A stretch of DNA of 64,000 nt, taken from positions 1-64,000 of the forward strand of contig WGNC01000021.1 in assembly GCA_016124745.1 (NCBI GenBank). The letters run 5' to 3'. Shown here in pieces: positions 1 through 64,000 of the stretch (position 1 is its first letter; the number at the start of each line of letters is the position of its first letter). Both the position numbers and the translations under genes were made by a program. Below the pieces are notes generated by a model. It saw only the letters and a list, made by a program, of their open reading frames with translations. It made no database searches and was not told the DNA's origin. Source of the stretch: Thiobacillus sp. (lineage in GTDB: Bacteria; Pseudomonadota; Gammaproteobacteria; Burkholderiales; Thiobacillaceae).

Positions 1-96
1 CAGCTTGGTGCGCTCGACCTCGCCGGTCTCCGTATCGACGCTGTGCAACTGAAACACCTGTTTGGCGATATCCATACCAATCACGCTATGCTTCAT
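1..96 (-). CDS. IS110-family transposase, N-terminal fragment
   Basis: Thirty-two codons are visible before the window edge. The protein starts MKHSVIGMDIAK, and the D of IGMDIAK is the first acidic residue of the RuvC-like DEDD catalytic domain typical of IS110 transposases. The following FQLHSVD and the ETGE segment also match the family N-terminus. A strong ribosome binding site, AGGAGG, sits at 104-109, so the start at 96 is secure. The rest of the gene, including the C-terminal serine-containing domain, lies outside the window, so intactness cannot be judged. Confidence 0.85.
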   Translation of the reverse strand, partial: MKHSVIGMDIAKQVFQLHSVDTETGEVERTKL

Positions 97-232
97 TTCG
101 GATCCTCCTGTTCAAGTGGTGGGTTACGACATTTCCACTTTAGCACGCAGATGCCGTCGCAGCGAGGATCCATCCAGTCTCTTCCTGGCTACCAACAGCG
201 CCCCGTTGCCGGGGGGAGGCGTCCATACCATC
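1..232 (-). mobile_element. IS110-family insertion sequence, 5' end only
   Basis: The window opens inside an IS110-family element, transcribed leftward. Visible are the transposase start (to 96) and its upstream non-coding end. A G/C-rich string at 211-225 reads on the minus strand as tggacgcctcccccc, like the subterminal inverted repeats I recall for IS1111-type members, and the outer end is placed about 7 bases beyond it. The exact boundary is inferred. The non-coding end of IS110 elements can encode the bridge RNA that guides target choice, on the side of the transposase gene that depends on the subgroup; I cannot fold or align it here. Confidence 0.6.
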
Positions 233-255
233 TGAACAAGTTGGTTTGCTGTGTG

Positions 256-341
256 CCCTTCGACTGCGCTCAGGAGATGGTTCGACTGGCTCACCATGAA
301 CGGAACCAATACTTTGCCGTTCGTCCTGAGATTCGAAGGAC
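256..341. repeat. REP-like palindromic repeat
   Basis: Two arms, ggttcgactggctcacc plus gaacgg (279-303) and ccgttcgtcctgag plus ttcgaagga (317-340), can pair around a 13-base loop. A related half-copy, cccttcgac then ctcagg, starts at 256. The TTCGACnnGCTCA/GAACGG pattern is a widespread dispersed intergenic palindrome in proteobacteria. It may act as a transcript end or simply be a mobile repeat. Its closeness to the IS110 end fits the known liking of some IS110 elements for REP targets. Confidence 0.55.
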
Positions 342-548
342 TTGTTCAGGTTCTCCTAAGGGCAACCCAACCATGGCATCCTGCCTGAGGCGCCAGAATT
401 TCCAGATGGCCCGCTTATCTGTCCGAAAGCTTGCAGAAGGTGCGCAACATATTTCATACAAATCTTGCGTGGTAACGCGCATAGAGTGGTCTTTGCTTGA
501 TCCTTAGAATCAACATATCTCAATAACATCAACAACAAGACGAGTTGG

Positions 549-625
549 CATCCCCTTTGCAATGCAGTCTTTGGTTTGCAAGCCAATGTGCTTTTTGAGT
601 TGTAACAATCTTCGCGAAAGGGGAT
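549..625 (+). promoter_or_regulatory. Inverted repeat overlapping the ribosome site of the cytochrome operon
   Basis: The sequence gcatcccctttgc at about 548-560 is nearly complementary to gcgaaaggggatc at about 613-625, which contains the Shine-Dalgarno AAGGGGA for the GTG start at 632. Pairing would hide the ribosome site in a stem with a loop of about 50 bases. Regulation by this structure is inference. Confidence 0.35.
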
Positions 626-631
626 CAATCT

Positions 632-1891
632 GTGTCACTCGTTTTGAGTAAAAATGTTCACGCCCTGTGGAAAGGGCTGATCGCTGTGAGCTTCATAGCA
701 GGCTTGTCAACTCCTGCACATGCCCTGCCAAGCTTCGCCAGGCAGACTGGCGAGGAATGCACGGCTTGCCATGTGGGGGGATATGGTCCACAACTGACCC
801 TTCATGGCATGAAGTTCAAGCTTGGCGGCTATACAGACAGCACTGCCGCAAGCCCCTTGATCCCTCTTTCGGCCATGTTGGTCGCATCGGCATCCAATCT
901 CAAGACAAAACCGGAAGACGGGCCCAAAACCGATCGCTCCATTCAGGAAGCTTCGGTCTTTCTGGCAGGCCGCCTGACCTCCAACATCGGCAGCTTCATC
1001 CAGGCCACGACATCAAGCGCTGACCACGGCAGGGTTTCTCTCGACAACGTTGATGTTCGGGCGGCCAAAGCCATCGATCTGAAAGGGCAGGATGCAATTG
1101 TTGGTGTGAGCTTTAACAACAACCCCACCGTTACCGACCCGTTGAATACGGTGCCAGCATGGCGTTTTCCATACATGACGTCGGAGCTGACCGGGCCGGG
1201 CTCCTCGCCGCTACTCGACGGGGGGCTGGAAATGCAGGTGGGGGGCATCACGGCTTACGCCTTCGTGAACGACTCAATCTACGTCGAGCTGGGCGGCTAC
1301 AGCAGCCTGCCGGACAGCTTCCTGAACACGGTCAATGTTGACGTCCCTGATCCGAAGCTCAACGGGGTCGCACCGTACTGGCGACTCGCCTACATCAAGG
1401 ACAACCACAAGGATGCGTATTCGATTGGTCTTGTCGGGATGAATGCAAGCCTCAGACCGACAGATGGAACAGGATCCGACAAATATGATGATATCGGAGT
1501 GGATGCAAGCTATCAGTTCCTTGGCACGCGCAAGCATATCTTCACTGCAAATTCGTCATACATCCATGAGCGACAAACCCTTGGAGCTACTGATTCCGGC
1601 AACAAGTACAACCTGGATCGCTTTGATATCGCAGGCTCCTATTACTACGACCAAACCTATGGTTTGAACGCCGGACTGTTCCGAATAAACGGAAATGCCA
1701 GTGACGCGGACAGCAACGGATACATCTTGCAGGCTGACTGGACACCGTTCGGCAAGGAAGGCTCTTGGGGTGCGCCCTGGGCGAACGTTCGTGTAGGCCT
1801 GCAATACACCGGCTATTCGAAGTTCGACGGCAGCAGTGCTAACGCTAGCGACAACAACACCACATATGCCTTCATCTGGACCGCGTTCTGA
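632..1891 (+). CDS. Cyc2-like outer-membrane cytochrome c-porin fusion
   Basis: A 419-residue protein. Residues 1-31 form a Sec signal peptide ending THERE at ...PAHA; the mature part begins LPSFARQTG and has one heme site, C43-T-A-C-H47, followed by a QLT/FKLGGYTD segment. From about residue 90 the sequence is rich in alternating aromatic and polar stretches, and it ends in phenylalanine, as outer-membrane beta-barrels do. A single N-terminal heme domain fused to a barrel, with the FARQTG..C..CH pattern, is the layout of Cyc2, the iron-oxidising outer-membrane cytochrome; related proteins also occur in bacteria not known to oxidise iron. The GTG start is chosen because AAGGGGA lies 7 bases upstream and it gives a complete signal peptide. 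It leads a cytochrome operon. Confidence 0.65.
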   Translation: MSLVLSKNVHALWKGLIAVSFIAGLSTPAHALPSFARQTGEECTACHVGGYGPQLTLHGMKFKLGGYTDSTAASPLIPLSAMLVASASNLKTKPEDGPKTDRSIQEASVFLAGRLTSNIGSFIQATTSSADHGRVSLDNVDVRAAKAIDLKGQDAIVGVSFNNNPTVTDPLNTVPAWRFPYMTSELTGPGSSPLLDGGLEMQVGGITAYAFVNDSIYVELGGYSSLPDSFLNTVNVDVPDPKLNGVAPYWRLAYIKDNHKDAYSIGLVGMNASLRPTDGTGSDKYDDIGVDASYQFLGTRKHIFTANSSYIHERQTLGATDSGNKYNLDRFDIAGSYYYDQTYGLNAGLFRINGNASDADSNGYILQADWTPFGKEGSWGAPWANVRVGLQYTGYSKFDGSSANASDNNTTYAFIWTAF

Positions 1892-1904
1892 ACGGGAGAG
1901 GAAC

Positions 1905-2285
1905 ATGAAAAAAGCAAAGAATCTGCTTCGAGGATGCGTGCTTGTTGGTCTTCTCTGGGCTGCCTTGATCAGGGTTGCCCCGGCAGACGATTCGGGCAAG
2001 GATGTGTTCGAAGAACAATGCGCCGAATGCCACAGTGTCCTCAAGGACAAGAACAAAAAAGGCCCCAGTTTGTTCGGGGTGGTGGGCCGAAAGTCAGGCA
2101 GCGTCGATGGCTATGAGTACTCTGATGCCATGAAGTCGGCCAATTTGGTCTGGACCCAGGAAGACCTCGACCAATATTTGACCTATCCGCGAAAGATGGT
2201 GCCTGGAACCAAGATGAAGTATGACGGGCTTGAAGCTCGGAACCAACGCTCCGCTCTGATTCAATACCTCGGCAACATTAAATAA
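1905..2285 (+). CDS. Periplasmic class I cytochrome c
   Basis: A 126-residue protein with a signal peptide (about 1-27) and one heme site, C39-A-E-C-H43, in the class I setting DVFEEQCAECH. The GPSLFGVVGRKSG segment and a distal methionine in the MVPGTKMKY stretch are hallmarks of mitochondrial-type/c2-type cytochromes. It should carry single electrons in the periplasm, plausibly from the outer-membrane cytochrome encoded 13 bases upstream. The ribosome site GAGAGG (about 1896-1901) supports this ATG over the longer in-frame extension that overlaps the previous gene. Confidence 0.85.
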   Translation: MKKAKNLLRGCVLVGLLWAALIRVAPADDSGKDVFEEQCAECHSVLKDKNKKGPSLFGVVGRKSGSVDGYEYSDAMKSANLVWTQEDLDQYLTYPRKMVPGTKMKYDGLEARNQRSALIQYLGNIK

Positions 2286-2296
2286 AGGAATTTCAA

Positions 2297-2731
2297 ATGA
2301 CCCGTATGCCTTATCTGGTTGGCATGGCCATGTCCGTCCTGTTGACCGCAAACAGCCAGGCAGCAACTCCGGACGACATGATTAAGTACCGAAAAAATGT
2401 CATGGAATCTAATGGCGGCTTGATGTCAGCCACCAATGCCATTATCAACAAAAAGGTCCCTTTTGATCCCCAACTAAAGGGTTATGCGCAGGCCCTCGCC
2501 TCTCTCAACCACGGTTTGTCCAGTCTATTTCCGGTCGGTTCACAAAGCCAGGACAGTGACGCTTTGCCAGAAGTTTGGACTAAACGTGACGAGTTTGAGA
2601 GCCGCGCCCACGATGCGGAAGCCAAGGCCACCGAGTTCGCCAAGGCAGCAGCGACGGGGAAGAACGTCGACGCGAGCTTCAAATCACTGTCCGAGGCATG
2701 CAAGTCGTGTCACAAGGAGTTCCGGAAGTAA
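2297..2731 (+). CDS. Cytochrome c' (class II)
   Basis: A 144-residue protein with a signal peptide (about 1-23, ending SQAAT) and a single heme site placed at the very C-terminus, C135-K-S-C-H139, the defining arrangement of class II cytochromes c'. The body is helical and alanine-rich, fitting the four-helix bundle. Such proteins bind NO or act as electron carriers or buffers in the periplasm. It lies 11 bases after the class I cytochrome gene, and its stop codon TAA overlaps the next gene's ATG by one base, so all four genes look co-transcribed. Confidence 0.85.
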   Translation: MTRMPYLVGMAMSVLLTANSQAATPDDMIKYRKNVMESNGGLMSATNAIINKKVPFDPQLKGYAQALASLNHGLSSLFPVGSQSQDSDALPEVWTKRDEFESRAHDAEAKATEFAKAAATGKNVDASFKSLSEACKSCHKEFRK

Positions 2732-3648
2732 TGAACAAGGCTCCGCTGCTTCTTTATGCAGGGCTGCTCATGTCAGCGGGTAGCGCTCTCGCGCAACCCC
2801 ACCTGGACATGGTTGCTCATGGTCAGGAAGTGTTCCGCATGGCCGGTTGCGAAAACTGCCATACCGCCCAACAGAATGGTAGTCAACCCATGGCTGGAGG
2901 TGTGGAACTAGGAACTCCTTTGGGCATTTTTTACACGCCGAACATCAGCCCTGACAAGGAAACAGGAATTGGCGGTTGGAGCGAGAACGATTTCCGGCGC
3001 GCGCTTCGCGAAGGCAGAAGACCTGATGGCGCGAACTATTACCCGAGTTTCCCCTATACCTCCTACACCAATCTCAGTGATCAGGACATTCAGGCGCTAT
3101 GGGCTTACATGAAGCAGGCCGCTCCGGTAAGGCAAGCCAACAAACTCCATCAATTGCCCTGGTATTTGCGGTTCAGGCCCTTGCTTACCGTTTGGAAATG
3201 GTTATTTTTCAAGCGTGGCCCCTATCAGCCTGACCCTGCCAAGTCGGTCGAATGGAATCGTGGTGCATATCTCGTAAGGGGACCTGGGCATTGCAACGAA
3301 TGCCACACCGAGCGTAATGCACTCGGCGGGCTCGACATTAAAATGGCATTAGCTGGAACCAATCACGGGCCGGAAGGCGTCCACATCCCCAACATAACCC
3401 CCGAACCCAATACTGGAATCGGAAAATGGAAAACCGCCGACCTTCTGGAGTACCTCAAGACCGGCCTGCGACCTGACGGTGACTATGTAGGCGGCCTGAT
3501 GGCGGAAATGATCGACAATGGATTGAAATACCAATCTGGAGTTGATCTCAAAGCGATTGCGACATATCTAAGTGGTGTGCCGGCCGTAAAAAATTTGGTG
3601 ATTGGCCACAAACGATCAAGCCACAAGTCGATGGTGGAAGATTACTAG
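2731..3648 (+). CDS. Di-heme cytochrome c, dehydrogenase-subunit type
   Basis: A 305-residue exported protein: signal peptide 1-21, heme sites C40-E-N-C-H44 and C188-N-E-C-H192, each in its own domain. Segments such as GIFYTPNISPD, GIGGWSENDF and WNRGAYLVRGPGHC match the cytochrome subunits of membrane alcohol/aldehyde/gluconate dehydrogenases, but no dehydrogenase gene is nearby, so its partner may be the other cytochromes here. A basic, tryptophan-rich link (about 150-165, LLTVWKWLFF) could touch the membrane. The start is taken at the ATG overlapping the previous stop; a longer in-frame form would break the signal peptide. Confidence 0.85.
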   Translation: MNKAPLLLYAGLLMSAGSALAQPHLDMVAHGQEVFRMAGCENCHTAQQNGSQPMAGGVELGTPLGIFYTPNISPDKETGIGGWSENDFRRALREGRRPDGANYYPSFPYTSYTNLSDQDIQALWAYMKQAAPVRQANKLHQLPWYLRFRPLLTVWKWLFFKRGPYQPDPAKSVEWNRGAYLVRGPGHCNECHTERNALGGLDIKMALAGTNHGPEGVHIPNITPEPNTGIGKWKTADLLEYLKTGLRPDGDYVGGLMAEMIDNGLKYQSGVDLKAIATYLSGVPAVKNLVIGHKRSSHKSMVEDY

Positions 3649-3709
3649 AGGCAAGCAGGATATCGGCCAAGACCAACAACGCCCTATAGCGTTCCCGCTT
3701 TGCGTGTTT

Positions 3710-3736
3710 GCCCCGGCCTGACCGGGGCATTTCTTT
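3710..3736 (+). terminator. Rho-independent terminator of the cytochrome operon
   Basis: The stem gccccgg/ccggggc (3710-3728) has a short loop and is followed by catttcttttt. It lies about 60 bases after the last cytochrome gene on the same strand. Confidence 0.8.
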
Positions 3737-3833
3737 TTGCCTCTTACTTTGTGAAAAAAAGGCCCGGCTGCTTACGATGCGATTACCCTTACGCGCCGTC
3801 GATTTTAGTTCGGCTCGTAAGTATTTGATTTTA

Positions 3834-3910
3834 TGGCGCGCCCGGCGCGATTCGAACGCACGACCCCTGCCTTCGGAGGGCAGTACTCTATCCAGCTGAG
3901 CTACGGGCGC
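3834..3910 (-). tRNA. tRNA-Arg (anticodon CCG)
   Basis: Read on the minus strand, the acceptor stem gcgcccg pairs with cgggcgc, a D-loop begins tagctcagctgg, the anticodon stem ctgcc/ggcag holds the loop with anticodon CCG, and the T-arm contains GTTCGAATC. The 3' CCA is encoded (3834-3836). All cloverleaf parts are present, 77 nt in total. Confidence 0.95.
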
Positions 3911-4056
3911 CTGGAGTCTGGTCGACTCTTTTGGACGGCGAAGCATAGCCGGTTTGCCGCCTATCGTCCATCCGCCGCGCACGCGCCGCCCTTTCCTGCG
4001 GGGGGCGCTTTCCTTATAATCCGTGGTTTTGATCCCTCCCCCCAAGGAACATTCTC

Positions 4057-4884
4057 ATGGCCGATTCGAACGCCAAGATGCCCCAAGCCACCCCGCAGGA
4101 AGTCATTATTTCCGTCGTCGCAGGGCTGCTTGCTCCCCTGCTGGCTATATTCCTGGTCGTCCAGCTGGTGCTGAGCATCCAGGAAAGCCACAAGCCGGAC
4201 GTCTCCAGCGAGGCCGCGCAAAAAGCGACGCTTGCACGCATCAAGCCGTTGGCGCAGTTGGCCGCAGTCGATGCCAATGCCCCCAAGGTCGAAAAATCCG
4301 GCCAGGAAGTCTATGACGCGGTCTGTACCTCGTGTCACGCTGCAGGCGCCCTGGGCGCGCCGAAGTTCGACAACAAGGGCGACTGGGGTCCGCGAATCAA
4401 GCAAGGCTACGACACCCTCATCAAGCACGCGATCGAGGGCATCCGCCAGATGCCCGCGCGCGGCGGTGACGGCGATTTGTCCGATGTGGAAGTCGCCCGC
4501 GCTGTCGCCTACATGGCGAACTCCGCCGGCGCCAGCTTCAAGGCACCGGAAGCGGCGCCCGCCGCGGTGGCTGCAGCTGCCGCGGCAACGCCGCCCGCGG
4601 CGGCAGAACCTGCATCGGCTGCCCAGCCTGATCCGGCCAAGGGCAAGCTCGTATACGATGCCCACTGTGCCGTGTGTCACTCCACCGGCGTGGCAGGCGC
4701 ACCCAAGGCAGGCGACAAGGCAGCGTGGTCTGCCCGCTTGAGCCAGGGCTACCCGATGCTGCTCGACCATGCCCTCAAGGGCATTCGTGGCATGCCGGCC
4801 AAGGGGGGCAATGCCGACCTGCCCGATGCCGATCTGGCCAATGCCGTGGGCTATCTGGTCATTGAAGCGGGTGGCAAGCTGTAA
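4057..4884 (+). CDS. Membrane-anchored di-heme cytochrome c5
   Basis: A 275-residue protein with one N-terminal membrane helix (about 19-42, without a clear cleavage site), then two cytochrome c5 domains with heme sites C90-T-S-C-H94 and C204-A-V-C-H208. Both domains share the repeated pattern GAPK...W..R..QGY..L..HA..GIR.MPA.GG, so they arose by duplication. They are joined by a low-complexity Ala/Pro linker (about 165-190). It likely carries electrons in the periplasm at the inner membrane, for instance to a terminal oxidase. The ATG has CAAGGA upstream. Confidence 0.9.
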   Translation: MADSNAKMPQATPQEVIISVVAGLLAPLLAIFLVVQLVLSIQESHKPDVSSEAAQKATLARIKPLAQLAAVDANAPKVEKSGQEVYDAVCTSCHAAGALGAPKFDNKGDWGPRIKQGYDTLIKHAIEGIRQMPARGGDGDLSDVEVARAVAYMANSAGASFKAPEAAPAAVAAAAAATPPAAAEPASAAQPDPAKGKLVYDAHCAVCHSTGVAGAPKAGDKAAWSARLSQGYPMLLDHALKGIRGMPAKGGNADLPDADLANAVGYLVIEAGGKL

Positions 4885-4909
4885 ACCACACTCGGCCCAG
4901 AAGACCAAG

Positions 4910-5005
4910 GTGAGAAACGCGCTCTTCCTGCTCATGCTCACAGCGACCTCGCTGCTGGCCTACGGCACGCGCGCTGTCGGTTTCATGGTCGCGCAGTCGC
5001 GCTGA
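4910..5005 (+). CDS. Small hydrophobic peptide, uncertain
   Basis: A 31-codon frame starting with GTG between the c5 gene and the zinc-ribbon gene. It would encode one short hydrophobic helix (NALFLLMLTATSLLAYGT) with a basic end. The only support is position (8 bases before the next start) and hydrophobicity; the ribosome site CAAGG is weak. It may be a small membrane protein or chance. Confidence 0.3.
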   Translation: MRNALFLLMLTATSLLAYGTRAVGFMVAQSR

Positions 5006-5013
5006 GCCCCGTC

Positions 5014-5778
5014 ATGGCGCCGGTCTGTCCTCATTGCGGAAGCGACCGGATCCGCAGTACTTCGCTGCATGCATACGATGGCATACGCCACATGTTGTGG
5101 AGCAAGCCACTGCGCTGCCGCAAATGCCACCATCGCTTTTTTGTATTCAGCCCGTTCAAGCCCCTGCTGTTGCTGACCGCAGTCGCTGCAATGGTCGGTG
5201 TGACCGCGTGGCTCGCGCTGGATCCGCATTCGGGTCTGTCTGCTCCGCAAGCGCCCGAACAACTGCCCCATGCCCGGGCCGCGCAGGGCGATGCCGAAGC
5301 GCAATTGCAACTCGGTTTGCGCTACGCCGAAGGCGACGGCGTGATCCAGAACGACAGGGAAGCCGCCAAGTGGTTTGAACTGGCCGCCAAGCAGGGTCTC
5401 GCAGAAGCGCAATATCATTACGGCCTGATGCTGCTGAAAGGACGTGGAGTGGTGCAGGATTACCACGCGGCCTTCAACTGGATCGAAAAGCCTGCCCAGC
5501 GCGGGTATGCCAAGGCGCAATACAGCCTGGGTGAACTCTACCGCTATGGCACCGGCACGCCGGTCGACAAGGCGCGCGCCTACCTGTGGTTCAACCTTGC
5601 AGCGGCGCAGGGCGTGGAGGCGGCCGCCAAGGCACGCGACAGCCTGGTATGGCAGCTGAAACCCGAGCAGATCACCGCGATGCAGGAAGAGGCGCGACGC
5701 ATGAGTCCTGCTGCTGCATCCTCCCCCGTCCCGACTCCGGCACCGACCGCACCCGCTGCAACCCCGGCCACCCCCTGA
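5014..5778 (+). CDS. Zinc-ribbon, single-pass membrane protein with Sel1 repeats
   Basis: A 254-residue protein. An N-terminal zinc ribbon uses C5/C8 and C35/C38; one membrane helix follows at about 49-67; then come about four Sel1-type helical repeats (about 85-215) with the A..W...AA.QG.A.AQ pattern, and a Pro/Ala-rich tail. Sel1 repeats bind other proteins; the ribbon would face the cytoplasm and the repeats the periplasm. No substrate can be named. It sits just after the c5 cytochrome gene but has no clear functional link to it. Confidence 0.75.
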   Translation: MAPVCPHCGSDRIRSTSLHAYDGIRHMLWSKPLRCRKCHHRFFVFSPFKPLLLLTAVAAMVGVTAWLALDPHSGLSAPQAPEQLPHARAAQGDAEAQLQLGLRYAEGDGVIQNDREAAKWFELAAKQGLAEAQYHYGLMLLKGRGVVQDYHAAFNWIEKPAQRGYAKAQYSLGELYRYGTGTPVDKARAYLWFNLAAAQGVEAAAKARDSLVWQLKPEQITAMQEEARRMSPAAASSPVPTPAPTAPAATPATP

Positions 5779-5839
5779 GCGGGGTGATTGTCGTCAAGCA
5801 GCCCCTCTGCCTCCAGGGCACTCAAGCTGATTCCTGTTC

Positions 5840-7114
5840 CTACGGATGCGCATGCAGGCCGTCTGCATCCACGTCCAGCGGCCACAACTGGTGCGAATCC
5901 AGTTTCAACCGGGCGAGCGCCGACAACGCACTCAACTGCGCCTGTTGCGCCATCAGATCCCCTTCCAGCGCCAGCCGGCGGCTGACCAACACCGGATCCA
6001 GGCTGCCTTCACCCAGGCTGTAGGCGCGCGCGGCCAGTCTTGCCGCTTCCGCCAGTGCCTTCGCTGCGCGATCGGCCTGCTGCCAGTTGTCCGCCTCTGC
6101 GACCGCCGCTTCGAAATCCGCGCGTGCCTCGTGACGCAGACGCTGTTCCAGGCGGATGGCCGCATCCTGCGCAGTGGCGGCGAGCTGTTCGGCAGCCTGC
6201 TGATCAGTGCGCCGCGCCTCCCCCGGCAGGGTCAACCCCACGCCCACGCCCAGCACATGCTCATTACCACCCATTTCATTTCGGTAGAACACGCCGACAG
6301 TGGGATCAACGCTGCGATGCTTGGCGAGTTGTCGCGCTTCGGCCTGCAGGACATCAGCCTGGCGACGCGCGCGGAACAACTCATGATTGTGTTCAAGCAC
6401 CGCGTTGACGTATTCGTCCACCGAGCCGTCCGGCTTCGCGGGATCAGGCAGCGCTGCGTCCACCGTCAGTGGCAAGCCGGGATACTGTGCCCGCAACCGG
6501 TTGCGTGCCTGCTGCGCGCGCGTCTCCGCCTGCTGCTGTTGCAGCCTGGCTTGTGCCAGCGCGGCTTCGGCGTTGACGCGCTCGGCGCGCGGCGCCTCGC
6601 CCAGCCGGATGCGCGCCTTTACAGTCGCCAGTTGCTGCTCGGCGAGCTCGATCTGCGCCTGCAACCGTTTCGACTGGCCGAATTGATTCAGCCAGTCGAA
6701 CCACAGCGCCAGCAACTGCCGCCCGGACTCGTGCAAAGCCTCCCCCAGGCTCGCCTCGGCGTGCGCGTTCAGCGCGCCGGCCAGCGCGCGGTCGGCCTCG
6801 GCGCGGGCCGGCATGCGGATCGGCCGCGACAGCGCCAATCCCCATTCGGTCTGGCGATCGCTCGGCGTCGTCTGGATGCGGCGCTGGTCCACCTCGGCGT
6901 CCACTTTCCATTCGCTGCGTCCTTGTTGAAGACCCTCACTTTTCAATGATTGCGCAGCGAACTCGCCGCGTGCCTGCGCCACCATGGACGATGCCCACAA
7001 CGCGGCTTCGGCCGCCTTGGGATCGGGCAGATAATCCGCCTGGACCGGGGTGGAAAACGGCAGCGCGGAAAACACCAGCGCCAATGTCAGGCTCAGTTTG
7101 TTCACGGCATTCAT
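5840..7114 (-). CDS. RND efflux outer-membrane channel (TolC/CzcC family)
   Basis: A 424-residue protein with a signal peptide (about 1-26) and two outer-membrane-efflux repeats built of long Ala/Gln/Arg-rich coiled-coil helices (for example 150-215 and 320-390). It should form the trimeric channel through which the RND pump encoded just upstream expels metal ions. The ATG at 7114 overlaps the pump gene's TGA by four bases. A longer upstream frame exists but overlaps the pump gene and lacks a signal peptide, so it is rejected. Divergent CzcC/CusC-type proteins are the closest recognisable group. Confidence 0.85.
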   Translation of the reverse strand: MNAVNKLSLTLALVFSALPFSTPVQADYLPDPKAAEAALWASSMVAQARGEFAAQSLKSEGLQQGRSEWKVDAEVDQRRIQTTPSDRQTEWGLALSRPIRMPARAEADRALAGALNAHAEASLGEALHESGRQLLALWFDWLNQFGQSKRLQAQIELAEQQLATVKARIRLGEAPRAERVNAEAALAQARLQQQQAETRAQQARNRLRAQYPGLPLTVDAALPDPAKPDGSVDEYVNAVLEHNHELFRARRQADVLQAEARQLAKHRSVDPTVGVFYRNEMGGNEHVLGVGVGLTLPGEARRTDQQAAEQLAATAQDAAIRLEQRLRHEARADFEAAVAEADNWQQADRAAKALAEAARLAARAYSLGEGSLDPVLVSRRLALEGDLMAQQAQLSALSALARLKLDSHQLWPLDVDADGLHAHP

Positions 7115-10100
7115 GCGCGCGCTCCTTTCAGAATGAATTGGCGATAGAGCAGCGGCAGCACCACCAGTGTCAGCAGTGTGGCGCTGACCAGGCCGCCGAT
7201 GACGACGATGGCGAGCGGGCGCTGGATTTCCGAGCCGGGACCGGTCGCGAACAGCAGCGGTACCAGGCCGAAGGCGGCGATGCTGGCGGTCATGAGGACC
7301 GGGCGCAGGCGGCGTAGCGCCCCGTCGCGTACCACGGCATTTCCCCGCAGGCCACGGTTGCGCAACTGGTTGAAATGGCTGACCAGCACCACACCGTTCA
7401 GCACCGCAATGCCCAACAGGGCGATGAATCCGACCGAAGCGGGCACCGACAGATACTCGCCCGATGCCCACAGCGCCAGGATGCCGCCGATCAGCGCCAG
7501 CGGCACGTTCATCATCACCAGCACTGCCTGGCGGAAATCGCCAAAGGTGACATAGAGCAACATGCCAATCAGCAGCAGCGCCACCGGTACCACAATCATC
7601 AACCGTTGCGCGGCGCGCTGCTGGTTCTCGAACTGGCCGCCCCAGGTCACGCTGTAACCGGAAGGCAGCTTGACCTGTGCGGAGACAGCGGTTTTTGCCT
7701 CTTCGACAAAGCTGACCAGATCGCGCCCGACGACGTTGCTCTGCACCACGGTGAAGCGCGCCGCGTTCTCGCGTTTGACCGCCACGGGCCCGGTCGTGCG
7801 TTGCAGGACAGCCACTTGGTCGAGGCTGATGACACGGCCGTCCGCCAGCGTCAGGCGAATCGCCTGCAGCGCGTCGGGCGACTCGCGCATGCCGGCGGGG
7901 CCCCGCAACTGCAGCGGGATGCGCCGGCCCTGCTGCTGGATCGAACCGATGATCTCGCCTTCGAGCTGCGTGCGCAGCAGCAAGGCGACATCTTCGGCGG
8001 ACAGCCCGAAGCGGCCGGCCGCATCACGGTCGATTTCCACCTGCAGGTATTGCACCCCCTCGTTCTGCTGGGTGTACACATCGGATGCGCCGGGGACTTT
8101 ATCGACCACGCTGAAGATCTCCCCGGCCAGCCGGTTGAGCGTGTCCAGATCCGGCCCGAAAATCTTGATCGCGACGTCTCCGCGCGAGCCGGTCAGCATT
8201 TCCGATACCCGCATGTCGATCGGTTGCGTGAAGTTGTAGGCGATGCCCGGGAAGCCGTCGACCACAGTTCGAATTTGCTCGGTCAGCCATTCCTTGTCCG
8301 CGCGACGCCATTCCGCCATCGGCTTCAATACAAGGAAGGAATCCGTGTCATTGAGGCTCATCGGATCGAGCCCGAGTTCGTCGGATCCGGCGCGGGCGAC
8401 GATACGACGGATTTCCGGCAGGTTTTTCAGCAATGCCTGCTGCACCCGCAGATCCTGCGCAATCGCCTCTTCCAGGTTGATCGACGGCAACTTTTCCAGT
8501 TGCACCAGAATGTCTCCCTCGTCCATCGTCGGCATGAACGTCTTGCCGATCAGCGGGTACACGCCGACAGCAGCCAGCATCAGCACGCCCGCGCTGACAT
8601 AAACGATTTTCGGACGCGCCAGCGCGGCGTCCAGCAGCCGCGTGTAGATGCCCTGTGCCTTGCGCAACAGCCAGGGATCCTCGTGCGCGGCCTGCTTGAG
8701 CAGCATCGAGGCCAGCACCGGAATCACGGTGAACGCGAGCAGGAGCGATGCCGCCAGCGCGAACACGATGGTCAGCGCGACCGGGGTAAACAACTTGCCC
8801 TCCAGCCCTTCCAGCGTCAGCAGCGGCAGGAACACGATGGCAATGATGGCAATGCCGGAAGTCACCGGGCTGGCGACTTCCTGTGTCGCCCACAGCACGC
8901 GCTGCAACGGCGTTTCACTGGTGTTCTCCGGATCGTGTGCGAGGTGCGCAACAATGTTTTCAACCACCACCACGGCAGCATCGACCAGCAGGCCGATCGC
9001 AATTGCCAGGCCGCCCAGACTCATCAGATTGGCGGATAGCCCAAACTGGCGCATCAGAACGAAGGTGGCCAGCACCGAAAGCGGCAGAATCAGTGCCACC
9101 ACAATCGCGGCGCGCAGGTTGCCGAGGAACAGAATCAGCAGAATCACCACCAGCACCGCGGCTTCCAGCAGCGCTTTGCTCACGGTGCCGACTGCGCGGT
9201 CGACCAGTTGCGCGCGATCGTAAAACGTTGAAATTGTCACGCCCTGGGGCAGGGTGGTTTGAATCTCGGCGATTTTCGTTTTGACGTTTTTGATCAGCTC
9301 GCCGGCGTTCACGCCTTTCAGCCCGATCACCAGGCCTTCCACCGCCTCCCCTTCGCCGTTCTGCGTGACCGCGCCGTAGCGGGTCATTTCGCCCAGTTCC
9401 ACGCGCGCGACATCGCCGACAGTGACCACTACGCCACCCACATCCTTGACCCCGATGTGACGCAGGTCGTCCAGCGAGTTCACTCCGCCGTTGACGCGCA
9501 CCACCCAGGTTTCCTCGCCTTCGCTGACGCGGCCGGCCCCATCGTTGCGCGTGTTGGTTTCCAGCGCCGTGCGCAGCTCACCCAAGGTCACGCCACGCGC
9601 GACCAGTGCTGCCGGGTCGGGGCTGACGGCAAAGGTGGCGACGCGGCCGCCGAGCGAGTTGACGTCTGCCACGCCGGGGATGGCGCGCAATTGCGGCCGC
9701 ACCGTCCAGTCCAGCAGGGTACGTTTTTCGGCCAGCGTGAGCGGCCCCTCGATGGTGAACATGAAGAGTTCGGACAGCGGCGTGGAAATCGGCGCCAGTC
9801 CGCCCGACACGTTGTCAGGCAGATCGCCTTTCACATTGGCGAAGCGTTCCGCCACCTGCTGGCGTGCCCAGTAGATGTCGGTGCCTTCCTTGAAATCGAC
9901 CGTAATATCGACAAGTGCATTCTTCGACAGGCTGCGCAGGATGGTCTGGTTTGGAATGCCCAGCAACTCGGTTTCGATCGGCTGGGTGATGCGTGCCTCG
10001 ACCTCTTTCGGGGTCATGCCGGGCGCTTTCAGGATCAGCTTGACCTGGGTGGTCGAAACGTCAGGAAAGGCATCGATCGGTATCTGCTGATACGCGCGCA

Positions 10101-10182
10101 CACCCAGTCCGGCAAGCACCAGCGCAAAGGCAAGCATCAGCCAGCGACGCGCGAGCGCGAATTCGATCAGGGTATTGAGCAT
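7111..10182 (-). CDS. RND heavy-metal efflux pump, CusA/CzcA family
   Basis: A 1023-residue inner-membrane pump, full length for the family, with an N-terminal helix, two large periplasmic loops and twelve predicted membrane helices. The helix-4 motif reads AIAIGLLVDAAVVVVEN. This is nearer the CusA type (VDAA) than the DFG...DGAV form of classical CzcA, suggesting Cu(I)/Ag(I) or an unassigned metal; the assignment is inference. It is proton-driven and works with the adaptor (10186-11259) and the outer channel (5840-7114) in one operon. Confidence 0.9.
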   Translation of the reverse strand: MLNTLIEFALARRWLMLAFALVLAGLGVRAYQQIPIDAFPDVSTTQVKLILKAPGMTPKEVEARITQPIETELLGIPNQTILRSLSKNALVDITVDFKEGTDIYWARQQVAERFANVKGDLPDNVSGGLAPISTPLSELFMFTIEGPLTLAEKRTLLDWTVRPQLRAIPGVADVNSLGGRVATFAVSPDPAALVARGVTLGELRTALETNTRNDGAGRVSEGEETWVVRVNGGVNSLDDLRHIGVKDVGGVVVTVGDVARVELGEMTRYGAVTQNGEGEAVEGLVIGLKGVNAGELIKNVKTKIAEIQTTLPQGVTISTFYDRAQLVDRAVGTVSKALLEAAVLVVILLILFLGNLRAAIVVALILPLSVLATFVLMRQFGLSANLMSLGGLAIAIGLLVDAAVVVVENIVAHLAHDPENTSETPLQRVLWATQEVASPVTSGIAIIAIVFLPLLTLEGLEGKLFTPVALTIVFALAASLLLAFTVIPVLASMLLKQAAHEDPWLLRKAQGIYTRLLDAALARPKIVYVSAGVLMLAAVGVYPLIGKTFMPTMDEGDILVQLEKLPSINLEEAIAQDLRVQQALLKNLPEIRRIVARAGSDELGLDPMSLNDTDSFLVLKPMAEWRRADKEWLTEQIRTVVDGFPGIAYNFTQPIDMRVSEMLTGSRGDVAIKIFGPDLDTLNRLAGEIFSVVDKVPGASDVYTQQNEGVQYLQVEIDRDAAGRFGLSAEDVALLLRTQLEGEIIGSIQQQGRRIPLQLRGPAGMRESPDALQAIRLTLADGRVISLDQVAVLQRTTGPVAVKRENAARFTVVQSNVVGRDLVSFVEEAKTAVSAQVKLPSGYSVTWGGQFENQQRAAQRLMIVVPVALLLIGMLLYVTFGDFRQAVLVMMNVPLALIGGILALWASGEYLSVPASVGFIALLGIAVLNGVVLVSHFNQLRNRGLRGNAVVRDGALRRLRPVLMTASIAAFGLVPLLFATGPGSEIQRPLAIVVIGGLVSATLLTLVVLPLLYRQFILKGARA

Positions 10183-10185
10183 GAC

Positions 10186-11259
10186 CTAATCCCCCAACCA
10201 TTGCGCCTTGAGCGCGGCCACGCCCTTGACCGCGACACGGCTGCCGGCAGCAAGACCGGCGACTTCCGCCTGGCTGGTGTTCTGACGTATCAGTTGAACC
10301 GGTGTCGGGACAAAGCCCTGCGAGGTTTCGACAAACACATAGGCTGCGCTCGCCTGCCACACCAGCGCGGCGGTTGGCAGGGTCAGCCCCGTCGACGATT
10401 GCGCCCCGGTGATGGCGACCTGCACCGACTGGCCAGGCCGCAGCAGCTTCTGTGGATCGACAAGGCTGGCGCGCACCAGGACGCTCTGCGAGGCACTGAG
10501 CTGCGGCAGCAGGGTGGTGACGCGGCCATGGGCCGGGCTACCCGTTACCGTCACCGCTTGCCCAACGGCAACCTGGCGTGCCTGTGCCGTCGACAGTGGA
10601 ATCTCCAGCGACAGCCTGGCCAGATCGGCGACTTTCAGCAGCGCCATGCCGGCATCCACGCGCTCGCCCGGCTCGATCGAACTTTCCAGCACCACGCCGG
10701 CAATTGGCGCGGTCAGCGTGATCGTACTGCCCGACACCTTACCTTGCCCCAGCATGGCCAGCGTGGTTTGCGCCGCCACCAGACTGGCGTTTGCCGATTG
10801 CAGTTCCGATTGCGATGCACGCAGGCGCGACTCTGCGATCAGGCCTTCGGCAAAGAGTTTTTCGTCGCGGGCCGCGTTGCTGGCCGCAAGTTGCGCTTTC
10901 AGCCGCGCCTGGGTGAGGGCATTCTGCGCCTCGGCCAGGCCGGGCATCGACAGGGTGACCAGCGGTGCGCCGCGTTTGACCGTATCGCCCGCCTGGACAT
11001 GAAGCTGGGTAACCAGGCCCGCACCGGCGGCAGCGATGATACGCACGCTGGCAGGCGGCAGGGTGACCCGCGCCGGATAAGTGAGCGCCGGGCTGGTGGC
11101 TTGCGTGGCGGCGGCCACGGTGACGATGCCGAGGTTCTTCTTCTGGGCAGCGGTCAGCGGCAGAACGTCAGCTGCGAGAACAGGGGAGACGCCGAGCAGC
11201 GCCAATATGAGGCCCGACATCAGCCTGTCGAAGGGGGTGGCAAAAAAAACAGCAGCCAT
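10186..11259 (-). CDS. RND efflux periplasmic adaptor (CusB/CzcB-type)
   Basis: A 357-residue membrane fusion protein with a signal peptide (about 1-30), a lipoyl half-motif (GAGLVTQLHVQAGDTVKRG), an alpha-hairpin rich in Ala/Gln (about 110-165), the second lipoyl half (APIAGVVLESSIEPGERV) and a beta-barrel domain. It bridges the inner-membrane pump and the outer-membrane channel. The ribosome site GGAG precedes the ATG at 11259, and only 3 bases separate its stop from the pump gene. Confidence 0.9.
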   Translation of the reverse strand: MAAVFFATPFDRLMSGLILALLGVSPVLAADVLPLTAAQKKNLGIVTVAAATQATSPALTYPARVTLPPASVRIIAAAGAGLVTQLHVQAGDTVKRGAPLVTLSMPGLAEAQNALTQARLKAQLAASNAARDEKLFAEGLIAESRLRASQSELQSANASLVAAQTTLAMLGQGKVSGSTITLTAPIAGVVLESSIEPGERVDAGMALLKVADLARLSLEIPLSTAQARQVAVGQAVTVTGSPAHGRVTTLLPQLSASQSVLVRASLVDPQKLLRPGQSVQVAITGAQSSTGLTLPTAALVWQASAAYVFVETSQGFVPTPVQLIRQNTSQAEVAGLAAGSRVAVKGVAALKAQWLGD

Positions 11260-11326
11260 GCTTGATCTCCAAATGCAATAAACAGCAGGCAGGCGCGCAG
11301 CAGGAACAGCGCGCCGCGATAGGCGA

Positions 11327-11722
11327 TCAGGCAGCGGGCGGGGCCAGGGCGTGGGGAAGCGTGTGCTCGGAATTGAGGGAGATCAGGAGAGGCGGTAACG
11401 GGAGATCTGCGCCAGGCCGGGTCGCCAGTGCAGCGCGCAACAATCGCAAGCAGGGGACAGGCGGCGCTTCGGCGATCGCATCGAAAGTGCTCTCCCGCAA
11501 ACGCGCGCCCTGCTCCACCGCGACTTCTGCACCGTGATCATCGGCCGCCATCGCCTGGTAGGTGACATCGTCCTGCATACCCTGATGGAGATGCAAGAAG
11601 CCGCCGTGATCGACCCGCACCGCGCCGGCGTGGGCGTGGATGAACGGCGCCATCGCCTGCAGGGCGACGAACAGCCAGAGCATCAGGAAACGGAGGGAAC
11701 GGTAAGGCAGGGTCAGGGTCAA
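11327..11722 (-). CDS. Small His-rich exported protein ahead of the efflux operon
   Basis: About 131 residues from a TTG start (an internal ATG would give a shorter form). A signal-peptide-like helix (LRFLMLWLFVALQAMAP) leads into a His-rich stretch with HAHAG, DHGG and HLHQGM, which suggests periplasmic metal binding. A lone cysteine lies in VPCLRL. Small proteins of this kind often head RND metal-efflux operons, and this one precedes the adaptor gene by 67 bases on the same strand. No family is named with confidence. Confidence 0.6.
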   Translation of the reverse strand: MTLTLPYRSLRFLMLWLFVALQAMAPFIHAHAGAVRVDHGGFLHLHQGMQDDVTYQAMAADDHGAEVAVEQGARLRESTFDAIAEAPPVPCLRLLRAALATRPGADLPLPPLLISLNSEHTLPHALAPPAA

Positions 11723-11804
11723 AATATATGCAGGTAGAATGCAAGGGCGCGGGTCGGGTCTTAAGGTGCGCCGACCGGCAAAAGCGGCATCATGCCTGTC
11801 GACC

Positions 11805-11821
11805 CTTAAGATTGTCTTAAG
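11805..11821 (+). promoter_or_regulatory. Tandem CTTAAG box (PmrA/QseB-type operator)
   Basis: The sequence is CTTAAG, 5 bases, CTTAAG, an exact fit to the YTTAAK-N5-YTTAAK consensus of PmrA/BasR-like OmpR-family regulators. It lies 41 bases before the sulfatase-fold gene at 11862. A PmrA/QseB-type regulator is encoded about 3.6 kb downstream (15411). Confidence 0.6.
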
Positions 11822-11861
11822 AACCGGCTGCGACCCTGCCAGCAGTCAATCAGGAAATTCC

Positions 11862-13760
11862 ATGCATTTCAACACGTCTTCGCGCATTCGTTCAATAGCT
11901 GCGCTCGCTGCGGCTTATCCACTCACAGCCTGGATGGCTGCAGTATTCCTGATGCTGCATACCGGGCTGCGTCTGGTGTTGATGGGCCAGACCTGGCATG
12001 CAGCGCAGTTCGACCTGCCTTCGGCTGCCGCCGTGCTGGGCGTCGGTCTGGCTTTCGACCTGGTCACCCTCGCCGTGTTCGTGCCCGCCGTGCTGCTGCT
12101 GGAAAGTGCACTCGGCACCCGCAAGCTGACGGGCGCCGGCCGCATCCGGCGCGGTCTGATCCTGGTGACCGCCGCAGTCGGCTTCTATGCCATGGGCTTT
12201 GGCGTGATGGCGGAATGGTTTTTCTGGGACGAATTTGGGGTTCGCTTCAATTTCATCGCCGTGGACTATCTGATCTACACCAACGAAGTCATCGGCAACA
12301 TCCGCGAGAGCTTCCCGGTGGGCACCCTGCTGAGCATACTCGCCGCTGTCACCCTGGCAGTGGTGTGGGCGAGCCGCAACTGGCTGGTGCGCGCCGCGAC
12401 CCCTGCCGCACCGCGCCGCAACCGCGTCGCCGTGTGGCTGGCGAGTGTGGCGATCGCCATCGGTCTGTCATGGGTGTGGTCGATCGAGGCCCGCCATGGC
12501 GCCAACGAATACCAGCTGGAGCTCTCGTCCAACGGCCTGTACAGCTTCGGCTACGCGTTCAGAAACAACGAAATCGATTATTTCGAGTTCTATTCGACGC
12601 TGCCGCAGCTTCCGCCCTGGTCTGCCGAAACCATGCCGCGCATCGTCTCCGCAACGCCCCCCCGCAATGTCGTCATCATCACCATGGAAAGCCTGTCCGC
12701 CAGCTACATGAGCTACGGCGGCGACACCCAGAATCTCACGCCGCATCTCGACCGGCTGGCGACCCAGGGTCTGTTCCTCTCCAACCTGCGGGCGACCGGC
12801 AACCGCACCGTGCGCGGGCTGGAGGCCACGTCGCTTGCCATTCCGCCCCTGCCCGGCCACTCGATGATGTGGCGCAAGAACAATGACAACCTGGAAACAC
12901 TGGGGGCGGTACTGGCCGATCATGGCTACATCAATCGCTTCATGTACGGCGGCTACGCGCGTTTCGACAACATGGACGTTTATTTCGGCAACAACCATTA
13001 CCAGACCATCGACCGCAACCAGTTCCCGCAGCGGCATCGGGGTTTCGGCAATATCTGGGGGCTGGCCGATGAGTACCTCTACGACTACGCACTCGAGCAA
13101 ATGGATCGCGATGCCGCCAGCGGCCAGCCTTTCCTGATGCATCTGATGACGACTTCGAATCACACGCCGTTCACCTTCCCCGATGGCCGCATCGACCTGC
13201 ATCGCAGCCGCCAGGGTGCGGTGAAATATTCAGACTACGCGCTCGGGCGTTTCATCGAAATGGCGCGCAGCAAGCCTTGGTTCAAGGACACGCTGTTCGT
13301 CGTGGTGGCCGACCACTGCGCATCGAGCAAGGGCCGCACCAGCCTGCCGCCGGAGAACTACCACATCCCCGCGATCCTCTATTCCCCTGCACATTTGAAG
13401 CCGCACACCGACGCCCGGCTCGCCAGCCAGATCGACCTGGTACCCACCATTCTCGACCTGCTGGGTTTGCCCGAGCACACGCAGTTCATGGGCCGCAGCG
13501 TGCTGCGCACCTATCCCGATGACGGGCGCGCCTTCATCGCCACCTATCAGATGCTCGGCTTTCTGACCCCCCACCAGCTGGTGGTGCTGCGTCCGGGACA
13601 TAAGATCGAGAATTGGCGACTGAACGAGCAGATGGAAATCGTGGCCCCGGCTCCGCAGCCCGACCGCCTCGTGGATCGTGCGATCGCCGCCTATCAGACG
13701 GCCGCGACACGGGCGCGCGACGGCCTGCTGCAACACAAGGTCATGCAGCCCACCCCATGA
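11862..13760 (+). CDS. LTA-synthase-like phosphatidyl/phosphoglycerol transferase (sulfatase fold)
   Basis: A 632-residue membrane enzyme: about five N-terminal helices (to about residue 205), then a periplasmic alkaline-phosphatase/sulfatase-fold domain. The domain begins NVVIITMESLSASYM with the metal-binding E, carries the likely nucleophile threonine in the TGNRTVRGLEA stretch, and has VVADHCASS and DLVPTILDLL later on. This is the LtaS/OpgB-like family that moves phosphoglycerol or similar head groups onto envelope glycans or lipids; substrate unknown. The start at 11862 follows CAGGA. A PmrA-type box upstream suggests control by an envelope-stress or metal-sensing two-component system. 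Confidence 0.8.
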   Translation: MHFNTSSRIRSIAALAAAYPLTAWMAAVFLMLHTGLRLVLMGQTWHAAQFDLPSAAAVLGVGLAFDLVTLAVFVPAVLLLESALGTRKLTGAGRIRRGLILVTAAVGFYAMGFGVMAEWFFWDEFGVRFNFIAVDYLIYTNEVIGNIRESFPVGTLLSILAAVTLAVVWASRNWLVRAATPAAPRRNRVAVWLASVAIAIGLSWVWSIEARHGANEYQLELSSNGLYSFGYAFRNNEIDYFEFYSTLPQLPPWSAETMPRIVSATPPRNVVIITMESLSASYMSYGGDTQNLTPHLDRLATQGLFLSNLRATGNRTVRGLEATSLAIPPLPGHSMMWRKNNDNLETLGAVLADHGYINRFMYGGYARFDNMDVYFGNNHYQTIDRNQFPQRHRGFGNIWGLADEYLYDYALEQMDRDAASGQPFLMHLMTTSNHTPFTFPDGRIDLHRSRQGAVKYSDYALGRFIEMARSKPWFKDTLFVVVADHCASSKGRTSLPPENYHIPAILYSPAHLKPHTDARLASQIDLVPTILDLLGLPEHTQFMGRSVLRTYPDDGRAFIATYQMLGFLTPHQLVVLRPGHKIENWRLNEQMEIVAPAPQPDRLVDRAIAAYQTAATRARDGLLQHKVMQPTP

Positions 13761-13766
13761 TGACAG

Positions 13767-13783
13767 CTTAAGCTTGCCCTAAG
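13767..13783 (+). promoter_or_regulatory. Tandem CTTAAG-type box before the b561/QseBC operon
   Basis: CTTAAG, 5 bases, CCTAAG: the same box as at 11805 with one changed base. A possible -10 element, TAAAGT (13794-13799), lies 10 bases downstream. It precedes an operon that encodes the QseB-like regulator itself, so autoregulation is likely. Confidence 0.55.
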
Positions 13784-13829
13784 ACAAGCTCTCTAAAGTG
13801 GTCTCATCCCAAGTCGGAAGGAGACCACC

Positions 13830-14453
13830 ATGTCACAATCCAATCCCCAGGCCCGCCGGGTGTACGACCCGCTGCTGAGGCTGTTGCACGCCACCATCGG
13901 GGTGGCCATCATCGCGCTCATCGTCACCAGCCAGCTGGCCGACTGGTTCGAGCACGGTCCCTACGAAAAGGCCCTGTGGAACCTGCACATTCTGAGCGGC
14001 TATGTCCTGTCGGCTGGCTTGCTGACCCGCATCCTGTGGGGTCTTGTGGGGCCGGCCAGCGCGCGCTGGCGCGACCTGTGGCACCCCACCGTCTGGAAAT
14101 CCAGCCTCAGGAACCTGCGCCTGCCGGATGCCCGCCGTTTCGGCCACGACGCCATTGCCAGCCTGGCCTACCTGTTTGCCTACGGCGTGATGGCGCTAAT
14201 GGTCGCTACCGGACTGGGGCTCGCCGCCAGCGAGTTCCAGACCGGGCCCCTCGCCGGCTGGCTCGGCAACGCAAGCTGGCTGGAGGATGTGCTGGGCGAA
14301 CCGCATGAGGCCGGTTTCGTCCTGATGCTCGGCTTCATCGGCCTGCACATGGCGGCGCTGGTCTTTCACCAGCTGCGTGGCGAGCGCGTGGCGCAGAGCA
14401 TGCTCACCGGCAAGCAGTACCGCCACGCTGAAAGCGGGGTGCCCCATGACTAA
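13830..14453 (+). CDS. Cytochrome b561, di-heme membrane protein
   Basis: A 207-residue protein with four membrane helices and conserved histidines (LLHATIG, NLHILSG, and GLHMAALVFH near the end) placed to bind two b hemes. It matches the bacterial cytochrome b561 family that passes electrons from quinol to periplasmic cytochromes. It is the first gene of the operon b561-SHP-DHC-regulator-kinase. That is the known layout of the Rhodobacter sphaeroides heme protein system, so it probably reduces the di-heme and SHP cytochromes. A strong GGAGG lies upstream of the ATG. Confidence 0.9.
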   Translation: MSQSNPQARRVYDPLLRLLHATIGVAIIALIVTSQLADWFEHGPYEKALWNLHILSGYVLSAGLLTRILWGLVGPASARWRDLWHPTVWKSSLRNLRLPDARRFGHDAIASLAYLFAYGVMALMVATGLGLAASEFQTGPLAGWLGNASWLEDVLGEPHEAGFVLMLGFIGLHMAALVFHQLRGERVAQSMLTGKQYRHAESGVPHD

Positions 14454-14859
14454 ACGCTTCTTCCTCGGCGGCCTGGCGATGCTGGGCATGGCGTCGGCCG
14501 TCGCGTTGGCTGCCGAGACGCCCGCCAGCCTGATGGCGCGCTACGCGCAGGAAGCAGGCATCCCGGTATCGGCCTTGTCGGCTGCACGCGGCGACGCCCT
14601 TTACCGCACCGACCATCCGGGGCGCAACGCCCAGCCAGTCAGTTGTGCCAGCTGTCATACCAAAAGCCCGACACAGCCTGGACAAACCCGTGTCGGCAAG
14701 CGCATCGAGCCGCTCGCGCCGGCAGCGAACCGGGAACGGTTCACCGATGCCGCCAAGGTCGAGAAATGGTTTCGGCGCAATTGTCAGGATGTCCTGCAGC
14801 GCGAATGCAGCGCACAGGAAAAGGGCGATTTCATTTTCTGGCTGAGCCAGGTCAAGTAA
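14446..14859 (+). CDS. SHP-type monoheme cytochrome (DUF1924)
   Basis: A 137-residue periplasmic protein with a signal peptide (about 1-22) and one heme site, C67-A-S-C-H71, in the setting QPVSCASCH followed by VGKRIEPLAP. Later cysteines (NCQDVLQREC) could form a disulfide. This matches DUF1924 proteins related to the sphaeroides heme protein SHP, a high-spin cytochrome that binds oxygen and small anions. It overlaps the b561 gene by 8 bases and is followed after 10 bases by its usual electron donor, a di-heme cytochrome. Confidence 0.85.
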   Translation: MTKRFFLGGLAMLGMASAVALAAETPASLMARYAQEAGIPVSALSAARGDALYRTDHPGRNAQPVSCASCHTKSPTQPGQTRVGKRIEPLAPAANRERFTDAAKVEKWFRRNCQDVLQRECSAQEKGDFIFWLSQVK

Positions 14860-14869
14860 GGAGCACATC

Positions 14870-15397
14870 ATGAATTATTTTCTTCGGGGTATCGGTGTAT
14901 TGACGACGGTTGGCGTAGTCAGCGTGCTGGCCTTTTCGTTGCCGTCGGGCGAGGCGCGCGGCGACGGTGGTGACTACGTGCTGCCGCGGCTGAAGAACAA
15001 GAACTGGCAGCAGGAATGCTCGAGTTGCCATATCGCCTACGCGCCGGCTTTCCTGCCGCGGGCATCGTGGCGACGCCTGATGGGCGACCTCGACCGGCAT
15101 TTCGGCGAGAACGCCAGCCTTGATCCGGCCATCCAGGCTGATATCCTGAAATTCCTGGAGGCCAATGCCGCCGATTCCGGCACCAGCCAGATGGGTCGCA
15201 GGGTGATGCAGGGGATGGACGCGAAAGCCGCACCGTTGCGGCTCACCGAAACCCGCTGGTTCGCGCACAAGCACGACGAAGTGCGGCCTGCAACCTGGTC
15301 GCGCAAGTCGGTAGGATCCGCAGCCAACTGCGCGGCCTGCCATCAGAAAGCGGAACAGGGCCTGTTCGACGACGATTCGGTCAGGATTCCGAAATAA
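14870..15397 (+). CDS. Di-heme cytochrome c (DHC)
   Basis: A 175-residue exported protein with heme sites C50-S-S-C-H54 and C154-A-A-C-H158 far apart, as in DHC, the redox partner of SHP. Context (b561 upstream, SHP adjacent, two-component genes downstream) fits the conserved shp/dhc/cytb cluster. It probably shuttles electrons from b561 to SHP. The ribosome site AAGGAG precedes the ATG. What the SHP pathway is for physiologically is not settled in the literature I know. Confidence 0.85.
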   Translation: MNYFLRGIGVLTTVGVVSVLAFSLPSGEARGDGGDYVLPRLKNKNWQQECSSCHIAYAPAFLPRASWRRLMGDLDRHFGENASLDPAIQADILKFLEANAADSGTSQMGRRVMQGMDAKAAPLRLTETRWFAHKHDEVRPATWSRKSVGSAANCAACHQKAEQGLFDDDSVRIPK

Positions 15398-15410
15398 ATG
15401 AAGCGAAGCC

Positions 15411-16082
15411 ATGCGCATACTGTTGGTTGAAGATGACCGCCTGCTGGGCGACGGCCTGCAGGCGGGCTTGTCGCAGGCCGGCTATGCCGTCGACTGGTTG
15501 CGCGACGGCGAAGCGGCGGTAGCCGCATTGTCGACCGAATCGTTTGCCGCCGTGGTGCTCGATCTGGGATTGCCGAAACGCGACGGCTTGTCGGTGCTGC
15601 AATGGCTGCGCGGGCGCCATGACGCGACGCCCGTGCTGATCCTCACCGCGCGCGATCAGTTGCAAGACAAGGTGCGCGGACTCGACCTGGGCGCCGATGA
15701 CTATGTACTGAAGCCCTTCGATCTCGACGAGATAGCCGCCCGGTTGCGCGCGCTGGTGCGGCGCGCCCACGGTCGCCCGGAGCCGGTCATCACGGTGGGC
15801 GACATCGAACTCAACCCGGCGGCCCGCACGGTCATGCGATCCGGCCAGCCGGTTGAACTCACCCCGCGCGAATTCGACCTCCTGCATCTGCTGCTGCAGA
15901 ACGCCGAGCGCGTGCTGACCCGGCGCACACTGGAAGAGCAGCTCTACAGCTGGAACGATGCGGTCGAGAGCAACGCGCTCGAAGTCCACATCCATTACCT
16001 GCGGCGCAAGCTCGGCAACGACCTGATCCGCACGGTGCGAGGTGTCGGCTACATGGCGTCGGCCACCGCTTCGCCGACATGA
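15411..16082 (+). CDS. OmpR-family response regulator (QseB/PmrA-like)
   Basis: A 223-residue regulator. The receiver domain has the acidic pair D8/D9, phosphorylation site D51 (VVLDLGLP) and K101 (LKPF). A winged-helix DNA-binding domain follows (about 128-220), with LTPREFDLL and the terminal RTVRGVGYM. The sequence is typical of the QseB/PmrA/BasR group. It overlaps the kinase gene by four bases (ATGA). The CTTAAG-type boxes at 11805 and 13767 are the expected targets of such a protein. Confidence 0.9.
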   Translation: MRILLVEDDRLLGDGLQAGLSQAGYAVDWLRDGEAAVAALSTESFAAVVLDLGLPKRDGLSVLQWLRGRHDATPVLILTARDQLQDKVRGLDLGADDYVLKPFDLDEIAARLRALVRRAHGRPEPVITVGDIELNPAARTVMRSGQPVELTPREFDLLHLLLQNAERVLTRRTLEEQLYSWNDAVESNALEVHIHYLRRKLGNDLIRTVRGVGYMASATASPT

Positions 16083-17461
16083 CTGCAGCGCGCGCCTACT
16101 CGTTGCGCCGCAGGCTGGTGTGGCTGCTGACCAGTTCCGTGGCGGTCATCTGGCTGCTGTCCAGCCTGGTCGTCTACCAGCGGGCGCACCGCGAGGCCGA
16201 CGAACTTCTCGACAATCAACTGAAGCAGGTGGCGGAGACCCTGCTGGCCATGGCTGCAGGCGGCGAAGTCGACCATTTCGTCAAAGAACTGCATGAGCAC
16301 GCCCAACGCCACCCGGTTCCCCTCGCCTTCGAGATCTGGCACACCGATGAGGGTGAAACGCAACGACTGGTAACGTCCCCAGGGCATGCCGAGCTGCAGA
16401 CGGGCACGTCTCTGGGCTTCAGCGAGCACCTGCACCAGGGCGCCCGCTGGCGATTCTATGCGACGCAGGATGGCGATGCCGAATATCGCGTCGTGGTCGG
16501 GCAGGCCCATGCCTCGCGCGAAAAACTGGCGCGCGAAATCGGAATATCACTGCTGGTGCCCGCCGTGCTGGCGTTGCCGCTGATGGCGCTGGCCGTCTGG
16601 TGGGTCGTCGGCCGCACGCTGCGACCCGTCGATGGGGTGGTTCGACAGGTTGGCGCGCTGGATGCGCAGGCGCTGGCGCCCCTCGACGAAACGGATGCAC
16701 TGCCGAACGAAATCGCGCCCTTGCGCAATGCCCTCAACGCCCTGGTCCGGCGCGTCAACGAGGCGTTCGACAATGAACGCCGCTTCACGGCAGATGCCGC
16801 GCACGAATTGCGTACGCCGCTGGCCGCCTTGAAGGTGCAGGCGCAGGTGGCGCTGCGTGCGCAGACAGCCGACAGCCGACAACGCGCACTGATGCAGGTG
16901 ATGGCGGGCGTCGACCGCATGACGCATCTGGTCGAGCAATTGCTGACGCTGGCGCGTGTCGATCCGGCCAATCAGACCCGGCAGCTGCCGCTGGATCCGG
17001 CCGAAATCATCGCAGAGGTCTGTGCCGGCTCGTTGCCGCAGGCACAGTTGCAGAAGCAATCCCTGACCGTCGACGTGAGCCCGGGATGCACAGTCGTGGT
17101 GAGCGCGGCCTGGCTGCAGATTGCGCTGCGCAACCTGGTTGACAATGCCCTGCGCTATGCCGGCGAAGGCGCGCAGATACGGGTGAGCCTCGCGCATGAT
17201 GCTGCGGGCTGCGCAATCACTGTTGCGGACGATGGTCCGGGTGTGGCCCCCGCCCTGCGCGCGCACCTGATCTCACGCTTCGTGCGTGGCGAGGTCGAGC
17301 ATGAGGGTTGCGGACTGGGCCTCTCGATCGTCGCCCGCATCGCCGCCCTGTCGAACGCCCGGCTCGAACTGGGCGATGGGCTGCTGCGCGCGGATGGCGG
17401 TCATGGGTTCGTCGCCACCCTGCATTTCAGGCAGGGTTCCGACCCGGCCAAGGACGCCTGA
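16079..17461 (+). CDS. Membrane sensor histidine kinase (QseC-like)
   Basis: A 460-residue kinase with two membrane helices (about 15-38 and 160-182) flanking a periplasmic sensor of about 120 residues, a short HAMP-like linker, the dimerisation H-box with H242 (AAHELRTPLAAL), and an ATP-binding domain with N (LRNLVDNALRY), DDGPGV and GLGLSIV boxes. It should phosphorylate the regulator encoded just upstream. The signal is unknown; co-transcription with b561, SHP and DHC suggests a redox, oxygen, nitrogen-oxide or metal cue. Confidence 0.9.
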   Translation: MTAARAYSLRRRLVWLLTSSVAVIWLLSSLVVYQRAHREADELLDNQLKQVAETLLAMAAGGEVDHFVKELHEHAQRHPVPLAFEIWHTDEGETQRLVTSPGHAELQTGTSLGFSEHLHQGARWRFYATQDGDAEYRVVVGQAHASREKLAREIGISLLVPAVLALPLMALAVWWVVGRTLRPVDGVVRQVGALDAQALAPLDETDALPNEIAPLRNALNALVRRVNEAFDNERRFTADAAHELRTPLAALKVQAQVALRAQTADSRQRALMQVMAGVDRMTHLVEQLLTLARVDPANQTRQLPLDPAEIIAEVCAGSLPQAQLQKQSLTVDVSPGCTVVVSAAWLQIALRNLVDNALRYAGEGAQIRVSLAHDAAGCAITVADDGPGVAPALRAHLISRFVRGEVEHEGCGLGLSIVARIAALSNARLELGDGLLRADGGHGFVATLHFRQGSDPAKDA

Positions 17462-17519
17462 CGAGACTTGAGACGAGGGGCTCTGGGCAGCGATCCGCCG
17501 TTCTTGGCGCTCGAATCAT

Positions 17520-17540
17520 CCGACAGTTTTGGCCTGTCGG
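17520..17540. terminator. Hairpin between convergent genes
   Basis: A perfect 7-bp stem, ccgacag/ctgtcgg, with a 7-base loop lies between the end of the kinase gene and the end of the CusF-like gene. There is no clear U-run on either side, so it may only stall or protect the transcript ends. Confidence 0.4.
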
Positions 17541-17557
17541 CTCAGCGTTTGCTACCC

Positions 17558-17872
17558 CTATTTCGCGACCTGGATCGCCGTCACCGTCAGCGCGCCGTCG
17601 ATGCTCTCGGCGTGGAATTTCACCGCATCGCCGGGCTTGAGCGATTTCAGGAGCGCTGGCGACTGCACCCGGAACACCATCGTCATTCCCGGCATGTCGA
17701 GGTTGGCGATGGGACCGTGCTTGAGGGTGATCTTGCCGTTCGGCGCATCGATCTTGCGCACCACGCCATCGCTCATTGCGCTGGCCGCGGGCGTGGCTGG
17801 CGTGGCCGGCGCTGCATGAACCGGCGGGACGCTGGTCAGCGCAATTGCAATCACCAGAATCAGTTTTTTCAT
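17558..17872 (-). CDS. CusF-like periplasmic copper-binding protein
   Basis: A 104-residue protein with a signal peptide (about 1-26) and one small beta-barrel domain. The segment DMPGMTMVF matches the copper site of CusF (Met-rich, beside a tryptophan or phenylalanine), and GVVRKIDAPNGKITLKHGPI is the family's N-terminal strand pair. CusF hands Cu(I)/Ag(I) to the CusCBA pump. Here it stands alone, convergent with the kinase gene and about 6 kb from the RND operon. The start is the ATG at 17872; a slightly longer form would spoil the signal peptide. Confidence 0.85.
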   Translation of the reverse strand: MKKLILVIAIALTSVPPVHAAPATPATPAASAMSDGVVRKIDAPNGKITLKHGPIANLDMPGMTMVFRVQSPALLKSLKPGDAVKFHAESIDGALTVTAIQVAK

Positions 17873-18008
17873 TTTGTAGCGCCCTTCCAAATGGGGGTAA
17901 CGGGGTCAAGGGGAGCGGCCGCAGGTCGCCCACGCCAGAGCATGCAAATGAGTGCACCCTCCAAACGACTCTTGCAGGGGCATTCAAGTTCCGCCTGCCG
18001 ATCTTGCG

Positions 18009-18455
18009 TTACGGACGCCGTTTGCGCGGCTCGTAATGCACCACCGCACGCATGATTTCAGAGTAGGGAAACCGGTCGCAACTGGTGTAGCGTTTCCTGC
18101 CCTCGAGCACGGCGGTGGCCACATCGGTGGTTTCGTCGCCGGGGCCGTCGAGCACGGCGGACAAGCCGCGCACGCCGCCACACTGGGCGCGGATTTCCTT
18201 GCCGAATGGCCACGGTGCGTCAGGACTGGTTCTCAACGCAAACTGCGCGTTTTCATGCAGCGCCTGATAGAAGGTCAGACAGAATTCGCGCACCCCGGGG
18301 TCACCACAGGCAATTGCCTCGCGCTCGGCCAGGTTCAGCTTGCGCGAGCGGCCACAACTCACGCAACGCGACAGCAAGGCGCGTTCGAACGGGCAGCTGT
18401 GCTCGATGCAGGCCTTTCTGGCCAGTTTGTACGCGTCTTCGTTGTATTCAGCCAT
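18009..18455 (-). CDS. Cysteine-rich protein of unknown function
   Basis: A 148-residue soluble protein without signal peptide or membrane helix. It has eight cysteines, including CVSCG at about 31-35 and a C-x4-C pair near residues 16-21, which could hold a metal or an iron-sulfur cluster. I do not recognise the family. It sits on the same strand as the small protein at 18494 and secA, 38 bases after the former, so it may belong to the same transcript. Confidence 0.6.
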   Translation of the reverse strand: MAEYNEDAYKLARKACIEHSCPFERALLSRCVSCGRSRKLNLAEREAIACGDPGVREFCLTFYQALHENAQFALRTSPDAPWPFGKEIRAQCGGVRGLSAVLDGPGDETTDVATAVLEGRKRYTSCDRFPYSEIMRAVVHYEPRKRRP

Positions 18456-18493
18456 CGGTCACGCTTCAAGCCAATACTCAGACAACCCGGCCT

Positions 18494-18721
18494 CTACCAG
18501 TCGTCACCCGACAGGCGCTGATCCAGCTCGCGCTCGGCCGTCAGCGTTTCCTGCGCCGCAATTTCGTTGTCGGCGAAGATCATCTTGACCTTGTCGCCGG
18601 ACTTGGGGTCGAGCGTCTTGCGCAATTCGTTGGTATGCGCCTTGGCTTCCTTGAAGGTCTCCCATTCGCCCTGTTTCTCGAGCACCTTGAACATCCCCAG
18701 ACGAAACACGTAATAAGGCAT
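18494..18721 (-). CDS. Small conserved-looking protein downstream of secA
   Basis: A 75-residue charged cytoplasmic protein (MPYYVFRLG...) with a predicted helix-rich C-terminal half containing ETLTAERELDQRL. No motif I can name. It begins 9 bases after the secA stop, on the same strand, so it is almost certainly co-transcribed. The tight spacing and normal codon use argue that it is a real gene. Confidence 0.7.
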   Translation of the reverse strand: MPYYVFRLGMFKVLEKQGEWETFKEAKAHTNELRKTLDPKSGDKVKMIFADNEIAAQETLTAERELDQRLSGDDW

Positions 18722-18730
18722 GGCCGGTCC

Positions 18731-21442
<2,712 letters not shown>

Positions 21443-21532
21443 GAGGAACCCGATAATGCCCGCAGAACGCGGTAAATCTTTGAATTTTAACATAGCGGCG
21501 CGGACAACCCGTGCGCCAACTGTAACCCGCGC

Positions 21533-21973
21533 ATGAGCGCTTCCAGCCTCTCCGACCTGCTCGCCAGCCAGTTGCCGCAGGGCCTTGCCACGCATGCCCG
21601 GGAGTTGCTCGGCATCCAGGCAGCGCTTGACCGCGTCCTGCCCGCCGCGCTGGCCGGGCATGTCCGCGTCATGCAGCGGGAAAGCGGGTTGCTGAGTCTC
21701 GCCTGCGACAGCGGCGCCAGCGCCAGCCGCCTGCGCCACCAGACCGATGCACTGATCGCCGGCCTAGCCAAGAACGGGCTGACGATTTCAAACGTGCGTG
21801 TCAGCGTCAACCCCGAACTGCTGCCACGCTACGTCCATCCGGTCGAGAAAGCCGGCCTGCCACGCGCCGCACTGGACGGCCTCGCGCACCTGAGCAACGA
21901 TATCGAGGACGGCCCGCTGAAAGAGGCCTTGAGCCGCCTGCTGAGCCATCATGAACCCGGGCGCCCCGAATAG
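21533..21973 (+). CDS. dciA: DciA-like helicase-loading protein (DUF721)
   Basis: A 146-residue protein with the DUF721 pattern: an N-terminal helical half, then [26 protein letters not shown]-like core (shown in parts here), strands and [11 protein letters not shown]721 proteins are DciA, the ancestral DnaB helicase operator in bacteria that lack DnaC/DnaI loaders. Divergent pairing with secA is common in proteobacteria. The last 23 bases overlap the next gene's start on the same strand. Confidence 0.85.
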
Positions 21974-22733
21974 CCTGGTCGCGTCACCCTCCGGTGCGGC
22001 CGGCACGGATGCGCCTTCCCGACCGTTCACACGAATCTTCCTGCTGAGCCATATGCGGGCCTATACGAGCCTGCTGGGGCACATACTCGGTTCGCATCCG
22101 CAAATCGACGGCTATTACGAAATGCATCGCTCCTACGCCTCGGGCGCAGACCTGGAACGGCAGGTGCGGGATTACGCGGCGCAGGAGCACCCGAAGCCTG
22201 GCAGCCGCTACCTCTTCGACAAGCTGCTGCACAACGATTTCACGCTGGATCTGGCGCTGCCCGGGCTCGGCGATGCGGTGACCCTGGTCGCGCTGCGGCA
22301 ACCGGAACCCACCCTGAAAAGCATCGTCAGCCTGTTTGCGAAAAAGGACATCGACGATCTGTATGCCGACCCGGCCGGGGCCACGACCTACTATGTCGAG
22401 CGCCTGCATGCGCTCGCCGCCTTCGGTCGGCAACAGCCGCAACGGTATTTCTACTTCGATGCGGAACGGGTCCACAACGATACCCGGCGCCTGCTCGACG
22501 ATCTCGGGCGGTGGCTGCAACTGGCATCGCCGCTGACGGAACGCTACCAGCTGTTTTCACAGACCGGCACAGCCGGGAAAGGCGATTCCTCGCCCGCCAT
22601 CGCAAGCGGGCACATCATCCGCCAGCAAAGCCGCTATCCCGATATCACACTCGACCCGGCCCTGTTGCAACAGGCCACACAGGCTTACCGGCATTGCCGC
22701 CAGCAGCTTCTCGCCGGCGCGATCAACGCGTAA
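21951..22733 (+). CDS. Sulfotransferase-like protein
   Basis: A 260-residue protein. The start of the domain, RIFLLSHMRAYTSLLGHIL, matches the PAPS phosphosulfate-binding loop of sulfotransferases (usually SxxRSGTTLL), though the glycine is replaced. SHPQIDGYYEMH and LVALRQPEPTLKSIVSLF follow in the right order for the 3'-phosphate-binding region. The target (sugar, lipid or protein) is unknown. It overlaps the dciA end by 23 bases and its own 3' end overlaps the convergent gene at 22723 by 11 bases. Confidence 0.7.
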   Translation: MNPGAPNSLVASPSGAAGTDAPSRPFTRIFLLSHMRAYTSLLGHILGSHPQIDGYYEMHRSYASGADLERQVRDYAAQEHPKPGSRYLFDKLLHNDFTLDLALPGLGDAVTLVALRQPEPTLKSIVSLFAKKDIDDLYADPAGATTYYVERLHALAAFGRQQPQRYFYFDAERVHNDTRRLLDDLGRWLQLASPLTERYQLFSQTGTAGKGDSSPAIASGHIIRQQSRYPDITLDPALLQQATQAYRHCRQQLLAGAINA

Positions 22734-24531
22734 ACAAGGCATCCCACGCCGCGCGTTCGTCACGATAGTTCGCCAGCGCATCGACGATCTGCCGCTTGCG
22801 GGCGCCACGGTGCGCGCGGCTCTGAATCTGTCGCCAGGCGGGCGCCGCATCGCCGAAATTCGACCGCATGTTGCGCAGGAAGGCAGCCAGCTTGTCCAGC
22901 GCAGGCGAGCCCTGCCAGCCCTGCGGCGCCGCGGCGAGCCATTGCTCGAGTTCGGCGATGCGGTCGTTCACCGCACGGTGCTTGGCGGCATACAGCTCGA
23001 GCAACTCGTTCTCGACCTGATCGACCACCGGCTGCAGCCGTGTAGCATCGGATAGCCCCGCGAGGTCGTTTTCCTTCAGCCATGCGACGACGGTGAACAG
23101 CATCAGGTCGCCGAAGAACTGCCGCTCGAATTCGTCCGAAATGTCGACAGCGGCGTCCGGATGCCGTTCCACGCCGGGACGGAACTCGGCCCGCAGGTCG
23201 GCGGTCACGGTGCGTCCGTGCAGCATCGGCAGATTAACCGACGCGAAGCGCGCGCCGATCTCCGCCTGGATCAGGCGGCCCGCGGTGGGGCCGGACATGC
23301 GCAGGCGCAGGTGGCCGAAGGGAATGATGTACTTGAGGCCGTCGAAATCGACGATGTAGTTGCCGGGGTAGATCGTCCGCGCGGGCGACAGATCCATGAA
23401 CGATCCGGCGTAGTGGAAACCGGTCCTGCGCGTCAGGTGCTCGCCGAAGAAGAAGGCATGCAGTCGGTCCGCGAACCGTTCCAGGCACGCCATGTGATCG
23501 TGCGTGTCCGCCAGCGGGCATCGGTAATCGTAGTGATCGGCCCGCGTGTCGAATCCGAACAGCTTCGCCATGTCGTGATATGCGGCGTCAGCCGGCAGTG
23601 CGGCCGCCTCTGCGTGGAAGCTGCACGCGCCATGCGGATCGCACTTCGATAGCTGCGCGAGAAATGCGGCCACGTCGTCGAGGAAATTCGCCGCCATTAC
23701 CGCCGGCGATACCGGCGGATCGCCCACCAGCTTGCCGGTCAGCATGCGGACGTCGGCGGTGCGGAAAATGCGGTCGATGTAGTAGAAGTAGTTGAGCGCC
23801 GCAACCTGCTGCTCGCCCGAGGCGTTCTGACGGTTGACCAGGAAAGACTGGTCGCTGTCCACCAGGTAGTAAAGCGTGCGGTCCTTGATTTGCGTGAGCT
23901 GCCGCATTTTCAGATAGCAGAGGTTGCGGTTGGCCGCCTGGCCTTTCTGATAAAAGCGTTCCTCCGGCTGGGTGGTGAGCAGCCGCTCTACCTGCCGGCG
24001 CTCGGTCTCGGAAATCGCCTGCAACAACCGGAATTGCTCGGGCAGGTCGAAATGCTCCACCTGCAGGCCCTTGCCGCAGTATTCCTCGACCAGCATCCGA
24101 TGCGCTGCGATGTTCTCCGGTTCGCGGCTGTCTTCAGCGACGATTACGGTGACCTTGGCGGTGCGTCCGCCGGCATCCCGCCCGCCGTAGCCATACAGCA
24201 AGCACTGCTGGTAAATGCTTTCGAGACAGGTCCGCAGGTGCGCCGGCCGGTCCGCGACCGGGACGCCGATCAGGAAATGATGCTGCAAGCCCTGCCCGGC
24301 CTGTTCGATCAGGGCTTGCTGTTCACGAAACAGCGACTGGTAGCGCGCCAGCCATGCGCCGAATGCCGGCGAAGGCGCCGCCCACATGCGCTGTTCCACC
24401 TGCGCATACAGACGGTCGTAAAGCTCGATCAATTCGCCCGTTGTAATCGCGGCCAGGTCGGGAACATCCGGCAGGATCGACGGCTGTTCATCCAGAAGTT
24501 TGCGTAGTACCGGCGCATCGAAACGGGACAT
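22723..24531 (-). CDS. Large glycosyltransferase-like protein, function unknown
   Basis: A 602-residue cytoplasmic-looking protein. The middle part has HFLIGVPVADRPAHLRTCLESI and, later, LYYLVDSDQSF, which resemble the nucleotide-sugar-binding start and the DXD metal motif of GT-A fold glycosyltransferases. FHYAGSFMDLSPARTIYPGNYI and GHLRLRMSGPTAGR follow. The C-terminal 150 residues are helical and charged. I do not recognise a named family. It faces the sulfotransferase gene tail to tail with an 11-base overlap, so the two may act on the same glycan, but that is a guess. Confidence 0.55.
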   Translation of the reverse strand: MSRFDAPVLRKLLDEQPSILPDVPDLAAITTGELIELYDRLYAQVEQRMWAAPSPAFGAWLARYQSLFREQQALIEQAGQGLQHHFLIGVPVADRPAHLRTCLESIYQQCLLYGYGGRDAGGRTAKVTVIVAEDSREPENIAAHRMLVEEYCGKGLQVEHFDLPEQFRLLQAISETERRQVERLLTTQPEERFYQKGQAANRNLCYLKMRQLTQIKDRTLYYLVDSDQSFLVNRQNASGEQQVAALNYFYYIDRIFRTADVRMLTGKLVGDPPVSPAVMAANFLDDVAAFLAQLSKCDPHGACSFHAEAAALPADAAYHDMAKLFGFDTRADHYDYRCPLADTHDHMACLERFADRLHAFFFGEHLTRRTGFHYAGSFMDLSPARTIYPGNYIVDFDGLKYIIPFGHLRLRMSGPTAGRLIQAEIGARFASVNLPMLHGRTVTADLRAEFRPGVERHPDAAVDISDEFERQFFGDLMLFTVVAWLKENDLAGLSDATRLQPVVDQVENELLELYAAKHRAVNDRIAELEQWLAAAPQGWQGSPALDKLAAFLRNMRSNFGDAAPAWRQIQSRAHRGARKRQIVDALANYRDERAAWDALFTR

Positions 24532-24810
24532 GAATTGTTGTGTGCGGTGGTGAGAGCCGCATCGTAGCCGACCTCTGCGGTGTTCGTCGCCCCCCTGTCC
24601 TTCTGCCTTCGCGAAGGCGAGTCAGACGAAGAAGGCAACATGGCTTTCCCCGGCCTTCTTCATCGGGCAGAAGCGAACGCACAGGCATGTCGATGCAGCT
24701 ATCGAACACGGACCACAGTGTTCATGCAACCTTACGGCAGCCCTTCGATAGCGTTGGTGAGGCGAACCATTTGCATGTATTGTTCAAGCCAGCCAAGCGA
24801 TCTGAGTCCA

Positions 24811-26112
24811 ATGCATAACCAGATGTCCGCCGCATCCTTGAACCATGGCATTCTTCACAGCGTGCTCGAAAGCGAGCGTCAGCGCACGGGCCTGACTGCG
24901 GGCATTTTTGCGCTGATGATCGTGCTGCTGCTGGCCGTGGTTTACCTTCCAGGCACCTGGCCCGATGCGCTGGCCGATCCGATCCGTGGCCTGTTCTGGC
25001 CTTTCCTGATCCTGTTCGGCGCCATGATGCTGTACGAACTGGTATTGCGTCTGCGTATCGGCCGGCTGATTTCCCGCAGCAAACTGCCGACCTGGCTGTT
25101 CTGCTACGTGAACGTGCTGATCGAGACCAGCGTCCCTAGCATCATGCTATTGCTGCTGATCATGGCCATGGGGCCCTGGCAGGCGATGGCCTCGGCAACG
25201 CCCATGTTGTACCCGCTTTTCATCTTCATGGCGGCCCTCTACCTGAACTTCTGGGTCTGCGTGTTCGGCGGCGCGGTAGCCGCCTTGCAGTTTCTGCTCA
25301 TCGCCGTCATCTATATCGGCGACGAAGCACCAATCGGCGGACTGGAAATGCTGACCGATCCTTCCGCCTACATGGTCAAGGCGGTCTTGCTGCTGGCAAC
25401 CGGTTTCCTGGCCGGATTCTTCACCGTCTCGCTGAAACGGCAGATCCGGCTATCGGTGGAAAATGCCCAGCAACGCGACCATGCCATCAGCGTATTCGGC
25501 CAGCACGTCTCGCCCGTGATCGCCCAGCGCCTGCTGCAGCAAAACCTCGACATCGAAGGCGAAACCCGCGATGCCTGCGTCATGTTTCTCGACATTCGCG
25601 GTTTCAGCCGCATCGCTGCCGACAAGACCCCGCACGAGGTCATGCTCTATCTCAACACGCTGTTCGGCGAACTGATCGACGTGGTCAATGCGCACCACGG
25701 CATCGTCAACAAGTTTCTGGGGGACGGCTTCATGGCCGTATTCGGCGCACCTGCCGACGATAGTGAAAAGATCCCCCACGCCTTCAACGCCGCACGGGCC
25801 ATCCTCGTTCGCATCGAAGCACTCAATCGCAGCGGCGCCATCCCGCTGACCCGTGTCGGTATCGGCCTGCACGCTGGCCAGCTTGTCACCGGCAATGTGG
25901 GCACCCATGAACGCAAGGAATACACCCTCATCGGCGAGACCGTCAATCTCGCCGCCCGCATCGAGCAGGCCACCAAGGAATTCGATGCCCGGCTGCTGAT
26001 TTCAGAAGCCATCTGGAAGCGGCTGCCCCTCCCCCCTGCCGACGCGATCGACCTAGGGCCGGTGGCGCTCAGGGGGCAAGGCCAGCCGATGCGCTTGTTC
26101 AAGCTGGCATAG
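24811..26112 (+). CDS. Membrane class III adenylate/guanylate cyclase
   Basis: A 433-residue protein with about six N-terminal membrane helices (about 35-225) and a C-terminal class III cyclase domain (about 250-430). The domain shows the two metal aspartates in FLDIRGFS and GDGFMAVFG, and the later HAGQLVTGNVG and IGETVNLAARIE segments. It should make cAMP, or possibly cGMP; the base specificity cannot be read safely. The membrane part resembles a MASE-like sensor. The first ATG of two close candidates is used. The 279 bases upstream hold a 14-bp perfect palindrome at 24605 but no gene. Confidence 0.85.
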   Translation: MHNQMSAASLNHGILHSVLESERQRTGLTAGIFALMIVLLLAVVYLPGTWPDALADPIRGLFWPFLILFGAMMLYELVLRLRIGRLISRSKLPTWLFCYVNVLIETSVPSIMLLLLIMAMGPWQAMASATPMLYPLFIFMAALYLNFWVCVFGGAVAALQFLLIAVIYIGDEAPIGGLEMLTDPSAYMVKAVLLLATGFLAGFFTVSLKRQIRLSVENAQQRDHAISVFGQHVSPVIAQRLLQQNLDIEGETRDACVMFLDIRGFSRIAADKTPHEVMLYLNTLFGELIDVVNAHHGIVNKFLGDGFMAVFGAPADDSEKIPHAFNAARAILVRIEALNRSGAIPLTRVGIGLHAGQLVTGNVGTHERKEYTLIGETVNLAARIEQATKEFDARLLISEAIWKRLPLPPADAIDLGPVALRGQGQPMRLFKLA

Positions 26113-26590
26113 CGGCGCCCGTCTCTGGTTCCGCCGAAGCGGACTTCAACCTAAGACTCAAAATTCTCGAAGAAACCGGAAGCCGTTCAGGCCTGCTTCC
26201 TGTCCACGCGAACGCAGGCAAACAAATGTCGGAATTATTTACAAGATTTCTGATAACACCTTGTTTCCACAAAAGCTACGGCCTGAGCAGTCATTCGCCT
26301 TGGTTGGCCAATTTATCCTGAGCTGCTGTAGACTCGAGAACAAGTATTCGGTTACCGGCAGGATGAATTGGGGGCTGCCATGTCTCGATGCTCCTGCCCC
26401 ATCTGGGGAGCACCGAACTGGTGCCGGAAGACCGAGTCAACTCAGGGCTCGCCTTTCATTGTCTCTGTGCTACGCCGAGACGCGATCCGGAGCCAGCCTA
26501 TGATAAACGGATAGCCGCGCATCGGAGCGGCGCCCTCAACTACGCCTGCAGCCATGCCCAGCGCGGAAGCGCAGACGGGTCGCCGCAAGA
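26113..26590. other. Gene-free stretch after the cyclase gene
   Basis: Nothing codes convincingly here. The only pattern is a loose palindrome, TGTCGGAATTATTTACA (26227-26243), in an A/T-rich patch that looks like a promoter region with no gene behind it. It may be the remains of a deleted gene. Confidence 0.4.
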
Positions 26591-27089
26591 CTACTTCGAG
26601 CCCTTGGCCGGCCGCCCGGTCTTGATGACTGCAGGGCGGCAAATGGATGCGAGCACCGAGGCATGACTCAGTTTTTCGAGACCCGCCACTGCGGCCAGAA
26701 TCTCACTTCACTTGGCTGAAACGCCCGCATTGAGGCAGCGCTTCTTCACCATTGCAATCACGGCATACTCATCTTCCGGCATGGTGAAGCTGTCACGGGC
26801 CAGCTTGACCTGCTTTTGCCTTGGCTGGCTTGTCGGCTTTCTTGAGCGGAATTGGCTTCGCCGCCGGTGCGGATTTTTTCGCGGCAGCGGGTTTGCTCGC
26901 GACCCCTGCGGGCTTGACGCGCTTGCCGACTGTGGCCGCCTGTCTTGCAGCGGGCTTCGAGGCTGTGGCTTGAGCGTACGCGCTGGTTCTGCTTGTTGCA
27001 CGCGTAGCCGCTTCCGGCTCGGCCTTCGCGGCGCTTGCATTCGGTGTGGCTGCGATAGTTTCGGCAGGCTTGTCGGTGTCGCCGATCAT
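26591..27089 (-). pseudogene. Broken Lys/Ala-rich protein gene (frameshift plus stop)
   Basis: The gene starts at 27089 and encodes a Lys/Ala/Pro-rich N-terminus, then changes frame at an AAAA run near 26813. In the new frame it reads KQVKLARDSFTMPEDEYAV, continues to an in-frame TGA at 26708-26710, and beyond it stays open through KSEIL to IKTGRPAKGSK and a TAG at 26591. The RDSFTMP..EY ... KSE.L ... KTGRP order matches a conserved betaproteobacterial hypothetical family as I recall it. Two independent lesions make this a decayed gene rather than a sequencing slip. An IS630 copy sits 25 bases upstream of its start. Confidence 0.75.
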
Positions 27090-27114
27090 GGCAGAATCCT
27101 CAATACTTTAACTA

Positions 27115-28226
27115 TTGATCCGGCCCACAAATAGATTCGAATGGATTTTTTGATGATGATGCCAGAATGGAAAACGGCGATGCCAGAAGGCTCAGTCCAG
27201 CCGAGCAACACGAAAGACGCCGGCAGGTTATCCGGGCATACAAACGAGGCCGGACGCGGGCGCAGATTGCTGCCGAGGTTGGGTTGAGTCACACCGCGGT
27301 AACCAAGGAGATTGCCCGCTATGAGCGCGAGGGCGCAACGGGCCTGGCACCCCGCAGACGGGGGCGGCGCAGTGGCGAGGATCGCGCACTCACGGCCGAA
27401 CAGGAAGATGCGGTGCGCCGCATCTTCTGTGACAAGCGCCCGGAGCAACTGAAGATGGAGTTTGCCCTGTGGAGCCGGGCTGCGGTCATGCAACTGATCG
27501 AACGCGAATGTGGTGTGAAGCTACATGTTCGCTCGGTGGGCAAATACCTTGCCCGCTGGGGCTTCACGCCGCAAGAGCCGATCAAGAAGGCCTACGAGCA
27601 ACGACCTGAAGCGGTACAGGCCTGGCTGGATGCACAATACCCCGAGATCGAGAAGCGCGCCAAAGCCGAAGGCGCGGAGATTCACTGGGGCGACGAGACA
27701 GCACTGGTCAACACCGATGTGCAAGGACGCAGCGACGCACCAGCCGGGAAGACGCCCGTGGCCTATGCGGTCGGCGGCACACGCCAGAAGCTCTCGATGA
27801 TTGGCACCGTCACCAGCCAGGGGAAAACGCGCTGGATGATCATTGATGATGCCTTCACCTCGGACAAGCTGATCGAGTTTCTGGAAGCCCTGATCAAGGA
27901 CGCCGGCAGGAAGGTGTTCCTGATTCTGGACAATCTGCGGGTGCATCACAGCAAGCCGGTCAAGGCCTGGGCATTGGAACGTAAGGACAGGATTGAACTG
28001 TTCTATCTGCCCAGTTGCAGCCCCGAACTGAACCCAGAGGAGCGTCTCAACGCCGACCTCAAACAGGCCATTGGCTCAATGGTGCCGGCGCGCACCAAGG
28101 CCAAACTGAAAACCGCCGCAACGGAGCACATGACCCGACTTGAGCAAGCCCCGGATCGGGTCATGTCCTGTTTCCCGGATCCGCACGTCAAATATGCCGC
28201 ATGAAATTCTTTGTGGGCCGAATCGA
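27115..28226 (+). mobile_element. Intact IS630-family insertion sequence
   Basis: The ends are imperfect inverted repeats: left ttgatccggcccacaaa from 27115, right the complement of tttgtgggccgaatcga up to 28226, sharing the core cggcccacaaa. The element is flanked by a TA dinucleotide on both sides (27113-27114 and 28227-28228), the target duplication made by IS630/Tc1-mariner elements. It is 1112 bp long with one complete transposase gene. Its insertion cut the decayed gene at 26591-27089 off from its upstream region. Confidence 0.9.
27167..28204 (+). CDS. IS630-family transposase
   Basis: A 345-residue transposase with an N-terminal helix-turn-helix (AYKRGRTRAQIAAEVGLS...), a linker with the LARWGFTPQEP motif, and a DDE catalytic domain. 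The catalytic residues are D in HWGDETA, D in LILDNLRVHHS and E in SPELNPEE. The reading frame is intact, so the element may be active. It fills most of the IS between its terminal repeats. Confidence 0.93.
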   Translation: MENGDARRLSPAEQHERRRQVIRAYKRGRTRAQIAAEVGLSHTAVTKEIARYEREGATGLAPRRRGRRSGEDRALTAEQEDAVRRIFCDKRPEQLKMEFALWSRAAVMQLIERECGVKLHVRSVGKYLARWGFTPQEPIKKAYEQRPEAVQAWLDAQYPEIEKRAKAEGAEIHWGDETALVNTDVQGRSDAPAGKTPVAYAVGGTRQKLSMIGTVTSQGKTRWMIIDDAFTSDKLIEFLEALIKDAGRKVFLILDNLRVHHSKPVKAWALERKDRIELFYLPSCSPELNPEERLNADLKQAIGSMVPARTKAKLKTAATEHMTRLEQAPDRVMSCFPDPHVKYAA

Positions 28227-28462
28227 TAAGCACTGTGAGGGTAGCTGTAACTTCCCTGTAACACGTGGCTCCAATAATTTCAATAATGTGGTTTCTGCGC
28301 GCCAAGCCTGATCATCCCATGAATAACTCCGACGCTCGCGCCTTGTCGGTAGCTCACGTCCGCCATTCTCTAGGCCACTCTTGCCTGGACGTCTGTGTCG
28401 GGTTGAAAGCCTGGCTCGATACTCAGGTTTCCGTGATGGGCGCCATGCCTAACTAGCCCGAC

Positions 28463-29497
28463 ATGACCCCGCCAATCTCGTCATACGGAGCCGACCAATA
28501 CGGTCTGGTTTATGGCTACCTATTTCCACGCGACGGCATCGGCCGTGCGATCGATACCCAAGCCGCCTCCGCATGGCTCGCCGACCAGGGCAGGCCAGAA
28601 AAATATTTCATCTGGTTGCACTTCAATGGCGCACACACCGCAACCCAGGCCTGGTTGCGGCAGCATGTCGACCTGCCCGAGGAGTTTGCCGAGGCCCTCA
28701 GAGAGGGGTCGAGATCAACCCGGATCGAGCAGGTGCAGAATGGTCTGATTGCGGTGCTGAATGACGTGGTCTATGACATGATTCCCGGCGCTTCGCTTCA
28801 GGTGGCCACGCTATGGCTCGTTGTCGGTCCTCACTACTTGGTCAGCGTACGCAACCAACCATTGAGTTCGGTAGACCGTCTGCGCACCGCAGTGAATGGC
28901 GTCGAAACATTCAACAGCCCATTGGCCCTTGTCATCCACTTGTTCAGCGACCAGGCCAACGTCCTCGTGCGCATCATGCGCAGTGCGTCAGAAAAGGTGG
29001 ATGGTATAGAAGACAGCTTCCTTGCAGAGCGGATTCCGAAGCGTTCCAACCTCGGCCAGCTTCGGCGGGACCTGGTCAGACTGCAGCGCCTGCTCGCACC
29101 GGAGCCAAGTGCCCTTTTCCGGCTGCTCAATCACCCGCCGTCCTGGGTCGGCGTCGGGGAGGCAGAGAATCTGCGCCAGTCCACGGAAGAATTTTCCCTG
29201 GTATTGCAGGACATTGCGAGCCTGCAGGAACGCATCAAGCTGCTCCAGGAGGAAGTCGCCTCGCATATCGGTGAGCGTACCAATCGGAGCCTGTTCGTGC
29301 TCACCGCCGTGACCGTAATCGCCCTGCCCATCAACCTAACGGCCGGTCTGTTCGGCATGAACGTCGGGGGCGTGCCATTCGGCCAGGACCAGGCAGGCTT
29401 CTGGATTGTGGTTTTTCTGCTGATGCTGGTAACAGGCCTTGCAGCCTGGATGGTGCGCCGGCTCCGGGAAGACGAACAGCCTCCGAATGGTCTTTGA
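28463..29497 (+). CDS. CorA/ZntB-family divalent cation transporter
   Basis: A 344-residue protein with a large cytoplasmic domain, a long helix (about 215-270), and two C-terminal membrane helices. The signature GMNVGG after helix 1 (FGMN) identifies the CorA/ZntB/MIT superfamily. The N-terminal YGADQYGLVYGYLF and WLHFNG segments are nearer ZntB than CorA, so zinc transport is likely but not certain. It stands alone, downstream of the IS630 copy, with no close partner gene. Confidence 0.85.
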   Translation: MTPPISSYGADQYGLVYGYLFPRDGIGRAIDTQAASAWLADQGRPEKYFIWLHFNGAHTATQAWLRQHVDLPEEFAEALREGSRSTRIEQVQNGLIAVLNDVVYDMIPGASLQVATLWLVVGPHYLVSVRNQPLSSVDRLRTAVNGVETFNSPLALVIHLFSDQANVLVRIMRSASEKVDGIEDSFLAERIPKRSNLGQLRRDLVRLQRLLAPEPSALFRLLNHPPSWVGVGEAENLRQSTEEFSLVLQDIASLQERIKLLQEEVASHIGERTNRSLFVLTAVTVIALPINLTAGLFGMNVGGVPFGQDQAGFWIVVFLLMLVTGLAAWMVRRLREDEQPPNGL

Positions 29498-29524
29498 GAT
29501 CAGTCATCGGCCTAAACGAACAAA

Positions 29525-29974
29525 TTACCTGGCCGTGGGAGCAAAGATCCCGCTCCAACTGCTTGTCGCAACGCGCAACCGGTCTGACCCAAGCCTCGTT
29601 AGTGTAAATTTGACACCGTTTCTCGAAACAGAACGCAAGACCCAGCCGGCCGCCGGCCCCAAGCGAATCTGCTCCCCGGTAAACCGGGCTTCAAGGTCCG
29701 TGCCTGTATTGCAGATGACACCAGGGCTCTCCATCCAAAGACCTTCCCCGGTCTTGGTGAATTCCAGAATAAGCGAACCGTTGACTTCAGTAATGGACAT
29801 CATCAATGGTTTTCCATCATCCATCGTGGTCTCTTCCCATTTCAGCGGGAAGGTCTGATCGCCGAACATGGCCCCTAATTCGCTGACCGTTGCCGCACAT
29901 TTTTGCGACGCGTGTGCTTCGCTGTGCAAAGACAGAAACAATGGCAGCAAAAACAAATGGCATAATTGGCGCAT
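29525..29974 (-). CDS. Exported hypothetical protein
   Basis: A 149-residue protein with a clear signal peptide (about 1-22, MRQLCHLFLLPLF then ending EAHAS). The mature part has two cysteines (QKCAATV and VICNTG), probably a disulfide, and reads as an all-beta domain. No family recognised. The start is placed at the ATG at 29974 because it gives a complete signal peptide; a longer form has a poor N-terminus. It converges with the CorA/ZntB gene. Confidence 0.6.
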   Translation of the reverse strand: MRQLCHLFLLPLFLSLHSEAHASQKCAATVSELGAMFGDQTFPLKWEETTMDDGKPLMMSITEVNGSLILEFTKTGEGLWMESPGVICNTGTDLEARFTGEQIRLGPAAGWVLRSVSRNGVKFTLTRLGSDRLRVATSSWSGIFAPTAR

Positions 29975-30243
29975 GGCGAGACTCTTATCCCCTGCCGAGA
30001 AAGTTCGGAAAGACATTCTACCCACAGACCCAATCTGGCCATGGACTTCTTCAGCATTTAACTTCCGCTTCGCGGCATAAGTTGATAGCGTCGACCAAGG
30101 AGAATGGGGACTCAGCTGCCCTTGAGGGTTGTTGGTTTGCCTTGAAATGCCGCCGCATCGGCAGGCAGATACTCGCTTCTTCTTGCAGGCTCGCGGGTAT
30201 CATTAGTTAGGAGGGCTCTCCTCTCATTCCCCTCGGAGAAAGC

Positions 30244-30930
30244 ATGTATCAAAGCGCGGACCGCCTGATCATCTTCGACGCCGACGGCACGCTCATCGAT
30301 GCTTTCTCCGCGATCAGCATTGCATTCGCGCATCACGGCCTGAGCATCGGCGATCTGGAACGTTTTCAGAAGCGCCGCAACCTGTTCAAATACATTGGCG
30401 GCATCAAGGAATTCCCGCGCAATCTGGCCAGGCAAATGGGCAAGCGCGTCCGCAAGGAACTACTTGGCACCTTGACCGAGGTTTACCGGGAAGAAGCGTC
30501 GTTGTATCCGGGCATGGCGGAATTGATCCGCGACTTGATCGAAGTCCCAGGCATCCGGGTCGGCATGGTCACACGCAACATCTGTCATGAGCCGGAAAGC
30601 ACATTGACGCGCTTGTTTGCGCGGCACGACCTGGACATCGGCAAGCTGGACTTCATGCATTACCTGCCACTGCGGGAAGAGAAGACCCAATATTTCAAGG
30701 CGGCGCGCGAGCGGTTCGACATCAACCCGGCGCACGCCTTTGCCTGTGGCGACGAACACAGGGACTATGCCGCCGCCTTGGCTGCCAGCATGTACCCATT
30801 CATCGTTTCATATGGCTTCGAGAGCCACGCTCGTCTGACTTTCAAGTTCGGGATCCCGGAAGATGTCGTCTCGCAAGATCCGCGCGCTTTTAGCAGCAGG
30901 GTACGACATGCGCTGGACATGCCGCCTTAA
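30244..30930 (+). CDS. HAD-superfamily phosphatase
   Basis: A 228-residue hydrolase with the nucleophile motif FDADGT (D12, D14), motif II threonine in MVTRNICHE, the motif III lysine region around REEKTQYFK, and motif IV CGDEHRDYAAA. The cap inserted after motif I is helical. The substrate is unknown; size and motifs suit a phosphoglycolate-phosphatase-like enzyme. A GGAG site precedes the ATG. The gene is divergent from the hypothetical protein at 29525 and convergent with glgP. Confidence 0.8.
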   Translation: MYQSADRLIIFDADGTLIDAFSAISIAFAHHGLSIGDLERFQKRRNLFKYIGGIKEFPRNLARQMGKRVRKELLGTLTEVYREEASLYPGMAELIRDLIEVPGIRVGMVTRNICHEPESTLTRLFARHDLDIGKLDFMHYLPLREEKTQYFKAARERFDINPAHAFACGDEHRDYAAALAASMYPFIVSYGFESHARLTFKFGIPEDVVSQDPRAFSSRVRHALDMPP

Positions 30931-31107
30931 GCCCGAAAAAGGTCACAAGACAATCAGGCATAGGTTGGACATCGTCCTTGTTGATGGTTGAGCGCGCCTT
31001 GCGAGAGAAGGGCTACGCCGCTTCGTTCTGCAGTTCACAAGGTGGCCTGTCAACTCATGGTGGCAGATCGGGCACTGTTGTCACCGACGTCACTCCGATC
31101 GCATCGC

Positions 31108-33582
31108 TCAAGCCTTGATATGCACAGGCTGGACCCGCCATATTTCCTCGGCATATTCGCGAATGGCACGGTCGGATGAGAAATTGCCGATGCGGGCCAC
31201 GTTGGAAATGGACATGCGCGTCCAGCGTTCGGCATCTCGAAAGTGGGCATCCACGTTTTCCTGGCAATCCAGATAGGCGCGGAAATCGGCGCAGACCAGA
31301 TACGGATCCTGCCCGCGTAGCTTGCCGGTGAGGGGCGCAAACAATTGCCGATCGCCGTGCGAGAACAGGCCGGAGTCGATCAGATCCAGGGCGTGGCGCA
31401 GTTCCGGGTCGTTGTCCACGACCTGCCAGGGTTGATACCCGGCGTTCAGCCGCTCCTGGACCTGCGAGGCCGTCAGGCCGAACAGGAAGAAGTTTTCCTC
31501 GCCAACCGCCTCGCGAATCTCCACATTGGCGCCGTCCAGGGTTCCGATGGTGAGCGCGCCGTTCATCGAGAACTTCATGTTGCCGGTGCCCGAAGCTTCC
31601 TTGCCCGCGGTGGAAATTTGCTCGGAAAGATCGGCTGCAGGGTAGATGCGTTGGGCATTCGTGACGTTGAAGTCGGGAAGGAACACCACTTTCATTTTGT
31701 GGTTGGCCTGTGGATCGCGACTGACCACTTCGGCCACGGAATGGATCAGCTTGATGATCAGCTTGGCCATCTGGTAACCGGGTGCAGCCTTGCCGCCGAA
31801 GAGGAAGGTGCGCGGCGCGATGTCAAGGTTCGGACTGTCCTTCAGGCGGCTGTACAGGCTGATGATGTGCAGCACATTGAGGTGTTGGCGCTTGTACTCA
31901 TGGATGCGCTTGGCCTGGATGTCGAACAGCGAAGCCGGATCAACGGCGATACCCAACGTCTGCCCGATGTGATCGGACAACTGACGCTTGGCGGTGAGTT
32001 TCACTTCGCGCCAGCGCGCCCGGAAGTCAACATCATCAATCCAGGACTCCAGCCGCTTCAGCGACTCCAGGTTGCGTAGCCAGTCACCGTCGATGGTCTC
32101 CTCAATCAACCTGGCCAGGGGGGGGTTGGCCAGCGCGATAAAGCGGCGCGGCGTGACGCCGTTGGTCTTGTTGCCGAATTTTTCCGGCCACATTTCGTGG
32201 AAATCCTTCAACAGTGTGCTTTTCAGCAGGTCGGTGTGCAGCGCGGCGACACCGTTGACGGCGAAACTGCCGACGGCGGCAAGATGGGCCATGCGTACCC
32301 TGCGTGCCGGGCCCTCGCTGACAAGCGACATGCGCCCGAGACGTTGGTCATCATCGAAAAAGCGCACGCGCACTTCATCGAGAAAACGCCGGTTGATTTC
32401 GTTGATGATCTCAAGATGGCGCGGCAGGATGCGCTGGAACAGGTCGAGCGGCCAGGTTTCCAGCGCTTCCGGCAACAGCGTGTGGTTGGTGTAGGCAAAG
32501 CATTTCCGGGTGATGTCCCATGCTTGCTCCCAGGGCATATTGTGCTCGTCCACCAGCAGGCGCATCAACTCCGGCACCGCGATGGCCGGGTGGGTATCGT
32601 TGAGCTGGGCGACAAACTTGTCCGGGAAGCGGGACAGGTCGCCCAAGTCGCGCAGGGTCATGCGGACCATGTCCTGCAGGGAGCAGGAGACGAAGAAATA
32701 CTGCTGCTTCAGGCGCAGTTCCTTGCCAGCTTCCGGCTCGTCGTTTGGGTAGAGCACCTTGGTCAGGTTCTCGGCCACCACCATTTCGTCCACCGCGCCG
32801 TAGTAGTCTCCCGTGTTGAAGGCCTGAAAGTCGAAGGAATCGCGTGCTTCCGCTTTCCACAGTCGCAGCAGGTTCACGTTGATGACGCCGTAGCCGAGGA
32901 TGGGCGTGTCGTAGGCAACGCCATACACCGTGCAACCGGACACCCATCTGATCCGGAGGTGGCCATGCTCATCGCTGTATTGCTCGGTATGGCCACCGAA
33001 TTTGACCGGGAAACGTCGCTGCCGGTTGGGCAGTTCCCAAGGATTGCCATACCGCAGCCAGGCATCGGTGACCTCGACCTGCCAGCCATCCATGATGGTC
33101 TGATCGAACAGGCCGAACTCGTAGCGAATGCCATAGCCGATGGCAGGAATTTCCAGCGTGGCGAGGGAATCCAGGTAACAGGCGGCCAGGCGGCCCAGGC
33201 CGCCGTTGCCCAGACCAGGCTCCTGCTCCTGTTGCATAAGGATTTCCAGGTCCAGCCCCAGTTCGACGAGGGCCTCGGAAAGGTTCTCACGCAACCCCAG
33301 ATTGAGAATGTTATTGCCCAGATGCGGGCCCAGCAGGAATTCAGCCGAGAAGTAACAGACCGTCCTGGCGTTGTTCTGCTTGTAGTTCTCGCCGGTAGTG
33401 ATGAAGCGCTCCAGCATGCGGTCGCGCACGGTATAGGCCAGCGCGGTGTACAGGTCGATCGGAGTCGCCTTCTGAACGGAGCGCCCAACGACGTAGAAGA
33501 GATTGTCGATGAAGGAGCGATTCAGTGCATCGACAGAACGACCGGCACGGGTTCGCAGGGCTCTCAGGGCGGAATCAGACAT
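31108..33582 (-). CDS. glgP: Glycogen phosphorylase
   Basis: An 824-residue enzyme releasing glucose-1-phosphate from glycogen or maltodextrin. The pyridoxal-phosphate lysine lies in EASGTGNMKFSMNG, and GNGGLGRLAACYLDS, NDTHPAIAVPELMR and the KRIHEYKRQHLN segment are family hallmarks. It is full length. It lies 96 bases downstream of the phosphoketolase gene on the same strand and is likely the last gene of the acetate kinase/phosphoketolase/phosphorylase unit, feeding stored glucose into the phosphoketolase shunt. Confidence 0.95.
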   Translation of the reverse strand: MSDSALRALRTRAGRSVDALNRSFIDNLFYVVGRSVQKATPIDLYTALAYTVRDRMLERFITTGENYKQNNARTVCYFSAEFLLGPHLGNNILNLGLRENLSEALVELGLDLEILMQQEQEPGLGNGGLGRLAACYLDSLATLEIPAIGYGIRYEFGLFDQTIMDGWQVEVTDAWLRYGNPWELPNRQRRFPVKFGGHTEQYSDEHGHLRIRWVSGCTVYGVAYDTPILGYGVINVNLLRLWKAEARDSFDFQAFNTGDYYGAVDEMVVAENLTKVLYPNDEPEAGKELRLKQQYFFVSCSLQDMVRMTLRDLGDLSRFPDKFVAQLNDTHPAIAVPELMRLLVDEHNMPWEQAWDITRKCFAYTNHTLLPEALETWPLDLFQRILPRHLEIINEINRRFLDEVRVRFFDDDQRLGRMSLVSEGPARRVRMAHLAAVGSFAVNGVAALHTDLLKSTLLKDFHEMWPEKFGNKTNGVTPRRFIALANPPLARLIEETIDGDWLRNLESLKRLESWIDDVDFRARWREVKLTAKRQLSDHIGQTLGIAVDPASLFDIQAKRIHEYKRQHLNVLHIISLYSRLKDSPNLDIAPRTFLFGGKAAPGYQMAKLIIKLIHSVAEVVSRDPQANHKMKVVFLPDFNVTNAQRIYPAADLSEQISTAGKEASGTGNMKFSMNGALTIGTLDGANVEIREAVGEENFFLFGLTASQVQERLNAGYQPWQVVDNDPELRHALDLIDSGLFSHGDRQLFAPLTGKLRGQDPYLVCADFRAYLDCQENVDAHFRDAERWTRMSISNVARIGNFSSDRAIREYAEEIWRVQPVHIKA

Positions 33583-33678
33583 GTTGTGTTTTCCATGACG
33601 CGAGTAAATACCTGACCTTCAAGAATGCCCGCATGGGGAAGAGAAGAGGGGTAGGTGATAGGTTGCCCTGGCTGTCAC

Positions 33679-36063
33679 TCAATACGGCCAGATCCATGAG
33701 TCTGCCTCTGGCAAGTCCACGCCGTTTTCGTAGGCGTAGTTGCGGCAAACGATCTGCATGTCGCGCAGTTCTTCCTTGACGTGGGCGCCGGCCACTTGCA
33801 ACGCGGGAATGCGGTCGATCACATCGATGGCCAAGCTGAAACGATCGATTTCATTCTGAATCGCCAGTTCCAGCGGGGTGTTGATACTGCCCTTCTCCTT
33901 GTAGCCGCGCACGTGCATATTGGGGTGGTTGGCGCGGCGATAGGCCAGACGGTGAATGAGCCAGGGGTAGCCATGGAAGTTGAATATCACCGGCTTGTCC
34001 AAAGTGAACAGGCTGTCGAAATCCCGATCCGAAAGGCCGTGCGGGTGCTCGCTGGATGGTGCCAGCTTATAAAGGTCCACCACGTTGATGAAACGTACCT
34101 TCAGCTCTGGGAAATGCTCGCGCAACAGCACTGTGGCTGCGAGGGCCTCTTTGGTGGGAATGTCGCCGGCGCTGGCCATGACTACGTCGGGTTCCGCACC
34201 TGCGTCGTTGCTCGCCCAGTCCCAGATGCCGATGCCCTTGGTGCAATGCTTGATTGCCGCCTCCATGTCCAGGTACTGCAAGTGCTTCTGCTTGTCGCAA
34301 ACGATCACGTTGATGTAATCAGTGCTTTCGAGACAGTGCGCAGCAGTCACCAGCAGGGTGTTTACGTCCGGCGGAAGATAGATGCGGGTGACAGAGGGGC
34401 TCTTGTTCACCACGACATCGAGGAAGCCTGGATCCTGGTGGGTGAACCCGTTGTGGTCCTGGCGCCAAACTGTCGAGGTGATTAGCAGGTTGAGTGAGGA
34501 CACTGGCGCTCGCCACGGCACTTCCGTCGACATGGCCAGCCACTTGGCATGCTGGTTGAACATGGAATCGATTACGTGAACGAAGGCCTCGTAGGTGGAG
34601 AAGAAACCGTGTCGTCCCGTGAGCAGGTATCCCTCGAGCCATCCTTCCAGAGTGTGCTCGGACAGCATCTCCATGACGCGGCCATCGGGCGACAGTTCGC
34701 TGCCGCCGGCGTCTTCCGGATAGATTTCCGCAAGCCAGGTCTTCTTCGTAACTTCGTAGAGGTTATCCAGCTTGTTGGAAGCGTTCTCGTCCGGCCCGAA
34801 AACGCGGAAGTTGCCCATGTTCTCCGACATCACGTCTCGCAGCAGCTTGCCCAGCGGGCGGGTGTTTTCGGCCGTGATCTTGCCAGGGCCAGGCAACTGG
34901 GCCGCATACTCGCGGAAATCCGGCATGCGCAGTGCGCGCCGCAGCAGTCCACCGTTGGCATGCGGGTTCGCGCTCATGCGCCGAACGCCCTTGGGTGCCA
35001 GGGCCTTCAGTTCCGGGTGCAGGCGTCCGGCCTCATCAAACAGGTTGTGGGGCTGGTAGCTGTGCAACCAGGCCTCGAGTTGCTGAAGATGTGCAGGGTT
35101 ACTGCGAACGTCAGCGATAGGGACCTGGTGCGAACGCCAGAAACCTTCCACCTGTTTGCCATCGACTTCGGTTGGGCCGGTCCATCCTTTCGGTGAGCGC
35201 AGCACAATCATCGGCCAGCGCGGTCGACCAGGAATGCCGCTGTGGCGCGCCTCGTCCTGAATGCGCCGGATTTCAAGCACGCAATGTTCCAGTACTTCGG
35301 CCATCTGCGCGTGCATTGCCATGGGGTCAGAGCCCTCGACAAAATACGGCGTCCAGCCGTAGCCTTTGAACAGACTCTCCAACTCCTCATGCGAAATGCG
35401 CGCCAGGATGGTCGGGTTGTTTATCTTGTAGCCGTTGAGATGAAGGATGGGTAACACCGCACCATCACGGATCGGATTCAGAAACTTGTTGGAATGCCAG
35501 GAAGTAGCCAATGGCGCAGTTTCTGCCTCGCCATCGCCCACCATTACGGTTACCAGAAGATCAGGGTTGTCATAGGCAGCACCGAAGGCATGCGAGACGC
35601 TGTAGCCGAGTTCGCCGCCCTCATGGATCGAGCCGGGGGTTTCCGGCGTGCAATGGCTGCCAATCCCGCCGGGGAAGGAAAATTCCTTGAAGAACTGGCG
35701 CATGCCCTCCTCGTCCTCGCCCTTGTTCGGATACACCTCGCTGTAGAAACCTTCCAGATAGACGGGCGCCAGCACGCCGGGGGCACCATGGCCAGGACCG
35801 GCCAGAAAGATAACGTCCAGGTCGTACTTATTGATCAGACGGTTGAGGTGAACCCAGGCAAAGCTTAAGCCCGGGCTGGAGCCCCAGTGGCCTAGCAGAC
35901 GACTCTTGACGTGCTCAGGCTGCAGCGGTTGGCGAAGCAAGGGGTTGTCGCGCAGGAAAATCATCCCTGCTGCCAGATAATTGCAGGCTCGCCAGTAGGC
36001 GTCGATATTGTCGAGTTCGTCGATGGAAAGTGTGGAACCGGAAAGCGGTATGGGAGCGTTCAT
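33679..36063 (-). CDS. xfp: Xylulose-5-P/fructose-6-P phosphoketolase
   Basis: A 794-residue thiamine-diphosphate enzyme that splits xylulose-5-phosphate or fructose-6-phosphate into acetyl phosphate plus an aldose phosphate. Visible are [19 protein letters not shown], the ThDP/Mg segment [10 protein letters not shown], and SPKGWTGP. The start at 36063 follows AGGAAAT; a longer frame upstream is not family-like. It lies between acetate kinase and glycogen phosphorylase, so its acetyl phosphate can be turned directly into ATP. Confidence 0.95.
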
Positions 36064-36187
36064 GGATTTCCTCGCAAGCAACTGGGGTAGGCTGAACAAA
36101 TCCATTGTTCCCCTGCAAGGTTACAGGGTGTTTGCAGCCCTGCAGATGTCTAGAACCGCAGCGCAACGCGCAACGACGAAGTACCTG

Positions 36188-37378
36188 TCAACTGTTGCCC
36201 GCATGGCCTGTAAGTGCCCAGGTGTGGCGAGCAATCACCAGTTCCTCGTTGGTCGGAATAACCCAGACGGATATCGGGCTCTCCGTCTGGCTAATCCGGG
36301 GACCATGGCGACGGTTGGCTTCTCCATCCAGGCTGAGGCCAAGCCAAGCCAGGCGGCGGCATATGGCGGCGCGGACCGGTGCCGCGTGCTCGCCGATACC
36401 AGCAGTGAAGACCAGGGCGTCGATGCCGTCCAGGGCGACCGCATGACTGGCGATGGCCTGGCTGGTCCGAAACGCGAACAACTCCAGGGCTTGGGTGGCG
36501 TCGGGGTGGTCGCTGGCTAGTAATTCGCGCACGTCCCCGCTGATTCCGGAGACCCCAAGCAGGCCACTACGGTGGTGCAGGAGCTCGGACAGCTGTTCCT
36601 GGCTCATGCCTTTCTCCCGAAGCAGATAGAGCAAAACGCCAGGATCGAGGGCGCCGCAACGGCTGCCCATGGGGATGCCATCGAGCGGGGTAAAACTCAT
36701 GGAAGTTTCTACACTGCGTCGCTGCAACATCGCGCATAGGCTGGCGCCGAAGCCCAGGTGGGCGACGACTATCCGGCCTTCGGAGGCGATGCCTAGATAG
36801 TCAGGCAGCACGCCAGCGATGTACTCGTAAGAAAGGCCATGAAAACCATAACGGCGGATGCCCATTTCAGCCAGATCACGCGGCAGGGCGAAACTGCGCG
36901 CTGGCGGGGATAGGGTATGGTGGAATGCGGTATCGAAGCAAGCGACCTGAGGCAACCCTGGGCGCAGTCTGGCAAGCGCACGGATGGCTCCGAGGTTGTG
37001 TGGCTGGTGCAGCGGGCTCAACGGTATCAGTCGTTCCAATGTCGCCAGAATCTGATTTTCGACTATCACCGGACAGCTGTAATCGGCGCCTCCATGTACC
37101 ACGCGATGGCCGGCTGCGCGCAATTCGAGGCCGGCGTGGCGGGTCTTCAGCCAATCGAGGAGAAGCTGCAAGGCCTGCTCATGATTCGTCGTCGCCACCT
37201 CGCGATCGATCAAACCATCCGTATCGGTGGCGTGCAACACCTGGAAGCGACCACGCCCGCCGACCCCATCGATGCTGCCGCGGTACGCGGGCTGCGTGGT
37301 GGGCGCAGCGCTTGCCCGATAAACGGCAAACTTAAGGCTGGAGGAACCGGCGTTTAGGATAAGGAATGCGACGTCCAT
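36188..37378 (-). CDS. ackA: Acetate kinase
   Basis: A 396-residue kinase of the ASKHA fold that makes ATP and acetate from acetyl phosphate. It shows LNAGSSSLKF at the start, HRVVHGG, CFDTAFHHT, RRYGFHGLSYEY, VAHLGFGASLCA (usually VAHLGNG; here F replaces N) and FTAGIGEHAAPVR. The N-to-F change in that segment is odd and could affect phosphate binding. It is the first gene of the unit with phosphoketolase and glycogen phosphorylase. Confidence 0.93.
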   Translation of the reverse strand: MDVAFLILNAGSSSLKFAVYRASAAPTTQPAYRGSIDGVGGRGRFQVLHATDTDGLIDREVATTNHEQALQLLLDWLKTRHAGLELRAAGHRVVHGGADYSCPVIVENQILATLERLIPLSPLHQPHNLGAIRALARLRPGLPQVACFDTAFHHTLSPPARSFALPRDLAEMGIRRYGFHGLSYEYIAGVLPDYLGIASEGRIVVAHLGFGASLCAMLQRRSVETSMSFTPLDGIPMGSRCGALDPGVLLYLLREKGMSQEQLSELLHHRSGLLGVSGISGDVRELLASDHPDATQALELFAFRTSQAIASHAVALDGIDALVFTAGIGEHAAPVRAAICRRLAWLGLSLDGEANRRHGPRISQTESPISVWVIPTNEELVIARHTWALTGHAGNS

Positions 37379-37680
37379 ATCGGATCAGGGGGGAGGAACA
37401 AGGGAAAACAGCAATTTGCCGCATATCCAATCATGCGATTGTTACTGCACGTCGACAGTGTATCTCCCCATGTTCCAGCGTAGATGCCTTTGAATCTTAT
37501 ATCCGTATATGAGCGTTCACCCGAGGCCGTGTGAGACACAGTGGATCGAGATGAAGATCGAGGGTCTCCCAGGACACACAGAAGTCATGCTGAATCGCCA
37601 GGAGGGCAAACATGCCCAGCGCCTAGGAGGCTCAACCCAGACGCGGAGCAACCGATTGATTTAAATAGAGTAATTTCGGG
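37379..37680. other. Intergenic region upstream of acetate kinase
   Basis: No gene seen. The minus strand reading toward ackA is A/T-richer near 37430-37520 and probably holds its promoter. No repeat or strong hairpin was recognised. Confidence 0.4.
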
Positions 37681-38961
37681 TCAAAAGCCTTCCAGACCGC
37701 CGCGGATATGCAGGTTGCGCTGGGGATAGGGGATGACGATGCCGGTGGCCTTGAAGGCACGCCAGATCGCCAGATTGATGTCGGAACGCACATTCGCCAG
37801 TCCAGCCGCGGGATCCGGAATCCACACCCGCAGCGCCAGCTCGATGCCGTTGTCGCCGAAAGCCATCAGCCGGGTCGCTGGCTCGGGGACCGCACGGACC
37901 CAGGGGATTGCCATGGCGGCCTCCCGCATCAGGGCCAGCGCCTGCTCCGGATTATTGTCGTCACTGATGGACACCGGTATCCGTAGGCGAAATTCGGGTT
38001 CACTGTAGCTCCAGTCGATCACCTCGTTGGTGATCAGGTTCTCGTTGGAAATCAGACGCTCCACCCCGTCGCGGCCCTTCACCACCACGTAGCGGGCGCG
38101 CAGTGCCTGCACCCAGGCGAATTTGTCGCCGGTGGTAATGACATCGCCCGGCCGGATCGAACAGTCGAACAGCACGATGAAACCGCAGATGAGATTGCTG
38201 GCGATGCGTTGCAGACCAAAGCCCAGGCCCAGCGCACCGCCGAACACCGCCAGTGCGGTGAGATCGATGCCCACCGCATTGAGTGCCGGCAGGAAGGCGA
38301 GCACCAGCAGCACGAACTCGCTGAGCTTGACCAGCGCCACCTGCATGCTGGGGCTGACATACTCGGCCTGGCGCAGGCGGTTCTCTATCAGGCGGGTCAG
38401 CCACAGGGCCAGCACCCACAGCAAAGCCACCGCCAGGATCAGTTTGATGATCGCCAGCACGGAAACCCGGGGGCCACCTATCTGCATGGCCATGCTGTCC
38501 AGTCCCTCCAGAACGGCGGACAGCCAGGCGATGAGATGCAGCGCGACGACGATCCAGATGGAGGTGGCAATCAGGTTTTCCCAGGCCTTTACCATCGGGC
38601 CGGGGCGAAAGGTCTTGCGCAGAAAGTAGACCACGATGCCTATGGTGGCCAGGGACAGCAGCGGCGGTACCGCAAGATTCGGAAAATTGACTGCCATGCC
38701 CTGGTGCTGCAGCAATGCACGACCTGTGAGCACGCCCAGTAGCATGCTGATGGGAAGCAGGATGCGTTGCAGCGACTTCAGCGCCAGATCGCGTACCGCG
38801 GATTCCGTGCTGTGCTGGCTATGGCCTGCCAGCCCCTGGCTCAATGCCCGATGCACGAGCAAGGCCCCTGCCGCCGCCAGCACCAGCACCAGCACCAGCA
38901 CCAGCACCAGCACCGCCACCTGCCACCTGCCACCTGCCACCTGCCACCTGCCACCTGCCAC
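37681..38961 (-). CDS. MscS-family mechanosensitive channel, body (leader out of frame)
   Basis: This frame encodes several membrane helices, then the MscS pore helix and vestibule: ALAVFGGALGLGFGLQRI, FIVLFDCSIRPGDVI and the C-terminal beta domain. Such channels open on osmotic downshock and vent solutes. The body has no good start of its own: the first usable codon in this frame is a GTG inside a 7-bp repeat tract. The natural-looking leader (ATG at 39064 or 39052) is in another frame. Removing one 7-bp unit from the tract would fuse leader and body into one 458-residue frame; adding two would also do so. As sequenced the gene is probably OFF or weakly made by internal starts (AGGTGGC units resemble ribosome sites). 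Confidence 0.8.
   Translation of the reverse strand: MAGGRWQVAGGRWQVAVLVLVLVLVLVLAAAGALLVHRALSQGLAGHSQHSTESAVRDLALKSLQRILLPISMLLGVLTGRALLQHQGMAVNFPNLAVPPLLSLATIGIVVYFLRKTFRPGPMVKAWENLIATSIWIVVALHLIAWLSAVLEGLDSMAMQIGGPRVSVLAIIKLILAVALLWVLALWLTRLIENRLRQAEYVSPSMQVALVKLSEFVLLVLAFLPALNAVGIDLTALAVFGGALGLGFGLQRIASNLICGFIVLFDCSIRPGDVITTGDKFAWVQALRARYVVVKGRDGVERLISNENLITNEVIDWSYSEPEFRLRIPVSISDDNNPEQALALMREAAMAIPWVRAVPEPATRLMAFGDNGIELALRVWIPDPAAGLANVRSDINLAIWRAFKATGIVIPYPQRNLHIRGGLEGF
38875..38914 (-). repeat. Hexanucleotide repeat coding the first membrane helix
   Basis: Five perfect caccag units (38881-38910), with a cgccag variant before and a partial unit after. On the minus strand they read as repeated Val-Leu in the channel frame, part of the first hydrophobic helix. 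Changes in copy number keep the frame but change helix length. Confidence 0.95.
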
Positions 38962-38976
38962 CTGCCACCTGCCACC
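38915..38976 (-). repeat. Heptanucleotide repeat tract, likely phase-variation switch
   Basis: Eight full gccacct units (38915-38970) plus six bases of a ninth. Seven is not a multiple of three, so each gain or loss changes the frame between the leader ORF and the channel body. Slipped-strand mispairing at such tracts is the usual basis of contingency loci. Confidence 0.95.
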
Positions 38977-39064
38977 AGAACAGTGAATCGCGGATCTGGG
39001 ACTGCAAGGTCGCCAGCAAGGTCTGGAAATCGGCGGGAAGCGGGACGGACATGGCGGGATTCAT
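38977..39064 (-). CDS. N-terminal leader of the MscS-type channel (separate frame)
   Basis: An open frame from ATG 39064 (or ATG 39052) reads MNPAMSVPLPADFQTLLATL and on to SLFW, a plausible short cytoplasmic or periplasmic N-terminus for an MscS-like protein, and then enters the heptamer tract. In the present state it continues in the wrong frame through the repeats into Gly/Ala-rich nonsense and stops near 38819. It is treated as the detached start of the gene at 37681. Confidence 0.6.
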
Positions 39065-39264
39065 GTGTAAGGGCTTTCAGGAACTTACCGGACGCAGGTC
39101 GAACACAGCAAACGGCGGGGTCGGGATGAGACCGGATTGGCATCGCAGGCGTTACACTGCATCGTGATTCCGTATTCCTGCACGCCGGTGAGGACACGCC
39201 AGCCTGCAGGCGCGCGTGGTACCGATCATCCACCATTAAATGGACGACGAGAGGACGACAGGAA

Positions 39265-39825
39265 ATGCGACTCCCGAAACAGCTGATGGCAGTCGTGCTG
39301 CTTCTCACCCTTTTGTTCGCGGTTTTCGAGCTGACCGGTTTCAGGGCACATTTCAATCTCCAGTTCTTGCAGCAAGCCATCCATGACCACCCGTTCAGCG
39401 GACTGTTGATCTTCGTGCTGGGATTTGCCCTCGGCAACCTGGTTCAGATTCCCGGCTGGGTGTTTCTGGCTGCTGCAGTGCTGGCGCTGGGACAACTTTG
39501 GGGCGGAATTGTTACCTATATCGCCGCCTGCATCTCGTGCATCGTCACCTTCTTCAGCATTCGTTTCGTGGGCGGAGACGCGCTGAGACAACTGGACAGC
39601 AAGCTGGCGGCAAGCCTGCTGAGCCGTCTGGACGCCCATCCTGTAAGCAGCGTCCTGCTGTTGCGAATGCTGTTCCAGACCATTCCCGCCCTCAACTACA
39701 CGCTGGCCCTGAGCGGCATCGGGTTTCGCGATTACCTGCTGGGCACGCTGCTGGGACTCCCCCTCCCCATCGCTCTCTACGTCGTGTTTTTCGATTACCT
39801 GGCGAAAGCCCTGAGAATCGCCTGA
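39265..39825 (+). CDS. DedA/TVP38-family (VTT domain) membrane protein
   Basis: A 186-residue protein with about five membrane segments. The VTT/SNARE-associated signature is present in order: GNLVQIPGWVFLAAAVLALGQLWG, then the amphipathic middle, then LLRMLFQTIPALNYTLALSG (both quoted in part). Bacterial members are thought to move lipids or support membrane homeostasis. Its start is 200 bases from the divergent MscS leader, so the two may share a promoter region. GGAA lies just before the ATG. Confidence 0.8.
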   Translation: MRLPKQLMAVVLLLTLLFAVFELTGFRAHFNLQFLQQAIHDHPFSGLLIFVLGFALGNLVQIPGWVFLAAAVLALGQLWGGIVTYIAACISCIVTFFSIRFVGGDALRQLDSKLAASLLSRLDAHPVSSVLLLRMLFQTIPALNYTLALSGIGFRDYLLGTLLGLPLPIALYVVFFDYLAKALRIA

Positions 39826-39867
39826 TCGTACGGTGAAACTGCAGGAATCTCGCTCGCCCCGCGCGCC

Positions 39868-40050
39868 TCAGCGCAGCACCAGCCGCTCGACCACATACAA
39901 CAACGCGGCGATCACGCCGACGACCAGCGCGAAGCGCAGCACGCGGCCGATGTAGCCAAGATACTTGCGGTTGCCCGTGAACAGCCATGCCAGTCCGAGC
40001 GCCCCCACCGCAATCAGCAGGGCGACGATCATCAGGCGGACGGCGATCAT
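39868..40050 (-). CDS. Small two-helix membrane protein after lpxC
   Basis: Sixty residues with two hydrophobic segments (about 5-24 and 40-58) around a basic loop, GNRKYLGYIGR. It starts with ATGA overlapping the lpxC stop and so is translationally coupled to it. I do not recognise a family; a small inner-membrane protein is the safest description. It is the last gene of the dcw/lpxC run. Confidence 0.65.
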   Translation of the reverse strand: MIAVRLMIVALLIAVGALGLAWLFTGNRKYLGYIGRVLRFALVVGVIAALLYVVERLVLR

Positions 40051-40964
40051 CAGACCGTGAGCGGGTGCAGGCGCAGGAAGGCGGGGGGAACGTCTTCGTC
40101 GTGTTCGAAGCTGGCGAAGGCCCAGGATTCCTGGTGCTGCAGCAGTTCGCGCAGCAGGGCGTTGTTGAGCGCATGCCCCGACTTGTAGGCTTCGAAGGCA
40201 CCGATGATCGGGTGGCCCAGAAGATACAGGTCGCCGATGGCATCAAGCACCTTGTGCTTGACGAACTCGTCCTCGTAGCGCAGGCCGTCCTGATTGAGCA
40301 CGCGGAATTCGTCCATGACGATGGCGTTGTCGAGCGAGCCGCCGAGCGCCAGCCCCTGATTGCGCAGGTATTCGACCTCGTGCATGAATCCGAAGGTGCG
40401 GGCGCGGGCGACTTCCTTGGTATAGGCGGTGTCGGCAAAGTCGATGCTGACGGTCTTGCCGCTCTTGTCGAACACGGGGTGCTTGAAATCGATGGTGAAA
40501 TCGATCTTGAAGCCGTTGTGCGGCACGAAGCGCGCCCACTTGTCGCCATCTCGCACCTCGATCGGCCGGGTGATGCGCACGTATTTCTTGGCCGCATTCT
40601 GCTCGACGATGCCGGCCGACTGTAGCAGGAAGACGAACGGTGCCGAGGAGCCGTCCATGATGGGGATCTCGGGACCGGTGAGGTCGACGAGAACGTTGTC
40701 GATGCCGAGGCCCGCCAGTGCGGACATCAGATGCTCGACGGTGGCGACCTTGGCTGCGCCGGATTCGAGCATCGAGCACAGGCGCGTATCGGTCACCAGA
40801 TAGGGATCGGCCCTGAGTTCCACAGGCGGATCGAGATCCATCCGCCGGAACACGATGCCGGAATCGGGTGCAGCCGGGCGCAATGTCATCTCGACCTTGA
40901 CGCCCGAGTGCAGACCCACGCCGGTGGCGTGGACAGGGGTTTTCAGGGTGCGCTGCTTGATCAT
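40050..40964 (-). CDS. lpxC: UDP-3-O-acyl-N-acetylglucosamine deacetylase
   Basis: A 304-residue zinc amidase that commits the cell to lipid A synthesis. Visible features: N-terminal [15 protein letters not shown] with a zinc histidine, the metal site around [15 protein letters not shown] (in part), and GHALNN near the C-terminus with the catalytic histidine. It is full length. It lies at the end of the dcw cluster, a frequent position in proteobacteria, 95 bases after ftsZ. Confidence 0.95.
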
Positions 40965-41059
40965 CCCGCCATTTTAGCTTGTTGGCAGGGCGGGCAAGCA
41001 TTTGCATGAGACACGGCATTGAGCCTGAGCCCCTCGCAACTTCTTCCCGCCCCCACAAC

Positions 41060-42205
41060 TCAGTCCGCCTGGCGACGCAGAAAAGCCGGGATATCCAGGG
41101 TGTCGATGCCGGAATCGGACATCGCCTGGATGGTGCGGCTGCGACGGCTGGTCATGACGCTGGGCAGTTCTTCGCCGCCTACCATCATCGGGGCATCGTC
41201 GGTACCGGTGCGGATGATCTGCATCGGCTGCTTCGTCTGCTGGCGGGCAACCGGGTTGCCCAGGCCGGTGGCGACCATGGTGACGCGCAGATCGCCCTCC
41301 ATGGCGTCGTCGAGCACCTGGCCGACGATGACGGTGGCCTCTTCGGCGGTGAACCCCTTGATGGTGTTCATCACTTCATGGATTTCCTTCATCTTCACGC
41401 TCGACGATGCGGTGATGTTGACCAGCACACCACGTGCGCCGGCCAGGTTGACGTCTTCCAGCAGGGGACTTGCCACGGCCTGCTCGGCGGCGATGCGGGC
41501 ACGGTCTTCACCGCTGGCCTGGGCCGAACCCATCATCGCCATGCCCATTTCGCTCATCACGGTACGCACGTCGGCAAAGTCGACGTTGACCAGGCCGGGA
41601 CAATTGATGACTTCGGCAATGCCGCCGACCGCGCCATGCAGCACATTGTTGGCGGCCTTGAAGGCGTCGAGCATGGAGACGTCGTCGCCCAGCACCTGCA
41701 TCAGCTTTTCGTTGGGGATGATGATCAGCGAATCGACGTGACGCGACAGCGCCTCGATACCCTGGTTGGCGGCGCGCACGCGCTTGCCTTCGAACATGAA
41801 GGGCTTGGTGACGACCGCCACGGTGAGGATGCCGAGCTCCTTGGCGACTTCGGCCACTACCGGCGCGGCCCCCGTGCCGGTGCCGCCACCCATGCCTGCG
41901 GTGATGAACAGCATGTCGGCGCCGTCGATCATTTCAGCGATGCGCTCACGATCTTCCAGCGCAGCCTCGCGGCCGACGTCTGGGTTGGCGCCGGCGCCGA
42001 GGCCCTTGGTCACGCCGTTGCCCAGTTGCAGTTGCAGCTTGGCCTGGTTGCGTTTCAGCGCCTGCGCGTCGGTGTTGATGGCGATGAATTCCACGCCACT
42101 CAAACCCGATGTGATCATGTGGTCAACCGCATTGCCGCCGCAGCCCCCCACACCGATCACCTTGATCACTGCGTCCTGGGTGTCTACATCCATCAGTTCA
42201 AACAT
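41060..42205 (-). CDS. ftsZ: Cell division GTPase FtsZ
   Basis: A 381-residue tubulin-like GTPase forming the division ring. It has the phosphate-binding GMGGGTGTGAAP loop, the N-terminal VGGCGGNAVDHM and the T7-loop region. A conserved C-terminal peptide, TLDIPAFLRRQ, binds FtsA and ZipA. The start is MFELMDVDTQD, with AGGAGAG upstream at a good distance; a longer frame adds a non-family leader. A GC-rich hairpin lies in the 135-base gap to ftsA, around 42310-42335. Confidence 0.97.
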   Translation of the reverse strand: MFELMDVDTQDAVIKVIGVGGCGGNAVDHMITSGLSGVEFIAINTDAQALKRNQAKLQLQLGNGVTKGLGAGANPDVGREAALEDRERIAEMIDGADMLFITAGMGGGTGTGAAPVVAEVAKELGILTVAVVTKPFMFEGKRVRAANQGIEALSRHVDSLIIIPNEKLMQVLGDDVSMLDAFKAANNVLHGAVGGIAEVINCPGLVNVDFADVRTVMSEMGMAMMGSAQASGEDRARIAAEQAVASPLLEDVNLAGARGVLVNITASSSVKMKEIHEVMNTIKGFTAEEATVIVGQVLDDAMEGDLRVTMVATGLGNPVARQQTKQPMQIIRTGTDDAPMMVGGEELPSVMTSRRSRTIQAMSDSGIDTLDIPAFLRRQAD

Positions 42206-42340
42206 GTTGCTCTCCTCTTTTGGCCCAATCAAAAACCACACTCAAAAACCTTTGGCGCGTCTGCGCAGATGTGTTTGCCGCATCTGGCACAACCACCAAA
42301 TTCCGTTTCGACGCCGCTCGCCCGACCGCAGCGGGCGACG

Positions 42341-43576
42341 TCAGAAATTCCCCTTGAACCAGCTCTTCATGCGTTCAAGAATGTCTTTCAAGCTGTTGCC
42401 CGACAGCTTCGGCGCATCGCGCCCGCGCGCTTCTAGCCCGGCCATCAAGAGGCCCATGCAGGTGGCATAGCGCGGGTTGTGCATCACCTCGGCCAGGCCA
42501 CCCTCGTAGCGCGGCCAGCCCATGCGCACCGGCATGTGAAAAACCTCCTCGCCGAGCTCGACCATGCCTTGCATCCCTGCCGAGCCGCCGGTGATGACGA
42601 TGCCGGACGACAGCAGCTCCTCGAATCCGCTGCGCCGCAATTCGGCCTGCACCAGCGAGTACAGCTCTTCCATGCGCGGCTCGATGAATTCGGCGAGCGT
42701 CTGCTTCGACAGCGTGCGCGGCGGCCGGTCGCCGATGCCCGGCACTTCGATCATGTCGCGCGCGTCGGCCAGCTGGCGCAGCGCACAGCCGTACTGCACC
42801 TTGATGTCCTCGGCCTCTTTCGGCGGCGTGCGCAGCGCCACCGCGATGTCGTTGTTGACCTGATCGCCCGCGACCGGAATGACTGCGGTGTGGCGGATCG
42901 CGCCGTTGGTGAACACGGCGATATCGGTGGTACCGCCACCGATGTCGACAAGGCATACGCCGAGCTCCTTCTCGTCCTCGGTCAGCACCGCCATCGCGCT
43001 GGCAAGGGGCTGCAGCACCAGGTCACCGACTTCCAGCCCGCAACGGCGCACGCACTTGATGATGTTCTGCGCTGCCGATACCGCACCGGTGACGATGTGC
43101 ACCTTCACTTCGAGTCGCACCGCGCTCATGCCGAGCGGGTCGCGCACGTCTTCCTGGCCGTCGACGATGAATTCCTGCGGAATGGTGTGCAGGATCTGCT
43201 GGTCGGTCGGGATGTTGACCGCGCGCGCGGTCTCCACCACACGATCGACGTCCATCTGGCTGATTTCCTTGTCCTTGATGGCGAACATGCCATGCGAATT
43301 GAAGCTCTTGATATGGCTGCCGGCGATCCCCGTATAGACCTCGCGGATCTTGCAGTCTGCCATCAGCTCGGCTTCTTCCAGTGCACGCTGGATCGCGTTG
43401 ACGGTCGCCTCGATGTTGACCACCACGCCGCGGCGCAGGCCGCGCGAGGGACTCGTGCCCATACCGATGATGTCGAGCGAGCCCTCTTCGTTGATCTCTG
43501 CAACGATGCAGACAATCTTGGAGGTGCCGATATCGAGACCGACGACCAGGTTTTTGGGGTCTCTTGGCTTACTCAT
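42341..43576 (-). CDS. ftsA: Cell division protein FtsA
   Basis: A 411-residue actin-like protein tethering FtsZ to the membrane. It shows VGLDIGTSKIV at the N-terminus (phosphate 1), the SHI(K)SFNSHGM subdomain 1C region, VDIGGGTTD (phosphate 2), ITGGSAGM (adenosine motif) and a C-terminal amphipathic helix ERMKSWFKGNF. It follows ftsQ after 12 bases. Confidence 0.97.
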   Translation of the reverse strand: MSKPRDPKNLVVGLDIGTSKIVCIVAEINEEGSLDIIGMGTSPSRGLRRGVVVNIEATVNAIQRALEEAELMADCKIREVYTGIAGSHIKSFNSHGMFAIKDKEISQMDVDRVVETARAVNIPTDQQILHTIPQEFIVDGQEDVRDPLGMSAVRLEVKVHIVTGAVSAAQNIIKCVRRCGLEVGDLVLQPLASAMAVLTEDEKELGVCLVDIGGGTTDIAVFTNGAIRHTAVIPVAGDQVNNDIAVALRTPPKEAEDIKVQYGCALRQLADARDMIEVPGIGDRPPRTLSKQTLAEFIEPRMEELYSLVQAELRRSGFEELLSSGIVITGGSAGMQGMVELGEEVFHMPVRMGWPRYEGGLAEVMHNPRYATCMGLLMAGLEARGRDAPKLSGNSLKDILERMKSWFKGNF

Positions 43577-43588
43577 GTTGCGTCGTGC

Positions 43589-44374
43589 TCATGTTGTACT
43601 CGGTTTGAATGGGGATGCGCCGTTCGGCATCCGTAATGCAAAGCCGTCGGAGTAACGCAGATCGACGGTGACAGGCGTGATCGGGGTAGCGGTGGCCGCG
43701 GTTTGGGTAGCGGTGCCGGAAGGTGCCGATGCTTCCGCTGGCTTCGGGAACAGACGCGGATACAGGGCCACGAAGCGTGCCAGTCGTTCGTCGGCCTGCA
43801 GGCGCCCCAGCGCGAGCTGCATGCCGTTGTCCAGACGAATCCGCCAGGCCCGACGGGGGGTGAGCCGCAACTCGGCGATCGACATGCCCAGCGGCGCGAG
43901 CGCAGCCTGATGCCGGCGATAGGCATCGACCACCTCGGCGCTGCTGTCCTCCGGACCGAACAGGCGCGGCAGGGACTGGTTCAGCGCCGCAACGAACACG
44001 TCGCCCGTCTTGCTCACCAGCGCGTTGTCGTTCCAGCGCGCCAGCGGCACGTGCTCGGCGAGGGTCACGATCAGCGTGTCGGGCCAGCGCCGTTCCACGC
44101 GTGCCTCGCTGACCCAGGGCAGTTTTTCCAGGCTGTTGCGCACACGTTCCAGGTCGACCGTGAAGAAGGTGCCGCGCACCCGGCGCTCGGCCACCAGCCG
44201 GACTTGCGCCTCGGTCACGTGCGCCGTCGGTGTTTTCACCTCGATGGTGCGCAAGGCGAACCAGGGCTGCGCCGCCAGCCAGCTGATCGCGCCGTAGGCC
44301 AGCAGGCCCAAAGCGCCCCAGGTCAACACGCGGGCGACCTGAACCAGGGGATGGGCGGCAAGTTCGGGGGTCAT
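43589..44374 (-). CDS. ftsQ: Cell division protein FtsQ
   Basis: A 261-residue bitopic protein: a short cytoplasmic N-terminus, one membrane helix (about 18-36), a POTRA domain (about 45-115, with LEKLPWVSEARVERRWPDTL, quoted in part) and a beta-rich domain. It joins FtsB and FtsL in the divisome. The start at 44374 lies 2 bases after the ddl stop; a longer frame would run into ddl. The C-terminus ends in a Thr/Ala-rich tail before a short strand. Confidence 0.9.
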   Translation of the reverse strand: MTPELAAHPLVQVARVLTWGALGLLAYGAISWLAAQPWFALRTIEVKTPTAHVTEAQVRLVAERRVRGTFFTVDLERVRNSLEKLPWVSEARVERRWPDTLIVTLAEHVPLARWNDNALVSKTGDVFVAALNQSLPRLFGPEDSSAEVVDAYRRHQAALAPLGMSIAELRLTPRRAWRIRLDNGMQLALGRLQADERLARFVALYPRLFPKPAEASAPSGTATQTAATATPITPVTVDLRYSDGFALRMPNGASPFKPSTT

Positions 44375-44376
44375 GC

Positions 44377-45306
44377 TCAAAGTGTCTGCTCCAGAATGGC
44401 CAGGCACAGCGCGTCGAAATCCAGCCCGGCGACGCGCGCGGCCATCGGCACCAGGCTGTGGTCGGTCATGCCGGGCGAGGTGTTCACCTCCAGCAGGTAG
44501 GGGTTGCCGAGACTGTCCAGCATCACGTCCACGCGTCCCCAGCCACGTCCGTCAATCAGGCGGAACGCATCCAGCGCCAGACGCCGCAAGGCCGTTTCCT
44601 GCAGGTCGGACAGGCCGGCCGGACAGTGATACTGGGTGTCGCTGCGCAGATACTTGGCCTCGAAGTCGTAGAAATCCTTTTCCTTGGCAGGTTCCAGGCG
44701 GATCAGTGGCAATGCGCTGGCACCCAGGATGCCGACGGTGAATTCGGCACCGTCGATGAATTTTTCCGCCAGCACCAGTTCGTCATGTTCCGCGGCGGCT
44801 TCATACGCGGCCTTCAGCGTGCCGGCTGCGGTTACTTTGCTCATGCCGATGCTCGATCCCTCACGCGCGGGCTTGACGAAGATCGGCATGCCGAGCTTCT
44901 GTTCGACCTCGGCAAAATCGCTGTCAGAGGTGAGGATCTCCCAGTCCGCCGTGGGCAGGCCTGCGGCGCGCCACAGCAGTTTGGTGCGCCACTTGTCCAT
45001 GCCGATGGCCGAGGCCATGACGCCGCTGCCGGTGTAGGGGATGCCGAGCAGTTCCAGTGCGCCCTGCATGCAGCCGTCTTCGCCGTAACGACCGTGCAGC
45101 GCGATGAAGACGCGGTCGAATTCGCCGGCAATCAGGTCGACCAGATTTCGGTTGGCCGGGTCGAATGCATGCGCATCGACGCCTTGCCGGGTAAGCGCAG
45201 CCAGCACCGCCGCGCCGCTGTTGAGTGACACCGGGCGCTCGGCCGAGGTGCCCCCCAGCATCACCGCGACTTTGCCGAATTTTTTCGCTGACTCGATCGG
45301 GCTCAC
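44377..45306 (-). CDS. ddl: D-alanine--D-alanine ligase
   Basis: A 309-residue ATP-grasp enzyme making the D-Ala-D-Ala end of the cell-wall peptide. Features: [24 protein letters not shown], the ATP-grasp [15 protein letters not shown], and [10 protein letters not shown] followed by [16 protein letters not shown] (quoted in parts). It overlaps murB by four bases and is nearly contiguous with ftsQ, as in other proteobacterial dcw clusters (ddlB position). Confidence 0.95.
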
Positions 45307-46277
45307 TGCCGCTCTCCAATAATCCGGACTTCGCGGATCAGCCGCACGTTGGTGCGCGCTTCCACCTGTTCTTCCACATGCTCGATCAGGCGCTCGATGT
45401 CGGCCGCCGTGGCGTCGCCCCGGTTGACGATGAAATTGGCGTGCTTTTCAGACACCTGCGCGCCGCCGATGCAATAGCCCTTGAGCCCACATGATTCGAT
45501 CAGTCGCGCGGCATAATCGCCGGGCGGGTTGCGAAACACCGAGCCGGCATTGGGCAGATTCAGCGGCTGCGAGGCGATGCGTCTTTTGAGCAGATCCTTG
45601 ATTGTTTCGCGCGAGGCCGCGCCATCCCCCCGCGGCAGACGGAACCAGCCGCCGATGAACCACTCCTGCTGCGCGTGCTTCAGGGCCACATGGCGGTAGC
45701 CCGTCACATACTCGTCCACCAGGCGCTCATTCAGATGGCCCTCGCGATCCAGCGTCTGTACCTGCACCAGCTTGTCCCAGGTCTCGCTGCCGTAGCAGCC
45801 GGCGTTCATCGCGATCGCGCCACCGACCGTGCCGGGGATGCCCGCCCAGAATTCGCCGCCGACCAGATCGTGGTTGGCAGCAAAGCGTGCCAGCTTGGGC
45901 GCGGCCACGCCGGCCTGCGCATAAATCAGGGCAGTTTCAATGCCTTCCGGCGCTGGCGGCAGGCCGCGCGTTCGGCTTTCGATCGCCAGCTTTTTGAGCA
46001 CGCCGTGCAGCAGGATCACCACGCCGGCCACGCCCCCGTCGCGCACTAGTAGGTTGCTGCCCAGCCCCACCATGTGGACGGCTTCGTGCGCCGGAATCGA
46101 GCGCACCAGCCAGGTCAGATCCTCCAGGTCAGCCGGGAGATAGACGCGCTGCGCGGCGCCGCCGGCACGCCACGACACATGCTTCTTCATCGGCTCGTTG
46201 TACAGGAAGTGGCCGCGCAGCACCGGTGCGGCACCGGCGCCCAGATCCATCTCGCTGATGCGGTAGTCATGCCGCAT
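45303..46277 (-). CDS. murB: UDP-N-acetylenolpyruvoylglucosamine reductase
   Basis: A 324-residue FAD enzyme. It shows the FAD-binding [12 protein letters not shown] and [18 protein letters not shown], the catalytic serine region NAGSVFRNP, and KHANFIVN. These suit a type II MurB. The start used overlaps the murC end by 11 bases. It converts UDP-GlcNAc-enolpyruvate to UDP-MurNAc. Confidence 0.95.
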
Positions 46278-47661
46278 GGTTGCCTCCCTCCAGTGCCGGG
46301 GCCACCTGGCCGATGCTGCCGGCACCCATCACCAGCACGACATCGTTCGCCTGTGCGAGATCGCCGACTGCCGCCGGCACATCGGTGACGTTTTCGACGA
46401 ACACCGGTTCGACCTTGCCCGCCACGCGCACGGCACGCGCCAGCGCGCGGCCATCGGCCGCCACGATCGGCGCCTCGCCGGCGGGATAGACCTCGGTCAG
46501 CAGCAGCACGTCGGTCTCTGACAGCACTTTGACGAAGTCCTCGAAACAGTCGCGCGTGCGCGTGAAGCGATGCGGCTGGAACACCAGCACCAGCCGCCGC
46601 CCGGGAAAGGCACCGCGCGCCGCGGCCAGTGTCGCCGCCATCTCCACCGGATGATGGCCGTAGTCGTCGACCAGGCAATAGTGGCCGCCGTCCTTTGCGG
46701 GAAGTTCGCCATGGCGCTGGAAGCGCCGTCCCACGCCGTGGAACTCGGCCAGCGCCTTGACGATGGCGGCGTCGCTGGCGCCGACCTCGGTGGCCACCGC
46801 GATCGCCGACAGCGCGTTCAATACGTTATGCAGGCCCGGGTGATTCAGCACCACGTCGAGGTCGGCCATGCCTTCGCGCTTGACCGTGAAGCGCATCCTG
46901 TCCTGTTCGAAGCGCGCGTCGACTGCGCGCACCTGAGCCGATTCGTCGAAGCCGTAGGTCGTGATCGGCTTGGTGATGCGCGGCAGGATTTCACGCACAT
47001 GGGGATCGTCGATGCACAGCACCGCCATGCCGTAGAAGGGCAGACGCTGGCAGAAATCGACGAAGGCCTGCTTCAGGCGCTCGAAGTCATGGCCATAAGT
47101 GTCCATGTGATCGGCGTCGATGTTGGTGACGATCGCGATCACCGGTGTCAGGTACAGGAAGGAAGCGTCGGACTCGTCGGCTTCGGCCACCAGGAAGTCG
47201 CCCTTGCCGAGGCGCGCGTTGGTGCCGGCGGCGGTCAGCTTGCCGCCGATGACATAGGTCGGGTCCATGCCCGCCTCGCCGAGAATGCTGGCGACCAGGC
47301 TGGTCGTCGTCGTCTTGCCATGGGTTCCGGCAATCGCGATGCCCTGCTTCAGGCGCATCAGCTCGGCCAGCATCAGCGCACGCGGCACGATGGGAATTTT
47401 CAACTCGCGCGCTGCGATGACCTCCGGGTTGGCGTCCTGCACGGCGGTCGAAGTCACCACCACATCGGCACCCGCAATGTTTTCTGCAGCATGGCCACGC
47501 CGGATGCGCGCGCCGAGCCGCGCGAGCCGCTGCGTCACTGCGTTGTCGGCCAGGTCGGAGCCCGACACGGCATACCCCAGATTCAGCAGCACTTCGGCGA
47601 TGCCGCTCATGCCGACGCCGCCGATGCCGACGAAGTGAATGGTTTTGACCGCATGCTTCAT
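46267..47661 (-). CDS. murC: UDP-N-acetylmuramate--L-alanine ligase
   Basis: A 464-residue Mur ligase. It has the N-terminal Rossmann segment [15 protein letters not shown], the ATP loop [21 protein letters not shown] and DDYGHHPVE. It attaches L-Ala to UDP-MurNAc. ATGA overlap with murG upstream. Confidence 0.96.
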
Positions 47662-48839
47662 TTCGCCAGGGCCTCGCAAATATCGGCGACCTGCCCAGTC
47701 GCATCGGGTTTGGCCAGTTTCAAGGCCTTGTCCGACATGGCGGCGAGCGCGCCACGGTCGAGTCCGCCGATCAGCGCCGCCAGCTTCTCCGCGGTCAGGT
47801 CTTTTTGCTGCATCAGCCAGGCTGCCCCCGCTGAGCTCAGGAATTCGGCGTTTCCGGTCTGGTGGTCATCGACCGCGAACGGGAACGGCACCAGCACCGC
47901 GGGAACGCCGGCACACGCCAGTTCGGCCACCGTCATCGCGCCGGCGCGACAGATGGCGAAGTCGCTTGCCTGATACGCTGACGCCATGTCTTCGATGTAG
48001 TCGCGCACGTCGGCTTCGACTCCGGCGGCTGCATAATTCGCGCGCAGGATTTCGAGTTGCTGGCGTCCCGATTGATGGACTACACGCGGGCGCTGCTCGA
48101 CAGGCAGGAGTGCAAGGGCTTTCGGGACCAGATCATTCAGCGCCGATGCCCCAAGGCTGCCACCGACGACCAGCAGTTGCAGCGGTCCGCTGCGATCCGC
48201 ACGGCTTGCCGAGGCAATATCGGTACGTACCGGGTTGCCCACCCATTCGGTCTTCACCCGACGGCACGGGATCGGCTTGTCCTTTTCGCCCTGGAACGCC
48301 TGCGGGAACGCGGTCAGCACACGGTCGGCCAAACATGCCAGCACGCGATTGGTGAGTCCACCAACCGAGTTCTGTTCGTGGATGACCAGCGGCCGGTTGA
48401 GCAGGCTGGCCATCATGCCGCCCGGGAAAGCGGTGTAGCCGCCCATGCCCAACACGACATCCGGCCGACGCTGCAGGATGGCGCGCAGACTCTGCCCAGA
48501 TGCGATCAGCAACATCATCGGCAACAGCAGTTTCTTCAACAGGCCCTTGCCGCGTATGCCACCCATCGACACCCAGACGATGGCGATGCCTGCCTTGGGC
48601 ACCACGCGTGCTTCGAGACCCTGTCGGGTTCCCAGCCAGAACACGTCCCAGCCGCGCGCGCGCAAGGCATCTGCCACCGCAAGCGCTGGGTAGACGTGTC
48701 CGCCGGTGCCGCCGGCCATCACCATGAGGGTGCGGTTGAGTCGGTGTGGACGGTCAGCGCCCACGTTTGCCCCCTCCCCCGCAAGCGGGGGAGAGTTGGG
48801 GAGAGGGGAAGGTGCCTGCATGGCGAGAGCGTTAAGCAT
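47658..48839 (-). CDS. murG: Undecaprenyl-PP-MurNAc-pentapeptide GlcNAc transferase, extended N-terminus
   Basis: A 393-residue glycosyltransferase that makes lipid II. The core begins [17 protein letters not shown], with [12 protein letters not shown] and the later [11 protein letters not shown] donor-binding region. About 37 extra residues precede the core, encoded by a palindromic intergenic repeat (48766-48810) that translates to a Pro/Leu/Ala/Gly-rich segment. The ATG at 48839 shares one base with the ftsW stop (TGATG), which is why this start is chosen; a second ATG lies 6 codons later. Confidence 0.9.
48766..48810. repeat. Palindromic intergenic repeat captured in murG
   Basis: The core ctcccccgc-aa-gcgggggag (48774-48793) forms a 9-bp perfect stem, followed by agttggggagagggg. 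This is a well-known dispersed repeat usually found between genes. Here it is read in frame as the MurG N-terminal extension. Confidence 0.7.
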
Positions 48840-49996
48840 CAGAACGTCTTCCCCCGCATCATCTGCCGATGTTCCCAGTCGATGCGCAGCAACAGCGCAA
48901 TGGCCAGGCAGTTGGCGACGATCCCGCTGCCACCGAACGACAGGAAGGGCAGGGTCAGACCCTTGGTCGGCAGCAGCCCGACGTTCACGCCCATGTTGAT
49001 GAGCGCCTGCACGCCGAGCCAGATGCCGATGCCCTGTGCCACGAGCGCGCAATAATTGCGTTCGAGCTGGGCTGCCCGGTGGCCGATGAGGAAGGCCTTG
49101 ACGATCAGCCAGGCGAACAGGGCGACGACGACGGCCACGCCAACGAAGCCGAATTCCTCGGCAATCACGGCGAGCAGGAAGTCGGTGTGCGCCTCGGGCA
49201 GGTAGAACAGCTTCTCGACGCCGCCGCCCAGTCCCAGCCCCAGCCACTCGCCGCGCCCGAAGGCGATTAGCGCATGCGACAGTTGGTAGCCCTTGCCATA
49301 GGGGTCGGCAAACGGGTCCATGAAGCCGAGCACGCGTTGCAAGCGGTAGGGCGAAGTCAGAATCAGGATGACGAAGCCGATCAGCAGCACCACCACCAGT
49401 CCGGCGAAGACTTTCCAGTTGAGCCCGCCGAGGAACAGGATGCCCATGGCGATCGAAATGATGACGACGAAGGCGCCAAAGTCCGGTTCGCGCAGCAGCA
49501 GCGCACCGGCCAGCATCATCACCGCGGCCATCGGCAGGAAACCCTTCTTGAAGTCGTGCATGAAGGCGGCCTTGCGCGTCGTGTAGTCGGCGGCGTACAG
49601 GACCGCGAGAAACTTCATCAGTTCGGACGGCTGCAGATTGGCGAAGCCGAGTGGAATCCAGCGCCGGCTGCCGTTCACTTCGCGACCAATGCCCGGGATC
49701 AGCACGATCACCAGCAACAGCAGGCCCGCCAGGAAAAGATAGGGCGAGGCCTGCTGCCAGACCCGCATCGGCACCTGAAAGGCGGCGATGCCCACGCCCA
49801 CGCCGAGCGCGATGAAGAGGGCCTGCCGCAGCAAATAGTATTCGCCGTTGCCGCCGGTGTAGCGGGCGGCCTCGGCAATCGCTATGGAAGCCGAGTAGAC
49901 CATCACCAAACCGATCGCCAGCAGCCCAATGGCGAGCCATAGCAGGCTGAAGTCGAGCTCGGTGGTTGGCTGGGGCGCGCGTGCGGAGTACAGCAT
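48839..49996 (-). CDS. ftsW: Peptidoglycan glycosyltransferase FtsW
   Basis: A 385-residue SEDS protein with about ten membrane helices. It has the conserved VMVYSAS and [18 protein letters not shown] (quoted in part), plus [19 protein letters not shown]. It polymerises lipid II at the septum together with FtsI. It starts with TGATG coupling to murD and ends with the same coupling to murG. Confidence 0.96.
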
Positions 49997-51402
49997 CAGT
50001 TGGCCGCCCTTTCCGCCGCCAGCTTGCGTACGGCTTCAACGAAGGCTTCGGCGCGGTGGAGGTAGTTGCGGAACATGTCGAAACTGGCACAAGCCGGTGA
50101 CAGCAGCACGGCATCACCGGGATGGGCCAGGCGATGCGCCTGCTCGACCGCTTCGCGCATGCAGGATGCCGAGCCGGTTTCCACGCCGCAACCCTCGATG
50201 GCGGCCGCGATCAGTGGCGCATCGCGCCCGATCAGCACCACCGCGCGAGCGTTGGCCTCAACTGCGGCCTTGAGCGGACTGAAGTCCTGTCCCTTGCCGT
50301 CGCCGCCGAGGATCACCACCGCACGACGCTTGCCCATGCCGTAGAGGGCGGCCTCAGTGGCACCAACGTTGGTGCCCTTGGAGTCGTCGTAATAGGTCAC
50401 GCCCTCGATCTCCGCGACCTTTTCCACGCGGTGCGGCAATCCCTTGAAGTGAACCAGGCCTCGCAGCAAGGCTTCCATCGGCAAGCCCAGCGCGCGGGTC
50501 AGCGCCAGGGCCGCCAGAGCATTGGCAGCGTTGTGCAGCCCGGCGACCGGCAGCGCGGATAGCGGCATCAACATGTCGCCGCCCAAACACAGTTCGTCTT
50601 CGCACAGCCCGAAATTCTCGTCGCGCGGGCAGCGATCCAGTCCAAAGCTGACCACCCGCCGGTCAGGCAGGGCCATGGCCATGCTGCGGCGGTCATCGCG
50701 GTTCACCACCTGCACGCCTTGACCGCTGAAAATGCGCGCCTTGGCCGCGGCATAAGCATCCATGTCAGGATAGCGATCCATGTGGTCTTCCGACAGGTTG
50801 AGCACCGTAGCAGCATCGGCATCGAGGCTGGCCGTCGTTTCCAACTGGAAACTGGACAGTTCCAGCACCCACACCTGCGGCGCCGGCGCCAGCCCCTGCT
50901 CGACCTCGTAAAGCGCGTCCAGCACGGGCAACCCGATGTTGCCGGCGACGCAGGTGGACAGGCCAGCCATGCGGCACATGTCGCCGCACATTGCGGTCAC
51001 GGTACTCTTGCCGTTGCTGCCGGTGATCGCGATCACCCGCATCGGGTGCTCGCGTTCGACATTGAGCGCACGGACAGCGCGGGAGAACAATTCGACATCG
51101 CCCACTGCCTCGACGCCGGCGGCCATGGCGCGTGCCACGGCAGGTTCGGCCAGCGGCACACCGGGGCTGACGACGATGAGGTCGGCGGCCTGCAGCAATG
51201 CATCGTCGAAGCCGCCCGCATGCATAGGCACCTGTGGCAGCAACTCGGCCAGGCGTGAAGCCTGCGGCGGTGCATCGCGACTGTCGGCAACGCTCACTTG
51301 GGCACCACGTGCGGCCAGCCAGCGTGCGCTCGACAGGCCCGTATCGCCCAGGCCGAGCACCAGGACATTCTTGCCGGAAAGATTCAGACTGTCGTAGTTC
51401 AT
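49996..51402 (-). CDS. murD: UDP-N-acetylmuramoylalanine--D-glutamate ligase
   Basis: A 468-residue Mur ligase with [15 protein letters not shown] at the start, the ATP loop [20 protein letters not shown] and [11 protein letters not shown]. It adds D-Glu to UDP-MurNAc-L-Ala. The start at 51402 overlaps by four bases the end of the small frame at 51399-51560, which contains a duplicated copy of the mraY 3' end. Confidence 0.96.
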
Positions 51403-51560
51403 CTGAGTTTCAGACTCGAAAGGCCGATCAGCACCAGCATCATGCTGATGATCCAGAAACGCACGGGCGGATTCTGGTGTCGCCATAACCTGCAGGCGCT
51501 GCCTGCACATGAGTCTCCCCCGAATCTTCCCGTTGTGCGTTTCATCCTGGTTGCGCTCAT
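51399..51560 (-). CDS. Bridging small ORF between mraY and murD
   Basis: Fifty-three codons. Its ATG overlaps the mraY stop (ATGA) and its TGA overlaps the murD start (ATGA), so it would be translated by coupling between the two. The N-terminal 30 residues are basic and Ser/Gly/Arg-rich. The last 22 repeat the final membrane helix of MraY ([20 protein letters not shown]). It is best seen as a product of a local duplication; whether the peptide does anything is unknown. Confidence 0.5.
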
Positions 51561-51622
51561 CTGAGTTTCAGACTCGAAAGGCCGATCAGCACCAGCATCA
51601 TGCTGATGATCCAGAAACGCAC
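51400..51622. repeat. 65-bp direct repeat of the mraY 3' end
   Basis: Positions 51400-51464 and 51558-51622 are identical over 65 bases, offset by 158, with 93 bases of unrelated spacer between. The right copy is the real mraY end; the left copy abuts murD. The offset leaves remainder 2 on division by three, exactly what keeps ATGA overlaps at both ends. Confidence 0.95.
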
Positions 51623-52642
51623 CACCACCTGATTCTCCTTCCAGCCCTTGAGTTCGTAATGGTGGTGGATCGGTGCCATGCGGAACACGCGCTTGCCGGT
51701 GAGCTTGAACGAGGCGACCTGCACCATCACCGACAGGGTTTCCACCACGAACACGCCGCACATGATGAACAGAATGATTTCCTGCCGCACGATAACGGCG
51801 ACTACGCCAAGTGCGGCGCCCAACGCCAGCGCGCCGACGTCGCCCATGAAGACTTCCGCCGGATAGGCGTTGAACCACAGGAAGGCCAGCCCGGCGCCTG
51901 CCATGGCGGCACAGAAGATGACCAGTTCGCCGGCACCAGGAACGAACGGCACCCCGAGGTATTTGGAAAACACCGCGTTGCCGGCGACGTAAGCGAAGAT
52001 CGCCAGCGCCGACGCCACCATCACGGTCGGCAGAATCGCCAGACCGTCGAGGCCGTCGGTCAGGTTGACCGCATTGCTCGAGCCGACGATGACGAAGTAA
52101 GTCAGCGCGATGAAGGCTGCCGCCGACAACGTCAGCGTGGCGTGCTTGAGGAAAGGGATGATGAGTTCGGTCTGTGCCGGCAGGCTGGCGGTCTGCCACA
52201 GATAGGCCGCAACGACGAGTCCGATCACCGACTGCCAGAAGTACTTCCAACGCGAGGGCAGTCCGCGCGAGTTCTTCTCCACCACCTTGCGCCAGTCATC
52301 GACCCAGCCGATGACGCCGAAGCCCACCAGGGTGAACAGCGCAACCCACACATAGCGATTCGACAGGTCCGCCCACAGCAGCGTGGTCACGGCCACCGAA
52401 ACGAGGATCAGCGCGCCGCCCATGGTCGGCGTGCCTGCCTTGACCAGGTGCGTTTGCGGCCCGTCGCTGCGCACCGACTGGCCGATCTTCAGCGCCGTGA
52501 GCTTGCGGATGACGGCCGGGCCGACAATGAAGGAAATCGTCAATGCGGTGAGCGTGGCCAGCACCGCGCGCAGCGTCAGATAGTTGAAGACATTGAATGC
52601 GCGAACATCCTGGCCGATTTGCTGAAATAACCAGAGCAGCAT
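51557..52642 (-). CDS. mraY: Phospho-N-acetylmuramoyl-pentapeptide transferase
   Basis: A 361-residue membrane enzyme making lipid I, with ten predicted helices. Hallmarks: [22 protein letters not shown] with the catalytic aspartates, [26 protein letters not shown] and [11 protein letters not shown]. It starts 1 base after murF ends. The last 65 bases are duplicated just downstream. Confidence 0.97.
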
Positions 52643-52643
52643 G

Positions 52644-54038
52644 TCAGTGTCCCTGTGCACCGGCCGCCAGGGCGACGGGGGCATCCATGAAGCTTTGCAC
52701 CACGCGTTCCATCTGCATGAAGCGCGAGCCTTTCACCAGAACGGTGGTCTCGGGTGTGAGTTCGTTTTCGAGTTCCGCCAGCAATTCCTGGATGCGCTCG
52801 AAGTGCATCGCGCCTGCACCGAACGCGCGAACGGTTTCCCGGGTCAATTCTCCCAGTGCCAGCAGGCGGTCGACCCCGGCAGCACGCGCCGCCAGGCCGA
52901 TCTGCGCGTGCATGGCAGCGGCGTCAGCTCCCAGTTCGCCCATGTCGCCCAGCACCATGATCTTCTTTCCCGGCTGCTGCGCCAGCACGGCCAGCGCGGC
53001 CTTCACCGAGTCGGGGTTGGCGTTGTAGGTATCGTCGATGAAGGTGCTGCCGTGCAACGCGGTCTTTTTCTGCAGGCGGCCCTTGACCCCGGTGAAGCCT
53101 GACAGGCCAGCGACGATGCTGCGATAGCTGACATCGAGCGTGAAGGCCGCTGCAGCGGCTGCCAGCGCATTCATCACATTGTGTTCGCCCGGCACCTGCA
53201 GGGTGATGTCGAACGTGGCGTTGGGGAGGGTGAGCGCGAGCGCTGTGCCGAATTCGGTGGATTCATACTGTCCACGCACTGCGGCCGGCTGCCTGATACC
53301 GAAGTCGATCACGCTGCGCCGCGCATTCATTTCACGCCACAGCCCGGCGTAGGTATCGTCGGCATTGAACACCGCGATGCCGGCGTTCGACAGGCCGTTG
53401 AAGATCTCGCCCTTGGCACGGGCGATCGCCTCGACCGACCCGAGCAAGCCGATATGGGCGCGCATCGCGTTGTTGACTACCGCCACGTCGGGTCGTGCCA
53501 GCCGTGTCAGTGTGTCGATCTCGCCGATGTGATTCATGCCCATCTCGAGGACGGCGAAATGATGCTGGGCACGCAGTCGCAACAGCATCAACGGCAGGCC
53601 GATATCATTGTTGAGGTTGCCTTCGGTATGCAGCACGGCCGCATCCGACCCGGTCTCGACCCGCAGGATTGCTGCCAGCATTTCCTTCACCGTGGTCTTG
53701 CCGTTGCTGCCGGTGATCGCCACTACAGGCAGCCGAAAGCGCGCACGCCATGCGGCAGCCAGCCGGCCGAGCGCGAGGCGGGTATCGTCGACGCGGATGG
53801 CTTCAGCGATGTCGGGCGCCTGCCCGGCGTCCAGCACCACGCCTGCAGCGCCCTGCCTGAGCGCCTGAGCCGCAAATGCCCCGCCATCGTATTTGTCGCC
53901 GCGCAGCGCGATAAAGAGGTCACCCGGCTGGAGGCGGCGGCTGTCGGTGGAAACGCGCAGCACCTCGGCATCTGGGCCGCTGAACGGCACACCCAGCATG
54001 GCGGCCGCTTCGGAAAGACGCATCATGGGCACGCTCAT
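52644..54038 (-). CDS. murF: UDP-N-acetylmuramoyl-tripeptide--D-Ala-D-Ala ligase
   Basis: A 464-residue Mur ligase completing the pentapeptide. It has the ATP loop [24 protein letters not shown], and [15 protein letters not shown]. The ATG at 54038 overlaps by four bases the end of the small frame at 54035-54235; further possible starts lie 4 and 5 codons later. Confidence 0.96.
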
Positions 54039-54235
54039 GTCCGTGTCTCCGTCAGGCCAGGCACATAGCCGATCATTTCATGTCGGCGCAGGTGGCCATT
54101 CGCGGTGCTCGCAGCTGCGCAGGCTCGGTCGCTCATGTCCACGCCTCTTCCCGATTCCAGGTCCGGGCATGCCGCCCCGTGTCGGCGCAGGTGGCCATTC
54201 GCGGTGCTCGCAGCTGCGCAGGCTCGGTCGCTCAT
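54035..54235 (-). CDS. Bridging small ORF between murE and murF
   Basis: Sixty-six codons with ATGA overlap to the murE stop and ATGA overlap to the murF start. The peptide contains two in-frame copies, 33 residues apart, of MSDRACAAASTANGHLRRH. It is soluble, Ala/Arg-rich and has no known domain. It may merely carry ribosomes from murE to murF across an inserted segment; a peptide function is open. Confidence 0.45.
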   Translation of the reverse strand: MSDRACAAASTANGHLRRHGAACPDLESGRGVDMSDRACAAASTANGHLRRHEMIGYVPGLTETRT

Positions 54236-54246
54236 GTCCACGCCTC
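54081..54246. repeat. 67-bp tandem direct repeat at the murE/murF junction
   Basis: Positions 54081-54147 and 54180-54246 are identical over 67 bases, with a period of 99 (33 codons). The right copy includes the end of murE, so the duplicated unit spans the murE stop. The junction string ggacatgagcg appears three times: at the murE end, in the left copy and at the murF start. Confidence 0.95.
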
Positions 54247-55752
54247 CAGCGCCTTGTTCGCAACTGCCACATCGGAGAAAGGCAGGCGCTCGCCGGCCAG
54301 GTCCTGGTAGTCCTCGTGTCCCTTGCCCGCGATCAGCACCACGTCGCCCTGATGCGCACCGCCGATGGCCTCGAAGATGGCGCGCGCCCGATCCGGCTCG
54401 ACACGTACGGGATGCCCTGATTTGGCATCGTGCGTTCCGGCGAGGATGTCGTCGATGATGTGGTGCGGATTCTCGTTGCGCGGATTGTCGCTGGTGACCC
54501 AGATTTCGTCGGCGCCTTGCGCGGCCACCTGACCCATCAGCGGGCGCTTGCCCTTGTCGCGGTTGCCGCCGCAGCCGAACACACAGATAAGGCGGCCGCC
54601 ACTGACGATTTCACGCAGCGTAGCCAGCACCTTGTCGAGCGCGTCGGGTGTGTGAGCATAGTCCACTACCACCAGCGGGTGCGCCTGGCCGCCGAGCGTC
54701 TGCATTCGGCCTGGTGGCGGGGTGATCCGGGCCAGCGCCTTCGCCGCGTCATCCAGCTTGACGCCAGATACCAGCAGGGTAGCGAGAACGGCCAGCAGGT
54801 TGGCGGCGTTGAAGCGACCCAGCAGTGGCACGTCGAACTCGGCGTCACCCCAATCGGTGTGTACATCGAGATGCAGGCCGGCTTGCGAAAGCCGCAGTTT
54901 TTTGCCCACCACGGCACCGCGCTGGAACCCATATCCCGCAACGCGGGCAGGTCGGGTTTCGCTTTCCAGCCGCTGGCCGAAGGCGTCATCGACATTGAGC
55001 ACCACCCATTCCAGGCCAGGCCAGCTGAACAACCGCGCCTTGGCGTCAGCGTAACGATCCATGTCCCCGTGATAATCGAGATGATCGCGCGAGAGGTTGG
55101 TCAGCACCGCCACCTTGAATGTCGCACCATTGACGCGCCCCTGCGACAGGCCATGCGACGAAACCTCCATCGCGCACGCCGTCGCGCCCTGCTTCTTGTA
55201 TGAGGCCAGACGCTGTTGCAGTTCTATGGCGTCGGGCGTGGTATTGAGCGCGGGCGTGAGCGCGCCAGGCTTGTCCCCGACAGGGGGGAAGCCGTTGCCT
55301 ACGGTACCGATGACGGCCGTCTTCCGCCCGACCTGGGCGAACGCCTGCGCCACCCAGTGCGCCACCGAGGTCTTGCCATTGGTGCCAGTGATTCCGATCA
55401 TGTGCATTGACCGCGACGGCTCACCATAGACATGCGCAGCGATTTCGCCGATGCGGTTCTTGAGCCCGGTCACGCCGGCGTTGGGAAGGCCAAGCGCCGG
55501 ATCCCATTGATAATGATCCGCTTCCCACAAAACGCCATCTACACCCTGCGCCACCGCCTGCGGGATGAATTCGCGGCCATCGTGTGATTCCCCCGGATAG
55601 GCAACGAAAATGGCGCCCGGCAAGGCCTTGCGACTGTCGTTGACGAGTTCGCCCGCGGGAATGCCAAGCCGTTCCAGGATATGCGGGACGGACTCCCGGA
55701 TCGCCTGCGACGCAAGTGGGATCGTGGCGGGTTTGGCGCCAGATCTCGCCAT
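54232..55752 (-). CDS. murE: UDP-MurNAc-tripeptide ligase (meso-diaminopimelate adding)
   Basis: A 506-residue Mur ligase with the ATP loop TGTNGKTSVAHW, NTTPDAIELQ, NLSRDHLDYHG and the meso-DAP recognition motif DNPRNENP (DNPR as in Gram-negative enzymes). It adds meso-diaminopimelate. The ATG shares one base with the ftsI stop. A GTG just before it is possible. Its 3' end is part of a duplicated segment. Confidence 0.96.
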   Translation of the reverse strand: MARSGAKPATIPLASQAIRESVPHILERLGIPAGELVNDSRKALPGAIFVAYPGESHDGREFIPQAVAQGVDGVLWEADHYQWDPALGLPNAGVTGLKNRIGEIAAHVYGEPSRSMHMIGITGTNGKTSVAHWVAQAFAQVGRKTAVIGTVGNGFPPVGDKPGALTPALNTTPDAIELQQRLASYKKQGATACAMEVSSHGLSQGRVNGATFKVAVLTNLSRDHLDYHGDMDRYADAKARLFSWPGLEWVVLNVDDAFGQRLESETRPARVAGYGFQRGAVVGKKLRLSQAGLHLDVHTDWGDAEFDVPLLGRFNAANLLAVLATLLVSGVKLDDAAKALARITPPPGRMQTLGGQAHPLVVVDYAHTPDALDKVLATLREIVSGGRLICVFGCGGNRDKGKRPLMGQVAAQGADEIWVTSDNPRNENPHHIIDDILAGTHDAKSGHPVRVEPDRARAIFEAIGGAHQGDVVLIAGKGHEDYQDLAGERLPFSDVAVANKALEAWT

Positions 55753-57494
55753 CACACGCCCCCGTCCACGCGCGCCACCACCGATGGAACGCCTTGGGTC
55801 ATCCGCGTCGCCGTTTCCGGCGCATCCGGCGGCAGGGCCAGCTGGCGCAAACTGCCGGCCATCACCTGGGCAAAGACGGGACCAGCCACGCTGCCACCGT
55901 AGTAGACGCCATCGGACGGCTCGTCGATCACCACCCCGACGATGAGTCGCGGGTTCGACGCTGGCGCCATGCCTACGAAGGACGATAGATAGCGGTCAGG
56001 TGCGTAGCGGCCATCGACGAGCTTGTGGGCCGTCCCCGTTTTGCCTGCCACACGATATCCCGGTACCCGGGTGCGCGTTCCGGTTCCGCCCTCCTGGGTG
56101 ACCGCCTCCATCATGGTGCGGACCTCGCGTGCCACCCTCGGCGAAAACACGCGCTCGCCAACGATTTCCTGGGGCTCCCGGCGCAGGAACGACAGCGGCA
56201 TCACTTCGCCATCGTTGGCAAATGCCATGTAGGCACGGGTGAGTTGCAGCAGGCTGACCGACAGGCCGTAGCCATAAGCCATGGTGGCCTGCTCTACCGG
56301 GCGCCAGACGCCGGCATCGCGCAAGCGCCCGGCGGTCTCGCCCGGAAAACCGGAGCCTGGCAACTGGCCAAAACCTGCGCGGTCCAGTACTTCCCAGAAT
56401 TGCTGCGGGGTCAGCGTCATCGCCATCTTGACCGCACCGACGTTGCTCGATTTCTGGATGATCTCGGAAACCGTCATTTGCGGATGCGGATGCTCGTCGC
56501 GCACCAGCTTGTTGCCGACCCGCCAGGTTTGCGGCGTGTCGAGCACGCTGTCCGCCTGAAACAGGCCGCGCTCCAGCACGGCTGCCGCGACGAACGGCTT
56601 GACGGTGGAGCCCGGTTCGAACGTGTCGATCACCGCACGGTTGCGCATCGGGCCCGGCTGGTAGTTGCGGCGGTTATTGGGGTTGAAGTTGGGCTGGTTG
56701 GCCAGCGCAAGAATTTCCCCGGTCTTGGCGTCCAGCACCACCACGCTGCCGCCTTTGGCCTTGTGGGTGGCGATGGCGGCGGCCAATTCACGGTGCGCCA
56801 GATACTGGATTTTCAGATCCAGCGCCAGCGCCAGATTGCCGCCCATTTGTGCCGTCTTGATCGGCACCAGATCGCGGATGGGGTTGCCGCGCCGGTCACG
56901 CATGATCTGGCGCTCCCCCTCGCGGCCAGCCAGCCAGTCCTGATAGGCGCGTTCGACGCCTTCCTGCCCGAGATCGTCCACGTTGGTAAAGCCCACCACA
57001 TGCGCGGCCACTTCGCCCGCCGGATAGTAGCGGCGAAACTCGCGGCGCAGATACAGGCCCGGCACGCCCATGGCCGCAATCTTGACCGCCTGCTCCGGCG
57101 TCACGGGTCGCCGCACGCTGAATTCGCCACGGGTCTTGCGCGCCAGCCTCTTCGCCAGATCCTGCTCTGGCATGCCGAGCACCCGGGCCAGATGCGCCTG
57201 CTGGTCGGTCGTCAGCTTGAGTTCGGCTGAGCGCGCCCACAGCGACTCGACGGGCGTACTGATCGCAAGCAACTGACCGTGACGATCGGACACCTGGCCA
57301 CGATGCGCCGGCAGCGTGAGGTTGCGGTTGGCCACCGCGTCCCCTTTGCCCTGCAGATAATCGGTGTTGAGGCCTTGCAGGTAGAACGCCCGACCGGCGA
57401 CCACCACCAGGCCGCCAAGCAGCAGGCCGCCCACCGCCGCCATCCGCCAGGGCGCCAGATTGAGCTTCAGCAGCTTGCGCGAATGGTAATTCAT
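55752..57494 (-). CDS. ftsI: Septal peptidoglycan transpeptidase FtsI (PBP3)
   Basis: A 580-residue class B penicillin-binding protein: one N-terminal membrane helix (about 20-40), a dimerisation domain, and the transpeptidase with the three active-site motifs STVK (in FEPGSTVKPF), SSN (QKSSNVGAVK) and KTGT (AGKTGTAHK). It cross-links septal peptidoglycan with FtsW. The start overlaps the ftsL stop by four bases. Confidence 0.97.
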   Translation of the reverse strand: MNYHSRKLLKLNLAPWRMAAVGGLLLGGLVVVAGRAFYLQGLNTDYLQGKGDAVANRNLTLPAHRGQVSDRHGQLLAISTPVESLWARSAELKLTTDQQAHLARVLGMPEQDLAKRLARKTRGEFSVRRPVTPEQAVKIAAMGVPGLYLRREFRRYYPAGEVAAHVVGFTNVDDLGQEGVERAYQDWLAGREGERQIMRDRRGNPIRDLVPIKTAQMGGNLALALDLKIQYLAHRELAAAIATHKAKGGSVVVLDAKTGEILALANQPNFNPNNRRNYQPGPMRNRAVIDTFEPGSTVKPFVAAAVLERGLFQADSVLDTPQTWRVGNKLVRDEHPHPQMTVSEIIQKSSNVGAVKMAMTLTPQQFWEVLDRAGFGQLPGSGFPGETAGRLRDAGVWRPVEQATMAYGYGLSVSLLQLTRAYMAFANDGEVMPLSFLRREPQEIVGERVFSPRVAREVRTMMEAVTQEGGTGTRTRVPGYRVAGKTGTAHKLVDGRYAPDRYLSSFVGMAPASNPRLIVGVVIDEPSDGVYYGGSVAGPVFAQVMAGSLRQLALPPDAPETATRMTQGVPSVVARVDGGV

Positions 57495-57763
57495 GGATTG
57501 CCCGCCAGCGTTTCGACATGAACCCGATCCTGCGGCGGCGCCACCAGACCCAGTTGCTTGCGAGCGATCATGTCCACCCGTGCCGGATTGGCCCAGGTTC
57601 CTTGCTCCAGCTGCAATTGCCCCCACTGCTCGTCAAGGGCGCGCGCTTCTTTCTTCAATCGTTCCAGTTCCACAAAATAGGTGCGCGAGCGGTGCTGGGC
57701 CTGAATGACCCCCAGCGCACACAGCACCAAAACCACCGCCAGGAAGATATTGAGGCGACTCAC
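57491..57763 (-). CDS. ftsL: Cell division protein FtsL
   Basis: A 90-residue bitopic protein with one membrane helix (about 5-22) and a periplasmic coiled coil (about 32-60) ending in the ARKQLGLVAP segment typical of FtsL. It starts with GTG overlapping a preceding small frame's TGA (GTGA). Together with FtsB and FtsQ it activates FtsWI. Confidence 0.85.
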   Translation of the reverse strand: MSRLNIFLAVVLVLCALGVIQAQHRSRTYFVELERLKKEARALDEQWGQLQLEQGTWANPARVDMIARKQLGLVAPPQDRVHVETLAGNP

Positions 57764-57873
57764 GCCGCCCCCTCCACAAACCGCCCGAACCCCTCGCGTT
57801 CAAGCTGTCGGTGGCCGGCCGCTTTCGCCTTGCCGTCGATTCCGCTGCGCGGGGCCCGCGCCGGGTAGCTCAT
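57760..57873 (-). CDS. Bridging small ORF between rsmH and ftsL
   Basis: Thirty-seven codons filling the gap exactly: its ATG overlaps the rsmH stop (ATGA) and its TGA overlaps the ftsL GTG (GTGA). The last five residues, VEGAA, repeat the last five of RsmH, and the DNA around both stops is nearly identical (gtggagggggc then gc and tgag). The body is basic and Gly/Arg-rich. It has the same layout as the small frames at the murE/murF and mraY/murD junctions. Confidence 0.45.
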
Positions 57874-58802
57874 GCTGCCCCCTCCACGCGTTCAGCGACT
57901 CGCAGCACCGCACTGCGTGCACGCGGGTTGTCCTTCAATTCAGCGTCGGCCGCGTGCTGGGCCCGGCCCACCAGTTTCAATCGCCCTGGCTTCAGCATGG
58001 CCGCGGGAATCGGCAGTCGCGCGGGGGCCTGTTCGCCCATCGCCTCGTCGCGCATGAAGCGCTTGACGATGCGGTCCTCCAGCGAGTGAAAGCTGATCAC
58101 CGCCAATCGTCCACCCGTTTCAAGTCTGTCCACGCATTGCGGCAAGACGGCCCTCAACTCTTCCAGTTCGCGGTTGATATGAATCCGTATAGCCTGGAAG
58201 CTGCGTGTCGCCGGGTGTTGTCCCGGCTCGCGCCGTTTGACCGTGGCTGCGATGAGGTTCGCCAACTGCCCCGTACTGCGGATGGCTTCTTTTTGCCGTG
58301 CCGCAACAATCGCGCGCGCAACCGATTTAGCAAACCGCTCTTCCCCGTAGCTACGGATGACTTCACTGATCTCCCCCTCTTCAGCCGTCGCCAGCCAGTC
58401 CGCGGCCGACATTCCGCTTCCCGGATCCATGCGCATATCGAGTGGCGCATCGAAGCGGAAGCTGAAACCGCGTGTCGCATCGTCGAGTTGCGGCGACGAC
58501 ACGCCGATGTCCAGCAAGATTCCGTTCACCCGCCCCACACCCAACTCATCCAGCACTGCACCCATGCGCGAGAAAGCGCTCTGCACCAGTGTCAGCCGGG
58601 CATCCCGCAGGTCTGCACCGGCGCGCATGGCATCAGGATCGCGATCCAGCGCAATCAGCTGCCCCTGCGGCCCCAGCCGATCCAGGATCAGGCGGCTATG
58701 CCCGCCACGCCCGAAGGTGGCGTCGACATACACGCCATCGGACCGGATCGCCAGCGCTGCCACCGCCTCCTGTGCCAATACCGGCACATGGGCGGGCACC
58801 AT
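57870..58802 (-). CDS. rsmH: 16S rRNA (cytosine-1402-N4)-methyltransferase
   Basis: A 310-residue SAM-dependent methyltransferase (MraW). It has [24 protein letters not shown] (SAM motif I), [19 protein letters not shown] (in part) and the C-terminal [14 protein letters not shown]. It methylates C1402 of 16S rRNA; the partner enzyme RsmI, acting on the same base, is encoded at 61504. TGATG overlap with mraZ; a GTG just before the ATG is also possible. Confidence 0.96.
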
Positions 58803-59248
58803 CACAACGTGAACCCCTCCAGTTCGGGTGGCAGCACGTCGTCGCTAAAGGTCAACGCCTGCGCCACCTTCGCTTCCCAACGTGCCTCATTCCACAATTC
58901 CACCTTGCTGCCCTGCCCCACCATCACGACGTTCTTATCCAGTTCGGCGAACTTGCGCAGCATCGGCGGCAGCAGCACGCGACCGGCACTGTCCATATCC
59001 ATGTCGTGCGCATAGCCAACGAGCAATTGTTTGAGACTGCGGGTACGGGGATTGAAATCGGACAGGCCGTTGAGCTTCTTTTCGATCGGCTCCCATTCAG
59101 GCAGGGGATAGAGCAACAGGCACTGGCTGGGGTCGGCGGTGATCACCACCCGACCAGCGCCATTGACGAGAAGCGCGTCGCGGTAGCGCGCCGGCACCAC
59201 AAGCCGGCTCTTGCTATCCAGACTGACCGTTGCTACGCCCCGAAACAT
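58802..59248 (-). CDS. mraZ: Transcriptional regulator MraZ
   Basis: A 148-residue protein of two AbrB-like SpoVT domains, each with the DxxxR element ([14 protein letters not shown] and [14 protein letters not shown]). It is the first gene of the dcw cluster and represses that cluster's promoter. Four spaced GTGGG-like boxes upstream (59295-59329) are its expected operator. Confidence 0.96.
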
Positions 59249-59294
59249 GCCCCCCCCTTATTTGAATTGTGCTGTGTTTGGCTGGGCGCATTCT

Positions 59295-59329
59295 CCCACA
59301 ACTTCCCACCAATCACCACTTGCACCCAC
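59295..59329 (-). promoter_or_regulatory. MraZ operator, four boxes
   Basis: Read toward mraZ, the minus strand carries GTGGG, GTGGT, GTGGG and GTGGG at exact 10-base spacing, about 50-80 bases before the start codon. This matches the direct TGGGN repeats bound by MraZ in other bacteria. One box has T in place of the last G. Confidence 0.85.
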
Positions 59330-59368
59330 TATAGGGGATAGATTTGGGGGGGTCAAGCGGGTGGACGC

Positions 59369-59401
59369 AAAAAAACCCCTATGCCTCAATGACTTAGGGG
59401 T
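59369..59401 (-). terminator. Rho-independent terminator between rnpB and mraZ
   Basis: On the minus strand, accccta/taggggt forms a 7-bp stem with a 13-base loop, followed directly by seven T. It lies about 110 bases past the rnpB 3' end and upstream of the dcw promoter, so it separates the two units. Confidence 0.8.
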
Positions 59402-59511
59402 GGTTTCGGGTTGTGGATAAGTTTCTGGAAAAACCTGATGTTAGGGGCGTTTTTTGCCTCTAATTTGAGGAAAATTAGCTAACCAATTGAATTGTAATGA
59501 ATAGTGGGAAA

Positions 59512-59815
59512 GTCGGTCGATAAGCCGGGTTCTGTCGTGGACAACCATTCCTCTAGGCCGGCCATTGCTGACCGGCTCCAGCCACCTACCCGCAGACTCG
59601 GCGAGCCGCGTCATCGTCTGCCTATTTGGTGTTGCTCCGGATGGAGGTTACCGCGTTTCACCGTAACTGAATACGCTCGTCTCTGTGGCCCTGTTCCTCG
59701 CCTCGCGGCGTCCGGCCGTTAGCCGGCATCCTGCTCTGTGGAGCCCGGACTTTCCTCTCCCCTGCTTGCCCCCGAGAGGGTTTGCGTGGCAGCGGTTGCC
59801 TGACCGGCTTTCCCG
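59512..59815 (-). ncRNA. rnpB: RNase P RNA, class A
   Basis: The minus strand holds the conserved elements in order: gaggaaagtccgggctccac, a pseudoknot arm atgccggctaacg, gtgaaacgcggtaacctc, and the 3' part gacagaacccggcttatcg. It is the catalytic RNA that trims tRNA 5' leaders. The ends are estimated to within a few bases. Confidence 0.93.
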
Positions 59816-59908
59816 CTTGCCATTATAAAGGCTTCACTTGACTGCAGGGGCTGATTTGCTAAGCAGAGATATCCGGTCGCCGATAGCGGCCCCAACAGGA
59901 GAACCATC

Positions 59909-60421
59909 ATGAGAAGACGTCTTTACTTCATGGTGCCGGACGCGAGAAGCGCCCGACAAATTCACGACGAGCTCTTGCTCGCACGCATCGAGGATGGCCA
60001 TATTCATGTCATGGCCAGGGACGGCGTCGCGCTGGCCGGCCTTCAGGAGGCCTCGATCCTGCAGAAATCCGATTTCGTCCACGGCGCGGAAACAGGCCTG
60101 GCGGTCGGTGGCGGCATCGGAATCCTCGCAGGGCTGGTGGCGATCTTCTTTCCGCCTGCCGGCGTCGACCTGCAACTGGTCACCATCCTGCTGACCGCAC
60201 TGGTCGGTGCCGCTTTTGGTGCCTGGGCCGCCAGCATGGTCGCCAGTTCCATCCCAAACTCGCGGTTGCGGGCCTTCGAATCGGCCATCACCGCCGGCCA
60301 CATCCTGATGATGGTGGATGTACCGGCGGGGCGCGTCAACGAGATCCGGGAACTGGTCGCCGCGCATCACCCCGAGGCGATGGGTTCGGGCATCGAGCCC
60401 ACCATACCGGCCTTCCCCTGA
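59909..60421 (+). CDS. DUF1269-like membrane-associated protein
   Basis: A 170-residue protein. The N-terminal part resembles a ferredoxin-like domain; the middle has a glycine-zipper hydrophobic stretch (GLAVGGGIGILAGLVAIFF and the later LLTALVGAAFGAWAA). A second small domain ends with VDVPAGRVNEIRELV. It looks like the DUF1269 family of small, possibly stress-related membrane proteins. A strong AGGAG precedes the ATG. It stands alone between rnpB and pyrC. Confidence 0.7.
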   Translation: MRRRLYFMVPDARSARQIHDELLLARIEDGHIHVMARDGVALAGLQEASILQKSDFVHGAETGLAVGGGIGILAGLVAIFFPPAGVDLQLVTILLTALVGAAFGAWAASMVASSIPNSRLRAFESAITAGHILMMVDVPAGRVNEIRELVAAHHPEAMGSGIEPTIPAFP

Positions 60422-60448
60422 AAGCGACGTTCGTTCGCCGCTTTGATC

Positions 60449-60475
60449 AACCGGGCCAAATGCCCGGTTTTTTTA
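60449..60475 (+). terminator. Rho-independent terminator
   Basis: aaccgggc/gcccggtt forms an 8-bp stem with a 5-base loop, followed by a run of T. It ends the DUF1269-like gene and lies at the tail of the convergent pyrC gene; the complementary A-run lets it act in both directions. Confidence 0.9.
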
Positions 60476-61507
60476 TTCGACGACGCGCCAGCGAACAGCC
60501 TCGCCCGCACGCAACGGCACCAGGTCGACGTCACCGAGTTTGAGGCTGACCGGAATGTCCCTGTTTTCACGCCTGAGCGTGATGATGTCGGCGTGCCGCG
60601 GCAGGCCGTAGAAATCGGCACCATAAAAACTCGCGAAGGCTTCGAGCCTGTCCAGCGCGCCCGCATCCTCGAACGCTTCCGCGTACAACTCGATCGCGGC
60701 ATGCGCAGAATAGATGCCGGCGCAGCCGCAGGCCGTTTCCTTGGCGCCCACTGCGTGCGGCGCGGAGTCGGTGCCAAGGAAGAACTTCGAATTGCCGGAA
60801 ATGGCCGCGGCCACCAGCGCCTGGCGGTGCAACTCGCGCTTGAGCACCGGAAGGCAATACATGTGGGGCCGAATGCCGCCACGGAACATGGCGTTGCGGT
60901 TGTACAGCAGATGGTGCGCGGTGATCGTCGCGGCAACGTTGGGGGGCGCCGCCGTTACGAATTCCGCGGCCTGGCGGGTGGTTATGTGCTCCAGCACGAT
61001 TTTCAGCCGGGGAAAGCCCCGCAGCAGTTGGGTCAGATGGCGCTCGATGAACACGGCTTCGCGGTCGAACACATCGACATCGGGATCGACCACTTCGCCA
61101 TGCAGCAGGAGCGGCATGCCGGCTTCTTCCATTGCCGCGATGGCCGGGTACGCCTTGGCGAGATCGGTGACGCCCGAATCGGAATTGGTGGTCGCGCCTG
61201 CCGGGTAATACTTCACGGCATGCACAAAGCCGCTTGCCCGCGCACGATGGATTTCGGCGGGCCGGGTGTTGTCGGTGAGATACAGCGTCATCAGCGGCTC
61301 GAACGCTGTGCTGCACGCCGCAGCCAGCAGGCGCTCACGGTAGGCTGCAGCATCGGCCACGCTCACCACCGGCGGCTTCAGGTTGGGCATTGCGATGGCG
61401 CGGCCGAACACGCGCGCGGTGTCCGGCAGTACGCTCTGCATGGCAGCGCCATCGCGAAAATGCACGTGCCAGTCGTCGGGGCGGGTAATCCTGAGGATGT
61501 CGGTCAT
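60473..61507 (-). CDS. pyrC: Dihydroorotase
   Basis: A 344-residue type II dihydroorotase of pyrimidine synthesis, closing carbamoyl aspartate to dihydroorotate. It shows the metal-binding DWHVHFRDG, the carboxylated-lysine segment [26 protein letters not shown] and [13 protein letters not shown]. It overlaps rsmI by four bases on the same strand. Confidence 0.96.
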
Positions 61508-62388
61508 GCTTCGTTCTGCCTGCTCGGCTTCAGTGCCAGCGTCATTTTATAGAGTTCGGCCTTGCTGCGTCCGGTGATCTGCGACGCCAGCTTGGCAGCG
61601 AGCGTCGGTGGCAGCGCGTTCAGCAGCACGTCGAGCACCCGCATCGCCTCGGCATCGATCATCACGGCGGCGGCAGGCGGGTGCACGATGACGACAAACT
61701 CGCCACGCACGTGGTTGGGATCGGCGGCCAGCCAGTCGGAGGCTTCCCGCAATGGCAGGGTGACGATGGACTCGAATCGCTTGGTCAGCTCACGTGCCAG
61801 CGTAACCAGCCGCGTGCTGTCCAGCACCGCGGCCATGTCGGCCAAGGTTTCCTCGATGCGGTGCGGCGCTTCATAAAAAACCAGCGCGCAAGGCAGCGCA
61901 GCAAGCGTTTGCAACTGTGCCTTGCGGGCGCCGGTTTTGGGTGGCAGAAAGCCGTGAAACAGCCACTGTCCCGACTCCAGCCCGGCGGCCGAAAGCGCCG
62001 TGGTCACTGCCGAAACGCCTGGAACCGGAACCACGGTCAGTCCCGCCGCGCGCACCGCGGCTACCAGCCGTGCGCCCGGATCGGATACCGCCGGCGTGCC
62101 GGCATCCGACACATAGGCCACCGCCTCGCCTGCTGCGATCCACGCGACCACCCTCTCCGCCGCTTCGCGTTCGTTATGTTCGCGAATGGACACCATTGGC
62201 CTGGAGATATTGAAATGTGTCAGCAATTGACCCGACACACGGGTGTCTTCCGCCGCCACGCGATCCGCGGACTTCAGCGTATCGAGCGCGCGCAGGGTGA
62301 TGTCCCCCAGATTGCCGATCGGGGTCGCAACCACATAGAGCGCTGGAGGCAAGCGGGTATGATGCGGGCTTTCACTCATGCCTGTCAT
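61504..62388 (-). CDS. rsmI: 16S rRNA (cytidine-1402-2'-O)-methyltransferase
   Basis: A 294-residue tetrapyrrole-methylase-fold enzyme with [41 protein letters not shown] and VFYEAPHR, all typical of RsmI (YraL). It methylates the ribose of C1402, next to the N4 methyl added by RsmH. Two ATGs, at 62388 and 62379, are both possible. Divergent from yraN. Confidence 0.95.
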
Positions 62389-62396
62389 TGTCGCAG

Positions 62397-63899
<1,503 letters not shown>

Positions 63900-63900
<1 letters not shown>

Positions 63901-64000
63901 TGCTGCCGCCGTTCGAGCGCAAGCTGTGCGCGCCCGGCAAACTCGCCGAACGGGTGGATCAGCTGCCGCGCCCGCGGGTGTTCACCAACGGCTGCTTCGA
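63900..64000 (+). CDS. HldE/RfaE2-type ADP-heptose adenylyltransferase, N-terminal fragment
   Basis: Thirty-three codons before the window edge. The VFTNGCF motif begins the nucleotidyltransferase HIGH-type domain of D-glycero-beta-D-manno-heptose-1-phosphate adenylyltransferase. The ATG shares its A with the dolP stop (TGATG). There is no kinase domain before it, so this looks like the single-domain RfaE2 form. It supplies ADP-heptose for the LPS core. Confidence 0.8.

Follow-up and report, generated by a model that had tools for sequence, protein, structure and literature searches.

A perfect heptamer tract in an MscS/MscK-type channel gene of Thiobacillus that has probably lost, or is losing, its function

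SSR contingency loci change frame by slipped-strand mispairing, and the locus described here resembles them in its perfect short tract within an open reading frame, with a unit which is not a multiple of three and which therefore changes the frame. For long simple repeats, the available text of PMC4679880, with reference to Mrazek 2007, gives heptamers as the commonest class in most surveyed genomes. The same portion of that source lists betaproteobacteria among the genomes rich in repeats of 5–11 nt, describes the presence of such repeats as sporadic, with slippage as the proposed cause, and gives multiples of three as the likeliest units of long repeats in coding regions. In Salmonella mutL, small tandem-repeat alleles convert by slippage between functional and non-functional forms, and a 6bp-deleted mutL allele is described (available text of PMC2955026). 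In the literature searched, no paper was found which ties phase variation to a mechanosensitive channel, or slipped-strand phase variation to Thiobacillus.

The window, i.e., the whole analysed stretch of 64,000 nucleotides of contig WGNC01000021.1 of a Thiobacillus sp. assembly, contains on its minus strand, in this order, a leader, TTCT, eight GGTGGCA units, GGTGGC, a single G, six GTGCTG units and the body of a channel gene. The heptamer tract (38915..38976, minus strand; repeat count and frame arithmetic) runs as eight perfect units from 38976 down to 38921 and closes with GGTGGC, in agreement with the first-pass annotation, which had described eight full heptamers plus six bases between a leader and a differently framed body. 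The hexamer tract (38878..38913, minus strand; Tandem Repeats Finder and sequence) encodes Val-Leu repeats in the body frame, as had also been stated; it comprises six full GTGCTG units (38913–38878), where five had been counted before. Tandem Repeats Finder returned 9.6 copies of 7 (score 125) and 6.3 copies of 6 (score 76), and no further array scoring above 55 in the window. In 100 dinucleotide-shuffled versions of the window a string of three heptamer units did not appear once, compared with six overlapping matches in the real sequence; the heptamer tract is not a chance product.

The leader start region (39050..39064, minus strand; alignment) offers two start codons, ATG 39064 and ATG 39052, with weak Shine-Dalgarno pairing upstream of either; ATG 39052 lines up with the start of most aligned relatives. 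Farther upstream (39075–39093, minus strand), 7 of 10 aligned orthologues retain GGTATGTT, which may be a promoter -10 region; the window has GGTAAGTT. The leader coding segment MSVPLPADFQTLLATLQSQIRDSLF (38978..39052, minus strand; alignment) is homologous to the N-terminus of the orthologues, and the Trp-Trp that follows it already overlaps the heptamer tract. As assembled, the leader frame (38819..39064, minus strand; ORF) has an 81-aa product; it reads the hexamer as Gly-Ala repeats and ends with a stop codon at 38819–38821. The channel body is an open frame of 426 aa if the first GTG of the tract that is in frame with it is taken as its start (37681..38961, minus strand; ORF and domain matches).

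The leader ATG, whether 39064 or the conserved 39052, is 1 base off the body frame. The stretch that starts at ATG 39064 and ends with the stop of the body measures 1384 nt; with one heptamer removed it comprises 459 codons with the stop counted (458 aa), and with two heptamers added to the assembled count, 466 codons. The arithmetic proposed earlier, in which one unit lost or two gained would give a continuous frame of 458 codons, was thus confirmed. Leader and body are joined in a single frame at 7 or 10 units, and the frame is broken at 8; in the other two registers, read from the sequence, the leader terminates shortly past the tract. In principle, units gained or lost by slippage could repair the frame or disrupt it. 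Two hallmarks of contingency loci are therefore present, namely a tandem tract with a unit not divisible by three between start codon and body, and unit counts (7 or 10) which reproduce the continuous frame of intact orthologues. A frame broken with respect to orthologues is also a mark of pseudogenes, and here it depends on the assembled unit count.

An orthologue was detected in 17 of 56 genomes of the genus, including that of the window, many of these genomes being incomplete drafts. The threshold was 1e-90, so that short fragments would be missed; orthologues had E values of 3e-225 or better, and paralogue matches started at 6e-116. Leader and body share a single frame in 15 of the other 16 orthologues from the genus. 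Leader and body are one protein in relatives, so that the frame arithmetic is meaningful and the frame logic of the annotation holds. The sole exception of the 16 (L088, the L053 gene of Thiobacillus sp. 65-1059) is short of one base in the accessory helix; compared with a close relative (L055), the missing base falls in a G-rich stretch of this N-terminal helix. In another orthologue (L063/L091, from the Thiobacillus sp. C12 bin), the final about 60 residues are in another frame. A misread frame or a late start in the relatives was rejected, since leader homology is clear across the genus. Among 38 loci of named genomes, a set overlapping the genus orthologues, the N-terminus is present in 37 (L071 is without it) and an in-frame ATG leader in 34; L053 is disrupted, and L061 and L069 are without an ATG before the helix.

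The other 16 orthologues of the genus each contain no more than one heptamer and no more than two hexamers, and thus both repeats have expanded in this lineage; the maximum among the 38 named-genome loci was one heptamer and three hexamers. The leader-helix junction of L043/L087, TTCTGGTGGCAGGTGACGGTGCTGGTGCTGG, consists of nearly two heptamers, then two GTGCTG hexamers. Both tracts could have grown out of an arrangement of this kind, and an intact relative would then show the likely starting point of such a tract. The three-unit heptamer string was found in 1 of 56 genus genomes and is absent from the other 55, i.e., the tract is not kept in related species. A widespread heptamer was rejected as well: among 399 genomes of the order, 3 have a four-unit string, and the contexts of the two besides that of the window were partly inspected. 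These two, from other families of the order, have exactly four units of the same heptamer (L156, at 1501–1528 in genome G266, and L157, also at 1501–1528), and the units in L156 lie, by eye, directly upstream of an apparent start codon.

The body matches the MscS beta-domain (PF00924, E = 3e-8) and the C-terminal domain (PF21082, E = 5e-13), both above cut-offs, and by these two domains it would belong to the MscS superfamily. The NCBIfam models for MscK, MscM and MscS match below their cut-offs, both in the window copy and in all 21 relatives scanned. The nearest solved structures by sequence are MscM and MscK (profile positions about 172–428), and the PDB sequence matches include 7uw5, 11sm and 6rld (MscK, MscM and MscS channels). 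The beta-domain and the C-terminal domain are shared with these channels, and so is, in the orthologues, the glycine-rich motif of the pore helix, whereas the window copy is without two motif residues; compared with MscK, MscM and MscS, the gene and its relatives are a short form of about 435–450 aa. Since the MscS-like core starts at about residue 170–180 in relatives, the repeats encode part of an accessory helix which lies N-terminal to the channel core and is not MscS TM1, where the first-pass annotation had spoken of the first membrane helix. The hydrophobic run at the accessory helix reads VAVLVLVLVLVLVLAAAGALLV in the window body frame and VGVLVLAAAGALLV in a typical relative. The earlier idea that the hexamer tunes helix length was drawn from the in-frame hexamer itself and found no functional support here.

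Comparison with relatives suggests that the body is losing constraint. In 202 columns all 18 relatives compared agree, and the window changes 25 of these; each relative changes 0–8 of 177–185. This count covered 19 of the 27 aligned sequences; L063 was excluded for its frame-disrupted tail, and L046, L050, L051, L054, L056, L057 and L058 were omitted as more distant. When the count was repeated with 25 relatives, i.e., all aligned sequences but L063, the window changed 20 of 163 invariant columns (relatives 0–8). Among the changes at invariant columns are Leu to Pro (twice), Arg to Cys, Tyr to Asp, Arg to Trp and Leu to Arg. The ratio of unique nonsynonymous to synonymous changes at invariant columns was 25:9 in the window and 41:78 in the pooled relatives (Fisher p = 7e-5), and the unique changes of the window were more radical by BLOSUM62 (p = 0.001).

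The pore helix, which is ALGVGLGFGLQ in the E. coli-type MscM and GALGVGLGFGLQ in most relatives, is missing Gly-Val (6 bp) in the window and is thus not intact in its glycine-rich part. The DNA at this place contains the near-repeated GGCGTG/GGCCTG, and a contraction by slippage would fit the loss. In MscS channels a kinked TM3 lines the pore, and the kink region affects inactivation (available text of PMC12334622). The NCBIfam MscK score was 93.1 bits for the window copy and 156.8–187.6 for 21 relatives (20 relatives and L075; seven of the 20 were scored without the leader).

As controls, other genes of the same genome were treated in the same manner. An MscS paralogue changed 6 of 197 invariant columns (relatives 0–7), lpxC 6 of 239, the most among 16 (others 0–3), and ackA 17 of 228 (others 0–25); on the ackA genome set the channel gene changed 31 of 250 (others 0–19). 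From the values for lpxC and ackA, the lineage of the window evolves somewhat fast. Several other results speak against decay. Whole-branch dN/dS of the window copy was 0.28, compared with 0.11–0.36 in 11 relatives tested, so any relaxation would be recent or partial. No stop codons or frameshifts, as expected in a pseudogene, are present in the body over 398 codons; the simulated chance of zero stops was 39% after 40 neutral substitutions and 21% after 66. Also, the gain of hexamers and the loss in the pore helix are multiples of three, as under frame-preserving selection. A divergent acquired allele was rejected, the synonymous length of the branch (0.35) being within the range of the relatives tested (0.16–0.43).

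A live phase-variable channel, ON at 7 or 10 units with leader and body joined and OFF at 8 or 9 with truncated leader peptides, is an unlikely explanation. A unit not divisible by three, eight perfect copies, correct frame arithmetic, a fully open body and the whole-branch dN/dS of 0.28 suit it, and a mostly-OFF phase-variable gene would also be expected to look relaxed. The altered core and the pore-helix deletion argue against it, as do the three-unit string in a single one of the 56 genus genomes and the position of the tract as the sole perfect one of its kind in 224 kb of genome; for the same reasons, the working contingency locus seen in the first-pass annotation could not be upheld. 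In these 224 kb (6.7% of the genome) no other perfect tracts with periods of 4–9 and at least four copies were present, and there were four imperfect arrays (periods 14–75, score 60 or more); the remainder of the genome was scanned for the one heptamer pattern alone. A phasome-like genome was therefore rejected on the evidence of the 224-kb sample. Loss of mismatch repair was rejected as a cause, since profile matches show both mutS and mutL, neither of them with an internal stop. If the tract did vary in a population, an apparently environmental bacterium would have an osmotic channel under contingency control, and of such a case the literature searched contained no report.

The surroundings of the gene vary within the genus. 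In four genomes (G015, G029, G063 and G077) the channel gene is about 200–450 bp from lpxC on the same strand, and in other genus genomes it is farther away or on a separate contig. In the window, the channel gene and lpxC are separated by a gene for a VTT-domain membrane protein (39265–39825, plus strand). On the downstream side of the channel gene, at 33679–37378, a phosphoketolase-like frame (by eye) lies beside an acetate-kinase-like frame; in the 7 genus genomes that have a close match to the latter, this match is on a contig different from that of the channel gene.

Translation could perhaps begin within the tract. A constitutive internal start at GTG 38919 (or 38940, 38961) would give a leaderless channel whatever the unit count, and the sequence contains body-frame GTGs at 38961, 38940 and 38919, and AGGTG, which recurs within the heptamer tract 4 nt ahead of a GTG. 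The best predicted pairing between the 16S tail (entered by hand) and the 20 bases upstream was -6.8 kcal/mol at the GTGs, compared with -0.4 and +0.4 at the leader ATGs and with -6.5, -5.8, -5.3, -1.9 and +0.3 for five other window genes. Such pairing is not required here, since ackA and ftsA are without it, and the RNA of the tract (121 nt) has a strong predicted fold (-47.9 kcal/mol; -70.0 allowing G-quadruplexes) which would hide the sites. With the altered core speaking against a needed product as well, an internal start must be considered quite unlikely. An extension of this idea, in which the heptamer would repeat its own start signal (AGGTG plus GTG, in each of the three frames in turn) and the number of units would set the presence of the leader and not the existence of the channel, and the hexamer would alter the length of the accessory helix, appears highly improbable; if true, it would mean a two-dial, slippage-tuned osmotic channel in a genus of sulfur oxidisers.

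The unit count itself could be an assembly or consensus error, the real gene being in frame with a longer N-terminal region. The genome is a draft of 48 contigs, and tandem tracts are often miscounted in draft genomes. Both tracts together comprise about 100 bases, however, which is under the usual read length, and an erroneous count would leave the core changes and the 6-bp loss outside the tract as they are; this explanation is decidedly improbable.

It is thus fairly probable, as far as can be judged from the comparison of sequences, that the locus is a dispensable MscS/MscK-type channel gene of Thiobacillus whose function has been lost or is being lost. Its dispensability is suggested by the orthologue in 17 of 56 genomes (with drafts among them), by the two frame-disrupted orthologues elsewhere (L053/L088 and L063/L091) and by a total of 8 MscS-like matches in the genome of the window, this gene included. 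The expansion was found in this lineage alone among those examined, in an assembly with a shifted frame and a changed core. For such a gene, slippage in replication would have changed the length of both tracts, perhaps aided by the G-rich strand, for which G-quadruplexes are predicted as RNA. The expansion may have taken place in a gene no longer fully selected, either before inactivation or as its cause. The tract could still move between registers, with no evident benefit; a reversible frame change is mechanically possible and the tract is probably still slippable. It might slip, yet it has probably not been selected as a switch. A tract that looks like textbook phase variation can sit on a gene which, to judge from its relatives, seems to be losing constraint.

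Unlike SSR contingency loci, the locus has a lone tract in the sampled part of the genome, the three-unit string is absent in 55 of 55 other genus genomes, and the gene has an altered core and is known here from a single assembly. With the mutL alleles, as described in the available text of PMC2955026, it shares intragenic tandem units, whose copy number is changed by slippage in mutL and which are seen here in one assembly. Compared with the repeats treated in the available text of PMC4679880, the tract described here differs in being an intragenic heptamer, multiples of three being mainly expected within genes; the heptamer unit, the occurrence in betaproteobacteria, the sporadic distribution and slippage as the proposed source are alike.
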